A stretch of 52,122 bases of DNA from contig NZ_ASHR01000006.1 of the NCBI RefSeq assembly GCF_000400485.1, positions 1 to 52,122 of the forward strand, in the 5' to 3' direction. Positions 1 through 52,122 of this stretch are shown one piece after another. The notes beneath the pieces were generated by a model. It did not search any database, was not told the origin of the DNA, and saw only the letters and a list, made by a program, of their open reading frames with translations. Both the position numbers and the translations under genes were made by a program. Position 1 is the first letter of the stretch; each line of letters starts with the position of its first letter. The stretch comes from Agrococcus pavilionensis RW1 (GTDB lineage: Bacteria > Actinomycetota > Actinomycetes > Actinomycetales > Microbacteriaceae).

Positions 1-85
1 GCGCTCAAAGAAGCTGAGGCACGTCGTTCCGTTGCCTCCGGGACGATTCGGGTTTAGGCTGACCACACCGAGCAAAGAGGCTATC

Positions 86-673
86 GTGCGTCGTCGTCGT
101 GTTGTAAGCGTCTTCGCGGGCTCTGCAGTGTTGCTTTTGCTTCTCACCGGAGGCGCCCTCGCGCCTACTGCCGATCCAGCCGGTGTTGCGGATGTTGGTA
201 CTCGTTCGACTACAACACCGATGGTTGTTCGTGGCTTCGACCGGGAGGTCGCCGCGGATCATGGCTTCGTGATACGCGAGGAGAATGGCACGCTCGTTTC
301 TGCTCGCTCAAGCACGGATTCTGCCGCAGGCGCCGACGCGACCTCGTCGATGGCCCTGAATTCGTTTTGCGGCACGGCCTCTCTGGTGATCGCGCGGAAT
401 ACTGGAAGCAAGATACGCATCACCACGGGATACGGCGTTTACGCAACCTCCGTGTATCACCGCTGGAATGTCGCGGGAGCAAGCAGCACCGGCACTTTCA
501 CCGAGCCCTTCAGCGGACTCAACGCTTCGACGACATGGACTGCAACCCACTACTACCAGTTCACTTACGGGGCCGCGCATGGCTTCGGCGAAGTCGCAAC
601 AAACTCGTACGTTCAACTGTGGAATGGCGCTCAGTGCTACATCTATGATCCACCTCCATACGACACATGGTGA
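86..673 (+). CDS. Secreted protein of unknown function
   Basis: I do not recognise this 195-residue protein. The GTG start at 86 is chosen because AAAGAGG lies 5 nt upstream at 74-80; the frame stays open upstream to an ATG at 32. The N-terminus is a classic signal peptide: four arginines, a hydrophobic core with a run of five leucines, then an Ala-Leu-Ala-type cleavage region near residue 26. The mature part is rich in Thr, Ser, Tyr and aromatic residues and has only two cysteines (SFCGT and AQCYIY), which could form one disulfide after export. It ends in a proline/tyrosine-rich tail. Base composition is visibly lower in GC than the genes after 1349. The next gene overlaps its stop, so the two are probably co-translated. 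A small secreted toxin, inhibitor or surface protein are all possible; none is supported directly. Confidence 0.6.
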   Translation: MRRRRVVSVFAGSAVLLLLLTGGALAPTADPAGVADVGTRSTTTPMVVRGFDREVAADHGFVIREENGTLVSARSSTDSAAGADATSSMALNSFCGTASLVIARNTGSKIRITTGYGVYATSVYHRWNVAGASSTGTFTEPFSGLNASTTWTATHYYQFTYGAAHGFGEVATNSYVQLWNGAQCYIYDPPPYDTW

Positions 674-1215
674 CCAAGATTGCAGTCGGTCCGCGCGGGA
701 GCGGTGAGCCGCTAACAGTGGACGAGCGCTGTCCTGACGTCATCGTGCTGTTCTACGTGCGGCACGCGTGGGGCCTCGGAGACCGCCAAGTACCGATGGC
801 GGACCCGGCGCCAGATACGACAAGGGTTCGCGCGCTGACCCCCGAGAACTCCTCGCTATGGGACGAGCGCTGGTGGAGCGTCTGGAAGTCCTTCCATCGA
901 TACGGTGCCATGCGCGACCGGTTCGGCAGCACATGGCAGGACCGCTTCGGCAGCGCCGGGATCGACATCGATGCGGTGCACCGCTGGAGAGACGCCCTGA
1001 CGACGTGGCCGCCTCCGCCGTTGCGGCGGGCGCCGGAGTGGCTGGCGAGAGAGGCGGTACGGGCGGCACAGGCTCGGGGACTGACGCGCATCCTCATCGT
1101 GCCTTCATCTCAGCCCTGGTTCGAAACGCGCGATCACGGGGTACTGCTCGTCAGCCGCACACTGCGCACCGAACCGAGCGCCTTCCAAGAAGCGATCGAC
1201 GCGTTCGGCCGATGA
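667..1215 (+). CDS. Hypothetical protein, coupled to the secreted gene
   Basis: No family is recognised. The ATG at 667 overlaps the upstream TGA at 671, which suggests translational coupling. A second in-frame ATG at 796 (protein MADPAP...) is a real alternative, because the first 43 codons look less gene-like. The protein is 182 residues from the first start, soluble, with no signal or membrane segment. It is rich in Trp and Arg (DERWWSVWKSF, RWRDALTTWPPPP), and its C-terminal half looks like a compact alpha/beta domain (RILIVPSSQPWFETRDHGVLLVS). Partnership with the preceding secreted protein is suggested only by the overlap. An immunity or accessory role would fit but is speculation. Confidence 0.5.
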   Translation: MVTKIAVGPRGSGEPLTVDERCPDVIVLFYVRHAWGLGDRQVPMADPAPDTTRVRALTPENSSLWDERWWSVWKSFHRYGAMRDRFGSTWQDRFGSAGIDIDAVHRWRDALTTWPPPPLRRAPEWLAREAVRAAQARGLTRILIVPSSQPWFETRDHGVLLVSRTLRTEPSAFQEAIDAFGR

Positions 1216-1348
1216 GCTCGCGTCTAGCGCCGCTCTCGAACGCCGCGTCCGCCTCGACGCTTTCACCAGCATTGGCTCGTCTCCACCGTTCGAACCTGGA
1301 CCGCGTCGGCAGCCGAACGGCGTGTGCACTGTCGCGTAGCGTGCGGCC

Positions 1349-2074
1349 ATGGACCACTTGAGCGCCCTCGCCGACCTGCAGGAGCAGTTCCTCGAGACGG
1401 CGCTGCGCGCGGATCCCGCGACGCCGGTGCCGTGGCTCGGCCGCTGGACGGTCGAGAAGCTCGTCGTCCACCTCGCGCGCATCCACCACTGGGCCGCGGG
1501 CCAGGCGCGGCGGCAGCAGGAGACCCCGCTCGGCCGCGGCCCCTTCGACGCGCCCGCGCTGTACGCCGAGTGCGCGGCGGAGCTGCGCGAGACGCTCGCG
1601 GAGCTCGACCCCGACGCGCCGGCGTGGACGCTGCTCGACGACGGGGTGCCGCGCGACGAGCGCACCGGGCCGCAGCCCGGCAGCACCGTGCGGTTCTGGC
1701 ACCGCCGGCAGGCGCACGAGACGCTCGTGCACCTCTGGGACCTGCGCGCCGCGATCGGCGAGGACGTCGCGGCGCCGCCGGAGCGCTGGCTCGACTGCCT
1801 CCACGAGGTCGTGACCGTCATGCATCCCCGGCAAGTGCGCCTCGAGCGCGTCGCGCCGCCCTCGGCGGCGATCTCGTTCCAGCCCGAGGGCGCGGGGGCA
1901 TCCCTCGCGCTCGCGGGAGCGCCCGCAGGCGCCGAGGCGGTCACGATCGCCGGGTCGTCGAAGTCGCTCGCGCTGCTCGCGTGGGGCCGCCTCCCGCTCG
2001 ACGCACCGGGCATCGGCGTGCGCGGCGACCGCTCGCTCGCCGCGGCCGTGCTCGCGCAAGGGCTCACGCCGTAG
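1349..2074 (+). CDS. Maleylpyruvate isomerase-fold (DinB-like) mycothiol-dependent enzyme
   Basis: A 241-residue protein of the actinobacterial family that combines an N-terminal DinB-type metal-binding four-helix bundle with a C-terminal SCP2-like lid. Supporting residues are VPWLGRWTVEKLVVHLARIHHWA near residues 27-49 (His in the first helix pair) and HRRQAHETLVHLWDLR near 115-130, which supply the His/Glu metal ligands usual in this family. Members use mycothiol as thiol cofactor; the substrate cannot be read from sequence. The start is leaderless: TAGCGT at 1337-1342, six bases, then ATG, with no Shine-Dalgarno. It stands alone, with the DUF805 gene 35 bp downstream. The general family is fairly sure; the isomerase activity itself is not. 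Confidence 0.75.
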   Translation: MDHLSALADLQEQFLETALRADPATPVPWLGRWTVEKLVVHLARIHHWAAGQARRQQETPLGRGPFDAPALYAECAAELRETLAELDPDAPAWTLLDDGVPRDERTGPQPGSTVRFWHRRQAHETLVHLWDLRAAIGEDVAAPPERWLDCLHEVVTVMHPRQVRLERVAPPSAAISFQPEGAGASLALAGAPAGAEAVTIAGSSKSLALLAWGRLPLDAPGIGVRGDRSLAAAVLAQGLTP

Positions 2075-2109
2075 GCGCGACGGCAGCCCTCGTGCGCCAT
2101 GATGGCTGC

Positions 2110-2736
2110 GTGACGAGCACCACCACGAGCACCGCGGGCCTCCCGCCGGTCGGCCAGCCGCTGCACGGCGCCTCCTTCGGTCAGGCGATCAAGCGCTTCT
2201 TCCAGGGCTACGTGCAGTTCTCGGGCCGTGCGAGCCGCAGCGAGTTCTGGTGGGCGATGCTGTTCACGGGCCTCGTCTCGCTCGTCGCGCAGATCCCCTT
2301 CTGGATCGCGTACGTGCAGCTCATCGTGCGCACGATCGAGCTGCAGGAGCGCGGCGTGACCGCGAGCGCGGACCAGGTCGCGGGACCGCTCGGCGCGATG
2401 CTCGGCTGGCTCGCCCTCCTGCTCGTCGTCGGGCTCGCGCTGCTGCTGCCGACCTACGCGGCCATGTGGCGGCGGCTGCAGGACGCGAACTTCCACGGCG
2501 CGTTCGCGCTGCTGAGCATCGTCGGCTTCGGCATCGTGCCGCTCATCATGTGCATCCTCCCCTCCAACCCGGCGGGCGTGCAGTACGACCCCGCCTACCG
2601 GGCGATGTACGGGCAGGGCTACGCCCAGCCCGGACAGCCCGGGCAGCAGCTGTACGGACAGGAGCCGTACGGACAGGAGCCGTACGGACATCAGCAGCCG
2701 GGCCGGGGCTACGGCCCGCCGCCGGCGCAGGGATAG
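2110..2736 (+). CDS. DUF805 membrane protein with Tyr-Gly-Gln tail
   Basis: A 208-residue inner-membrane protein. The start is the GTG at 2110, preceded by CATGAT (2098-2103) and six bases with no Shine-Dalgarno, so it is probably leaderless. Residues about 30-55 hold the DUF805 hallmark FSGRASRSEFWWAMLF, followed by three or four hydrophobic segments and the conserved RRLQDANFHGAFAL loop. The last 50 residues are a low-complexity cytoplasmic tail of Tyr, Gly, Gln and Pro made by a tandem DNA repeat. DUF805 proteins have no established biochemical role. Nothing in the neighbourhood narrows it. Confidence 0.8.
   Translation: MTSTTTSTAGLPPVGQPLHGASFGQAIKRFFQGYVQFSGRASRSEFWWAMLFTGLVSLVAQIPFWIAYVQLIVRTIELQERGVTASADQVAGPLGAMLGWLALLLVVGLALLLPTYAAMWRRLQDANFHGAFALLSIVGFGIVPLIMCILPSNPAGVQYDPAYRAMYGQGYAQPGQPGQQLYGQEPYGQEPYGHQQPGRGYGPPPAQG
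2653..2697 (+). repeat. 15-bp tandem repeat inside the DUF805 gene
   Basis: Two exact 15-bp units (TACGGACAGGAGCCG at 2653 and 2668) and a degenerate third copy encode repeated YGQEP pentapeptides. The unit is a multiple of three, so copy number can change without breaking the frame. Confidence 0.85.
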
Positions 2737-2769
2737 CGCCGACCGCCGCAGCCCTGAGCCGGACTGCGC

Positions 2770-3726
2770 TCACGCGAGCAGCGCAGCGACGCGCTCGGCG
2801 GTGCCCCACGAGAGCGTCATGCCCGAGCCGCCATGGCCGTAGGCCGCGATGGTGCGCAGCGCGCGGCCGGGCACCTCCTCGACGCGGAGCCGCTCCCGGC
2901 CCGGCCTCAGGCCGACGCCGCGCGACACGATCCGCTGCCCCGCGACGGCGGGCACGAGCCGCGCGCAGCGCTCGAGGATCGCCGCCTCCGTCGCGGGGTC
3001 GGGCTCGAGCGACGTCGCACCGAGCTCGTGCGTGCCGCCGAGCACGAGGCAGTCGCGGCGCGGCAGCACGTAGGTGAGGCCCGCCGGGTCCTCGTCGTCG
3101 ATCACGAACTCGGTCACCCCGGGGTTCTCGACCCGCACGACCTGCCCGCGGATCGGCACGACGCTCGCATCGTCGCCGAGCAGCGAGCCCGACCGCACCC
3201 CCGCGGCGACGACGGCGACGTCGAAGGCGCGCGCGAGCGCATCCACGTCGTCGATCGCGCGCCGCTCGAACCGCACGCCGAGCCCGACGCAGCGCTCGCG
3301 CAGCCACGGCAGGTAGAGCGACATCGTCGCGAGCGGCACGGTGGTGCGGAGGCCCGTCGCCCCATCGGGAAGCCGGAACACGGGAAGCTCGGATGCGTCG
3401 ACCTCGGTCGCGTCGACCCAGGCGGTCCAGGAGCGGTCGGGCTCGGGCGAGCGCTCGACGATGACGCCGGAGCGGAGGTCGATGCCCGCCGCCGGGTGAT
3501 CGGCAGCGATCGCGAGGAAGCGCTCGAGGGTAACGGCGAGCATCGCGTCGACGGTCGCCGAGCGCTCCGCCGCGTAGGGGAACCAGACGGCGCCGGCGAC
3601 CGCGGAGGTCGTCTCGAGCGGGTCGGCATCGGCGAGCACCGTCACGTCGCGCCCGGCGACCGCGAGCTCGTGGGCGATCGAGAGGCCGATGACGCCCGCG
3701 CCGATCACCGCGACACGATCGCTCAT
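2770..3726 (-). CDS. FAD-dependent oxidoreductase, D-amino-acid oxidase family
   Basis: A 318-residue flavoenzyme of the DAO superfamily. The N-terminal dinucleotide motif VIGAGVIGLSIAHEL (about residues 7-21) binds the ADP part of FAD. The C-terminal block GLRPGRERLRVE followed by YGHGGSGMTLSWGTA (about 280-310) is the diagnostic D-amino-acid oxidase signature, with the Arg expected to hold the substrate carboxylate. Length is close to characterised DAOs (about 320-350). The predicted reaction is oxidative deamination of a D-amino acid to the 2-oxo acid with H2O2; D-aspartate or another D-amino acid cannot be decided. It is a single gene, facing away from DUF805. Confidence 0.85.
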   Translation of the reverse strand: MSDRVAVIGAGVIGLSIAHELAVAGRDVTVLADADPLETTSAVAGAVWFPYAAERSATVDAMLAVTLERFLAIAADHPAAGIDLRSGVIVERSPEPDRSWTAWVDATEVDASELPVFRLPDGATGLRTTVPLATMSLYLPWLRERCVGLGVRFERRAIDDVDALARAFDVAVVAAGVRSGSLLGDDASVVPIRGQVVRVENPGVTEFVIDDEDPAGLTYVLPRRDCLVLGGTHELGATSLEPDPATEAAILERCARLVPAVAGQRIVSRGVGLRPGRERLRVEEVPGRALRTIAAYGHGGSGMTLSWGTAERVAALLA

Positions 3727-3771
3727 GCTGCGCTCCCGAGCCCCGCCGACGGATTCGGCTCGACGATACCT

Positions 3772-3795
3772 CGGCCGCGAAGCCTCACGCGGCCG
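3772..3795 (-). terminator. Hairpin with a stop codon in its loop
   Basis: CGGCCGC at 3772-3778 pairs with GCGGCCG at 3789-3795. The ten-base loop contains the stop codon of the methyltransferase gene (3785-3787). There is no U-tract; GC-rich hairpins without U-tracts are common terminator candidates in actinobacteria. Confidence 0.5.
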
Positions 3796-4222
3796 GAGCG
3801 GGCTCGCTGTGGAGCCCGATCTCCTCGAGCGGGTCGCCGCGGTCGATGAAGAGGGATGCGCCGGGCACCGTCGCCGCGCGGAGCCGCTCCAGCGCCGCGG
3901 CCTCGAGCTCGGGGTGGCGCCCGTCGAGCGCGCCGACGCGGATCGCGACGACGAGATCGAACGGCTCCTCCCCCGCCTTGAGGTGGAAGCCCTCCGCGTT
4001 CACGACCCGGAACTTGAGGTTGCCCGCATCGGACTGCCGCTCGGCCGCCTGCACCGCCATCATCGAGCGGTCGACGCCGAGCACGAAGCCCTCGGGCCCG
4101 ACGCGCTCCGCGATCGCGCGCGCGAGCGCGCCGGGGCCGCAGCCGAGCTCGAGCACGCGCATGCCGGGGCGTAGCGGCAGCGCGTCGAGCACCGCGGCGA
4201 GCCGGGCGGAGAGAGCGGCCAT
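3785..4222 (-). CDS. Class I SAM-dependent methyltransferase
   Basis: A short (145 residues) Rossmann-fold methyltransferase. Motif I is RVLELGCGPGALARA (about residues 22-36), the acidic residue at the end of strand beta-2 is in VLGVDRS, and a motif IV-like FDLVVAIRVGA follows. The protein stops after the core fold and has no extra substrate-binding domain, so the substrate (small molecule or macromolecule) is unknown. The start has a good Shine-Dalgarno (GAAGGAGG about 6 nt upstream). It reads in the same direction as the oxidase downstream, 58 bp apart, with a hairpin between them. Confidence 0.8.
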   Translation of the reverse strand: MAALSARLAAVLDALPLRPGMRVLELGCGPGALARAIAERVGPEGFVLGVDRSMMAVQAAERQSDAGNLKFRVVNAEGFHLKAGEEPFDLVVAIRVGALDGRHPELEAAALERLRAATVPGASLFIDRGDPLEEIGLHSEPAPAA

Positions 4223-4298
4223 GGCGCCTCCTTCGTGTCAGGAGAGCATGGCGGGGGACACGCCGGGTGGCAAGCCCCCCTGCGGCCCGCGGTGCGGG

Positions 4299-6824
<2,526 letters not shown>

Positions 6825-6853
6825 GTGCATCTCCCTGAAGTCGTCGTGTCGGA

Positions 6854-6874
6854 CTTGAGTGTGCCCGACTCAAG
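6854..6874 (-). promoter_or_regulatory. HAIR element, HspR operator
   Basis: CTTGAGT (6854-6860), seven bases, ACTCAAG (6868-6874). This is an exact match to the HspR-associated inverted repeat consensus known from Streptomyces and Mycobacterium dnaK and clpB promoters. It lies just upstream of the Clp ATPase start. hspR itself is not in the window. Confidence 0.92.
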
Positions 6875-6919
6875 TTTAGACAACGCTGCTGGGCGATGCG
6901 CATTCCCGACCGACCGGGA

Positions 6920-7366
6920 TCAGCTGACCGCCTTCGCGACCAGCTCGGCGATCTGCTTGCGCACCTTCGGGGTGTCGGCCACGACCGCGTACGAGGTCGG
7001 CCACATGTCGCCGTCGTCGAGGTTCGCGATCGTCTGGAATCCGAGCGTCGAGTAGCGCTCGTCGAACTTCGACGCCTGCTGGAAGAACACGAGCACCTTG
7101 CCGTCGCGCGCGTAGGACGGGAAGCCGTACCAGGTCTTCGGGTCGAGGTCGGGCGCCGTCTCGGAGACGACCTCGTGCACCATCTGCGCGAGCGACTTGT
7201 CGGGCTCGGGGAGCCCCTCGATCGCGTCGAGCACGTCCTGCCGGTCGCGCTCCTTCTTGTTGCCGCCCTTGGACTGCCGCCGCAGCTCGGCGGTGCGGGC
7301 CTTGAGCGCCTCGCGCTCCTCCTTCGAGAGCGTGCCGTCCTCGGTCTTCGCCTCGGTCTTCGCCAT
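6920..7366 (-). CDS. DUF1801-like protein
   Basis: A 148-residue soluble protein. The start at 7366 is set by GGAGGA about 7 nt upstream; a longer frame begins at 7429 but has no ribosome site. The first 45 residues are charged and Lys/Glu-rich. The rest resembles the DUF1801/YdhG fold: KTWYGFPSYARDGKVLVFFQQASKF, then STLGFQ. These proteins are small, probably ligand-binding, and have no settled activity. Its position between the HAIR site and the symporter terminator gives no functional clue. Confidence 0.65.
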   Translation of the reverse strand: MAKTEAKTEDGTLSKEEREALKARTAELRRQSKGGNKKERDRQDVLDAIEGLPEPDKSLAQMVHEVVSETAPDLDPKTWYGFPSYARDGKVLVFFQQASKFDERYSTLGFQTIANLDDGDMWPTSYAVVADTPKVRKQIAELVAKAVS

Positions 7367-7393
7367 GGGGATCCTCCGATCGTCGTCGATCGC

Positions 7394-7439
7394 GCGAGCC
7401 GCGATGCGCACCATCTTGCCGGTGCGCATCGCGGCTCGC
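7394..7439 (-). terminator. 19-bp perfect hairpin terminator
   Basis: The arm at 7394-7412 pairs perfectly with 7421-7439 around an 8-base loop (ATCTTGCC). It lies 21 bp after the stop of the symporter gene and before the DUF1801 gene. No U-tract follows on either strand. Confidence 0.75.
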
Positions 7440-7459
7440 TTCTCCGATCCTGCCCGGGC

Positions 7460-8890
7460 TCAGCGCGCCGGCACCGGCTCCCGGCGCTCATCGGGCTCCG
7501 CGCCCGACGGCGTCGACGCATCCGCCTCGGCCGCCTCGTCGGAGTCGTCGAGGAACGGGCCGTCGCCGCGCGGGCCGTCGTAGATCGCGCGGTCGAGGAT
7601 GCCCTCGCGCTTCGCGACGATCGTCGGCACGAGCGCCTGGCCCGCGACGTTGACCGCGGTGCGGCCCATGTCGACGATCGGGTCGACGGCGAGCAGCAGG
7701 CCGACGCCCTCGAGCGGCAGGCCGAGCGTCGAGAGGGTCAGCGTGAGCATGACGGTCGCGCCGGTCGTGCCCGCGGTCGCGGCCGAGCCGACGATCGAGA
7801 CGACCGCGATGAGCAGGTACTGGATGAGCGTCAGCTCGATGCCGAAGAACTGGGCGACGAAGATCGCGGCGATCGCGGGGTAGATCGCGGCGCAGCCGTC
7901 CATCTTCGTCGTCGAGCCGAACGGCACGGCGAACGACGCGTACTCGCGCGGCACGCCGAGGTTGCGCTCGGTGACGCGCTGCGTGAGCGGGAGCGTGCCC
8001 ATCGACGAGCGGCTCACGAACGCGAGCTGCACCGCGGGCCACACGCCCGAGAAGTACTGGCGGATCGAGAGGCCGTGCGCCTTGACGAGCGCCGGGTAGA
8101 CGACGAACAGCACGAGCGCGAGCCCGAGGTAGATCGCGCCGACGAACCACGCGAGCGTGCCGAGCTTCTCCCAGCCGTACTGCACGACGGCGTTGCCGAG
8201 CAGGCCGACCGTGCCGATCGGGGCGATGCGGATGACCCACCACAGCGCCTTCTGGATCACCTTGAGGGTCGACTCGGTGAAGTCGAGGAAGGGCTGCGCC
8301 TTCTTGCCGAGCTTGAGCGCGGCGATGCCGACGACGGTCGCGACGACGATGACCTGCAGCACGTTGAAGCCGACGGTCGAGCTGATGACGCCCTCGGCCG
8401 ACTCGCGCGTCGAGACGGTGAGGCCGAGGAAGTTCTGCGGCACGAGGCCCGTGAGGAAGTCCCACCAGCCGCCGACGCGGCTCGGCTCGCCAGGCTCGAG
8501 CCCCGAGCCGTCGACGCGGGCGCCGGGCTGCAGCGTCACGCCGAGGGCGATGCCGATCGTGACCGCGATCGCCGCGGTGATCGCGAACCACAGGAGCGTC
8601 TGGCCCGCGAGCCGCGCGGCGTTCTGCACGCGGCCGAGCCGCGCGATCGAGGCGATGATCGCGGTGAGGATGAGCGGGACGACGGCGGTCTTCAGCAGCG
8701 CGACGTAGCTCGAGCCGATCGTGGCGAGCGTCTCGGCGAGCGGGTTGTCGGCGCCGTCGGCGCCGGGGCCGAGCTGCAGCGCGACGAGGCCGAGCACGAC
8801 ACCGAGCACGAGCGCGGCAGAGATCTGGAAGCCGAAGGATCCGAGGATCCGGCGAGCGCGCGAGGGCGCGGGCGCGTCAGTGGTGGGCAC
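7460..8890 (-). CDS. Dicarboxylate/amino acid:cation symporter (DAACS family)
   Basis: A 476-residue membrane transporter of the glutamate/C4-dicarboxylate:cation symporter family (GltP/DctA type). Typical motifs are KTAVVPLILTAI in TM3, the serine-rich re-entrant loop SRSSMGTLPLTQR, the NMDGT-equivalent STTKMDGCAAIYP, and the C-terminal VDPIVDMGRTAVNV. The second re-entrant loop is GTTGATVML. It probably imports succinate/fumarate/malate or glutamate/aspartate with Na+ or H+. The start is a GTG with AGGAG about 5 nt upstream. A sigma70-like promoter with an inverted repeat lies 60-90 bp upstream. Length is slightly above average because of an acidic C-terminal tail. Confidence 0.9.
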   Translation of the reverse strand: MPTTDAPAPSRARRILGSFGFQISAALVLGVVLGLVALQLGPGADGADNPLAETLATIGSSYVALLKTAVVPLILTAIIASIARLGRVQNAARLAGQTLLWFAITAAIAVTIGIALGVTLQPGARVDGSGLEPGEPSRVGGWWDFLTGLVPQNFLGLTVSTRESAEGVISSTVGFNVLQVIVVATVVGIAALKLGKKAQPFLDFTESTLKVIQKALWWVIRIAPIGTVGLLGNAVVQYGWEKLGTLAWFVGAIYLGLALVLFVVYPALVKAHGLSIRQYFSGVWPAVQLAFVSRSSMGTLPLTQRVTERNLGVPREYASFAVPFGSTTKMDGCAAIYPAIAAIFVAQFFGIELTLIQYLLIAVVSIVGSAATAGTTGATVMLTLTLSTLGLPLEGVGLLLAVDPIVDMGRTAVNVAGQALVPTIVAKREGILDRAIYDGPRGDGPFLDDSDEAAEADASTPSGAEPDERREPVPAR

Positions 8891-8951
8891 GGTGCTCCTA
8901 GGGATGCGGTGAGGGACTCGCGCGAGCCGGACCGGCTGGTGCGCAGATACA

Positions 8952-8981
8952 GTTATAGCGGTGATAACGTGCCGTTGTCAC
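8952..8981 (-). promoter_or_regulatory. Symporter promoter with overlapping palindrome
   Basis: On the minus strand a -35 GTGACA (8981-8976) is followed after 18 bp by a -10 TATAAC (8957-8952). The inverted repeat GTTAT (8952-8956), N7, ATAAC (8964-8968) covers the -10, so a repressor site is likely. It lies in the divergent gap between symporter and monooxygenase. Confidence 0.5.
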
Positions 8982-9058
8982 GTCGGTTGACACGCGGCGA
9001 CCCGCGGCGGAGACGGGTCGCGCGGAATGCGCTTCCCCGCGCCGGGGTTCTCCCAAGC

Positions 9059-10081
9059 GTGCGCAAGCGGATCGGGTTCCTCTCCTTCGGGCACTACCGG
9101 AACGTCGTCGGCTCGCGCGTGCCGACGGCCGGCGACTCGCTCCGCATGCACGTCGAGCTCGCCGTCGCGGCCGAGGAGGCAGGCATGGACGGCGCCTGGG
9201 TGCGGGTGCACCACTTCGACAAGTCGCTCGCGACGCCCTACCCGCTGCTCGCGGCGATGGCTGCTCGCACGTCGACGCTCGAGCTCGGCACGGGCGTCGT
9301 CGACCTGCGCTATGAGCAGCCGCTCGCGATGACGGAGCTCGCGAGCGCGACCGATCTGCTCTCGGGCGGCCGACTGCAGCTCGGCATCTCGCGCGGCTCC
9401 CCTGAGCCGGCGATCGACGGGCAGGAGCGCTTCGGGCTCGGCCTCGAGGTCGGCGAGCGCTGGTCGGACGTCGCCCGTGAGCGCGCCGCGCACTTCCGCC
9501 GGGCGCTGCGCGGCGAGCCGCAGGCTCGCTCGGAGCGCGCGGCTCAGCTCGGCCAGGGCCCCGACCTGCCCGTCGAGCCGCGCTCGCCCGACCTCGCCGA
9601 CCGGCTGTGGTGGGGCGCCGGCAACCACGCCTCCGGGCTGTGGGCCGCAGAGCACGGCTACCACCTGCTCTCGTCGACGCTGCTGACGCAGGACGACGGC
9701 CGACCATTCCACGTGCAGCAGGCCGATCAGTTGCGCGGCTACCTCGCCGCCTACGCCGAGGCGGGGCACCCGGTGCCGCCCCGCACCGCCGTGACCCGCA
9801 GCGCCTTCCCTTTCTTCTCCGACGACGACCGCCGCTACTTCGGGCTCGCCGACGAGCAGCGCGACGGCATCGGGCGACTGGAAGGCGGTGCGGTGCGCGG
9901 CGGCCCGACCTATGCGGGCGAGCCGGAGCACGTCGCCCGCCGGCTGCTCGCCGACGAGGCGGTGCAAGCGGCCGACACGCTGCTCTTCGCGCTCCCGAGC
10001 CAGCTCGGGCTCGACTACAACGCCCACTTGCTCGGCTCGCTCGCCGCCGTCGCGCGCGAGCTCGGGTGGCAGGAGGACTGA
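9059..10081 (+). CDS. LLM-class flavin-dependent oxidoreductase
   Basis: A 340-residue bacterial luciferase-like monooxygenase (TIM barrel using FMNH2 or F420). The GTG at 9059 fits the family N-terminus (VRKRIGFLSFGHY); no clear Shine-Dalgarno is seen and the frame is open far upstream, so the start is provisional. Diagnostic stretches are AEEAGMDGAWVRVHHFD, the strand TLELGTGVVDLRYEQPLAMTE, and the loop LSGGRLQLGISRGSPEP. It ends with the family's QLGLDYNAHLLGSLA. The substrate is unknown; members oxidise small organic molecules, sulfonates or long-chain aldehydes. A strong hairpin follows 14 bp after the stop. Confidence 0.85.
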   Translation: MRKRIGFLSFGHYRNVVGSRVPTAGDSLRMHVELAVAAEEAGMDGAWVRVHHFDKSLATPYPLLAAMAARTSTLELGTGVVDLRYEQPLAMTELASATDLLSGGRLQLGISRGSPEPAIDGQERFGLGLEVGERWSDVARERAAHFRRALRGEPQARSERAAQLGQGPDLPVEPRSPDLADRLWWGAGNHASGLWAAEHGYHLLSSTLLTQDDGRPFHVQQADQLRGYLAAYAEAGHPVPPRTAVTRSAFPFFSDDDRRYFGLADEQRDGIGRLEGGAVRGGPTYAGEPEHVARRLLADEAVQAADTLLFALPSQLGLDYNAHLLGSLAAVARELGWQED

Positions 10082-10095
10082 CCCTCCCAAAGTGG

Positions 10096-10131
10096 CAGGA
10101 GCCGGCTGCCGCAGCAGGCAGCCGGCTCCTG
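10096..10131. terminator. Bidirectional 15-bp hairpin terminator
   Basis: CAGGAGCCGGCTGCC (10096-10110) pairs perfectly with 10117-10131 around GCAGCA. It sits between the converging monooxygenase and PfpI-family genes and can serve both. Confidence 0.85.
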
Positions 10132-10141
10132 ACCGCTCCGG

Positions 10142-10681
10142 TCAGCGCTCGTGCGTGCCCTCGGCGAACTCCTCGACGATCTTCGCGTTGAACGCCGGCA
10201 GGTCGTCGGGCGTGCGGCTCGAGACAAGCCCCTTGTCCGTGACGACCTCCTCGTCGACCCACTCGGCGCCGGCGTTGCGCAGGTCGGTCTTGAGGCTCGG
10301 GTAGCTCGTGATCCGGCGGCCGTCGACGGCGCCCGCCTCGATGAGGATCCACGCGCCGTGGCAGATGACGCCGATGGGCTTGCCCGCGTCGGCGAAGCCC
10401 TTGACGAGCGCGACGGAGGCCTCGTCCATGCGCAGGTGGTCGGCGTTCACCACGCCGCCCGGGAGCACGAGGGCGTCGAAGTCGGATGCGCTCACCGACC
10501 CGGGTGACGCATCCACCACCTGCTCGTGCCCGTTCTTGCCCTCGATCGAGCCCTCCTTCGGCGAGATGAGCGTCGGCTCGCCGCCGGCGCTCTGCACCGC
10601 CTCCCAGGGGCTCGTGAGCTCGGAGTCCTCGAAGCCGTCCGTGAGCACGAACGCGACCTTCTTGCCGGTGATGTCAGCCAT
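10142..10681 (-). CDS. PfpI/DJ-1 family protein (type 1 glutamine amidotransferase-like)
   Basis: A 179-residue DJ-1/PfpI superfamily protein. The start ATG at 10681 follows a strong Shine-Dalgarno (GAAGGAGG). The nucleophile elbow is IGVICHGAWIL (Cys near residue 109), followed by the family pattern RRITSYPSLKTDLRNAGAEWVDEEVV. An acidic residue in DGFEDSELTSP near the N-terminus is the usual partner of the cysteine. Family members are stress-linked glyoxalase/deglycase-like enzymes or peptidases; the activity of this one is undetermined. Close relatives in actinobacteria are annotated as general stress protein 18 type. Confidence 0.85.
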   Translation of the reverse strand: MADITGKKVAFVLTDGFEDSELTSPWEAVQSAGGEPTLISPKEGSIEGKNGHEQVVDASPGSVSASDFDALVLPGGVVNADHLRMDEASVALVKGFADAGKPIGVICHGAWILIEAGAVDGRRITSYPSLKTDLRNAGAEWVDEEVVTDKGLVSSRTPDDLPAFNAKIVEEFAEGTHER

Positions 10682-10775
10682 GCTGCCTCCTTCTCCACTG
10701 GTGTGCATCGGCGACGGTACGGGCCCCGCCTGAGCGGGCCTTGTGCGCGACCTGCACGGGTGCCAGCCTGGGCCC

Positions 10776-11492
10776 GTGCAGCCGGAGGGGGCGGACGCGC
10801 CGATCGCGCTCGTCGAGCGGTTGCGCGCGCTCGCGAGCCCGGAGCAGCGGGCCGCGCTCGAGCGGGCGCTCGCCGACCGCGCCGAGACCGCGATCCTCGG
10901 CGTGCGCATGGGCGCGGTGTTCGCCCTCGCGCGCGAGCACCTCGACGCGCCGCTCGACGTGGTGCGGGCGCTGCTGCAGCGTGCCGAGCACGAGGCGCGC
11001 GTGCTGGGCCTCAGCATCCTCGGGCAGCGCGCCAAGCGCGCCCGACGGGGCGACCCGTGGCTCGACGAGGCCGCCGCGCTCTACGTCGCCGAGCACGACC
11101 GGATCGTCTCGTGGGATCTCGTCGACCTCGCGGCCCCCTCCGTGCTCGGCCGCGCCACGATCGAGCACGGCACCGCGGTGCTCGACGACCTCGCGGCATC
11201 GGCCGACCCGCTCAGGCAGCGCAGCGCGCTCATGGGCTCGCTCCCGCTTGTGCGGCGCGGGCGGCCGGCGGAGGCGGTGCGGCTCGCCCTCGGGATGCTC
11301 GGCTCCCCCGCGGCGCAGCTGCAGCGCACGATCGGCGCCGTGCTGCGCGAAGTCGGCAAGGTCGATCGCGAGCTGCTGATCGGCGTGCTCGAGCGGGAGG
11401 CGCCGCGCATGACGGCGATCGCCCTGCGCTTCGCGACCGAGCGGCTCGAGCCGGCGGAGCGGGAGCGATTGAGGGCCCTGCGCGCGCGCTGA
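10776..11492 (+). CDS. AlkD-like DNA alkylation repair protein
   Basis: A 238-residue HEAT-like helical repeat protein. It resembles AlkD, a DNA glycosylase that removes positively charged alkylated bases. The diagnostic region is SWDLVDLAAPSVLG followed by LRQRSALMGSLPLVRRG, then LREVGKVDRELLIGVLE and the terminal ALRFATERLEP. In AlkD the W-D-x-V-D motif carries the catalytic Trp/Asp. The GTG at 10776 is selected because CAGCCT (10764-10769) lies six bases upstream, the leaderless arrangement used across this window; a GTG at 10743 is the alternative. The protein acts alone in base excision repair. Confidence 0.8.
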   Translation: MQPEGADAPIALVERLRALASPEQRAALERALADRAETAILGVRMGAVFALAREHLDAPLDVVRALLQRAEHEARVLGLSILGQRAKRARRGDPWLDEAAALYVAEHDRIVSWDLVDLAAPSVLGRATIEHGTAVLDDLAASADPLRQRSALMGSLPLVRRGRPAEAVRLALGMLGSPAAQLQRTIGAVLREVGKVDRELLIGVLEREAPRMTAIALRFATERLEPAERERLRALRAR

Positions 11493-11607
11493 GCGGCATG
11501 TGGGCGGCCCGGCGTAGCGTGCCCCTCGAAGCCCCCGGAGGTGCCCGATGCCGACGCCGAACGACACCGGTGTAAGTCGCCGTCGGCGTGTCGCGAAGAT
11601 CTTCCGG

Positions 11608-11710
11608 CCGACTCCCCACAGGGCGCGCGCCGACTCTCCACAGGCTTTTCCGCGTCGTTCCGCGGTGGGAATGACACCTGTGGAGTTCTTGTTGACCCAG
11701 GTGTGGAGAA
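11608..11710 (+). promoter_or_regulatory. CCACA repeat cluster, DnaA-box-like, upstream of nrdHIEF
   Basis: Four CCACA-core sites lie in 103 bp. CCGACTCCCCACAGG (11608-11622) and CCGACTCTCCACAGG (11630-11644) are direct repeats 22 bp apart. CCTGTGGAG (11677-11685) is an exact inverted copy of CTCCACAGG. TGTGGAGAA (11702-11710) is, on the other strand, TTCTCCACA, 8 of 9 with the DnaA box TTATCCACA. DnaA control of nrd genes is known in E. coli; here it is inference. Together with the promoter that follows, this fills the 327-bp gap 11493-11819, in which I see no gene. Confidence 0.5.
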
Positions 11711-11759
11711 ACACACCATCTTGTGTCCTTGATCGCCGCCAGACCCCACATATAGTGGG
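11711..11759 (+). promoter_or_regulatory. nrdHIEF promoter with two NrdR-box-like palindromes
   Basis: Box 1 is ACACACCATCTTGTGT (11711-11726). Box 2 is the palindrome CCCACATATAGTGGG (11745-11759). Their centres are about 33 bp apart, close to three helical turns, as expected for paired NrdR sites. Box 2 covers a -10 TATAGT (11751-11756) with TTGATC (11729-11734) as -35, 16 bp apart. NrdR bound here would block polymerase when dATP is high. Confidence 0.75.
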
Positions 11760-11819
11760 AGCCCGGCCACGGCCGGACCACGAGACCCCAGCACCGGAAC
11801 CACACCGAGGAGAGCGGCC

Positions 11820-12047
11820 ATGACCGTCACCGTCTATTCGAAGCCCGCTTGCGTGCAGTGCACGATGACCACCCGCGCGCTCGACGCCCAGGGCATCGAG
11901 TACGAGATCTTCGACGTGACCGCCGACGACAAGGCGCTGCAGACGGTCAAGGAGCTCGGCTACATGCAGGCACCCGTCGTGATCGCCGACGAGCAGCACT
12001 GGTCGGGCTTCCAGCCCGACCGCATCAAGGCGATCATCGCGGCTTGA
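11820..12047 (+). CDS. nrdH: NrdH glutaredoxin-like electron donor
   Basis: A 75-residue redoxin with the active-site motif CVQC at residues 11-14 and the NrdH/glutaredoxin strand pattern ([33 protein letters not shown]). NrdH carries electrons from thioredoxin reductase to the class Ib ribonucleotide reductase. The start ATG has GAGGAG about 7 nt upstream. It is first in nrdHIEF, 25 bp before nrdI, and behind NrdR-box-like operators. Confidence 0.96.
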
Positions 12048-12072
12048 GCCGCGCCGCCGGCAGGGGGGCGCC

Positions 12073-12458
12073 GTGAACCAGGTCGTCTACTTCTCGAGCG
12101 TGTCGGGCAACACCGCCCGCTTCGTCGAGAAGCTCGGCCGGCCGGCCTCGCGCATCCCCCTGTACGCCTCCGACCCGCCGCTCGAGCAGCGAGAGCCCTA
12201 CGTGCTCATCGTGCCGACCTACGGCGGCGGCGACGGCAAGGGCGCCGTCCCGAAGCAGGTGATCCGGTTCCTCAACGACGAGGAGAACCGCAAGCACCTG
12301 CGAGGCGTCATCAGCGCCGGCAACACCAACTTCGGTGCGGGCTACGGGCTCGCGGGCGACATCATCGCGCGCAAGTGCGACGTGCCGCACCTCTACCGCT
12401 TCGAACTCTTCGGAACCCCCGACGACGTGCGCGTCGTCAACGACGGATTGGATGGACT

Positions 12459-12471
<13 letters not shown>
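12073..12471 (+). CDS. nrdI: NrdI flavodoxin-like activator
   Basis: A 132-residue flavodoxin-like protein. The FMN phosphate loop is [12 protein letters not shown] (about residues 7-18), and the flavin-contacting loops are [14 protein letters not shown] and [14 protein letters not shown]. NrdI supplies oxidant to assemble the Mn(III)2-tyrosyl radical in NrdF. The start is a GTG with a G-rich ribosome site (AGGGGGG). Its end overlaps the nrdE start by 13 bp, so the two are translationally coupled. Confidence 0.95.
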
Positions 12472-15765
<3,294 letters not shown>

Positions 15766-15771
15766 TCCACG

Positions 15772-15811
15772 ACGATGGAGGGGCGGCGCTGCGGCGCCGC
15801 CCCTCCATCGT
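15772..15811. terminator. 17-bp hairpin terminator of nrdHIEF
   Basis: ACGATGGAGGGGCGGCG (15772-15788) pairs perfectly with 15795-15811 around CTGCGG. It starts 7 bp after nrdF and faces the converging SDR gene, so it may act in both directions. Confidence 0.9.
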
Positions 15812-15835
15812 GCGCGCCGCGCATCCGCCGGCGGC

Positions 15836-16597
15836 TCAGGAGCGCAAGTACGACGCACCGTTGAAGTCGAGCACCCCGCCTGACGACCATGTCGCCGCCG
15901 GCGAGCTCAGGAAGAGCACCGCCGCGGCGACCTCCTCCGGCGTCCCGACGCGCCCGAAGGGGCTCTGCGCGCGCAGGTCCTCGCCCGCGGCGCCTTCGAG
16001 CTTCGCGCTCTGCCGCTCCGTGCTGACGAATCCCGGCGCGATCGTCGTCACGACGATGCCGTGCGGCGCAAGAGCCACCGCCATCGACTGCCCGAACGCG
16101 TGGAGCCCCGCCTTCGCAGCCCCGTAGGCGGGGAACTCCGGTTCGCCCCGATACGCGCCTCGGGATCCGACGTTGACGACGAAGCCAGGCGCTCCGCGGT
16201 CGATCAAGCGGCGCGCGACGAGGAAGGTCAGGTTCGCAGCGCCGAGGAGATCGACGTCGACGATCCTCCGCCAAGCAGCCTGCCACTGCTCGAAGCTCGC
16301 CTCGTCGACCCGATGGCGGACGTCGTCGGCGGGCGCCACAGCGGCGTTGTTGATGAGGATGTCGATCCCACCGAGCGCATCGTCGGCGGCCCGCAGCACC
16401 TCGGCAGCGCTCTCGGGATCGCCGATGTCTCCACCGACCGCGATGTGGCCGACGCCGGTCATCGAGCGGAGCGTCTCCTCCGCCGCGACGCTGTCGGAGC
16501 CGTAGTGGACCGCCACGCGGTCTCCTCGCTCGGCGAGAGCCCGAGCGATCGCACGTCCGATCCCGCGCGAAGCTCCTGTGACCAATGCGGCACCCAT
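15836..16597 (-). CDS. Short-chain dehydrogenase/reductase
   Basis: A 253-residue classical SDR. The cofactor motif is TGASRGIGRAIA (about residues 7-18), NNAAV follows at the end of strand 4, catalytic Ser lies in VVNVGSRGAYRG, and the YxxxK pair is in AYGAAKAGL. The Arg and the absence of Asp after strand 2 (VAVHYGSD) favour NADP(H). It ends in GGVLDFNGASYLRS, like 3-oxoacyl-ACP reductase (FabG) relatives, but the substrate is unknown. A good Shine-Dalgarno (AGGAGGGG) precedes the ATG. It uses somewhat more A/T-ending codons than neighbouring genes, which hints at recent acquisition. Confidence 0.85.
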   Translation of the reverse strand: MGAALVTGASRGIGRAIARALAERGDRVAVHYGSDSVAAEETLRSMTGVGHIAVGGDIGDPESAAEVLRAADDALGGIDILINNAAVAPADDVRHRVDEASFEQWQAAWRRIVDVDLLGAANLTFLVARRLIDRGAPGFVVNVGSRGAYRGEPEFPAYGAAKAGLHAFGQSMAVALAPHGIVVTTIAPGFVSTERQSAKLEGAAGEDLRAQSPFGRVGTPEEVAAAVLFLSSPAATWSSGGVLDFNGASYLRS

Positions 16598-16654
16598 GGT
16601 TCCCCTCCTGCTCTCCGGATCGCGGTCACCGGCTCACGGCCTGCGCGCCTCGCG

Positions 16655-17866
16655 TCATCCGCCGAGCACGCTGTCGGGGTCGGTGACCCGCACGTCCCGA
16701 CCGTCGGCGCGCATCCGCTCGACGGCCTCGGTCAGCAGGCGACGGCCGATCGCGCTCGCCGAGACGACGCGCGTCAGGTCCAGCACGACGGGCGAGCGAT
16801 CGTCGGGGAGCCCCTCGAGCTCGCGCAGCGCCGCCTCGGCCGCGGCGAAGTGCATCGTGCCCTGCAGCTGCACCTCGCGCAGGCCGTCGCCGTCGGTGTC
16901 GGGCTCGACGACGCCGTAGAGCACGTGCGTCGCGACCTCGGGCGCGTGCATGAGGTGCAGGCCGAACTCGCTCGACATGCGCGCGAAGGCCTGCTCGCCG
17001 CGCACGCTCGTGCCGACGTCGTCGAGTCGCGGCGAGAAGGCGCCGGCGCCGATCTGCCCGGGGAGCGCGCCCAGCACGCCGCCCGAGACGCCGCTCTTCG
17101 CGGGGATGCCGACCCGGCTCATCCAGTCGCCCGCCGCGTCGTACATGCCGCACGTCGCCATGACGCTCAGCGCTTGCGTGCACGCCCAGACCGGCACGAC
17201 CTGCTCACCCGTGACGGGGTTCCTGCCGCCGCCGGCGAGCGTCATCGCCATCACCGCGAGGTCGCGCACGTCGACGAGCATCGAGCACTGCCGGATGTAG
17301 CCGTCGACGGCGTCGTGCGGCTCGCCGTCGAGCTTGCCCTGCGAGTGGGCGAGGTAGGCGAGCGCGAGCGTGTGGCTCGCGACCGATCGCTCCGACTCGA
17401 AGACCGCGTCGTCGATCTCGAGCTCGCGGCCGGCGAACGCCGAGAGCCCCGAGCGGACGCGCTCGTCGCGCTCGGCGAGGCTCCACTCGGGATCGCCGAT
17501 GAGCGCGTGCGTCGTCACGGCGCCGACGTTGATCATGGGGTTCCGCGGACGGCCGCTGCGCTCGAGCGAGATCTCGTTGAACGCGTCGCCCGAGGGCTCG
17601 ACCCCGACGTGCTCGAGCACCGTCTCGATGCCGCGGTCGGCGAGCGCGAGCGCGTAGGCCAGCGGCTTGGAGATCGACTGGATCGTGAAGCGGTGCTCGG
17701 CGTCGCCCGACGCGTAGACGGTGCCGTCGGCGGTGCAGAGCGCGATCGCGAAGCGGTCGGGGTCTGCCTCGGCGAGCTCGGGGATCGAGTCGTGCAGCGC
17801 CCCGCCGTCGTCGTCCGCGCACTCGCGCAGCACCTCGTCGAGCAGCTCGGGCACGGGATTGCGCAT
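16655..17866 (-). CDS. glsA: Glutaminase with C-terminal STAS domain
   Basis: A 403-residue two-domain protein. Residues about 1-305 are a serine-dependent glutaminase (beta-lactamase-like fold): FTIQSISKPLAYALAL carries the Ser-x-x-Lys nucleophile pair, followed by RPRNPMINVGAV, the CSMLVDVRDLAVM helix, and PAKSGVSGGVLG. It hydrolyses glutamine to glutamate and ammonia. Residues about 320-403 form a STAS (anti-sigma-antagonist-like) domain with SPVVLDLTRVVSASAIGRRLL. Such fusions occur in actinobacteria, and the STAS part may sense nucleotide or partner proteins. The start is leaderless: TAGCCT then six bases then ATG. Confidence 0.9.
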   Translation of the reverse strand: MRNPVPELLDEVLRECADDDGGALHDSIPELAEADPDRFAIALCTADGTVYASGDAEHRFTIQSISKPLAYALALADRGIETVLEHVGVEPSGDAFNEISLERSGRPRNPMINVGAVTTHALIGDPEWSLAERDERVRSGLSAFAGRELEIDDAVFESERSVASHTLALAYLAHSQGKLDGEPHDAVDGYIRQCSMLVDVRDLAVMAMTLAGGGRNPVTGEQVVPVWACTQALSVMATCGMYDAAGDWMSRVGIPAKSGVSGGVLGALPGQIGAGAFSPRLDDVGTSVRGEQAFARMSSEFGLHLMHAPEVATHVLYGVVEPDTDGDGLREVQLQGTMHFAAAEAALRELEGLPDDRSPVVLDLTRVVSASAIGRRLLTEAVERMRADGRDVRVTDPDSVLGG

Positions 17867-17904
17867 GCCGGGAGGCTAGCGGCGACGGCGCCGTGGAACC
17901 TGGT

Positions 17905-17948
17905 GACGGGGCGGATGCGTCGGCTCAGCCCGACGCATCCGCCCCGTC
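17905..17948 (-). terminator. 19-bp hairpin overlapping the HTH gene stop
   Basis: 17905-17923 pairs perfectly with 17930-17948 around a six-base loop (CTCAGC). The right arm codes for the last residues of the HTH gene, and its stop codon (17925-17927) lies in the loop. It would end the DUF2975-HTH transcript before glsA. Confidence 0.8.
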
Positions 17949-18149
17949 GTCGACCCACTCGAGCAGGTCGCCCGGCTGGCACTCGAGCACCCGGCACATC
18001 GCCTCGAGCGTCGAGAAGCGCACGGCCTTCGCACGGCCGTTCTTCAGCACCGCGACGTTCGCAGGCGTGAGCCCGACGCGCTCGGCGAACTCCCCCACGC
18101 TCAGCTTGCGCTTGGCGAGCTCGACGTCGATCCGCACGACGATCGGCAT
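17925..18149 (-). CDS. Small HTH regulator, XRE/YozG-like
   Basis: A 74-residue Cro/CI-type helix-turn-helix protein that is almost only a DNA-binding domain: LSVGEFAERVGLTPANVAVLKNGRAKAVRFSTLEAMCRVLECQPGDLLEW. This matches the YozG/HTH_26 pattern usually paired with a DUF2975 membrane protein, as here: its ATG shares the A of the upstream TGA. It is expected to autoregulate the pair. The tail is acidic (DDGADASG) and its codons lie in the terminator hairpin. Confidence 0.88.
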   Translation of the reverse strand: MPIVVRIDVELAKRKLSVGEFAERVGLTPANVAVLKNGRAKAVRFSTLEAMCRVLECQPGDLLEWVDDGADASG

Positions 18150-18628
18150 CAGATCACCTCGTCGAGCTCGGCGCGGTAGCCGCTCGCCTGCTGCAGCAGG
18201 CCGCGCATGACGAGCATGAGCAGCAGCGGCAGGAGCGAGAGCACGACCGGGCCGAAGAGCGCCATCGGGATGCCCGGGTCGCGCAGCTCGGGCGTGAGGA
18301 AGACGACCGCGACGACGACGAGCGCGCCGGCCGCGAGCAGCGCCCAGCCGATCGCGAGCGCCCACACGATCGCGTCGACCCAGCGGTGCGCCTCGTCGCT
18401 GAAGATGCGGTCGCGCTGCACGAGCGTGAGCAGCCGCCAGATGCAGACGATGACCGCGAGCACCGCGACGATCACGAGCGAGAGCACCGCCTGCGCGCCG
18501 ATGCGGAACCACAGCGCCTCGTCGGCGAGCTCGCCCGGCAGCGACAGCAGCAGGATGACGATGAGCCAGGCGGCGGCGAGCGCGAGCGCGACGCGGAGGA
18601 GCAGGACGATCCACGGGGAACGGAGCAT
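18149..18628 (-). CDS. DUF2975 membrane protein
   Basis: A 159-residue protein with four predicted membrane segments: about 7-29, 42-66, 87-110 and 120-143. The cytoplasmic loop between TM2 and TM3 has RDRIFSDEAHRWVDAI, the DUF2975 hallmark. It forms a one-base-overlap pair with the HTH gene, the widespread YoaS/YozG-type arrangement of unknown function. No Shine-Dalgarno is seen. A TATAGC lies about 15 nt before the ATG on the minus strand, so the leader is very short. Confidence 0.85.
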   Translation of the reverse strand: MLRSPWIVLLLRVALALAAAWLIVILLLSLPGELADEALWFRIGAQAVLSLVIVAVLAVIVCIWRLLTLVQRDRIFSDEAHRWVDAIVWALAIGWALLAAGALVVVAVVFLTPELRDPGIPMALFGPVVLSLLPLLLMLVMRGLLQQASGYRAELDEVI

Positions 18629-18642
18629 GCATCGATCATCGT

Positions 18643-18670
18643 GCTATATCTATCGAAAGGCAATAGAAAG
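18643..18670. promoter_or_regulatory. AT-rich divergent promoter region with a weak palindrome
   Basis: This is the most AT-rich short stretch nearby. It holds TATATC/GATATA (possible -10s on both strands) and CTAT, nine bases, ATAG (18650-18666). It lies between the divergent DUF2975-HTH pair and the DUF998-like gene and is a plausible site for the HTH protein. Confidence 0.4.
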
Positions 18671-18671
18671 T

Positions 18672-19820
18672 GTGGCCAGCGATCAAGGTCGGACACCGGT
18701 CGACGCTCGCTCGAGGGTGCAGGGTGGTTCCATCGGTTGCGTGGAAGCCGTCCCAAGCGTGGAGCTGCGTCGCGAGGCGCAGGCGATCGCGGCCGCGTGG
18801 GGCTCCTTCGGCGCGGGAGCAGCGTTCGCGCTCGTGGCGCTGTGGGGCGATCCGCGTCCGATCGCCGGGGAGGGCTCGCTCGCGCTGCCAGCCGCGGGGA
18901 TCGTCGCCCTCGTCGCGGCGGCGGCCTTCGCCCTCAGCACGCTCCTGCACCGCCGCGCCGAGACCCGCCCGATGCCGCCGTGGCAGCGCACGATCTCGCG
19001 CGTCTCGACGGTCGCGCTCACCATCGGCTTCGCGGCCGTCGCCTACCTGGGCACCCTCACGGGCGCCGAGATCCTCGCGCTCGGGCTGCAGGGGCTCGAG
19101 GCACCGGCGATCGGCGGCGCGCTCCTGACGGGCATCGCGAGCGCAGCGGGCGGCTGGCTCGCCTTCCGCGCCGGCATCGAGCTCACCACGCGCGACCTCG
19201 CGACGCTGCTGTTCGCCTTCCTCACGATCGGCACGGTCTTCGCGATGCTCACTGCCGCCGATCCGCGCTGGTGGGAGCGCCACTTCTCCGACCTCGGCGC
19301 GGGCAGCGGCGCCGGCTCGTGGGCCTTCAACGGCACGGTCGTCATCGCCGGGCTGCTCGTGGCCACCATCGGCGCGTACCTCGGCCGCGACCTGCATCGC
19401 TGGCTCGGCGATGCCGCGCTCGGCGGCATCGCGCGGGTGGTCGCGCTCTTCGCGCTCACCGGCATCGCGCTCGCGGGCGTGGGCCTCTTCCCCGTGCCGA
19501 GGGCACCGCTGCTGCACAACATCGCCGCGTTCGGCTCGCTCGGCCTCTTCGTCGCCTCGGCGGCCGCCGTGCTGCTCGTCATGCCGCGGCCGCCACGAGC
19601 GCTCATCCTCACGACCGCGGGCGCGGCCATCGCGATCGTCATCGCGCTCCTGCTGTGGCGCCCGCTCGCCGTCTACTCGGCCGCCGGCCTCGAGGCTGTG
19701 GCGGTCGGCATCGCCTTCGTCTGGCTCACGACGCTCGCGCGCACGATCGCCGCCGCCTCGCCCGACGCATCCCGCCCCTCCGCCGTGCCGCACCTCCTGC
19801 GTGCCAGGGTGGACGCTTGA
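18672..19820 (+). CDS. DUF998-like polytopic membrane protein (copy 1)
   Basis: About 382 residues with roughly nine to ten hydrophobic segments. The GTG at 18672 has GAAAGG about 11 nt upstream; later in-frame GTGs are possible, so the exact N-terminus is uncertain. A conserved loop RWWERHFSDLGAG in the middle and LLHNIAAFGSLG later resemble the DUF998 family, whose function is unknown. A paralogue follows immediately, its ATG overlapping this stop by 4 bp. The two align through the length, including the HFSxLG loop. Nothing links them to a substrate. Confidence 0.65.
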   Translation: MASDQGRTPVDARSRVQGGSIGCVEAVPSVELRREAQAIAAAWGSFGAGAAFALVALWGDPRPIAGEGSLALPAAGIVALVAAAAFALSTLLHRRAETRPMPPWQRTISRVSTVALTIGFAAVAYLGTLTGAEILALGLQGLEAPAIGGALLTGIASAAGGWLAFRAGIELTTRDLATLLFAFLTIGTVFAMLTAADPRWWERHFSDLGAGSGAGSWAFNGTVVIAGLLVATIGAYLGRDLHRWLGDAALGGIARVVALFALTGIALAGVGLFPVPRAPLLHNIAAFGSLGLFVASAAAVLLVMPRPPRALILTTAGAAIAIVIALLLWRPLAVYSAAGLEAVAVGIAFVWLTTLARTIAAASPDASRPSAVPHLLRARVDA

Positions 19821-20941
19821 CCACGCGGCCGGCGCCGACCGACGCTCCCCCGCAGGGGCGGCGCGCCCGGCAGGAGCTCCAGGCGGTCGTCGCGGGCTCG
19901 ATCGCGGGCGCCGCGGCCTTCGCGCTCGGCCTCGTGCTCATGGGCGAGGGGCTGCGCCCGATCGGCGGCAGCGCATCCGTCGCGCGCATCGCGGCGCTGA
20001 CGACGGGCACGGCAGCCGCGCTGTCGTTCCTGGTCGCGAACCTGCGGTCGACGACGCCCATGCCGCGCCTCGGCGGCCATTGGAGCCGCGCGGTGCGGGT
20101 CGTCAGCACGATCGCGATCGCGCTCGTGTGCTTCGGGCTCGGCTACCTCGCGGCGCTCTCGGCCGGCGAGATCATGCAGGCCGGCTTCCGCGGGCTGCAG
20201 CTCGACCCCTTCGCGGGAGCGCTCGCGTGCGGGCTCGCGGGCGCCGCGGCGGCGTACCTGACGCATCCGCTCGGCCACGACGTCGGCACCCGCACGCTCG
20301 GCGCGCTCGTGCCGTCGTTCCTCGTCGTCGGCGTCATCTTCTCGATGCTCACCGCCTCGCAGGAGGACTGGTGACAGCTGCACTTCTCGCAGCTCGGCGT
20401 CGGGGGCGGCATCTCGGGCTTCGCCTTCAACATGACGCTCGTGCTCTCGGGCGTGCTCGTCGCGACGATGGGCGCGTATGCGCGCGGCGACCTCGAGTCG
20501 GCGACCGGCCGGGCGAGCACGGGCTCGCGCTGGGTCGGCCGGCTCATCGCGGGCATCGGCGTCTCGATGGTCTTCACGGGCCTCGTGCGCATCGACATCG
20601 CCGAGTGGCTGCACATGGTCTTCGGCTCGAGCATGGTGCTGCTGTTCTGCGTGCTGTGCGCGGGGCTGCCGTGGTTCGCGCCCCGGCTGCCGAGGTCGAT
20701 CCACCTCGTGTCGATCGCGATGGTCGTCGCGACGATCGGCGCGCTGCTGCTGTGGGAGCCGGTCCGCTACTACAGCTTCACGGGCTTCGAGTTCGCCGCG
20801 TGCGGCTTCATCTTCGTCTGGCTGAGCGCATTCATCCGGGCGCTCGCGGCGGCTCGGAAGGATCGGGCGGATGCCGTCGGTCGGCCGAGCGGGCCGGCGG
20901 ACTCGACATCGGCACCGGCAGGCGGCAAGGTGGGGTCATGA
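19817..20941 (+). pseudogene. DUF998-like membrane protein (copy 2), interrupted by TGA
   Basis: A tandem paralogue of the preceding gene. It reads normally from the ATG at 19817 to an in-frame TGA at 20372-20374, then continues in the same frame for 188 more codons with the same family features (HFSQLG, then SGFAFNMTLVLSGVLVATMG). Aligned with copy 1 (RWWERHFS), the TGA falls exactly on the second Trp (here EDW, stop, QLHFS), so one G-to-A change from TGG explains it. The base after TGA is C, a context that favours readthrough. Possibilities are a recent pseudogene, readthrough to a 374-residue protein, or a sequencing error. The downstream part has no ribosome site of its own. Confidence 0.75.
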
Positions 20942-21150
20942 GCGAGAACGAATCGGCAGCGACGCACCCGCAGGACACCCCCGACGGCGTCGAGAGCGCC
21001 GAGGACGCCCAGCGCCGCAAGTTCCGCGAGGCGCTCGACAAGAAGAAGCTCGGCCACCACGGCCAGGGCATGGCGCCGCAGGGCGGCGTGCAGGGCGCGC
21101 ACTCGGGCCCCGCGGTGCAGAAGCGCGTGCACCGGCGCAAGAGCGGCTGA
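20938..21150 (+). CDS. DUF5302 protein
   Basis: A 70-residue actinobacterial protein. After an acidic N-terminal third comes FREALDKKKLGHH and it ends in AVQKRVHRRKSG; the pattern F-R-E-A-L-D-x-K-K and the terminal RRKSG mark DUF5302. It is very charged, probably disordered, with no known role. The ATG overlaps the end of the broken membrane gene by 4 bp and is preceded by AAGGTGGGG, so it still belongs to that transcription unit. Confidence 0.85.
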   Translation: MSENESAATHPQDTPDGVESAEDAQRRKFREALDKKKLGHHGQGMAPQGGVQGAHSGPAVQKRVHRRKSG

Positions 21151-21214
21151 GCCCCAGGGGTGCGATCATCGGGCTGATGCCGGGCAGGACCGGCACGGTT
21201 CGAAGGAGAGCACC

Positions 21215-22039
21215 TTGGCACGCACAGCGATCATCACGGGCGCCGCATCCGGCATCGGGCGGGCGACGAAGCAGCTGCTCGACGAGCGCGGCTACCGCAC
21301 CGTCGGCGTCGACCTCGCGGGCAGCGACGTCGACGGCGACCTCTCGACGCCCGCGGGCCGTCGCGCGGCGGCCGACGCCGCCCTCGCCGCCGCGGGCGGT
21401 GAGGTCGACGTGGTGGTCGCGAGCGCAGGCATCGCTGCGCCGATCGCCAAGACCGTCGCCGTGAACTACTTCGGCGTCACGGAGTTCCTGGACGCCCTGC
21501 GGCCGGCGCTCGCGCGCTCCGCCGCACCGCGCGTCGGCATCACCTCGTCGTTCTCGTCGCTGCAGCCGACGTCGGCCGAGCTCGTCGACGCGCTGCTGGC
21601 CGGCGACGAGGCGAAGGCGCTCGAGATCGGCGGCGCCGCCGAGGCCCAGGGCCCGCAGGTGGGATTCATCAACTACAGCGGCTCGAAGCGCGCGATCAGC
21701 CGCTGGGCGCGGAGGGTCGCGCCGACCGCCGAGTGGGCGGGCGCGGGGATCGCGGTGAACTGCGTCGGCCCCGGCATCGTGGAGACGGCGATGACGGCGG
21801 ATCTCATCCGCGACATGGGCGATGCGCTCGACGCGCAGCTGCCGATGCCGCTCAACTACCACGCGAAGCCCGAGACCGTCGCGGCGCTGCTCGCCTGGCT
21901 CGTGAGCGAGGAGAACACCCACGTCACCGGTCAGACGATCTACGTCGACGGCGGCGCCGAGGCGCTGCTGCGCGGCGATGACATCTTCAGCGCACTGCCC
22001 GACGTCGGCGGCGAGGCGCCCGGCGACGCGCCCGCGTAG
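21215..22039 (+). CDS. SDR oxidoreductase, 3-alpha-hydroxysteroid dehydrogenase-like
   Basis: A 274-residue SDR. Cofactor loop ITGAASGIGRATKQL, Asp after strand 2 (VGVDLAG) favouring NAD(H), and the catalytic stretch ITSSFSSLQ followed much later by NYSGSKRAISRW (YxxxK). The long insertion between Ser and Tyr and the overall pattern resemble Comamonas 3-alpha-HSD/carbonyl reductase. The substrate is unknown. Translation starts at TTG (21215), fixed by GAAGGAGAG about 6 nt upstream. Only 3 bp separate its stop from the converging MBL gene. Confidence 0.85.
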   Translation: MARTAIITGAASGIGRATKQLLDERGYRTVGVDLAGSDVDGDLSTPAGRRAAADAALAAAGGEVDVVVASAGIAAPIAKTVAVNYFGVTEFLDALRPALARSAAPRVGITSSFSSLQPTSAELVDALLAGDEAKALEIGGAAEAQGPQVGFINYSGSKRAISRWARRVAPTAEWAGAGIAVNCVGPGIVETAMTADLIRDMGDALDAQLPMPLNYHAKPETVAALLAWLVSEENTHVTGQTIYVDGGAEALLRGDDIFSALPDVGGEAPGDAPA

Positions 22040-22049
22040 GCGTCAGCCG
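22021..22049. terminator. Short hairpin across two converging stop codons
   Basis: CGGC-GACGC (22021-22029) can pair with GCGTC-A-GCCG (22040-22049), with one bulged A. The SDR stop is in the loop and the MBL stop is in the right arm. This is a weak candidate terminator. Confidence 0.35.
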
Positions 22050-22774
22050 GCCTCGGCCAGGTAGCTGAGCTGCGCCGCGGTCGACGCCTCGGCGGCGAAC
22101 CGCACGTCCGGATCGAGGTCGGCGTAGACGAGGTCGACGACGTCCCCGACCGTGGCGTCGGCCGCGCTCGTGCCGAGCTCGCGCAGCGCCCGCCGCACCT
22201 GCTCGAGGCGCTCGAGCCGGTGCGCGCGGTACTGCCGCGCGATCGCGGCGACCGAGGGCAGCGGGTCGCCGTGGCCGGGCAGCACCTCGAGGTCGCCGAG
22301 CTCCTCGAGCTTGTCGAGGCTCGCGAGGTAGGGCGCGATCGCACCGTCGGGGTGCATGATCACGGTCGTGCCGCGGCCGAGGATCGTGTCGCCGGTGAGC
22401 ACCGCGCGGTCCGGCACGACGATGCTGACGGAGTCGTGCGTGTGGCCGGGGGTCGCGAGGATCTGCAGCTCGGCGTCGCCGACGGGGATCCACTCGCCGT
22501 CGACGAGCGGCGAGCCACCGTGGCACTGATCGGCGTCGAGGCCGCGCAGCACCGCGCCGGTCGAGCGGGCGAGCTCGCGCGCCGCCTCCGTGTGGTCGGT
22601 GTGCTTGTGCGTCACGAGGATGAGCCGAGGCGCGAGGTCGACGAGCCGCTCGACGTGCTCCACGTCGGCGGGACCGGGGTCGACGACGACCTCGCCGCCG
22701 AGCACGTAGGTGTTGGTGCCGTCGAGGGTCATCGGTCCGGGGTTCGGTGCGACGATGCGCTGGATCTCCACCAT
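22043..22774 (-). CDS. MBL-fold metallo-hydrolase
   Basis: A 243-residue metallo-beta-lactamase-fold hydrolase with the zinc motif THKHTDH (about residues 55-61; the first position is Lys-His rather than His-x-His-x-Asp spacing variants), TPGHTHDSV (third His) and PGHGDPLPS (C-terminal His). This pattern is of the glyoxalase II/LACTB2-like hydrolase group, and the C-terminal helix resembles the LACTB2 winged domain. It probably hydrolyses a thioester or phosphodiester; the substrate is unknown. The start is leaderless (TACCCT, seven bases, ATG). Confidence 0.85.
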   Translation of the reverse strand: MVEIQRIVAPNPGPMTLDGTNTYVLGGEVVVDPGPADVEHVERLVDLAPRLILVTHKHTDHTEAARELARSTGAVLRGLDADQCHGGSPLVDGEWIPVGDAELQILATPGHTHDSVSIVVPDRAVLTGDTILGRGTTVIMHPDGAIAPYLASLDKLEELGDLEVLPGHGDPLPSVAAIARQYRAHRLERLEQVRRALRELGTSAADATVGDVVDLVYADLDPDVRFAAEASTAAQLSYLAEAG

Positions 22775-22824
22775 GCGACCGAGGGTAGCCCCGGCATGTC
22801 AGCGGCATCTGGTGACATGGGGGC

Positions 22825-24276
22825 ATGGAACCGCTCCTGGTCGTCGCCGCCGTCGTCGGCATGCTGCTCGCCGGCGCGCTCGGCGCGCTGCTCGGCTCGC
22901 GCGCCGGTCGTGCCGGCGCCGCCGCCGAGGCCGCGGCGAGCCTGGGCGAGCTCCACACCGCCCGCAGCCGCCTCGAGGTCATCGAGGACGAGCGTGAGCG
23001 AGAGCGCGACGTGACCGAGCGGCGGCATGCCGCGCAGCTCGAGGAGGTGCGCGCCGAGGCGGCGCAGCGCCTCGCCGAGGAGCGCGAGCGCGGCCGCGAG
23101 GCGCTCGCCGAGCTGCAGCAGGACGCCCAGCGCCGCGCCGACGAGTTCGCCAAGCTCTCGAGCGCAGCGCTCGAGCGCAACTCCGCCGTCTTCCTCGAGC
23201 AGGCCGAGGAGCGCTTGCGCCGCTCCCAGAGCGAGGGTGCCGCCGAGCTCGCGAAGCGCGAGCAGGCGGTGCAGCAGCTCGTCGAGCCGCTCTCGAAGTC
23301 GCTCGAATCGGTGCGCTCGGAGGTCACGGCCGCCGAGAAGGCGCGCGCCGAGGCGAACGCCGCGCTCGCCGAGCAGCTGCAGCTCATGCGGTCGAGCTCC
23401 GAGCGGCTCTCGACCGAGACGCGCCAGCTCGTCACGGCGCTGCGGGCACCGCAGGTGCGGGGCCGCTGGGGCGAGCTGCAGCTGCGGCGCGTCGTCGAGG
23501 CGGCCGGCATGCTGCAGCACGTCGACTTCACCGAGCAGGCGCACCACGTCACCGACGACGGCGCGCTACGCCCCGACATGCTCGTGCACCTGCCCGGCGA
23601 CAAGCAGGTGATCGTCGACGCGAAGGTCGCCTTCGCGGGCTACCTCGAGGCGATGGAGGCGAGCGACGACGCGACGCGCGACAAGCGGCTCGACGCGCAC
23701 GCGCGCCACCTCCGCGACCACATCGACCAGCTCGGCTCGAAGGCCTACTGGGAGGCGGTGCCCGGCAGCCCCGAGTTCGTCGTCATGTTCGTGCCCGCCG
23801 AGCCGTTCCTCAACGCGGCGCTCGAGCGCGACCCGACCCTCTTCGAGCGGGCCTTCGAGCGCAACGTCGTGCTGGCGACGCCCGCGACCCTCGTCGCGCT
23901 CCTGCGCACGGTCGGCTACACCTGGCGGCAGGAGCAGCTCGCCGGCGAGGCGCTGCAGGTGCTCGAGGTCGGCCGCGAGCTGCACAAGCGGCTCGGCACG
24001 ATGGGCACCCACCTGACGAAGCTCGGCAGCAGCCTCAACCGCACGGTCGAGGCGTACAACGCCTTCAACGCATCCCTCGACCGCAACGTCGTGACCCAGG
24101 CGCGGCGCTTCTCGAGCCTGCAGGGCCTCGAACCGTCGCTCGAGCGGCAGCCGCCGCTCGAGGTGCTCGCGGTCGCGGCGCAGAAGCCCGACATGCACGC
24201 CGACGAGGCGATCCGCGACATGGCGCGCGCGGAGGCCCGGGATGCCGCGGAAGCGGGGCCCTCGGCGGTAGCGTGA
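22825..24276 (+). CDS. rmuC: DNA recombination protein RmuC
   Basis: A 483-residue protein with an N-terminal membrane anchor (about residues 3-25), a long coiled coil rich in Ala, Glu and Arg (about 30-195), and the RmuC nuclease-like domain beginning at RGRWGELQLRRVVEAAGM. It continues with PDMLVHLPGDKQVIVDAKVAF (the Asp-x-Lys of a PD-(D/E)XK-like core) and FVPAEPFLNAAL. RmuC limits recombination at inverted repeats. The start appears leaderless (TGACAT, six bases, ATG). A Nudix gene starts 4 bp downstream from its own promoter. Confidence 0.93.
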   Translation: MEPLLVVAAVVGMLLAGALGALLGSRAGRAGAAAEAAASLGELHTARSRLEVIEDERERERDVTERRHAAQLEEVRAEAAQRLAEERERGREALAELQQDAQRRADEFAKLSSAALERNSAVFLEQAEERLRRSQSEGAAELAKREQAVQQLVEPLSKSLESVRSEVTAAEKARAEANAALAEQLQLMRSSSERLSTETRQLVTALRAPQVRGRWGELQLRRVVEAAGMLQHVDFTEQAHHVTDDGALRPDMLVHLPGDKQVIVDAKVAFAGYLEAMEASDDATRDKRLDAHARHLRDHIDQLGSKAYWEAVPGSPEFVVMFVPAEPFLNAALERDPTLFERAFERNVVLATPATLVALLRTVGYTWRQEQLAGEALQVLEVGRELHKRLGTMGTHLTKLGSSLNRTVEAYNAFNASLDRNVVTQARRFSSLQGLEPSLERQPPLEVLAVAAQKPDMHADEAIRDMARAEARDAAEAGPSAVA

Positions 24277-24280
24277 GCGC

Positions 24281-24928
24281 GTGACCGAGATCCCCGTCGC
24301 CGCGACCCTCGTGCTCGTGCGCGACGGGCACGCCGGCGCCATCGAGGTGCTGCTGCTCCAGCGGCCCGACCGCGGCTCCTTCCCGGGCGGCTGGGTCTTC
24401 CCCGGCGGCCGCGTCGAGCCGGTCGACGAGGCGGCCGACGAGGAGACCACGGCGCGCAACGCCGCGGTGCGCGAGACGGCCGAGGAGAGCGCGCTCGTCG
24501 TCGACCCCCAGTCGCTCGTGCCGCTGTCGCAGTGGATCCCGCCCGAGCAGCTCGCGACGAAGTTCCACACCTGGTTCTTCGTCGCTCGCGCGCCCGAGGG
24601 CGAGCTGCGCCTGCAGCAGGCCGAGGCGATCGACGCGACCTGGATCCGGCCGGCGGATGCGCTCAAGCGGCACGGGAAGGGCGACCTGCGGCTCTTCCCA
24701 CCCACGTGGGTGACGCTCGACACGCTCCTGCCGTTCCCGACCGTCGACGCGGCCCTCACCGCCATCGCCGGCCGCGAGCCGCAGCGCTACGCGACGAAGC
24801 AGGACCCCGCCCGCGCGCTCGCCATCTGGGAGGGCGACGAGGCGTACGACGGCGGTGCCGACTCCGAGGAGGGGCCGCGGCACCGGCTGCACGTCGGCGC
24901 GCTGCCGTGGCGGTTCGAGCACCGCTGA
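24281..24928 (+). CDS. Nudix hydrolase
   Basis: A 215-residue Nudix-fold protein. The Nudix box starts at FPGGRVEPVDEA and ends at AAVRETAEESAL, with an insertion of about eight residues between the Gly and the REx2EE core, as in the Nudt19/coenzyme A diphosphatase-like subgroup; hydrolysis of a nucleoside diphosphate linked to another group is expected. The GTG start has TAGCGT six bases upstream (24269-24274), and that -10 overlaps the rmuC stop codon. It therefore probably has its own leaderless transcript inside the rmuC end. Confidence 0.85.
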   Translation: MTEIPVAATLVLVRDGHAGAIEVLLLQRPDRGSFPGGWVFPGGRVEPVDEAADEETTARNAAVRETAEESALVVDPQSLVPLSQWIPPEQLATKFHTWFFVARAPEGELRLQQAEAIDATWIRPADALKRHGKGDLRLFPPTWVTLDTLLPFPTVDAALTAIAGREPQRYATKQDPARALAIWEGDEAYDGGADSEEGPRHRLHVGALPWRFEHR

Positions 24929-24978
24929 CCGGCGTCGATGCGACTGCGTCGGCGGCACAGCGTCCTGAGCAGATGCTA

Positions 24979-25011
24979 AGCCTGGCGAACTATGAGCCGA
25001 AGTAGTACCAT
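24979..25011 (+). promoter_or_regulatory. Promoter of the first MarR gene, twin of the one at 33168
   Basis: AGCC (24979-24982), five bases, AACTATGAG (24988-24996), then a -10 TACCAT (25006-25011) six bases before the ATG. Every spacing is identical in front of the second MarR gene at 33207. The shared half-palindrome is a likely MarR-family binding site. Confidence 0.65.
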
Positions 25012-25017
25012 CGGTTC

Positions 25018-25644
25018 ATGAGTGAGGTGGGGCGTGACGTCGATCGCGACCTCATGGACCCCCGCCGCCTCGACGCATCCGCCCGCCTCGTGCGCGAGCA
25101 GGGTCCGAGCGACGCCGAGGTCGACGAGATCACCGACCTCTTCCACGCGCTGCGCCGCTGGCACCGCACCTCCGCCGCGCACAGCGAGGCGAGCCGTCGC
25201 TACATGCGGCTCGGCGAGAACGACATGCGCGCGATCCGGTACGTGATGTCGGCCGGGCACGACGGCGGCATCGTGACCTCGTCGATGATCGCCGAGCACC
25301 TCGGGATCACGGGGCCGTCGGTGACGAAGCTGCTCGACCGGCTCGAGCACGGCGGCCACATCCGCCGCGAGCGGCATCCGCGCGACCGCCGCGCGCTCTC
25401 GATCGTCGTGACCGACGAGACCCGCGCGCAGGCGACCGCGTCGGTGGGCGCCGATCACGCGCGGCGCTACGCCATCGCCGCCGCGCTCTCGCCGGAGGAG
25501 CGCCGGGCAGCGACGAAGTTCCTGAGCCTGCTCGCCGACCTGCCGGTCGTCGAGCACCTTGCGGCCGAGTCGGAGGCATCGGCCCGCCGCGCGAACGCGA
25601 CTAGGGGCGCTCCCACTCCGCGACCGGCCCCGGCTCGACCGTGA
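25018..25644 (+). CDS. MarR-family regulator, paralogue of the crt regulator
   Basis: A 208-residue winged-helix regulator. The dimer helix is DEITDLFHALRRWH; the recognition region is SMIAEHLGITGPSVTKLLDRLEHGG, followed by the wing RRERHPRDRRALS. It is clearly paralogous to the regulator at 33207 (shared SEASRRYM, ENDMRAIR, ITGPSVTK), and the pair brackets the carotenoid operon. It is predicted leaderless. Its last 44 bp overlap the convergent end of the pyrimidine-dimer glycosylase gene. The extended C-terminal tail is Pro/Arg/Ala-rich and absent from the paralogue. It may tune the operon from its far end, by DNA binding or by antisense overlap. Confidence 0.9.
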   Translation: MSEVGRDVDRDLMDPRRLDASARLVREQGPSDAEVDEITDLFHALRRWHRTSAAHSEASRRYMRLGENDMRAIRYVMSAGHDGGIVTSSMIAEHLGITGPSVTKLLDRLEHGGHIRRERHPRDRRALSIVVTDETRAQATASVGADHARRYAIAAALSPEERRAATKFLSLLADLPVVEHLAAESEASARRANATRGAPTPRPAPARP

Positions 25645-26020
25645 AGAGCGGATGCGGCACGGGACGACGGGCGTACCGGAGCCGCTCGGGCGTGCGCTTG
25701 GCGAGCTTCGCCCGCAAGTGGGCCCACTCGAACTCGAGCTGGCCCTCGGTGACCGTCATGCGGGGCGCGGGTCCCGGCATGTCGATGCGCGAGCGGTCGA
25801 AGCGGTAGCCGCGGGCCTCCGCGGCGTCGGCGACTCCGGCGAGGTAGGCGCCGATCGCCACGACCGGATCGGGCTGCTCCCGGAACCGCTGCAGCTGCGG
25901 GTGGCGGGTGTAGCCGCGCGTGCGGCCAGCGAGCACCGCTTGCGCGAGCAGCGCCTCTCGCCAGCACGCCGTGAGCCCCGGCCGATCGAGCAGGCCGGGG
26001 TGGAGCGACCAGATCCTCAC
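25601..26020 (-). CDS. Pyrimidine dimer DNA glycosylase / endonuclease V-like
   Basis: A 139-residue protein. VRIWSLHPGLLDRPGLTACW at the N-terminus, then ALLAQAVLAGRTRGYTRHPQLQRF and VTEGQLEFEWAHLRAKL are characteristic of the Pyr_excise (T4 endonuclease V-like) family, which cuts the glycosyl bond of UV-induced pyrimidine dimers and nicks the strand. The GTG start overlaps the upstream stop in a GTGA tetranucleotide, making it the last gene of the carotenoid operon. Placing UV repair in a pigment operon suggests common induction by light. The activity is family knowledge; the link to pigment is inference. Confidence 0.85.
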   Translation of the reverse strand: MRIWSLHPGLLDRPGLTACWREALLAQAVLAGRTRGYTRHPQLQRFREQPDPVVAIGAYLAGVADAAEARGYRFDRSRIDMPGPAPRMTVTEGQLEFEWAHLRAKLAKRTPERLRYARRPVPHPLFTVEPGPVAEWERP

Positions 26021-27546
26021 GAGCGCGCCTCCGCCGCCGCGACGATGCGGCTCGCCATGACCTCGAAGATCACCTGGTGCGCGGGCACGAGCGACCACCA
26101 GTAGAGGCGACCGCTCAGCCCGCTCGGCAGGAACACCGCGCGCTGCCGGTAGTGCGCGCCGCTGCCGCGCGGGGTCACCTCGAACTCGATCCACGCGCGG
26201 CCCGGCACCCGCATCTCGGCGCGCAGCCGCAGCAGTCGCCCGCGCTCGATGCGCTCGACGCGCCACCAGTCGACGACGTCGCCCTCGCGCAGCGCCTCCG
26301 GGTCGCGGCGGCCGCGGCGCAGCCCGACGCCGCCGACGAGGCGGTCTGCGAGGCCGCGGATGCTCCACAGCAGCGGCACCGAGTACCAGCCGCGCTCGCC
26401 CCCGATCGACTCGACGACGCGCCAGACCGACTCCGGTGACGCATCCGTCGACCGCTCGCGCGCATCCTCGAAGACGGTCGATCCCGACCAGGCCGGATCG
26501 CTCGGCAGCGGATCGGAGGGGGCGCCCGCGGGGCTCGCCGAGCGCCAGCTCGACTCGATGTCGCCGGAGCGCTCGCGCGCGAGCGCGAGCCGCACGGCGT
26601 GCCGGTAGCCGGTGAGGCCGGCCGCGGGCGGCGGGATGACGGCGTCGATGCGGCGCTCCTCGACCACGCAGTCGTGCAGCAGCGAGCCGATGAGGGGCAC
26701 GGCGATCGCGCGCGGGACCGGCGTGACGAGGTTGACCCACTGCGACGCGAGCCACGGCGTGAGCACCGGGAGCGGTGCGATCGGCCGCTGCGGCAGGCCC
26801 GCCTCGAGCGCGTAGCCGTTCATCACCTGACCGTAGCGCAGCACGTCCGGGCCGCCGATGTCGAAGGCGCCGTGCACCTCGCTCGGCACCGTGGCCGCGC
26901 GCACGAGATAGTGCAGCACGTCGCGCACCGCGATCGGCTGCACGAAGTTGCGCACCCAGCGCGGCGCGGGCATGTAGGGCAGCACCTCGGTGAGGTGGCG
27001 GATCATCTCGAAGGACGCGGATCCGGAGCCGATGACGATGCCCGCCTGCAGCACGATCGTGGGCACGCCGGAGGCCAGCAGCGTCTCGCCGACGGCGACG
27101 CGCGACGCGAGGTGCTTCGAGAGCCGCTCGCCCTCCGGGTGCAGCCCCGAGAGGTAGACGATGCGCTCGACGCCCGCCGCCCTGGCCGCGGCGGCGACGT
27201 GCCGCGCCTGCGCGAGCTCGGCGGCCATGAAGTCGCCGCCCGCGCTCATCGCGTGCACGAGGTGGAAGACGACCTGCTGGCCCTCGAACGCCGCGGCGAG
27301 GCCCTCGGGCTCCTCGAGGTCGCCGCGGACGACCTCGACCTCGTCGACCCAGGGAGCGTCGGCGAGCCGGCCGGGATCGCGCGCGAGCGCGCGCACCCGG
27401 TGCCCGGCGAGGGCGAGCCGCGGGATGAGCCGCCCGCCGACGTAGCCCGTCGCGCCGGTGACGAGCACCGAGCGGCGCTCCGCCTCGGGCAGCCGCTCGA
27501 TCGGCGGCTCGGGCGCGAGCCGCGCCACGCTTGCGTGCGCGGTCAT
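26017..27546 (-). CDS. NAD(P)-binding SDR fused to DUF2867
   Basis: A 509-residue two-domain protein. Residues about 25-330 are an atypical NmrA/SDR-like Rossmann domain (LVTGATGYVGGRLIPRLALAGHRVRALARDP; later GDLEEPEGLAAAF). Residues about 350-505 are DUF2867 (a START-like, hydrophobic-ligand-binding fold is likely; note SVWRVVESIGGERGW and LYWWSLVPAHQVIFEVMA). It has ATGA overlaps with crtEb upstream and GTGA with the glycosylase gene downstream, so it is in the carotenoid operon. A modifying or handling role for a hydrophobic pigment is attractive but unproven. Confidence 0.82.
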   Translation of the reverse strand: MTAHASVARLAPEPPIERLPEAERRSVLVTGATGYVGGRLIPRLALAGHRVRALARDPGRLADAPWVDEVEVVRGDLEEPEGLAAAFEGQQVVFHLVHAMSAGGDFMAAELAQARHVAAAARAAGVERIVYLSGLHPEGERLSKHLASRVAVGETLLASGVPTIVLQAGIVIGSGSASFEMIRHLTEVLPYMPAPRWVRNFVQPIAVRDVLHYLVRAATVPSEVHGAFDIGGPDVLRYGQVMNGYALEAGLPQRPIAPLPVLTPWLASQWVNLVTPVPRAIAVPLIGSLLHDCVVEERRIDAVIPPPAAGLTGYRHAVRLALARERSGDIESSWRSASPAGAPSDPLPSDPAWSGSTVFEDARERSTDASPESVWRVVESIGGERGWYSVPLLWSIRGLADRLVGGVGLRRGRRDPEALREGDVVDWWRVERIERGRLLRLRAEMRVPGRAWIEFEVTPRGSGAHYRQRAVFLPSGLSGRLYWWSLVPAHQVIFEVMASRIVAAAEARS

Positions 27547-28442
27547 CGGCCGAGCATCGCCCACGCGATGCAGAGCATCGTGACGACGAATCCGCAGCCG
27601 TAGTTCACCCACAGGAAGCGGCGCCAGCCGCGGTTCGCCTCCGCGCTCGACGCGTCGGTGATCCTCCAGAACGGCGCGGCGAGCACGATGTACGGCACGG
27701 CGACGAGCGCCCCGAGCGACGCGGGCCAGGGCGCGAGCAGCATGAGCACGCCCGCGGCGGCCCACAGGGCGATCGCGAGGCGCACGGTCGCGCGGGCGCC
27801 GAGCACCGTCGCGATCGAGGCGATGCCGCCCTCGCGGTCGGGCACGACGTCCTGCACGGCGCCGAAGGCGTGGCTCGCCATGCCCCAGCAGAAGAACGCG
27901 ACGAGGATGGCGACGAGCTGCGGCGTCCAGTCGGCGCCGGCGAGCACGAGGCCGTAGACGGCGGGGCTCACGAAGTGGGTGCTCGAGGTGATCGAGTCGA
28001 GCAGCGGCACCTCCTTGAAGCGCAGGCCTCGCGCCGAGTAGGCGACGACCGCGAACAGGCTCACGGCGAGCACCGCCCACGACGCCGGGCCTCCCATCGC
28101 GATGAGCGCGACGACGAACGGCACGGCGAGCCCGATCGACCACGCGAGCGTCGCGCGGTGCGTCTCGGGCGGCAGCAGCGCACCCTCCACGCCGCCCTTC
28201 CGCGGGTTCTTGGCGTCGGATGCGTAGTCGAAGACGTCGTTGATGCCGTACATCGCGAGGTTGTACGGCACGAGGAAGAAGAGCGTGCCGATGATCGTGC
28301 GGACGTCGACGGCGCCGGTGGTGAGCACCATCGCGGCGGCGAACGGGAAGGCGGTGTTGATCCAGCTCACCGGGCGCGAGGCGAGCAGCAGCCGGCGGGC
28401 GAGGCCGGGGCCGGTGACCGCGCCCTCGGCGACCTCACGCAT
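27543..28442 (-). CDS. crtEb: Lycopene elongase, UbiA family (CrtEb-like)
   Basis: A 299-residue polytopic prenyltransferase with eight to nine membrane segments. The first Asp-rich motif is NDVFDYASD (about residues 68-76) after PYNLAMYGI, and the second is near QDVVPDREGGIASIATVLG. In C. glutamicum and relatives CrtEb adds dimethylallyl units to both ends of lycopene, giving the C50 flavuxanthin precursor. It follows crtYf with an 8-bp overlap and precedes the SDR/DUF2867 gene with a 4-bp overlap. Confidence 0.92.
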   Translation of the reverse strand: MREVAEGAVTGPGLARRLLLASRPVSWINTAFPFAAAMVLTTGAVDVRTIIGTLFFLVPYNLAMYGINDVFDYASDAKNPRKGGVEGALLPPETHRATLAWSIGLAVPFVVALIAMGGPASWAVLAVSLFAVVAYSARGLRFKEVPLLDSITSSTHFVSPAVYGLVLAGADWTPQLVAILVAFFCWGMASHAFGAVQDVVPDREGGIASIATVLGARATVRLAIALWAAAGVLMLLAPWPASLGALVAVPYIVLAAPFWRITDASSAEANRGWRRFLWVNYGCGFVVTMLCIAWAMLGR

Positions 28443-28767
28443 CCGTCGCCTCCGACGCGTCGTCGCCCCTGCGCGCGGCCCGGCTCGGCAGCAGCGTCCA
28501 GATGGCGGCGGCGAGCAGCACGGCGATGAGCGCGTAGCCGAGGTCCTCGATCGGCGCGAGGGCGATGTGCGGGCCGAGGAGCTTCGCGTCGTCGTAGCGG
28601 AAGAGGTCGGCCGCGATCATGAGCGAGTCGAACACGATCGTGAGGGCGAGCACGATCGCCGCGGCGATCGCGAGCGCGCCCCAGCGGCGGCGGTCGCGGC
28701 GCAGCGCGAGCACGGCCGCGACGATCGAGGCGGCGAGCAGCGGCGCGAGCACGAGGATGTAGCTCAC
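28435..28767 (-). CDS. crtYf: C50 carotenoid epsilon/gamma-cyclase small subunit (CrtYf-like)
   Basis: A 110-residue membrane protein with three hydrophobic segments and the lycopene-cyclase-domain signature FRYDDAKLLGPHIALAPIEDLGYAL. Cyclases of this type work as a heterodimer of two small subunits, here with CrtYe. They close the ends of flavuxanthin to form decaprenoxanthin-like (epsilon) or sarcinaxanthin-like (gamma) rings; the sequence does not tell which. The GTG start overlaps the crtYe stop (GTGA). Confidence 0.9.
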   Translation of the reverse strand: MSYILVLAPLLAASIVAAVLALRRDRRRWGALAIAAAIVLALTIVFDSLMIAADLFRYDDAKLLGPHIALAPIEDLGYALIAVLLAAAIWTLLPSRAARRGDDASEATDA

Positions 28768-29102
28768 GCGCGCTCCTCGACCCGGGCGCGACGGCTCGCC
28801 AGCAGCCGCTCGCCGGCCGCGAAGGCGACGAGCGAGACGTAGGCGAGGAAGGCGATGAAGAAGAGCTCCTCGATCGGCAGGTGCGGCAGCACCTCGAAGC
28901 CGGTCATCCAGGGCGACGCGCCGAGCCGGAAGTTGCCGGTCGCGATGCACGCGAGGTCGGTGATGAGCAGCACCGCGGCGGTGCCGGCGACCGCGCCGAG
29001 CGCGCGCAGCGGGTCGGCGAAGAGCGCGAGCCGCCACCGCGCGTCGAGGAGGCCGACGCAGAAGGCCGAGACGACGATCGCACCGAGGTAGACGAAGCTC
29101 AC
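28764..29102 (-). CDS. crtYe: C50 carotenoid cyclase small subunit (CrtYe-like)
   Basis: A 112-residue membrane protein with three hydrophobic segments. LPHLPIEELFFIAFLAYVSL near residues 72-91 carries the PxE motif conserved in this cyclase subunit, and NFRLGASPWMTGFEVLP precedes it. It pairs with CrtYf. GTGA overlaps join it to crtI before and crtYf after, so subunit amounts are probably kept equal by coupled translation. Confidence 0.9.
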   Translation of the reverse strand: MSFVYLGAIVVSAFCVGLLDARWRLALFADPLRALGAVAGTAAVLLITDLACIATGNFRLGASPWMTGFEVLPHLPIEELFFIAFLAYVSLVAFAAGERLLASRRARVEERA

Positions 29103-30679
29103 GGCCGCTGCCCCGCCCGCTCGGGCTCGAGCGGCTGCAGCGGGCCGGTCGAGCGCTCGCCGCGCACGTGCTTCACCACGAGCTCCGCCGAGATGAGGCA
29201 CATCGGCACGCCGATGCCGGGGACGGTCGTCGAGCCCGCGAGCAGGAGGTCGCGCACCGACGCGTGCTTCGTCGAGCCGCGCAGGAACGCCGACTGCCGG
29301 AGCGTGTGGGCCGGGCCGAGGGCCGTGCCGCGCCACGCGTCGAGGTCGGCCGCGAAGTCGGCCGGACCGACGGTGCGGCGCGTGACGACCCGCTCGGCGA
29401 GCCGCTCGATGCCCGCCCACTCGGCGATCTGCGCGATCGCGCGATCGGCGATCGCCTCGACCGCGGCGTCGCCGGCGCCGTCGACGCCGCCGCGGCCGAG
29501 CCGCGGGTCGGCCGGCACGGGCACGAGCACGAAGAGCGCCTCGTGGCCGGCGGGCGCGACCGAGGGGTCGGTGGCGGAGGTGCGGCTGACGTAGAGCGAC
29601 GCGGGGTCGGTGACGCCGTCGGCCGGGTCGGCGGCGGGCGGGCCGAAGATGCGCCCGAAGCCGTCCTCCCAGTCGCGCGTGAAGAGCAGCGTGTGGTGCT
29701 CGAGCTCGGGCAGCTCGCCCTCGACGCCGAGCATGACGAGCACGGCGGAGGGGCCGGCGACGCGCTTCGCCCAGCGGCGTCGGGCGCGCTCGGCGACCCC
29801 GGGCACGTGCGCGAGCAGCTTCGTGTCGGTCGCGTGGCCGTCGGCGGCCGAGACCACGAGGTCGGCGTCGATGCGCTCGCCGCTCTCGAGCAGCACGCCG
29901 CGGGCGGCGCCCTGCTCGACGACGATGCGCCGCACGCGCGCGCCCGTGCGCAGCTCAGCGCCCGCCTCGCGCGCGAGCCGGGCCATCGCCTCGACGAGCA
30001 CGCCGAAGCCGCCCTGCGGGTACCAGACGCCCTCGACGAGGTCGAAGTGGCTCATGAGGTGGTACATCGAGGGCGCCGACCTCGGCTCGGTGCCGAGGAA
30101 GACCGCCGGGTAGCCGAGCGCCTGCCGCAGCCGCACGTCGCGGAACGATCGCGCGACGCGGGAGTGCAGGGTCTCGACGAGCAGCCGCGCGAGCGTGGGC
30201 AGCCGGGTGCCGACGCCGACCCCCGCGAACGCGCCCGGCGAGTCGAAGCGGTTCGAGAGCAGCCCCGAGGTCGCGAGCTCGGCGGTCTCGCTCGCCGAGC
30301 GCAGGTAGCGCCGCAGCTCCTCCCCCGCGCCCGGCTCGATGCGCTCGAACGCCGCGATCGTCGCCTCGAGGTCGCCGGAGACCTCGAGCGGCTCGTCGAC
30401 GCCCTCGTAGAGCACCTTGTAGGCCGGGTCGAGCCGCACGACGTCGACCTCCGCTTCGAGGCTCGAGCCGAGCATCCGGAACGCGTGCTCGTAGGGCTCG
30501 CGCATGAGCATCCACGAGGGCCCGGTGTCGAACGTGAAGCCCTTCGAGCGCCAGGTGCCGGCGCGGCCGCCGAGTGCCTCGCCCTGCTCGACGAGCACGA
30601 CCTCGTGGCCGTCGCGCGCGAGCAGGCCCGCGCTCGCGAGCCCCGCGATGCCGCCGCCGATCACCACGATGCGGCTCAT
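29099..30679 (-). CDS. crtI: Phytoene desaturase
   Basis: A 526-residue FAD enzyme. The N-terminal VIGGGIAGLASAGLLARDG binds FAD, EALGGRAGTWRSKGFTFDTG follows, and the C-terminal signature is GIGVPMCLISAELVVKH. CrtI introduces four double bonds into phytoene to give red lycopene, the substrate of CrtEb. Typical CrtI is about 500-550 residues. It overlaps crtB (ATGA) and crtYe (GTGA). Confidence 0.96.
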   Translation of the reverse strand: MSRIVVIGGGIAGLASAGLLARDGHEVVLVEQGEALGGRAGTWRSKGFTFDTGPSWMLMREPYEHAFRMLGSSLEAEVDVVRLDPAYKVLYEGVDEPLEVSGDLEATIAAFERIEPGAGEELRRYLRSASETAELATSGLLSNRFDSPGAFAGVGVGTRLPTLARLLVETLHSRVARSFRDVRLRQALGYPAVFLGTEPRSAPSMYHLMSHFDLVEGVWYPQGGFGVLVEAMARLAREAGAELRTGARVRRIVVEQGAARGVLLESGERIDADLVVSAADGHATDTKLLAHVPGVAERARRRWAKRVAGPSAVLVMLGVEGELPELEHHTLLFTRDWEDGFGRIFGPPAADPADGVTDPASLYVSRTSATDPSVAPAGHEALFVLVPVPADPRLGRGGVDGAGDAAVEAIADRAIAQIAEWAGIERLAERVVTRRTVGPADFAADLDAWRGTALGPAHTLRQSAFLRGSTKHASVRDLLLAGSTTVPGIGVPMCLISAELVVKHVRGERSTGPLQPLEPERAGQRP

Positions 30680-31584
30680 CGGGCCGGCTCCAGCCGCGCC
30701 TCGCGCGCGCTCGTCGCGCGGGCGACGCTCGCGCCGAGCGCGGCTCGGGCGACGATCGCCGCCTTCTCGGCGCTCGGCACGCTGATGCGGCGCCGGGGCA
30801 GCTCGTCGGCGGGGGTCGCGCGGATGCGTCGGGCGAGCGCCGCGAAGAGGCCGTGCGCGGCGAGCACGGCCGGGCGCGCCTCGCGCGGCAGCAGCGGCAC
30901 GGTGTCGCGCGCGATGCGCAGCTCTCCCTCGAGCCGGTCGAGCACGCGGCCGACGGCCTCCTCGGTCGGATGCGCGGGATCGACGCCCGGCAGGTACGCG
31001 CGGCCCAGGCCGTCGGCGTCGGCGCCGATGTCGCGCAGGAAGTTCACCACCTGGAAGGCGGAGCCGAGGGCGCGGGCGCCGCGGTCGACGCGCCGCGCCT
31101 GGGCGTCGGGCAGCCGCCGGCCGCCGAGGAAGCAGCGCACGCACATGAGGCCCACGACCTCGGCGGAGCCGTAGACGTAGCTGCGCAGCTCGCGCTCGTC
31201 GCGGAACGCGACGGGCTCGAGATCGCGCCGCATCGCCGCGAAGAAGGGCGCGGTCTGGTCGGCCGTGATGCCGACCCGGCGGGCCGTCTCGGCGAAGGCG
31301 TGCACGACGAGGTCGGCGCTGAAGCCGGTCGCGACCGCGCGCTCCACCTCGCGCTCGAGGGCGTCGAGCACCTCGCGGCATGAGCGGGTGTCGAGGCCCG
31401 ACTCGGCGCCGGGCCCGTCGACGATCTCGTCGGCGACGCGCACGAGGGCGTAGACGCTCGCGATGTCGCCGCGCATGACGGGCGGCAGCAGCCGGCTCGC
31501 GAGCCCGAACGATGTCGAGTACGCCTCGATGACCGTCGCGCTCGCGCGCCGGGCGGTGCGCGTGTAGAGGTCGAGGCCCGTCAT
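30676..31584 (-). CDS. crtB: Phytoene synthase
   Basis: A 302-residue squalene/phytoene synthase. The two Asp-rich motifs are VRVADEIVDG (about residues 49-58) and NFLRDIGADADGLGRAYLP (about 180-200), which bind Mg-diphosphate. It condenses two geranylgeranyl diphosphates to phytoene. The start ATG overlaps the crtE stop (ATGA). Confidence 0.96.
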   Translation of the reverse strand: MTGLDLYTRTARRASATVIEAYSTSFGLASRLLPPVMRGDIASVYALVRVADEIVDGPGAESGLDTRSCREVLDALEREVERAVATGFSADLVVHAFAETARRVGITADQTAPFFAAMRRDLEPVAFRDERELRSYVYGSAEVVGLMCVRCFLGGRRLPDAQARRVDRGARALGSAFQVVNFLRDIGADADGLGRAYLPGVDPAHPTEEAVGRVLDRLEGELRIARDTVPLLPREARPAVLAAHGLFAALARRIRATPADELPRRRISVPSAEKAAIVARAALGASVARATSAREARLEPAR

Positions 31585-32600
31585 CGTCCCCGCTCCACGC
31601 AGCGCGCGAGGATCTGCAGCAGCTCGTCGCGCACCGACTGCTCGACCGGGGCGGCGACGAGCAGCGCGCGCACCTCGTCGCCCCCATCCGCGATGCGGCG
31701 CTCGACCTCGTCGAGCGCGCCGCTGCCGCGCATGACGTGCCGCACTCGCGCGGCGGCGCCCTCATCGGCACCCGGGTCGCCGTAGTGGCTCGCGACGCTC
31801 GCCCAGGCCGGATCGCGGCTCGCGAGCGCCGAGAGCAGGGTCGGCGCTCCGGCGCGGATGTCGCTCAGCGTGCTCTTGCCGGTGATCGCCTCGTCGCCGA
31901 AGACGCCGAGCACGTCGTCGCGCAGCTGGTAGACCACCCCCATCCGCAGGCCGATGTCGCCGAGCGCGGCGATCGCGGCATCGTCGCGGCCGCCGAGCAC
32001 GGCGCCGAGCTCGAGCGGAGCGCGGAAGGAGTAGTCGGCGGTCTTGCCCTCGAGGATGCGGTCGATCGCGGCGTGGTCGGGCGTCGCGCCGGCGAGCAGG
32101 ACGTCGTCGTGCTCGCCCTCGGCGGCGCGCACCATCGCTCGCGTGACGATCCCGAGCACGCGCGAGCGCAGCGCGCTGGGCGCGTCGAGCGACCCGAGCG
32201 AGGCGATCGCTCGCACGAGCAGCGCATCGCCCGTGACGATCGCGGCGGCGAGGCCGAGCCGCTCGGCCCGCGCCGGCGCGAGGCCGGCCTCGGCGGCGAG
32301 ATCGCGCGCCTCGCGCGCGACCGACGGCTCGCCGCGACGCTCCTCGTCGCCGTCGATGACGTCGTCGTGCACGAGCAGCGCCGCGTGCAGCAGCTCGATC
32401 GCCGCCGCGACGGCGACGACGGCGTCGCGATCGGCGCTGCGGCCGGCCGCAGCCATCACGAGTCGGGGGCGGAGCAGCTTGCCGCCGGCCGCGGCCCGGG
32501 CCGCCGCGGCCTGCACGGGGTGCGGACCTGTCGGCGCGGCGAGCTGCGCGATGCGCTGCTCGACCTCGGCGAGCAGCGTCGGCGCGTCGACGGCGGTCAC
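31581..32600 (-). CDS. crtE: Geranylgeranyl diphosphate synthase
   Basis: A 339-residue trans-prenyl diphosphate synthase. The first Asp-rich motif LLVHDDVIDGDEERRG (DDxxD) and second YQLRDDVLGVFGDE carry the Mg ligands, and GGKLLRPRLV provides diphosphate-binding Lys/Arg. It supplies GGPP for CrtB. The GTG start at 32600 overlaps the idi stop in a GTGA. GGPP is the known inducer ligand of CrtR-type MarR repressors in C. glutamicum, which may close a feedback loop with the adjacent MarR gene. Confidence 0.95.
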   Translation of the reverse strand: MTAVDAPTLLAEVEQRIAQLAAPTGPHPVQAAAARAAAGGKLLRPRLVMAAAGRSADRDAVVAVAAAIELLHAALLVHDDVIDGDEERRGEPSVAREARDLAAEAGLAPARAERLGLAAAIVTGDALLVRAIASLGSLDAPSALRSRVLGIVTRAMVRAAEGEHDDVLLAGATPDHAAIDRILEGKTADYSFRAPLELGAVLGGRDDAAIAALGDIGLRMGVVYQLRDDVLGVFGDEAITGKSTLSDIRAGAPTLLSALASRDPAWASVASHYGDPGADEGAAARVRHVMRGSGALDEVERRIADGGDEVRALLVAAPVEQSVRDELLQILARCVERGR

Positions 32601-33145
32601 GACGCACCCGCGAGCGCGTGGAGCTGCTCCGCCTGCAGCACGAGCCAGGGGCTGAACGCCCACGGCGTGGCGACGACGCTCGTGCGGAGGTCGTCGGGGT
32701 CGACCCACTGCCACTCGGCGACCTCGCTCGGCTCGGGTTCGAGCGGGCCCGCGATGCGGCCGACGAAGACGGGGCAGCGCTCGTGCTCCACGATGCCGCT
32801 CGCGTCGACCGCGCGGTACGCGAAGTCGGGCAGCACGAGCCGCAGGTCGCTCGCGCTCGTGCCGAGCTCCTGCTGCAAGCGCCGCTGCACGGCGTCCTCG
32901 AACGACTCCCCGGGCGCGGGGTGCCCGCAGCAGCTGTTCGTCCACACACCGGGCCACGCCTGCTTCTCGAGCGAGCGGCGCGTGATGAGGAGCCGGCCCT
33001 CGTCGTCGAGCAGGTAGCACGAGAACGCGAGGTGCAGAGGCGTCGAGTCGGTGTGCACCGTCGCCTTCGGAGCCGAGCCGATCGGCGTGCCGTCGTCATC
33101 GAGCAGCACGACCAGCTCTTCGTCGTTGAGCGGCGGGTTCTCCAT
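32597..33145 (-). CDS. idi: Isopentenyl-diphosphate delta-isomerase, type I
   Basis: A 182-residue Nudix-fold isomerase converting IPP to DMAPP. WTNSCCGHPAPGE holds the catalytic Cys and metal-binding His residues; EDAVQRRLQQELGT is the Nudix-like helix. The ATG at 33145 is chosen over an upstream ATG at 33178 because TACTCT (33157-33152) is six bases before it: leaderless. It opens the nine-gene carotenoid operon, and its promoter interlocks with that of the divergent MarR gene. Confidence 0.95.
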   Translation of the reverse strand: MENPPLNDEELVVLLDDDGTPIGSAPKATVHTDSTPLHLAFSCYLLDDEGRLLITRRSLEKQAWPGVWTNSCCGHPAPGESFEDAVQRRLQQELGTSASDLRLVLPDFAYRAVDASGIVEHERCPVFVGRIAGPLEPEPSEVAEWQWVDPDDLRTSVVATPWAFSPWLVLQAEQLHALAGAS

Positions 33146-33151
33146 GCCCCG

Positions 33152-33200
33152 AGAGTAGCAAACACTTAGCCATTGCAACTATGAGTTGTGGCAATAGAAT
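33152..33200. promoter_or_regulatory. Divergent idi / MarR promoter with palindromic operator
   Basis: Plus strand: -35 TTGCAA (33174-33179), 16 bp, -10 TAGAAT (33195-33200), six bases, ATG. Minus strand: -10 TACTCT (33157-33152) for idi, with the same TTGCAA as a possible -35. The perfect palindrome CAACT-ATG-AGTTG (33176-33188) lies in the middle, so a repressor bound there would block both genes. It resembles known CrtR-type MarR sites in size and placement. Confidence 0.75.
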
Positions 33201-33206
33201 GAGCGC

Positions 33207-33779
33207 ATGCCGCAGACGCCGAACGAGGGTCCGCACGAGCGCGAGATGCTCGATCCGCGCCGCTACGACGTGTCCTCGTCGTTGGTCTCCGAGTATGGCT
33301 TGAGCGACGGCGAGGTGGAAGAGGTCATCGACCTGTTCGACGCGCTGCGGGGCTGGCACAGCGCATCCGAGGCGCAGAGCGAGGCGAGCCGGCGCTACAT
33401 GAAGCTGAGCGAGAACGACATGCGCGCGATCCGCTTCATCATGGCGACGACCCGCGAGCAGCGCATCGTCACGTCGACGATGCTCGCCGAGCACCTGCGC
33501 ATCACGGGGCCCTCGGTGACGAAGATGCTCGACCGGCTCGAGCGCGGCGGCCACATCCGCCGTGAGCCGCACCCGACCGACCGCCGCGCGCTCTCGCTCT
33601 TCGTCTCCGAGAGCACGCAGCAGACCGCGAACTCGACGGTCGGGCGCTACCACCTGCGCCGCTTCCAGGTCGCGTGCGAGATGTCGAGCGCCGAGCGCCG
33701 CACGGTGACGGCGTTCCTCCGCCGGCTCGCGGAGGTGCCGCTCCTCGACCCCGGCGCCGAGGCGCCGCAGCCGGGCTAG
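33207..33779 (+). CDS. MarR-family regulator of the carotenoid operon (CrtR-like)
   Basis: A 190-residue winged-helix regulator: dimer helix VEEVIDLFDALRGWH, recognition region TMLAEHLRITGPSVTKMLDRLERGG, wing RREPHPTDRRALSL. It is divergent from idi across a 61-bp gap holding a palindrome, the same arrangement as crtR/crtE in corynebacteria, where the regulator represses carotenoid genes and is relieved by GGPP. The role here is inference from that. It starts leaderless. Its TAG stop shares CTAG with the stop of the converging helicase gene. Confidence 0.92.
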   Translation: MPQTPNEGPHEREMLDPRRYDVSSSLVSEYGLSDGEVEEVIDLFDALRGWHSASEAQSEASRRYMKLSENDMRAIRFIMATTREQRIVTSTMLAEHLRITGPSVTKMLDRLERGGHIRREPHPTDRRALSLFVSESTQQTANSTVGRYHLRRFQVACEMSSAERRTVTAFLRRLAEVPLLDPGAEAPQPG

Positions 33780-35179
33780 AACGGCAGCGGCCCGTCGGGC
33801 GCGAACGCCACCACGGCGCGGTCGCGGCCGTCCTCCTCAGCCGCCGTCTCGGCGGGCTCGGCACCGGCGGCCGGGGCCTCGCGCAGGTCGGTCGCGGCCG
33901 CTCGAGCCGCGTCGCGAGCGCGCACCTCGTGGATGAACCGGCGCACGCGCTGGTCGACGATGATGTCGCCCGGTCGCAGCGGCCGCGAGAGGTAGAGGCC
34001 CTCGAGCGAGGTCAGGCGCGAGAGCGCGACGTAGGTCTGGCCGGGCGCGAAGGCGCGCGAGCCGAGGTCGACGACCGCCTCGTCGAAGGTCTTGCCCTGC
34101 GCCTTGTGGATCGTGACCGCCCATGCGAGCCGCAGCGGGAACTGCGTGAACTCGGCGACGACGTCGCGCTTGATCTCCTTCGTCGTCGGCGAGTAGGAGT
34201 AGCGGTACTGCTCCCACACCGCCGGCTCGACCTCGTGCTGCTCGCCGTCGACCTCGACCCACACGGTGCCGCCGATGTCGACGACCTTGCCGAGCGATCC
34301 GTTGACCCATCGCCCCTCGGCGTCGTTGCGCAGGAACATCACCTGCGCGCCGAGCTTGAGCTGCAGCTCGACGTCGGCCGGGTACTGGCGGCCGCCGTAG
34401 TCCCCCGAGACCTCCGCGACAGCCGTCTTCGACTTCCCGGGCAGCTGCGCGAGCGCGCGGCCGTTGATGCGCGTGACGGTGTCGTTGCGGCTCGCGAGCG
34501 TCAGCACGTCGTCGGCGGGCTTGCGGGCGCCCGCGTCGTTGAGCAGCTGCGCGATCTCGGCGGTGACGGTGCCGTGCCGCACCGCGTTGAGCGCCATCTT
34601 GAACTCGAGGTCGGTCTGGCGGTGGATGTGCACGAGCTCGACGACCTCGAGCTCCGCCTCCTCGCACCACACGCGGGCGTCGAAGAACCACATCGATTCG
34701 TAGTGGTCGGCGAAGTAGGCGCGCTCCTCGGCGTCCCCCGGCACGGGCGCGAGCTGGTACGGATCGCCGAACATGACGACCTGCACCCCGCCGAACGGCA
34801 CCGAGCGCACACCGCGAGCCTGCCGCAGCGACCGGTCGATCGCATCCATCAGGTCGGCGTTCACCATCGAGATCTCGTCGATCACGAGCAGGTCGAGCGA
34901 GTTCAGCATCTGCTTGAGCTCGGTGCGCTGCCGCAGGGGCGCATCCGCGATCACGCCGAGCGGCAGCTTCAGGAGCGAGTGGATCGTCTGCCCGCCGACG
35001 TTGAGCGCCGCGACGCCCGTCGGCGCGCACACGATGATCTGCTTGCGCGAGTGCTCGGTGAGGTGGCGCAGCAGGGTCGACTTGCCGGTGCCCGCGCGGC
35101 CGGTGATGAACAGGTGCCCGTCGCCGTCCTCGATGCGCCGGAAGATCGCCAGCTGCTCGGGGGTCAGCTCGACGTCCAT
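33776..35179 (-). CDS. PIF1-like superfamily 1 helicase
   Basis: A 467-residue SF1B helicase. Motif I is FITGRAGTGKSTLL (about residues 24-37), motif II LLVIDEISMVNADL, motif III FGDPYQLAPVP, and the C-terminal part has WAVTIHKAQGKTFDEAVVDLG and TYVALSRLTSLEGL (UvrD_C_2 / motifs V-VI). Such bacterial PIF1/RecD-like helicases resolve DNA secondary structure. The ATG at 35179 gives the family start. The C-terminal 50 residues are Ala/Glu-rich and variable. Confidence 0.9.
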   Translation of the reverse strand: MDVELTPEQLAIFRRIEDGDGHLFITGRAGTGKSTLLRHLTEHSRKQIIVCAPTGVAALNVGGQTIHSLLKLPLGVIADAPLRQRTELKQMLNSLDLLVIDEISMVNADLMDAIDRSLRQARGVRSVPFGGVQVVMFGDPYQLAPVPGDAEERAYFADHYESMWFFDARVWCEEAELEVVELVHIHRQTDLEFKMALNAVRHGTVTAEIAQLLNDAGARKPADDVLTLASRNDTVTRINGRALAQLPGKSKTAVAEVSGDYGGRQYPADVELQLKLGAQVMFLRNDAEGRWVNGSLGKVVDIGGTVWVEVDGEQHEVEPAVWEQYRYSYSPTTKEIKRDVVAEFTQFPLRLAWAVTIHKAQGKTFDEAVVDLGSRAFAPGQTYVALSRLTSLEGLYLSRPLRPGDIIVDQRVRRFIHEVRARDAARAAATDLREAPAAGAEPAETAAEEDGRDRAVVAFAPDGPLPF

Positions 35180-35354
35180 CCCTCCATCCTCCCGCACCGG
35201 CGGCGCAACCGGGCCTGCACGCGCGGGCAGCTGTTGATGCGCCACGCCGTGGAACAGCGGGCCGCGACGCGCTGTTACCCACTGTGACGCCGCATCCGCA
35301 CACCGTGCGCTCGCGTGCGCCATCATGGATGCCGACGGAAGAAGGGGGATGCGC

Positions 35355-36167
35355 ATGTGCCGATTGCTCGCGCACGTCTCCCCCACCCCTGTCACGACGC
35401 AGAGCGTGCTCGGCGACGCGAGCTGCCACGAGTGGCAGCGCCTCGGGCGGCTGCACACCGACGGCTGGGGCACCGCGTGGCTCGACGGCGGCGAGGTGCG
35501 CCGCTACCGCGATGCGCGTCGCGGGCTCGACAACCCCGACCTCACCGATGCGCTCGGCGACACGCCCTCGCGCGCTCGGCTCACGCACCTGCGGCTCGCG
35601 ACCGAGGGCTTCGCGACCCGCGTGCAGAACACGCACCCGTTCCGGGTCGGCGACATCGCGCTCGCGCACAACGGCTCGGTCGTGCCCTTCGCGCCGCTGC
35701 GGGCCAAGGTGACGGATGCGGAGCTCGAGCGGGTGGGCGGCGAGACCGACACCGCGGTGGTCTTCGCGCTCATCCTGCGGCAGGTCGACGTCGGCGTGCC
35801 GCTCTTCGACGCCGTGACGTCGACGGTCTCGCAGCTGCGGGAGGAGTTCCCGACGTCGGCCCTCAACCTGCTCGTGCTGAGCCCGGACGAGCTCATCGCG
35901 GTGCACGCGAACCAGGGCGCGCCGATCCCGCTCGAGCTCTTCGAGGAGTCGGGCCTCGGCGACGACCTGCCGGTCGACCACGTCGACCACTACTACCAGC
36001 TGTCGTGGCGGCGCTCGGAGGACGGCGCGATCGCGGTGACCTCGAGCGGGCTCACGGGCGACGGCTGGAACCGCATGCGGCCCGAGACGGCCGTGCGCAT
36101 CGACCTCTCGACGCTGCACGTCGAGCGCCGCGAGCTGCGCGAAGTCGCCGCGGCCCACGTCGCCTGA
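35355..36167 (+). CDS. Class II glutamine amidotransferase (EgtC/YafJ-like)
   Basis: A 270-residue Ntn-hydrolase. The start at 35355 is set so that the catalytic Cys is residue 2 (MCRLLAHVS), as required for this family; GAAGAAGGGGG lies 8 nt upstream. Ntn features are HTDGWGTAWL, LAHNGSV and ETDTAVVFAL. Close families are EgtC (ergothioneine pathway) and YafJ; no other ergothioneine genes are in the window, so the substrate is open. It is a single-gene unit. Confidence 0.85.
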   Translation: MCRLLAHVSPTPVTTQSVLGDASCHEWQRLGRLHTDGWGTAWLDGGEVRRYRDARRGLDNPDLTDALGDTPSRARLTHLRLATEGFATRVQNTHPFRVGDIALAHNGSVVPFAPLRAKVTDAELERVGGETDTAVVFALILRQVDVGVPLFDAVTSTVSQLREEFPTSALNLLVLSPDELIAVHANQGAPIPLELFEESGLGDDLPVDHVDHYYQLSWRRSEDGAIAVTSSGLTGDGWNRMRPETAVRIDLSTLHVERRELREVAAAHVA

Positions 36168-36222
36168 CGCTGCCCCCGCTCCTGCGGCGACCGCGCCCGG
36201 CGTCGAGCGGCGCGACTTGAAG

Positions 36223-36285
36223 CGGAGCCGATCCCGGCGCGCGGACCCGAGATCTCGGCTCCCGATCCCGAAACGGGGTCCGGAT
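36223..36285. repeat. Cluster of nested palindromes between converging genes
   Basis: The 129-bp gap 36168-36296 has no gene. It holds CCGAGATCTCGG (36247-36258, a perfect 12-mer palindrome), CCCG-AAA-CGGG (36267-36277) and GGAGCCGA paired with TCGGCTCC further on. Several alternative hairpins can form; this may be a bidirectional terminator. Confidence 0.5.
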
Positions 36286-36296
36286 CGCGAAGCGCG

Positions 36297-36515
36297 CTAG
36301 CGGCGGCCGAAGATCGCCAGGGCGATGCCCCCGACGATGAGCACGGCGACGCCTGCCGCCGCGGCGATCCAGGGCGTCGGGTCCTCGTTGTAGGAGTCCT
36401 GCGCCCGGCCGACGACGCGGTCGGCGACCTTCTTGGGGTTGACCCGGTCCTCGATCTCGTTGAGGTGCTGGCGCAGCTGCTCGCGCTGGCGATCGATCTC
36501 GCGCTGCTCGGTCAT
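36297..36515 (-). CDS. DUF3618 membrane protein
   Basis: A 72-residue protein: a charged helix REIDRQREQLRQHLNEIEDRVNP, a linker with VADRVVGRAQDSYNEDPTPW, and one C-terminal membrane helix (about 48-68) ending FGRR. This matches DUF3618. It is the third gene of an ATGA-linked trio with the Holin-X-like and YtxH-like proteins, a stress-associated envelope set of actinobacteria with no defined mechanism. Confidence 0.82.
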   Translation of the reverse strand: MTEQREIDRQREQLRQHLNEIEDRVNPKKVADRVVGRAQDSYNEDPTPWIAAAAGVAVLIVGGIALAIFGRR

Positions 36516-36991
36516 CGCACGTCCCCCTCGACCCTCGTCGCTCCGCTCGCGCCCGTCGTCCGCGCCGCGGTCGGCAGGTCGTCGAGCGGGTCGGTGCCGT
36601 CGGCCGCGTGCCCGAGGCCTCGCACCATGTTCACGTCGTCCTTGATGCTGTCGACGGCCTGGAGGTCGCCAAAGTCCTTGTTCTTCTTGATGAGCTGGAT
36701 CCCCACGAGCGCGAGGATCGCCAGGATCACGAGCAGCACGGCCGAGACGATGAGCGCCGAGAGCCACGGCGCGAACGCCTCGTTGAGGCCCTGGTAGCCC
36801 GCGTAGAGCAGCCAGCTGAACAGGAAGATGGCCACGACGCCGGCCGCCGCGAGCAGCGCTCCGCCGACCCCGACGCCCTTCGCCTTCTCGGAGAGCTCCT
36901 CCTTGAGGTGCCGCACCTCCGCCTTGGCGAGGTCGACGATCATCTGCGGCGTCTCCGCCAGGAGATCGCCGAGCGACTTGCGCGGCGTCAT
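36512..36991 (-). CDS. Actinobacterial Holin-X-like membrane protein
   Basis: A 159-residue protein with an amphipathic N-terminal helix (LLAETPQMIVDLAKAEVRHLKEELSEKAK) and two membrane helices (about 41-66 and 75-100), as in the phage holin family 3 superfamily / Actinobacterial Holin-X. Despite the name these are chromosomal envelope proteins, and no phage gene is near. It has ATGA overlaps on both sides. The C-terminal 50 residues are soluble and variable. Confidence 0.82.
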   Translation of the reverse strand: MTPRKSLGDLLAETPQMIVDLAKAEVRHLKEELSEKAKGVGVGGALLAAAGVVAIFLFSWLLYAGYQGLNEAFAPWLSALIVSAVLLVILAILALVGIQLIKKNKDFGDLQAVDSIKDDVNMVRGLGHAADGTDPLDDLPTAARTTGASGATRVEGDVR

Positions 36992-37290
36992 GACACGTCC
37001 TCGGGGCGCGCGATCTCGGTCGTGCCGCCGTTGCCGCGGCCGCCCTTGCCCTTGCCGCCCTTCGAGACCTTGCTCATCGCGTCGCCCGCGACGCCCTTGG
37101 CCTGCTCGACGAGCTTCGGCGCCTGCGTCTCGACCAGGTGCTGCACCTCGTGGCGCTGCTTCTTGACCGTCGGGTTGTTCCAGACCTTGTCGGCCGCGCT
37201 GGCGATCTGCTCGTAGCGCTGGCGACCGGCCTTCGCGCCGAGCACGTACCCGGCCCCGAAGCCGATGACGAGAAGGATCCTGCCGCGCAT
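36988..37290 (-). CDS. YtxH-like small membrane protein
   Basis: A 100-residue protein. One N-terminal membrane helix (RILLVIGFGAGYVLGAKAG) is followed by RQRYEQIASAADKVWNNP, the YtxH-like Gly-x-Lys-x-Gly-Arg-x-Arg-Tyr pattern, then a coiled segment and a Gly/Lys-rich tail. It starts the trio; a good Shine-Dalgarno (GGCAGGAG) is upstream. Confidence 0.8.
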   Translation of the reverse strand: MRGRILLVIGFGAGYVLGAKAGRQRYEQIASAADKVWNNPTVKKQRHEVQHLVETQAPKLVEQAKGVAGDAMSKVSKGGKGKGGRGNGGTTEIARPEDVS

Positions 37291-37419
37291 GTTCGCTCCT
37301 GCCGTTGGGGGGTGCCAGCCGTGCTGGCCTCGTGCCTGTTCACGATACCCAGCAACGCCGGGTCCGCGCTCCCAGGTTCCGCTCGGGCGACGCGAAGGAA
37401 GTCCCGCGTCGCCGCCCGC

Positions 37420-39360
37420 TCACCAGATGGTGACGCGGGCCTCCGGGTCGAGCCACAGGCCGTCGCCGGGCTGCACGTCGAAGGCCTCGACGAACGCATC
37501 CAGGTTCTTCACCACCTGGTTCGTGCGGTGCTCGTTCGGCGAGTGCGGATCGATCGACACGAGTCGCACGGCCTCCTCCGGGCGGATCTTGATCTGCCAC
37601 GCCTGCGCCCACGAGAGGAAGAAGCGCTGCGCACCCGTGAGCCCGTCGATGACGGGTGGCTCCTCGCCCGCGAGCGAGTGGAGGTAGGCGCGCCAGGCGA
37701 TGCCGAGGCCGCCGAGGTCGCCGATGTTCTCGCCGATCGTGAGCGCGCCGTTCACCTTGTGGCCTGGCGCCGCGACGGGCTCGAGCGCGTCGTACTGCGC
37801 GATGAGCGAGCCGGTGCGCAGCTCGAAGGCCTTGCGGTCGTCGTCCGTCCACCAGTCGATCAAGCGGCCGTCGCCGTCGTACTTCGAGCCCTGGTCGTCG
37901 AAGCCGTGCCCGATCTCGTGCCCGATGACCGCGCCGATCGCGCCGTAGTTCGCCGCCGCATCCCGCCCCGCGTCGAAGAACGGCGGCTGCAGGATCGCGG
38001 CGGGGAAGACGATCTCGTTGAAGCCCGGGTTGTAGTAGGCGTTGACCGTCTGCGGGTTCATGAACCACTCGTCGCGATCGATCGGCTTGCCGATCTTCGC
38101 GAGCTCGCGGTCGTGCTCGAAGCGCGTCGCCGCCTGCACGTTCGCGACGAGGTCGTCGCCGATCTCGAGCGCGGAGTAGTCGCGCCACTTCGCCGGGTAG
38201 CCGATCTTGGGCGTGAACTTCTCGAGCTTCTCGATCGCGCGGCGGCGCGTGTCCTCGCCCATCCACTCGAGGCCCTCGATCGACTCGCGGTAGGCGATCA
38301 CGAGGTGCTCGATGAGCACGTCCATCGCGGCCTTCGCCTCCGGCGGGTAGTGCCGCTCGACGTAGATCCTGCCGACCGCGTCGCCGAGCAGGCCCTCGAC
38401 GAGCGAGACGCCGCGCTTCCAGCGCTCGCGCTGCTCGGGCGCACCCGTGAGCGTGCGGCCGTAGAAGTCGAACTGGTCCTTCGAGATCTCGGTCGTCAGG
38501 TAGCTCGCGAACGAGCGCAGGATGCCCATGCGCAGCCACGTGCGCCACTCCGGCAGCCGCTCGTCGACGAGCATCGACTCGAGCCCCTCGAAGAAGCTCG
38601 GCTGCCGCACGACCGCCTCCTCGAACGCGCCGTCGGGCGCGTGGACGGCCCGCAGCCATGGCCGCAGGCGCTCGTAGCGCTCGACCGGGCGCTGCAGGTT
38701 GTAGGTCTTCTCGTCGTCGCGGGACGCGACGCGGTCCCAGTGGTGGGATGCGAGCTCGGTCTCGAGCGCGAAGACGGCGGCCGCGTCGGCGTCGGCCTGG
38801 GCAGCGCCGAGGTGGCCGAACATCGTCGTCAGGTGGGCGAGGTAGGCCTCGCGCACCTCGGCGAAGGACTCCTCGCGGTAGTACGACTCGTCGGGCATGC
38901 CGAGGCCGCCCTGGTTCATGTGCACGAGGTAGCGCGTGGGGTCGCCCGGGTCGGTGTCGACCCACACGCCCGTGAACCCCGGGCCGCCGATCGACTCGAG
39001 CTCGCCGAGCAGCGCGAGCAGCTCGTCGATGCTCGAGACGGCCTCCGCGCGCTCGAGCAGCGGCCGGATGGGCTCGATGCCCTTCGCGTCAGCGGCCTGC
39101 TCGTCGAGGAAGGAGGCGTAGAGGTCGCCGACCTTGCGGGCGTCGGTGCCCGGCTCGGCGTCCTGCATCTCGATCACGATCTCGCGCACCGCGGCCTCCG
39201 CCTCCTCGGCGAGCACCGCGAACGAGCCCCAGCGGGCCTTGTCGGCCGGGATCTCGGTGCGCTCGAGCCAGCGCGAGTGGACGTGCATGAACAGGTCGTC
39301 CTGCGGCCGGACCTCGTCGTTGAAGTCGTCGACGGGCAGGCCAGAGGGCAGGGTCGTCAT
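37420..39360 (-). CDS. M13 family metallopeptidase (PepO-like)
   Basis: A 646-residue neprilysin-type zinc endopeptidase. The zinc motif is VIGHEIGHGFDDQGSKYDGDG (HExxH; the third ligand Glu lies in TIGENIGDLGGLGIAW), and NAYYNPGFNEIVFPAAIL precedes it as the substrate-binding NAxY(Y/F)-like motif. No signal peptide or anchor is present, so it is cytosolic, like bacterial PepO, and degrades small peptides. Leaderless start: TAGGCT then seven bases then ATG. Confidence 0.95.
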   Translation of the reverse strand: MTTLPSGLPVDDFNDEVRPQDDLFMHVHSRWLERTEIPADKARWGSFAVLAEEAEAAVREIVIEMQDAEPGTDARKVGDLYASFLDEQAADAKGIEPIRPLLERAEAVSSIDELLALLGELESIGGPGFTGVWVDTDPGDPTRYLVHMNQGGLGMPDESYYREESFAEVREAYLAHLTTMFGHLGAAQADADAAAVFALETELASHHWDRVASRDDEKTYNLQRPVERYERLRPWLRAVHAPDGAFEEAVVRQPSFFEGLESMLVDERLPEWRTWLRMGILRSFASYLTTEISKDQFDFYGRTLTGAPEQRERWKRGVSLVEGLLGDAVGRIYVERHYPPEAKAAMDVLIEHLVIAYRESIEGLEWMGEDTRRRAIEKLEKFTPKIGYPAKWRDYSALEIGDDLVANVQAATRFEHDRELAKIGKPIDRDEWFMNPQTVNAYYNPGFNEIVFPAAILQPPFFDAGRDAAANYGAIGAVIGHEIGHGFDDQGSKYDGDGRLIDWWTDDDRKAFELRTGSLIAQYDALEPVAAPGHKVNGALTIGENIGDLGGLGIAWRAYLHSLAGEEPPVIDGLTGAQRFFLSWAQAWQIKIRPEEAVRLVSIDPHSPNEHRTNQVVKNLDAFVEAFDVQPGDGLWLDPEARVTIW

Positions 39361-39396
39361 GCGCCCCAGCCTATTGGCGCGCTCGACGCCCGGCGC

Positions 39397-39834
39397 TCAG
39401 CGCAGCAACTGCTCCGGCGTCCGCCACTTGACTCCCTCGAAGCGGGAGAAGTCGTTGTCGTACGAGACGATGTCGGCGCGATGCTCGAGCGCAAGCGCCA
39501 CGAGGTGCGCATCGTTGACGAGGTTGCCGCCGCGGCCGACTCCGCGCAGCGCCCGCAGCAGGGCTCGCGCATGCTCGGGGCCGGGCGCGACCGCACGACC
39601 ACCGGGCGCAGCCAGCCACTCGTCGACCTGCTCCATCGCGTCGTCGATCGTGAGCGGCTGCGGGAAGAGGCCCTCCTTCGTCGCGAGCCGCACGAACGCG
39701 AGCAGTGCGACCCACGAGAGGCCGACCGTGTCGCCGCCGCCCAGGGCGCGATCGAGCCAGCGCTTGGATGCCTCGTGGTGCGGGGCGTCGGCGTTCACCG
39801 CGTACAGCAGCACGTTCGCGTCGACGATCCTCAC
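39397..39834 (-). CDS. VapC-like PIN-domain ribonuclease toxin
   Basis: A 145-residue PIN-domain protein of the mycobacterial VapC subgroup. Acidic residues are Asp6 (RIVDANVLLYAV), then GNLVNDAHLVALAL and ADIVSYDNDFSRF near the C-terminus. The GTG start has a GAGGAG site, and the gene is 24 bp after its antitoxin. It is expected to cut RNA (often tRNA or rRNA) when the antitoxin is lost. Confidence 0.9.
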   Translation of the reverse strand: MRIVDANVLLYAVNADAPHHEASKRWLDRALGGGDTVGLSWVALLAFVRLATKEGLFPQPLTIDDAMEQVDEWLAAPGGRAVAPGPEHARALLRALRGVGRGGNLVNDAHLVALALEHRADIVSYDNDFSRFEGVKWRTPEQLLR

Positions 39835-39858
39835 CCGCCGCTCCTCACTGGACGTTCC

Positions 39859-40110
39859 TCATTGGCCCGCCCGCATCCGGCGGATCAGCTCGGCGTCCTC
39901 GTCCTCCGCCGCGAGCTGCAGCGCTCGATCGAGATCGATCGCCGGCCTCCCCATCGATCGAGCGCGCGTCTCGAACGGCGGGGCGCTGCCCTGCTGCGCT
40001 CCGGCGCGGATCGCATCGTTGAGCGCGCGCTTGAACGAGACGCCGCGCTCCGCCATCAACCGGCGCACGAGCGACTCGGTATCAGGGTCGAGGGTCACCG
40101 TCGTCCGCAT
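39859..40110 (-). CDS. VapB-like ribbon-helix-helix antitoxin
   Basis: An 83-residue protein. The N-terminal MRTTVTLDPDTESLVRRLMAERGVSFKRALNDAIRAG is a ribbon-helix-helix DNA-binding domain; the C-terminal 40 residues, with the acidic LAAEDEDAELIRRMR, bind the toxin. It is leaderless (TATGCT, six bases, ATG). A palindrome covering that -10 supports autorepression. Confidence 0.9.
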   Translation of the reverse strand: MRTTVTLDPDTESLVRRLMAERGVSFKRALNDAIRAGAQQGSAPPFETRARSMGRPAIDLDRALQLAAEDEDAELIRRMRAGQ

Positions 40111-40130
40111 GGTGACAGCATATCGTCACC
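40111..40130 (-). promoter_or_regulatory. vapBC operator and promoter
   Basis: GGTGAC, eight bases, GTCACC (40111-40130) directly abuts the antitoxin ATG. The -10 TATGCT (40122-40117) sits between the two arms. Binding of the RHH antitoxin here would block initiation. Confidence 0.65.
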
Positions 40131-40187
40131 ACGCATGATGCCTTGCTGTCGAAGAGCGGCGAGGCACAGGCTCGCTAGCGTGGACGG

Positions 40188-41504
40188 GTGCGGGTGAAGG
40201 CGGATGCGCTCGATCGGGAGATCCTGCGGCTCGCGGTCCCCGCGCTCGGCGCCCTCATGGCCGAGCCCGCGTTCTTGCTCGTCGACACGGCGCTCGTCGG
40301 GCACCTCGGCGCCGAGCAGCTCGCGGGCGTCGGCATCGGCGCGGCGGTGCTCTCGACCGCCGTGGGCCTGCTCATCTTCCTCGCCTACGGCACGACACCC
40401 GCGGTCGCACGGCTCGTCGGCGCCGGCGACCGGCCCGCCGCGATCCGCGCGGGCATCGACGGCATCTGGCTCGCGATCGTCGCGGGCGCGGTGCTCGTCG
40501 CGGCCACGCCGCTCGCGGGGCCGGTCGTCGGGCTCTTCGGAGCCGCATCCGCCGTCACCGAGCACGCGGCGGTCTACCTCGGCATCTCGATCCTCGGGCT
40601 GCCCGCGATGCTCATCGTGCTCGCCGCGACGGGGCTCATGCGCGGCCTGCAGGACACCCGCACGCCGCTCGTCGTCGCCACCATCGGCTTCGCCGCGAAC
40701 GCCGCGCTCAACGCGCTGCTCATCTACGGCGCCGGGCTCGGCGTCGCGGGCGCCGCGCTCGGCACCGTCATCGCGCAGTGGGGCATGGCGGCGTTCTTCC
40801 TGTGGTTCGCGGTGCGGGAGGCGCGCCGGGAGGGCGTGCCGCTCGGCATCCACTGGGGCGACCTCGGCCGCACGGCCTCGACGGGCGGCTGGCTCTTCCT
40901 CCGCACCCTCTCGCTGCGGGCGGCACTGCTCGCCACGACGGTCGTCGCGACGCAAGCGGGCACCGCGACGCTCGCCGCGACGCAGATCGCCTTCACGCTC
41001 TTCTCGACGCTCGCGTTCGCGCTCGACGCGCTGGCGATCGCCGGGCAGGCGATGCTCGGCAAGGCGCTCGGCGCGGGCGACGTCGCCGAGGCCCGCGCGG
41101 TCACGCGGCGGCTGCAGGCGTGGGGCGTGGGGTTCGGATGCGTCGTGGGCGCCCTCCTGCTCGCGGTCGCGTGGGTGCTCGGTGGGGTCTTCACCTCCGA
41201 CCCCGCGGTGCTCGAAGCGCTGCCGATCGCGCTCGTGCTGCTCGCGCTCGCGCAGCCGATCGCGGGCTTCGTCTTCGTGCTCGACGGCGTGCTCATCGGC
41301 GCGGGCGATGCGCGCTACCTCGCGCTCACGGGCGTGCTGAACCTCGCCGTCTACCTGCCGCTCCTGCTGCTCGCGCTCCTGCCGGGCGTCGATGCGCTCG
41401 CCGTCATCTGGGCGGCGTTCTCGTTCGGCTACCTCGGCGCGCGAGCGACGACGCTCGGACTGCGGGCGCGCTCCGACGCGTGGATCCGCACGGGCCGGCG
41501 CTGA
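40188..41504 (+). CDS. MATE-family efflux transporter (DinF-like)
   Basis: A 438-residue protein with twelve hydrophobic segments in two related halves, LAVPALGALMAEPAFLLVDTALVGHLG at the start being the MATE signature and TQIAFTLFSTLAFALDALAIAGQAMLG the matching loop in the second half. It exports drugs or metabolites against Na+ or H+. The GTG is chosen because TAGCGT lies six bases upstream (40176-40181). Substrates are unknown. Confidence 0.9.
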   Translation: MRVKADALDREILRLAVPALGALMAEPAFLLVDTALVGHLGAEQLAGVGIGAAVLSTAVGLLIFLAYGTTPAVARLVGAGDRPAAIRAGIDGIWLAIVAGAVLVAATPLAGPVVGLFGAASAVTEHAAVYLGISILGLPAMLIVLAATGLMRGLQDTRTPLVVATIGFAANAALNALLIYGAGLGVAGAALGTVIAQWGMAAFFLWFAVREARREGVPLGIHWGDLGRTASTGGWLFLRTLSLRAALLATTVVATQAGTATLAATQIAFTLFSTLAFALDALAIAGQAMLGKALGAGDVAEARAVTRRLQAWGVGFGCVVGALLLAVAWVLGGVFTSDPAVLEALPIALVLLALAQPIAGFVFVLDGVLIGAGDARYLALTGVLNLAVYLPLLLLALLPGVDALAVIWAAFSFGYLGARATTLGLRARSDAWIRTGRR

Positions 41505-41521
41505 CGCATCCGCCCGGTCAG
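41501..41521. terminator. Short palindrome holding both converging stop codons
   Basis: CTGAC (41501-41505), eleven bases, GTCAG (41517-41521). The MATE gene stop TGA and the permease stop TGA (other strand) are in the arms. The stem is only 5 bp, so this is a weak terminator candidate. Confidence 0.3.
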
Positions 41522-43152
41522 ACGACCGCGTCGCGGCGCGAGAAGCGCAGCGCGGCCGCGGCGAGGAGCGCCGCCGCGATGGCGGCGAGCCACCGGGAGC
41601 CCGTCCAGTCGGGCTCCGCGGCGAGCGGGTTCGCGATCCAGTGGAAGGGGCTCAGGACCTCGATCCACTCCCATGGCTCGCCGAAGAGCGGCGCGAAGTC
41701 GCCCGCGAGCATGAGGCCGACGAGCAGCACCCAGCCGAGCCACGCGACCGCCGCCGGCACGAAGGCGACGATCGCCGCGCCGACGGCGAGGTAGACGGCG
41801 ACGAGCGGCACGTGGGCGCCGGCGATCGCGACGAGCTGGCCCCAGCGGTCGTCGCCCGCCGCGCTGAGCGAGGCTCCGGCGACGGCGGTGAAGGAGGCGA
41901 GAGTCGCGAGCCCGGCGACGGCGCCGACGAGCAGGTGGCTCGCGAGCCAACCGGTGCGGCGCACCGCGGCGGCGAGCACGAGCTCGCCGTGCGCGAGCTC
42001 CTCGTGGCGGAGCCGCAGCGCCGCCTGCATCGCGGCGGCGCTCGCCATGAGGCCGATGAACGCGGCGAGCGCGCTGAGGAAGACGCCCTCGGTGTCGTCG
42101 CCCTCCGCGCCGAGCGTCGAGACGATGCGGGACAGCCCCGGATTGTCGGCGAGCGCGCTCGCGACGACGGGCGCGAGCCGGCCCGCGATCGCGCCGACCG
42201 CGGCGGCGACGAGCACCCAGGCGAGCCCTGCGCCGAAGAGCAGCCGCGCGGTGAGCCCGAGCGGAGCGCCGCCGGGCGCGGTGCCGAGGATGGCGCCACC
42301 CGCTGCGCGCCCGCCGCGCTCGGGCAGGAGCGACCCGCCGAGCTCGCGGCGCGACTCGAGCAGCACGACGAGCGCGCCGAGCACGAGCGCGGCGGCGGGC
42401 AGCAGCAGGAGCGGCGTGGCATCCGGCGACCACGGCGGGTCGGCGAACGGATGCGCCTGGGCGCCCCAGCCGATCGGCGAGAGCCACACGGGCCAGGCCG
42501 CCTCGACCCGCGTGAGGTCCGCGCTCGGCTCGCCGAGCGCATCCCCGATCCCGCGCACGAGGAACCACGCGCCGACGACGATCGCGGCGGCGCCGTTCGC
42601 CGCGCGCGACGTCGGCAGGGCTTGCGCGGCGAGCAGCCCGACGAGCAGCGCGAGCGCCCCGACGCCCGCGAGCGCCGCCGCCATGAGGAGCGAGCCCGTC
42701 GCGTCGAGGCCGAGCGCGATCGAGACGGCCGCGGTCGCGCCGCACACGACGGCGAGCTCGACGGCGCCCGCGAGCAGGGTCGCCGCGAGCGGCGCCCACC
42801 GGCCGACCGCCGTGCCGCGCACGAGCTCAGCCCGGCCGGCGTCCTCGTCGCCGCGCGAGTGCCGCACGGCGAAGGAGGTCATCATGAGGCCGACCATCAC
42901 GGCGAGGTAGGCGAAGGTCGAGACGAACATGACCGCGCCGAGGCCGATGCCGGCGGGCGCACCGCGCAGCAGCAGGAGCGCCGGCTGCGCCGCGAGCAGC
43001 GCGACGAGCCCGCGCCGGGACTCCTCGTCGAACGCCGCTCCGACACCGCCGACGACCGCGGCCCAGAGCCCGGCGACCCCGATCACCCAGAGGGCGAGGC
43101 TCAGCCGGTCGCGGCGCAGTGCCGCGGCGAGGAGCAAGCGGGTGCCGTCCAC
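41518..43152 (-). CDS. ABC exporter permease, polyketide-antibiotic exporter type
   Basis: A 544-residue permease with about twelve hydrophobic segments in two homologous halves, like the actinobacterial 'exporter of polyketide antibiotics' group. No ATPase domain; the partner ATPase ends 4 bp upstream of its GTG start. No biosynthetic cluster is nearby, so it is more likely used for self-defence or drug export. Confidence 0.85.
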   Translation of the reverse strand: MDGTRLLLAAALRRDRLSLALWVIGVAGLWAAVVGGVGAAFDEESRRGLVALLAAQPALLLLRGAPAGIGLGAVMFVSTFAYLAVMVGLMMTSFAVRHSRGDEDAGRAELVRGTAVGRWAPLAATLLAGAVELAVVCGATAAVSIALGLDATGSLLMAAALAGVGALALLVGLLAAQALPTSRAANGAAAIVVGAWFLVRGIGDALGEPSADLTRVEAAWPVWLSPIGWGAQAHPFADPPWSPDATPLLLLPAAALVLGALVVLLESRRELGGSLLPERGGRAAGGAILGTAPGGAPLGLTARLLFGAGLAWVLVAAAVGAIAGRLAPVVASALADNPGLSRIVSTLGAEGDDTEGVFLSALAAFIGLMASAAAMQAALRLRHEELAHGELVLAAAVRRTGWLASHLLVGAVAGLATLASFTAVAGASLSAAGDDRWGQLVAIAGAHVPLVAVYLAVGAAIVAFVPAAVAWLGWVLLVGLMLAGDFAPLFGEPWEWIEVLSPFHWIANPLAAEPDWTGSRWLAAIAAALLAAAALRFSRRDAVV

Positions 43153-43156
43153 CGCC

Positions 43157-44215
43157 TCACTCCGCGTGTCGACCGCGGCGGCGCGCGGCAGGCTCCGGCC
43201 CCGCCGACGGCAGGACGCCCGTCGAGGCGATCGGGCCGGTCAGCTCCTCCGGCTCGGCGAGCGCCTCGACGTCGGGCGCGAGCAGCTCCTCGCCGTGCCG
43301 CTCCCCCTTCGCGCGCTCCGAGCGCGCGCGATCGACGCGCTCCGCGTCGCCGTAGTGGCGCAGGAAGAGCTCCTCGAGGCTCGGCGGCGTGAGGGTGACG
43401 GCCTGTGCCTCCCGCTCTCCGAGCCAGCGGAGCACCGCGGGCACGTCGTCCGGCGCGACCGAGCCGCGCACGCGCTCGCCGTCGACGGCGACGTCGACGA
43501 TCGGCACGCCGATGGGCGCGGGACCGCGGTAGGCGACGACCGCGTGCCGGAGGTGCCGCAGCTGGTCGAGCGAACCGCTCTCGACGATCCGCCCGTCGCG
43601 GATGATCGAGACGACGTCGCACAGGCGCTCGACCTCGCTCAGGATGTGGCTCGAGAGCAGCACGGTCGCGCCGCGCTGGGCGACCCGGCGGATCTCGGCC
43701 TGGAAGACGCTCTCCATGAGCGGGTCGAGCCCGCTCGTCGGCTCGTCGAGGATGTAGAGGTCGGCCTCGCTCGCGAAGGCTGCGATGAGCGCGACCTTCT
43801 GGCGGTTGCCCTTCGAGTAGGCCTTCGCGCGCCGGCGCGGGTCGAGGTCGAAGGCCTCGATGAGCCGGGCGCGGTCGGAGGCGGGGGCCCGGTGGCCGCG
43901 GAGGCGCGTGAGGGTGTCGATCGCCTCACCGCCCGTGAGGCCGGGCCAGAGCGTCACGTCGCCCGGCACGGTCGCCACGCGCCGGTGGATCGCGACTGCG
44001 TCGCGCCACGGGTGCATGCCGAAGACGCTCGCCTCGCCGCCCGTCGCACGCAGCATCCCGAGCAGCACCCGGATCGCCGTCGACTTGCCGGCGCCGTTCG
44101 GGCCCAGGAAGCCGTGCACCTGCCCCTGCTCGACGACGAGGTCGAGCCCGTCGAGCGCGCGCACGCGCCCGAATCGCTTCTCGAGCCCCTGCGTCTCGAT
44201 CACCGGCCCCGGCAC
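43157..44215 (-). CDS. ABC transporter ATP-binding protein
   Basis: A 352-residue ATPase: Walker [17 protein letters not shown], signature [15 protein letters not shown] (an LSGGQ variant seen in export ATPases), Walker [14 protein letters not shown], and H-loop [13 protein letters not shown]. It is longer than a minimal ATPase because of a 100-residue C-terminal domain ending in a charged tail, as in DrrA-type drug exporters. The start is taken as the GTG at 44215 (TAGCGT seven bases upstream); the reading frame extends 12 codons further up. It works with the permease downstream. Confidence 0.88.
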
Positions 44216-44292
44216 GCCGCCGACGCTACTCCCCCGGGGCGCGACCGTCACGGGCTGCCGTGCCCCGGGCCCGGCACGGCAGAATGGGGCGA

Positions 44293-45471
44293 GTGCACTC
44301 CGTGACCGCCTGGCGCAACGCCGTCTTCGCCGCCTTCTTCGCGATGGGGTTCGGCTACGCGAGCTGGATGGCGCGAGTGCCGCACGTGCGCGACATGCTC
44401 GACGTCTCGACCGGCGAGATGGGCATGCTGCTGCTCGGCATCTCGATCGGCTCCGTGACCGGCCTGCTCATCGCGAGCCACGTCATCCATGCCCTCGGCA
44501 CGCGGCTCGTCGTCTCGATCGGCATGATCGCCGTCTCGGTGGGGCTCTCGACCGCCGGCTGGGCCGCCGACGCGGGCATCGCCTGGCTCGTCGTCGGCGG
44601 GTTCATCCTCGGCGGCAGCCTCACCGGCATGACCGACGTCGCGATGAACATCTCGGGCGCCGCGAACGAGCGCGCGCTGGGCAAGCCGATCATGCCGATC
44701 TTCCACGCCTTCTTCTCCTTCGGCACCGTCGCGGGCGCGGGCCTCGGCGCGCTGTGCGAAGCGCTCGGCATCGGCGTCGGGTGGCAGGCGACGGGCGTCG
44801 CGCTCCTCACCGCCGCGCTCGGCATCACGATCTACCGCTACCTCCCCGCCGACACGGTCGCCGAGCACGAGGAGCCCGTGACGCTCCGCGAGCGGCTCGC
44901 GGTCTGGAAGGACCCGCGCACGCTCATGCTGGGCCTGCTCGTGCTCGGGATGTCGCTCACCGAGGGCTCGGCGAACGACTGGCTCGCGCTCACGATGGTC
45001 GACGGCCACGGCTTCTCGAACGAGGGCGGCGCGATCATGCTCGCGCTCTTCCTCACCGCCATGACGGGCGGCCGGCTGCTCGGCGTCATGCTGCTCGAGC
45101 GCTTCGGCCGCGTGCCGGTGCTGCGCGGCACGGCCGCCCTCGCCGCGATCGGCCTGCTGCTCGTCATCTTCGCCGACCAGCCGGCGCTCGTGGTCGTCGG
45201 AGTGCTGCTGTGGGGCGTCGGCGCGAGCCTCGGCTTCCCCGTCGGCATGAGCGCCGCCGCCGACGAGCCGCGCCTCGCCGCCGCGCGCGTCGGCACCGTC
45301 TCTGCGATCGGCTACATCGCCTTCCTCGCCGGGCCGCCGCTGCTCGGCCTGCTCGGCGACCTCGTGGGCCTCCGCCTCGCGATGCTCGCCGTGCTCGTCT
45401 TCGTGCTGCTCTCGCTGCTCACGAGCCACGTGGCTCGCGAGCGCACCCCGACCCCCGAGGAGTCCCGATGA
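44293..45471 (+). CDS. MFS transporter
   Basis: A 392-residue protein with twelve predicted membrane segments, starting [28 protein letters not shown] and with the conserved central loop after TM6. The start GTG (44293) is preferred over the ATG at 44284, because a CAGAAT -10 (44280-44285) covers that ATG and sits seven bases before the GTG. The substrate is unknown; the [11 protein letters not shown] start is typical of the FucP/YbjJ-like group. It overlaps nucS by 4 bp. Confidence 0.85.
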
Positions 45472-46163
45472 GGATCGTCGTCGCCCGCTGCTCCGTCGAC
45501 TACGCCGGCCGGCTCTCGGCCCACTTGCCGCTCGCGCCGCGCGTGCTCATGCTCAAGGCCGACGGCTCGATCCTCGTCCACTCCGACGGCGGCTCGTACA
45601 AGCCGCTCAACTGGATGAGCCCGCCCGCCGTGTTCACCGCATCCGAGCCCGACGACGAGCAGCGCGCGGCGGGCATCACCGAGGTGTGGACGGTCACGCA
45701 CCGGAAGACCGGCGACTCGCTCATCGTGTCGGTGCACGAGGTGCTCTCGGATGCGTCGCACGAGCTGGGCGTGGATCCCGGGCTCGTGAAGGACGGCGTC
45801 GAGGCGCACCTGCAGGTGCTGCTCGCCGAGCAGATCGAGCGGCTCGGCGATGGCTTCGAGCTGTGGCGGCGCGAGTACATGACCCCGATCGGGCCGGTCG
45901 ACATCCTCGCGCGCGACGCCGAGGGCGCGACCGTCGCGGTCGAGATCAAGCGGCGCGGCGAGATCGACGGCGTCGAGCAGCTCACGCGCTACCTCGAGCT
46001 GCTCAACCGCGACCCGCGCATCGCGCCCGTCACGGGCGTGTTCGCGGCGCAGGAGATCAAGCCGCAGGCGAGGACGCTCGCCGAGGACCGCGGGATCCGC
46101 TGCGTCGTGCTCGACTACGACGAGATGCGCGGCATCGACTCGGGGCACGCGCGGCTCTTCTGA
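45468..46163 (+). CDS. nucS: NucS (EndoMS) mismatch endonuclease
   Basis: A 231-residue endonuclease. N-terminal domain [21 protein letters not shown] and the [24 protein letters not shown] block are typical; the C-terminal PD-(D/E)XK site is [23 protein letters not shown], followed by QLTRYLELL. NucS cuts both strands at mismatches and replaces MutS/MutL in most actinobacteria. The start ATG overlaps the MFS stop (ATGA) with GAGGAG upstream. Co-expression with an MFS protein looks incidental. Confidence 0.95.
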
Positions 46164-46190
46164 GGCCTCGGCGGCCGAGCCGGCCGGGGT

Positions 46191-46892
46191 CTAGGCGGAG
46201 TAGGGGTCGATGCGCTCGCGCCAGCCGGCGGGGCTCTGCGGCGGCTCGTCCTCCCGCGAGGCGTACGGGTCGACGCGGTCGGGCGCGGGGGCGGATGCGG
46301 CGGGCACGGGATCCTCGCGCGACGCGTACGGCGTGACGTGGTCGGGCATCCGGCCGCCCGGCTCGGGCAGCGCGTCCTCGCGCGACGCGTACGGCGCCAC
46401 GCGCTCCGGCGCGGGCGCGGAGCCGGCGGGCACGGGGCCGTCATGCGACGAGTAGGGCTCGACGCGCTCGCGCCAGCCCGCCGCCGGCGGGGCGCCGCCG
46501 AAGTCCTCGTCGACGAACGGCGCCGACGAGGGCACGGCGAAGGCCTGGCCTGCCTCGCCGAACGGCTCTTGCGGCTCGCGCTGCTGCGCTGCATCGGACT
46601 GCGGCACGGTGACCTCCCACGGCTCCGGCGGCGGACTGCTGAAGCTGACGGCGAGCGGGTGCTCGGCCGGGCCGGCGGGCTCGGGCCGCTCGAGCCGCAG
46701 GCCCGCGGCGTCGGTGCGCGTGCCGCACTTGGGGCACTGGAGCGCGGCGACGCGGCCGTCCTCGTCGACGTCGACGACGCATCCGCCGATCACGACGTCG
46801 CCCGCGTCGGCCACGTCGGCGATCGTGCCGTAGCCCCAGACGATCTCGCGCATGGCGGTGCCGCACTCGGGGCACGCCGACGCCTTCGCCAT
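46191..46892 (-). CDS. Zinc-ribbon protein with tandem PYxSxxD repeats
   Basis: An unrecognised 233-residue protein. Residues about 6-60 hold two Cys pairs (CPECG and CPKCG), a likely zinc ribbon. After a Pro-rich linker, residues about 135-233 hold five copies of a 20-25-residue unit ending in PY(A/S)S-x-x-D, such as RVEPYSSHD, RVAPYASRED, HVTPYASRED and RVDPYASRED. The unit is visible in DNA as well. No signal or membrane segment. A leaderless start (TACGGT, six bases, ATG) is predicted; longer frames reach 47033 through the palindrome repeats but are unlikely. The repeats look like a binding or phosphorylation platform. Confidence 0.7.
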   Translation of the reverse strand: MAKASACPECGTAMREIVWGYGTIADVADAGDVVIGGCVVDVDEDGRVAALQCPKCGTRTDAAGLRLERPEPAGPAEHPLAVSFSSPPPEPWEVTVPQSDAAQQREPQEPFGEAGQAFAVPSSAPFVDEDFGGAPPAAGWRERVEPYSSHDGPVPAGSAPAPERVAPYASREDALPEPGGRMPDHVTPYASREDPVPAASAPAPDRVDPYASREDEPPQSPAGWRERIDPYSA

Positions 46893-46934
46893 GCGCACAC
46901 CGTAGTCAACCCGCGCGCAGCCCACCACCCTCGC

Positions 46935-47049
46935 GAGCGCAGAGTTCCGGCACTCTGCGCTCAGCGGGGCGCGGAATCGCAGAGTTCCGGCACTCTGCGC
47001 CCAGCGGGGTGCGGAATCGCAGAGTTCCGGCACTCTGCGGAGCGCAGAG
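46935..47049. repeat. Three tandem 40-bp units, each a perfect hairpin
   Basis: Units begin at 46938, 46978 and 47018, exactly 40 bp apart. Each has CGCAGAGT-TCCGGC-ACTCTGCG, an 8-bp stem with a six-base loop; the first extends to 11 bp (46935-46962). A further CTCTGCG-GAG-CGCAGAG (47033-47049) overlaps the third. The intervening 18 bases (YCAGCGGGGYGCGGAAT type) are nearly identical. They lie after hemL and before the zinc-ribbon gene's promoter. They may terminate hemL, bind a regulator, or be an intergenic palindrome family. Confidence 0.9.
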
Positions 47050-47055
47050 CGGGCG

Positions 47056-48360
47056 CTAGGCGATCGTCGCGGCGGCTGCCGCCCTCGCGGCGGCGGGGAG
47101 CGCCTCGACGATGCGCGCGAGCGGCTCGTCGCCGTGCGCCGCGGTGACGAACCACGCCTCGAACACGCTCGGCGGCAGGCTCACGCCCGCGTCGCGCATC
47201 GCGTGGAAGAACGGCGGGTAGCGGAACGCCTCCTGCTGCCGCACCTCGTCGAAGCTGCGCGGCGCCGTCTCGGCGAACGCGACCGAGAAGAGGCTGCCGA
47301 CCCGGCTGATCGAGTGGGCGACGCCCTCGGCCCGCAGCGCGTCGGCTAGCGCCGCCGTGATGGTGTCGGCGGCGGCGTCGAGCCGCCGGTAGACGTCGTC
47401 GGTCGCGAGCCGCAGGGTCGTGAGGCCCGCCGCGACCGCGACCGGGTTCCCCGAGAGGGTGCCCGCCTGGTAGACGGGGCCGAGCGGCGCGAGCAGCTCC
47501 ATGAGGTCGCGGCGGCCGCCCACCGCGGCGAGCGGCATGCCGCCGCCGATGACCTTGCCGAAGGTGAGCAGGTCGGGCGCCTCGTCGCCGCTCCAGCGCT
47601 CGATGCCCCACATGCCGGCGGCGTCGACGCGGAAGCCCGTGAGCACCTCGTCGCTGATGAGCAGCGCGCCGTGCGCGTGCGCCGTGCGGGCGAGGAAGCC
47701 GTTGAAGTCGCCGTCGGGCTCGACGACGCCCATGTTGGCGGCCGCGGCCTCGACGATCACCGCGGCGATGCGGTCGCCGTGCTCGGCGAAGACCGCCTCG
47801 ATCGCGTCGCGGTCGTTGTAGGGCACGACGAGCGTCGTCGCCGCGACGGCCTCCGGGATGCCGGCGGAGCCGGGCATCGCGAGCGTCGCGAGGCCGGAGC
47901 CCGCCGCGACGAGCAGGCCGTCGGAGTGGCCGTGGTAGTGCCCGTCGAACTTCACGAGCAGGTCGCGGCCCGTCGCGCCGCGCGCGATGCGGATGGCCGT
48001 CATCGTCGCCTCGGTGCCGGTCGAGACGAGCCGGAGCCGCTCGACCGGGCCGACGCGGCGCTCGACCTCCTCCGCGAGCAGCGCCTCGGCGGGCGTCGAG
48101 GCGCCGAACGAGAGGCCGTGGCTCGCGGCGTCCTGCACCGCCTCGATCACCTCGGGGTGCGCGTGGCCGAGGATCGCGGGGCCCCAGCTCGCGACGAGGT
48201 CGACGAGGTCGCGACCCTCGGCATCCGTCACGTAGGCGCCGTGCGCGCGCACGAGGAACGAGGGCGTGCCGCCGACCGAGCCGAAGGCCCGCACGGGACT
48301 GTTGACGCCGCCGGGGATGGCGAGCTTCGCCCGCTCGAACAGCTCGGCGTTCGTGCTCAT
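47056..48360 (-). CDS. hemL: Glutamate-1-semialdehyde 2,1-aminomutase
   Basis: A 434-residue PLP enzyme. The PLP lysine is in [19 protein letters not shown], the family start is [22 protein letters not shown], and [20 protein letters not shown] is also diagnostic. It makes 5-aminolevulinate for haem. It overlaps hemB by 4 bp (ATGA). Length is normal. A GAGCG-rich leader with no clear Shine-Dalgarno fits coupled translation. Confidence 0.97.
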
Positions 48361-49361
48361 GAGCGTGCCCCCGTCGATCCGAGCCCCATCGTGCCGAGCA
48401 GCTGCGCCTGCTCGATCGCCCAGTAGGTCAGCACGACGTCGGCGCCCGCGCGCACGATGCTCGTGAGGCTCTCGGCGATCATGCGGTCGCGGTCGATCCA
48501 GCCGTTCGCGGCGGCGGCCTCGACCATCGCGTACTCCCCCGACACCTGGTAGGCCCACACGGGCACGTCGGATGCGGCGGCGACGTCGGCGAGCACGTCG
48601 AGGTAGAGGCTCGCGGGCTTCACCATCACGATGTCGGCGCCCTCGGCGATGTCGAGCAGCGCCTCGCGGAGGCCCTCGCGGCGGTTCGCCGGGTCCTGCT
48701 GGTAGGTCTTGCGGTCGCCCGTCAGGCTCGAGTCGACGGCCTCGCGGAACGGCCCGTAGAGGGCGGTCGCGTACTTCGCCGAGTAGGCGAGGATCGCCGT
48801 GTCGACGTGGCCCGCGTCGTCGAGCGCCGCGCGCACGCGCTCGACCTGGCCGTCCATCATGCCGCTGAGGCCGAGGATCTGCGAGCCGGCCTCCGCCTGG
48901 GCGATCGCCATCGCCGCGTAGCGCTCGAGCGTCGCGTCGTTGTCGACCGAGCCGTCGGCCGCGAGCACGCCGCAGTGGCCGTGGTCGGTGAACTCGTCGA
49001 GGCACAGGTCGGTCTGCACGACGGTCGCGTCGCCGAAGCGCTCGGCGAGGAAGGCGGTCGCGCGGTTCAGGATGCCGTCGGGCTCGGTCGCGCCCGAGCC
49101 CACCGCATCCTTCTCCTGCGGCACGCCGAAGAGCATGATGCCGCCGACGCCCGCCTCGACCGCGCGCTCGACCTCCTGCGCGGCCGAGTCGAGCGTGTGC
49201 TGCACCTGGCCGGGCATCGAGCCGATCGGCCGCGGCTCGGTCAGCCCCTCAGCGACGAACATCGGCAGCACGAGCTGCGCGGGGTGGATGCGGGTCTCGG
49301 CCATGAGGCGGCGCATGGGAGCGCTCTGCCGCAGCCGGCGGGGGCGGATCGTGGGGGACAT
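48357..49361 (-). CDS. hemB: Delta-aminolevulinic acid dehydratase
   Basis: A 334-residue porphobilinogen synthase. The Schiff-base lysines are in [12 protein letters not shown] and [11 protein letters not shown]. The metal loop reads [14 protein letters not shown]: the third position is Asp rather than Cys of the classic Zn site and the last is Cys, a mixed form. The start has TACCCT seven bases upstream and GGAGGGG directly before it. It condenses two ALA molecules; HemL, downstream in the same operon, supplies the ALA. Confidence 0.97.
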
Positions 49362-49469
49362 CCCCTCCAGGGTACTCTCGCCGCTCCGCGCGGACCGGGG
49401 CGCGGTTGCGCCGACAGCGCACGCGCCGGGGGAAGCAGCGCTGCGACCGCCCGTCGTCGAGAACGCCGG

Positions 49470-50501
49470 TCAGCGGTCGCCGAGTGCTCCGCCCAGCTCG
49501 GCGTCGACCGCGTCGCCGAGCGCGCCGATGAGGCGCCAGCCGCCCTCGGAGCTGTTGCCGAGCACGCTCACCGTCGTCCGGGCGGCGACGAGGTGCGTCG
49601 AGCGGAAGGAGGCGCCCGCGTCCCAGCCCTCGAGGATGAGCGCGTCGTGCGTGCCGTGGAGCCAGAAGCCGAGCCCGTAGCGCTTCTCCTCCTCCGGCAC
49701 GTCGTGGCGCGGGCGGATCATCTCGTCGACGGTCGCGCGGGCGACGATCCGCCCGTCGAGCAGCGCGAGCCAGAAGCGGTGCAGGTCGTCGGCGGTCGTG
49801 AAGATGCCGCCGTCGCCGTTGCCGAGGATCGGCAGGTGCAGGGTGTTGACGAGGTCGCCCTCGTCGTCGATGTAGCCGCGCGCCGCGTCGGCGGGCAGCG
49901 CGTTGAGCGGCGGGAAGCCCGTGCGCTCGAGCCCCGCCGGCTCGAGCACGAGTCGGCGCACGGCGTCGTGGTAGGTCTCGCCCGTGACGCGCTCGAGCAC
50001 GATCGCGAGCACCATGTAGCCGCCGTTGCAGTAGGCGAAGCGCTCGCCGGGCGCGAACTTCTGCGGCTGGCCGTCGAGCATCGGCAGGAACGCCTCGGCG
50101 GTCGTGAGCGAGTGCGCGGGCACCGTCAGCACGTAGTCGGCCGGCTCCCAGTCGGAGTCCTCGTCGAGGTAGTCGCCGATGCCGGAGGCATGACCGAGCA
50201 GCTGCTCGATCGTCACGCGCTCGTCGATGAGCGGGAGGTCGTCGCCGAGCAGCTCGCGCACGGGCTGATCGAGCCGCAGCTCGCCCCGCTCGACGAGCCG
50301 CATGATCGCGAGCGCCGTGAAGCCCTTGCCGCCGCTCGCGATCGCGATGCGCGCGTCGGCACGCATCGGCACGCCGAGCGCGCGGTGCAGGTGACCCGCG
50401 ACGAGCTCGAGCGTGCGCTCGTCGCCGACGTCGATCGTCGCGACGCCCGTGAACGAGCCCTTCGCCACCGCCTCGTCGAGCGCTCCCTGATCGGTGTGCA
50501 T
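49470..50501 (-). CDS. Serine hydrolase of the beta-lactamase/class C family
   Basis: A 343-residue protein with the SxxK motif in RIAIASGGKGFTALAI (Ser-Gly-Gly-Lys) and YCN in RFAYCNGGYM, the two active-site elements of class C beta-lactamases, D-aminopeptidases and esterases. There is no signal peptide, so it is cytosolic and more likely an esterase or peptidase than a resistance enzyme. GCAGGAGG lies about 6 nt before the ATG. The second half has the GxxxTxxDxxRF pattern (GGIFTTADDLHRF). Confidence 0.85.
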   Translation of the reverse strand: MHTDQGALDEAVAKGSFTGVATIDVGDERTLELVAGHLHRALGVPMRADARIAIASGGKGFTALAIMRLVERGELRLDQPVRELLGDDLPLIDERVTIEQLLGHASGIGDYLDEDSDWEPADYVLTVPAHSLTTAEAFLPMLDGQPQKFAPGERFAYCNGGYMVLAIVLERVTGETYHDAVRRLVLEPAGLERTGFPPLNALPADAARGYIDDEGDLVNTLHLPILGNGDGGIFTTADDLHRFWLALLDGRIVARATVDEMIRPRHDVPEEEKRYGLGFWLHGTHDALILEGWDAGASFRSTHLVAARTTVSVLGNSSEGGWRLIGALGDAVDAELGGALGDR

Positions 50502-50533
50502 CGTGTGCCTCCTGCTGCCGTCGAGCGCCCACG

Positions 50534-51082
50534 CTACCGCCGCGCCGCGCCGGCGGCGTCGACGGGGCGGTCGAGCAGCCGTCCGTCGGCGATCGACCAG
50601 CGGCGCGTGAGGCCGAGCCGCTCGAGGAAGGCCTCGTCGTGGCTCGCGACGATGAGCGCCCCGCGGTGGGCGGCGAGCGCCTCGACGAGCCGGTCGGTCG
50701 AGTCGAGGTCGAGCGAGTTCGTCGGCTCGTCGAGCAGCAGCAGCTGCGGCGCCGGGTCGGCGAGCAGCAGCCGGGCGAGCGCGAGCCGGAACCGCTCTCC
50801 GCCCGAGAGCTCGCGCGCGCGCTGGTCGGCGCGCGCGCCGCGGAACAGGAACCGGGCCAGCTGCGCCCGCACATCCTGCGGCGAGCGGCCGGGCGCCGTC
50901 TCGCGCACGGCATCGACGAGCGTCGCGTCCTCGTCGTCGAAGCGGATGCGCTGCGGCAGCATCGCGGTCTCCCGGATGCGGTGCGTGACCTCAGCGACGG
51001 GCGCGGGCGCCGGCTCGGCAGCGACGACCGCGGCGATCGCCTCGAGCAGCGTGGTCTTCTCCACTTGGTGTATCTGACGCAC
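50534..51082 (-). pseudogene. ABC-F ATPase, C-terminal remnant cut in Walker A
   Basis: Only the last ATP-binding half of an ABC-F-type protein remains: a broken Walker A (VEKTTLLEAI in place of the expected Gly-x-Gly-Lys-Thr-Thr), the signature ELSGGERFRLALARLLL, Walker B QLLLLDEPTNSLDLDS, and ALIVASHDEAFL. Homology stops at about 51058; what lies beyond has different base composition. A short frame continues to a GTG at 51082 by chance. The first ATPase domain and the linker are absent from the window. The break coincides with the edge of serine-recombinase DNA. Confidence 0.85.
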
Positions 51083-51095
51083 CTAGTCAGTGGAG
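51059..51095. other. Putative attachment site at the mobile-element edge
   Basis: CTCCACT (51059-51065) and AGTGGAG (51089-51095) form the outer arms of an imperfect 37-bp palindrome; GGTG (51067-51070) and CACC (51080-51083) are inner arms. It sits exactly where ABC-F homology ends and 10 bp before a recombinase-like gene. Size and symmetry fit a serine-integrase att site, but the other end is outside the window. Confidence 0.4.
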
Positions 51096-51104
51096 GTGAT
51101 CGGC

Positions 51105-51365
51105 ATGGATGTCGAACGCAAGAAGAACGTCGTGGCGTACGTGCGGGTGGCCCGCGCGCGAGCCGTTGGCGGGGATGCAACAGCACAGCGACGAGCCATC
51201 GAGCGTTACTGCCGCGAGAACAACCTAGTCGTCGCAGCGACGCTGCAGGCAACCCGCCTGGCAGTCGATCGGTCCTCGAAGGAGGTGCTTCGCGCACTGG
51301 CGCGATGCCCCTTCGATGTGTCCTTGAGGCAGGGCTCCGATCGGGGCGGTCGTCATGCTCTCTAG
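51105..51365 (+). CDS. Short serine-recombinase-like protein
   Basis: An 86-residue protein. GGAGGTGAT before the ATG at 51105 favours this start; an ATG at 51090 has no site. The N-terminus resembles a resolvase-type catalytic domain (NVVAYVRVARARAVGG; TAQRRAIERYCRENNLVV), but the catalytic Ser of the usual YxRVS motif is Ala. It may be a degenerate recombinase fragment or a small accessory protein. It overlaps the next recombinase gene by 11 bp. Confidence 0.55.
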   Translation: MDVERKKNVVAYVRVARARAVGGDATAQRRAIERYCRENNLVVAATLQATRLAVDRSSKEVLRALARCPFDVSLRQGSDRGGRHAL

Positions 51366-51681
51366 GGCAACAACGAGCAGCACCGGGACGATTACGGAGC
51401 AGGTGCTGGTCTATCTGAGGATCAGCGAGGACCGCACCGGGGAGGAGGCCGGGGTCGAGCGACAGCGAGACGACTGCCTCTCGCTGTGCGCCCGGCTGGG
51501 CCTGGACGTTGCCGAACCCGACGTTTTCTTGGACAACGACACGTCCGCCTACCTCGACAAGAAGCGACCGGACTTCGCGCGAATGCTCGCCCGGATCAAG
51601 CTCGGTGAACCGTCCCCGGTTCTCTGCCGCTCCTATGCGGGTGCCAGCACCGGGTGTGATGGCGTTTCGAGGTCAGCGTAG
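51355..51681 (+). pseudogene. Serine recombinase, truncated by an IS3-family insertion
   Basis: This holds the start of a recombinase catalytic domain: EQVLVYLRISEDRTGEEAGVERQRDDCLSLC, with the catalytic Ser in the YLRIS motif, then FLDNDTSAYLDKKRPDFARMLARIKLG. Real homology ends near 51605, where IS sequence (TGAACC...) begins; the last 25 codons are read from the IS end. The DNA-binding parts are missing. A large serine recombinase is the likely parent, perhaps that which drove integration into the ABC-F gene. Confidence 0.75.
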
Positions 51682-52122
51682 TACGCGGCCTCGAACTCCT
51701 CGGGAGGGACGTCGCCGAGGGTGGAATGCAGGCGCCTGGCGTTGTACCAGTCGACCCATTCAGCGGTGACCCATTCGACGTCCTCCAGCTGCTTGAGCGG
51801 ACCGGTCCGGAAGGGCGAGTCGTCGCGAATCGCTTCGGTCTTGAACAGCCCGATCGTCGACTCGGCGAGGGCATTGTCATACGCGTCGCCGATCGAGCCG
51901 ATCGACGCAGCGATGCCCTCCAGGGCGAGCGTCTCGGCGAAGCTCACGGACGTGAATTGAGACCCGGCATCGCTGTGATGGACCAGTCCGTCGAGCGCCG
52001 GGCGGCCGGCTCGGTCGCGCCGCCACAGGCCCATCCGCAGCGCCGTGGTCACCAACGGCGTCGTCTTCGTGGTCGCGGCCTGCCAGCCGACGATCGCGCG
52101 TGAGAAGCAGTCGATCACGAAC
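51606..52122 (-). mobile_element. IS3-family insertion sequence, one end
   Basis: The right boundary is taken at TGAACCGTCCCCGGTTC (51606 on), which starts with the TG typical of IS3-family terminal repeats and interrupts the recombinase frame. The IS carries an orfB-like transposase on the minus strand and continues past the window edge, so the other terminal repeat and target duplication cannot be seen. Confidence 0.75.
51633..52122 (-). CDS. IS3-family transposase (orfB), C-terminal part
   Basis: At least 162 residues of a DDE integrase-core transposase, open at the window edge. IDCFSRAIVGWQ is the region after the first catalytic Asp, HHSDAGSQFTS carries the second Asp, and DAYDNALAESTIGLFKTE the catalytic Glu; WYNARRLHSTLGDVPPEEFE is the usual C-terminal signature. 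The stop is at 51633-51635, 27 bp inside the putative terminal repeat. It is apparently intact over the visible part. Confidence 0.92.
   Translation of the reverse strand, partial: FVIDCFSRAIVGWQAATTKTTPLVTTALRMGLWRRDRAGRPALDGLVHHSDAGSQFTSVSFAETLALEGIAASIGSIGDAYDNALAESTIGLFKTEAIRDDSPFRTGPLKQLEDVEWVTAEWVDWYNARRLHSTLGDVPPEEFEAAYYADLETPSHPVLAPA

Follow-up and report, generated by a model that had tools for sequence, protein, structure and literature searches.

Two MarR_2 genes at the ends of a carotenoid operon

The window analyzed, a 52,122-nucleotide stretch from an Agrococcus (Microbacteriaceae) with a genome of 2.88 Mb, contains an idi-crtE-B-I-Ye-Yf-Eb operon bracketed by two MarR_2 regulator genes, M1 (25018–25644, forward strand; PF12802, E 8.7e-12) and M2 (33207–33779, forward strand; PF12802, E 2.7e-11). 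The operon lies on the reverse strand and starts with idi, encoding isopentenyl-diphosphate delta-isomerase (32597–33145; NF002995, 271 bits, cut-off 127), followed by a crtE-type polyprenyl (GGPP) synthase (31581–32600; isoprenyl diphosphate synthase families, every one below its cut-off), the phytoene synthase crtB (30676–31584; PF00494, E 3e-43) and the phytoene desaturase crtI (29099–30679; TIGR02734, 534 bits). Downstream are two lycopene cyclase subunit genes, crtYe-like (28764–29102; TIGR03462, 38.4 bits, below the cut-off of 39.4) and crtYf-like (28435–28767; TIGR03462, 56 bits; PF18916), a crtEb-like UbiA prenyltransferase, presumably of the lycopene elongase type (27543–28442; NF009608, 451 bits), an NAD(P)-binding/DUF2867 protein (26017–27546; PF11066, PF13460), and, as the final operon gene, a pyrimidine dimer DNA glycosylase-like protein (PDG; 25601–26020; PF03013, E 1.1e-18).

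M1 occupies the distal end of the operon (slot 1), with which it is convergent; the 3′ ends of M1 and PDG overlap, and the upstream neighbor of M1 is a co-directional NUDIX gene (24281–24928). In slot 2, M2 and idi are transcribed divergently, and among relatives a crtR gene adjoining idi is common. M2 is the positional CrtR and M1 is a genus-level duplicate; given its convergent orientation and the co-directional gene ahead of it, we class M1 as a CrtR paralogue on grounds of descent and not of position. The original prediction that a MarR copy sits at each end of the operon holds, since M1 and M2 flank idi-crt, and re-reading of the sequence together with an alignment confirmed its coordinates, the long identical blocks of the two proteins, and the common motif with equal spacing ahead of both genes.

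M1 and M2 are 56% identical and share the CrtR-type layout of a MarR_2 winged helix in mid-protein, in a chain of about 190 residues with about 70 ahead of the domain, which spans residues 70–126 of 208 in M1 and 70–128 of 190 in M2. Residues 88–128, which hold the recognition helix, are identical at 34 of 41 positions, and the C-terminal region at 18 of 45. In the window strain, both the helix ITGPSVTK and the operator core described below are identical in the two copies.

An operator-like element common to the M1 and M2 promoters

The operator-like element of M1, TAAGCCTGGCGAACTATGAG (24977–24996, forward strand), ends 21 bp before the ATG, and motif and genome searches place the M2/idi element, TTAGCCATTGCAACTATGAG, at 33166–33185 (forward strand). 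Their common motif, AGCC-N5-AACTATGAG, lies 21 bp ahead of both starts and has no third occurrence in the 2.88 Mb genome. Searches with AGCCNNNNNAACTATGAG returned two matches genome-wide, each 21 bp ahead of a MarR start, and none in the reversed control. With a looser pattern (up to three mismatches) the M1 and M2 sites scored best (0 and 1 mismatch), followed by a match at two mismatches and 19 more at three; because the 96 matches in the reversed control outnumber the weak genomic ones, we treat the further weak sites as noise. A half-site pattern was not in excess in the strain's own genome (17 matches versus 60 in the control). The 42 bp ahead of the two starts agree at 24 positions: when the M2 block was slid along both strands of the window, this score was reached by the M1 site alone, and the M1 block reached it at the M2 site and at one other place. 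The original prediction had named a motif common elsewhere in the genome as evidence against itself; the motif is not common elsewhere, both genomic occurrences lying in MarR promoters, and the prediction withstands this check.

The operator-like element covers −35/spacer positions. The −10-like hexamers of M1 (TACCAT, 25006–25011, forward strand), M2 (TAGAAT, 33195–33200, forward strand) and idi (TACTCT, 33152–33157, reverse strand) each lie 6 bp before the respective ATG, a TANNNT-N6-ATG promoter common to the three genes, and judged from sequence all three promoters are probably leaderless. The same architecture is present ahead of 11 of 11 slot-1 genes in Agrococcus (seven promoters read by script, four by eye) and, for idi, in all 17 of the Agrococcus promoters that the script read. 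The palindrome CAACT-ATG-AGTTG, predicted to be shared between M2 and idi, is real and lies in the idi–M2 intergenic region (33176–33188, no strand); it is absent from the M1 site (AACTATGAGCCG), and a location between divergent genes is likewise true of the M2 site only.

Across 24 Agrococcus genomes, the motif (at most one mismatch) was found in 26 of 29 CrtR promoters and in three other places; the CrtR promoters without it are those of the slot-2 genes in G004, G006 and G011. A putative operator overlapping the gene's own promoter is, to this extent, specific to CrtR promoters in the genus. It is highly improbable that the motif is no more than a common promoter element and that the MarR proteins regulate something unrelated to carotenoids. 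Such an explanation would fit the overlap with −35/spacer positions and the lack of a central TTAA, the core of the Corynebacterium glutamicum-type 15–19 bp CrtR operator, in 24977–25017 and 33146–33206. Against it stand the uniqueness of the motif to the M1 and M2 promoters in its genome, the fact that of its 29 occurrences in the 24 genomes 26 are in CrtR promoters, and the recurrence of M2's position beside idi in other genera.

Upstream of crtR relatives in related genera, TA[GA]C-N1-4-G[CT]TA was present at 28 of 57 loci (shuffles: mean 1.1, maximum 6), and the strict half-site palindrome TAGC-N1-4-GCTA at only 12 of 57 (shuffled mean 0.27). The M1 site, AGCCTGGCGAACTAT, has a similar counterpart in Agromyces (L014), AGCTTAGCGAACTAT, and the Agrococcus motif as a whole resembles these candidate operators.

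Duplication and divergence within Agrococcus

An M1-type gene is present in 11 of the 24 Agrococcus genomes, in all 11 at the far (PDG) end of the operon, with the slot-1 match ending less than 180 bp from PDG in seven genomes and 0.8–0.95 kb off in four. It was not found in 8 of the 19 genomes that have a crt-linked CrtR, and its reading frame is broken in G015; M1 is dispensable. The slot-1 genes form a single clade nested in Agrococcus (support 98/90 in a first tree and 86/86 in a second), and AACTATGAG is present in 11 of 11 M1-type promoters (five, including that of G001, read by eye and the remainder by script). These two observations support the predicted duplication of a regulator together with its candidate operator. 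Among slot-2 promoters, the palindrome, as AACTATNAGTT, occurs in 9 of 10 from two-copy genomes versus 1 of 8 from one-copy genomes; it is missing from the M1 site in 10 of 11 genomes.

As to when the duplication arose relative to the one-copy lineages, support for a clade of two-copy slot-2 genes was 95/86 in the first tree and 59/81 in the second, and the slot-2 gene of the one-copy genome G003 was sister to the slot-1 clade in the first (94/92) and unplaced in the second. Topology tests gave p-AU values of 0.061 for all slot-2 genes as one clade and 0.344 for slot-1 and two-copy slot-2 genes as one clade. The two-copy state requires two changes on the crt tree and four on the rpoB tree; these changes, the patchy presence of M1 and the broken frame in G015 would be expected if M1 were a dosage copy heading for loss, with no distinct role. 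However, dN/dS across orthologue pairs is 0.08–0.38, and 0.095–0.315 for six M1 pairs. From these low values and the retention of AACTATGAG in every M1 genome, M1 seems to be selected in most lineages, and we regard redundancy as quite improbable.

In six two-copy genomes (G001, G002, G014, G016, G020 and G021) the M2-type protein has K or Q at the helix position that is T or S in M1 and in single-copy proteins. The operator centre is A in three of four K-types, C in two of two Q-types, and G in 21 of 22 T/S-types (G011, with no recognizable site, set aside); G020 and G004 are exceptions. This pattern, which amounts to one or two evolutionary events only, suggests that idi-side helix and operator changed together in this clade and that the copies are separating there, and the K/Q helices argue against cross-binding of M1 and M2 in that group. 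Taken further, each paralogue might be limited to its own promoter, with M2 alone governing idi-crt and M1, its role in the operon lost or never acquired, answering to another signal or acting on itself only. The co-change in the six genomes and the M1 sites without palindrome point in this direction, whereas the small number of events, the two misfits and the identical helix and AACTATGAG core of the two window-strain copies do not, and we consider such full separation unlikely.

Relation to known CrtR systems and a proposed mode of control

The MarR-type CrtR of C. glutamicum is GGPP-responsive (PMC5401885, PMC7432914, PMC6739363) and has been used in GGPP biosensor design (PMC7432914); the published CrtR has 195 residues with the HTH at 73–134 (PMC5401885). 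By its published description, it shares with M1 and M2 a MarR_2 domain after about 70 residues; its autoregulatory operator covers promoter elements, as the putative M1 and M2 operators would, and its gene is divergent from the crt operon, as is M2. By the same description, C. glutamicum has a single crtR at the crt operon and an operator with a TTAA core, whereas the Agrococcus window has two copies and no TTAA in either operator-like region. According to PMC5401885, crtR homologues occupy diverse places, mostly adjoining crt genes, and Microbacterium barkeri and Agromyces subbeticus are among their holders; M1 and M2 were placed in one tree with the proteins of these species (L019 and L031). 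Divergence from crtE, idi or mmpL, the position expected of a CrtR gene, is found for M2 and not for M1.

According to PMC7432914, the CrtR of Paenarthrobacter nicotinovorans binds the crtR-idi region and GGPP inhibits binding; the gene is divergent from idi, like M2, and the genome likewise holds a crtR paralogue, divergent from mmpL (Fig. 1 legend). Genomes with two CrtR genes were already known, and the original statement that known crt clusters have one CrtR was too strong in view of this paralogue and of Antribacter gilvus (L038), where two CrtR genes, with starts 2.9 kb apart, lie by crtE and an MMPL-like gene (a label read off the translation, without family search). Promicromonospora genomes also carry two CrtR-like genes. 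In both genera the second copy has an MMPL-like gene or PDG as its neighbor. In the tree, these copies branch apart from the Agrococcus pair and therefore apparently stem from another duplication. The P. nicotinovorans paralogue sits beside mmpL, with no far-end duplicate at the crt operon described in the sections of PMC7432914 consulted, and a CrtR pair flanking a crt operon was not found in the literature searched. The switch, which would control yellow carotenoid pigments, is of a known type; its paired arrangement is unusual.

Based on these observations, we propose, with a probability of roughly 65%, that M1 and M2 are CrtR-type repressors from one intra-genus duplication, that M2 represses idi-crt, and that both cross-regulate, with GGPP-type release; binding, repression, ligand and cross-regulation are what we infer from the sequence patterns. 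M2, placed as CrtR is in related genera, would most likely act through a single operator that overlies the −35/spacer stretch separating two leaderless promoters, and so repress both itself and the divergent idi-crt operon; an isoprenoid pyrophosphate, for instance GGPP, would release it. M1 would be the daughter copy, relocated together with its promoter and operator to the opposite operon end; in cis it would control itself alone. Since the recognition segments and operator cores are nearly alike in the window strain, each protein probably binds both sites. The outcome would be two repressors, each self- and cross-repressing, that act in trans on idi-crt and whose effector/dimer regions have drifted apart, which makes the predicted joint control of the operon plausible.

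Repressors duplicated with their own operator start from full cross-talk. Within this one genus the same pigment switch exists as a single copy, as two copies with a shared operator and as two copies with diverged operators, a set that would make it possible to test in which order paralogues become insulated. It is possible, if somewhat doubtful, that in some Agrococcus the two CrtR copies still share one operator code and jointly set crt expression through diverged sensing domains, and that a sister group has seen the idi-side copy rewired along with its operator (T/S to K/Q in the helix; G to A/C in the operator). If true, the step from cross-talk to insulation would be visible within one genus. 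The system is relevant, too, to the design of GGPP biosensors and to the question of why genes for carotenoids and for UV repair lie side by side.

Finally, gene conversion between the copies finds no support as a general explanation: at third codon positions of the recognition segment, identity is high in the window strain (36/41) but not in its near relative G010 (26/41). An arginine preceding the M2 helix, considered as an oddity, is present in other homologues. Among nine two-copy genomes (G015 and G017 omitted), position 18 is the only one with a fixed difference between the M1 and M2 types.

Regulators and promoters at the two ends of the crt cluster

The window genome belongs to Agrococcus (Microbacteriaceae); among the named relatives found, A. 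lahaulensis DSM 17612 is the closest (identity 89% for M1, 96% for M2 and 96% for crtI). Reading along the forward strand, a presumed NUDIX gene and the regulator gene M1 (25018–25644, +) are followed on the reverse strand by a pyrimidine dimer DNA glycosylase-like gene (PDG), SDR/DUF2867, crtEb, crtYf, crtYe, crtI, crtB, crtE and idi, and then by M2 (33207–33779, +) and a presumed PIF1-like helicase gene (−). Since the crt genes overlap, they probably form one operon. The presence of crtEb and two cyclase halves (27543–29102) suggests a decaprenoxanthin-type C50 carotenoid, as opposed to the zeaxanthin favored in a published Agrococcus genome paper (PMC6196244).

As originally predicted, the two regulators are twins: both are MarR_2 proteins (56% identity), and an operator-like element ends 21 bp before each start. 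The prediction that this motif is not common elsewhere also held, since AGCC-N5-AACTATGAG occurs twice in the 2.88 Mb genome, both times at MarR starts (reversed control, 0 matches). In the 42 bp before the starts, 24 of 42 bases are shared. A TANNNT 6 bp before the start is the pattern expected for leaderless actinobacterial promoters. Across the genus it is present in 11/11 genes at the PDG end (slot 1; 7 by script, 4 by eye), in 15 of the 18 genes divergent from idi (slot 2; 14 by script, G011 by eye), the remaining three having it at 7 bp, and in 17/17 idi genes printed by script. With TANNNT 6 bp from the start, the element would overlap the −35/spacer region; in the stretch separating idi from M2, it could cover two divergent promoters at once.

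Allowing up to one mismatch, NAGMCNNNGSAACTATNAG has 29 matches in 24 Agrococcus genomes, 26 at promoters of CrtR genes and one each elsewhere in G006, G010 and G016. Of the 29 CrtR promoters (11 slot-1, 18 slot-2), three lack a match, all at slot 2 (G004, G006 and G011), and the five CrtR-less genomes, including G007 and G008, have zero matches. Because the reversed control gives 49 matches in the same genomes, match number is uninformative; the signal is where the matches fall.

Distribution and origin of the second copy

We read the gene order of the region in 24 Agrococcus genomes. The slot-1 gene is present in 11 (G000, G001, G002, G010, G012, G014, G015, G016, G017, G020 and G021), always at the PDG end and in constant orientation; the end of its match is at most 180 bp from PDG in seven genomes and 0.8–0.95 kb from it in G001, G002, G014 and G016. 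The G017 contig stops short of slot 2. In G015 the gene (locus L105, 13457–13979) is split over two frames, either a pseudogene or an assembly error. Eight genomes have the idi-side gene only (G003, G004, G006, G009, G011, G018, G019 and G023); completeness is low in G011 (78%) and G019 (65%), and in G019 the NUDIX–PDG junction is present and empty.

Neither gene was detected at the score used in G005, which has a distant homologue only, G007, G008, G013 and G022. crtB and crtEb are retained in G007, G008 and G013 (58–70% identical), and both are without match in G005 and G022. G007 and G008, of an early-branching Agrococcus group, have a rearranged cluster (SDR-idi-crtB-I-Ye-Yf-Eb) with no crtE match, preceded co-directionally by another MarR gene (L205, 7487–8215; L207, 7410–7958) with about 35% identity to M1 across 55 residues. 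Near the G013 cluster no MarR was found by BLAST at E 1e-3, or in the one ORF tested against Pfam.

Slot-1 proteins form one clade (support 98/90 in one tree, 86/86 in another) nested inside Agrococcus (100/99 in both), and their upstream regions keep the element; the proposal that a regulator was duplicated together with its operator is thus well supported. None of the slot-1 upstream regions, read by eye, contains the idi-side TAGCAAA, so that either the duplication breakpoint lay at TAGCAAA or the unused half decayed. The two-copy state requires two changes on the crt-protein tree vs four on the rpoB tree, which implies repeated loss or relocation of the copy; one example is G006, which clusters with two-copy G021 and G016 in the rpoB tree and with one-copy G003 in the crt tree. 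The single G003 copy is sister to the slot-1 clade in one tree (94/92), and AU tests did not fix the duplication date relative to one-copy lineages.

Divergence and predicted function of the copies

CrtR represses crtE and its own gene and is released by GGPP (PMC7432914, PMC5401885, PMC6739363); for the P. nicotinovorans protein, GGPP inhibits binding to the crtR-idi region (PMC7432914). The regulator is of a known kind; none of the titles or abstract openings among the open-licence papers listed described two CrtR genes bracketing a crt operon.

As rough values with biased third positions, dN/dS is 0.08–0.38 for 14 orthologue pairs of either copy, and 0.71 (window genome) and 0.40 (G012) for M1 vs M2. 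In the window, M1 and M2 share 34/41 residues in the recognition segment (88–128) and 18/45 in the C-terminal region, where four pairs of one-copy genes keep 31–38/45. The M2-type helix is [LV]KGPSVTK in G001, G002, G014 and G020 (operator centers A, A, A and G) and LQGSSVTK in G016 and G021 (C and C); for T/S-type proteins the center is G in 21/22 (the exception is G004; G011 is set aside). The joint change of helix and operator center amounts to a single event or two on the tree and is only suggestive. In the window strain, M1 and M2 most likely control crt jointly, and in a sister group the two copies may have separated.

Operators, second copies and PDG in other genera

We compared 57 crtR-relative loci, comprising 40 Microbacteriaceae regions (drawn from 49 matches of at least 185 bits, spread over 48 genomes) and 17 other loci, some from other families; idi is seen beside crtR in 31, many stretches being short. 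Within 85 bp before crtR, TA[GA]C-N1-4-G[CT]TA occurs in 28/57 loci (shuffled mean 1.1, max 6), strict TAGC-N1-4-GCTA in 12 (mean 0.27, max 3), and TAGC or GCTA in 55 (shuffled 26, max 36). The M1 site, AGCCTGGCGAACTAT, closely resembles that of Agromyces L014, AGCTTAGCGAACTAT. Because related genera have similar sites before crtR, the predicted motif is most likely the Agrococcus form of a putative autoregulatory operator common to them. The C. glutamicum CrtR operator has a TTAA core (PMC5401885, PMC7432914), which the two window sites lack.

In 249 Microbacteriaceae genomes (five Agrococcus; at most 13 candidates scored per genome), at least 48 non-Agrococcus genomes have a scored candidate that reaches 185 bits; one, G147, has two, on separate contigs, and none has two on one contig. 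Weaker side-by-side MarR pairs (116–134 bits) exist, for example in G034, G174 and G196. Among named loci, several Promicromonospora genomes have a second CrtR copy adjoining PDG or elsewhere, and the second copy in Antribacter, located 2.9 kb from the first, adjoins an MMPL-like gene. An mmpL-adjacent crtR paralogue is named in a published figure legend (Fig. 1 of PMC7432914).

In the window, PDG (PF03013; 25601–26020, −) closes the crt operon, its 3′ end overlapping that of M1 tail to tail by 44 bp (25601–25644). In some Agromyces (L014, L031, L032) a PDG relative follows crtR in convergent orientation, and several Promicromonospora (L015, L017, L020, L023, L029, L036) have one immediately upstream of a CrtR paralogue, transcribed divergently from it. 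Since PDG relatives adjoin crtR genes in these genera too, UV repair and CrtR regulators are linked in more than one family.
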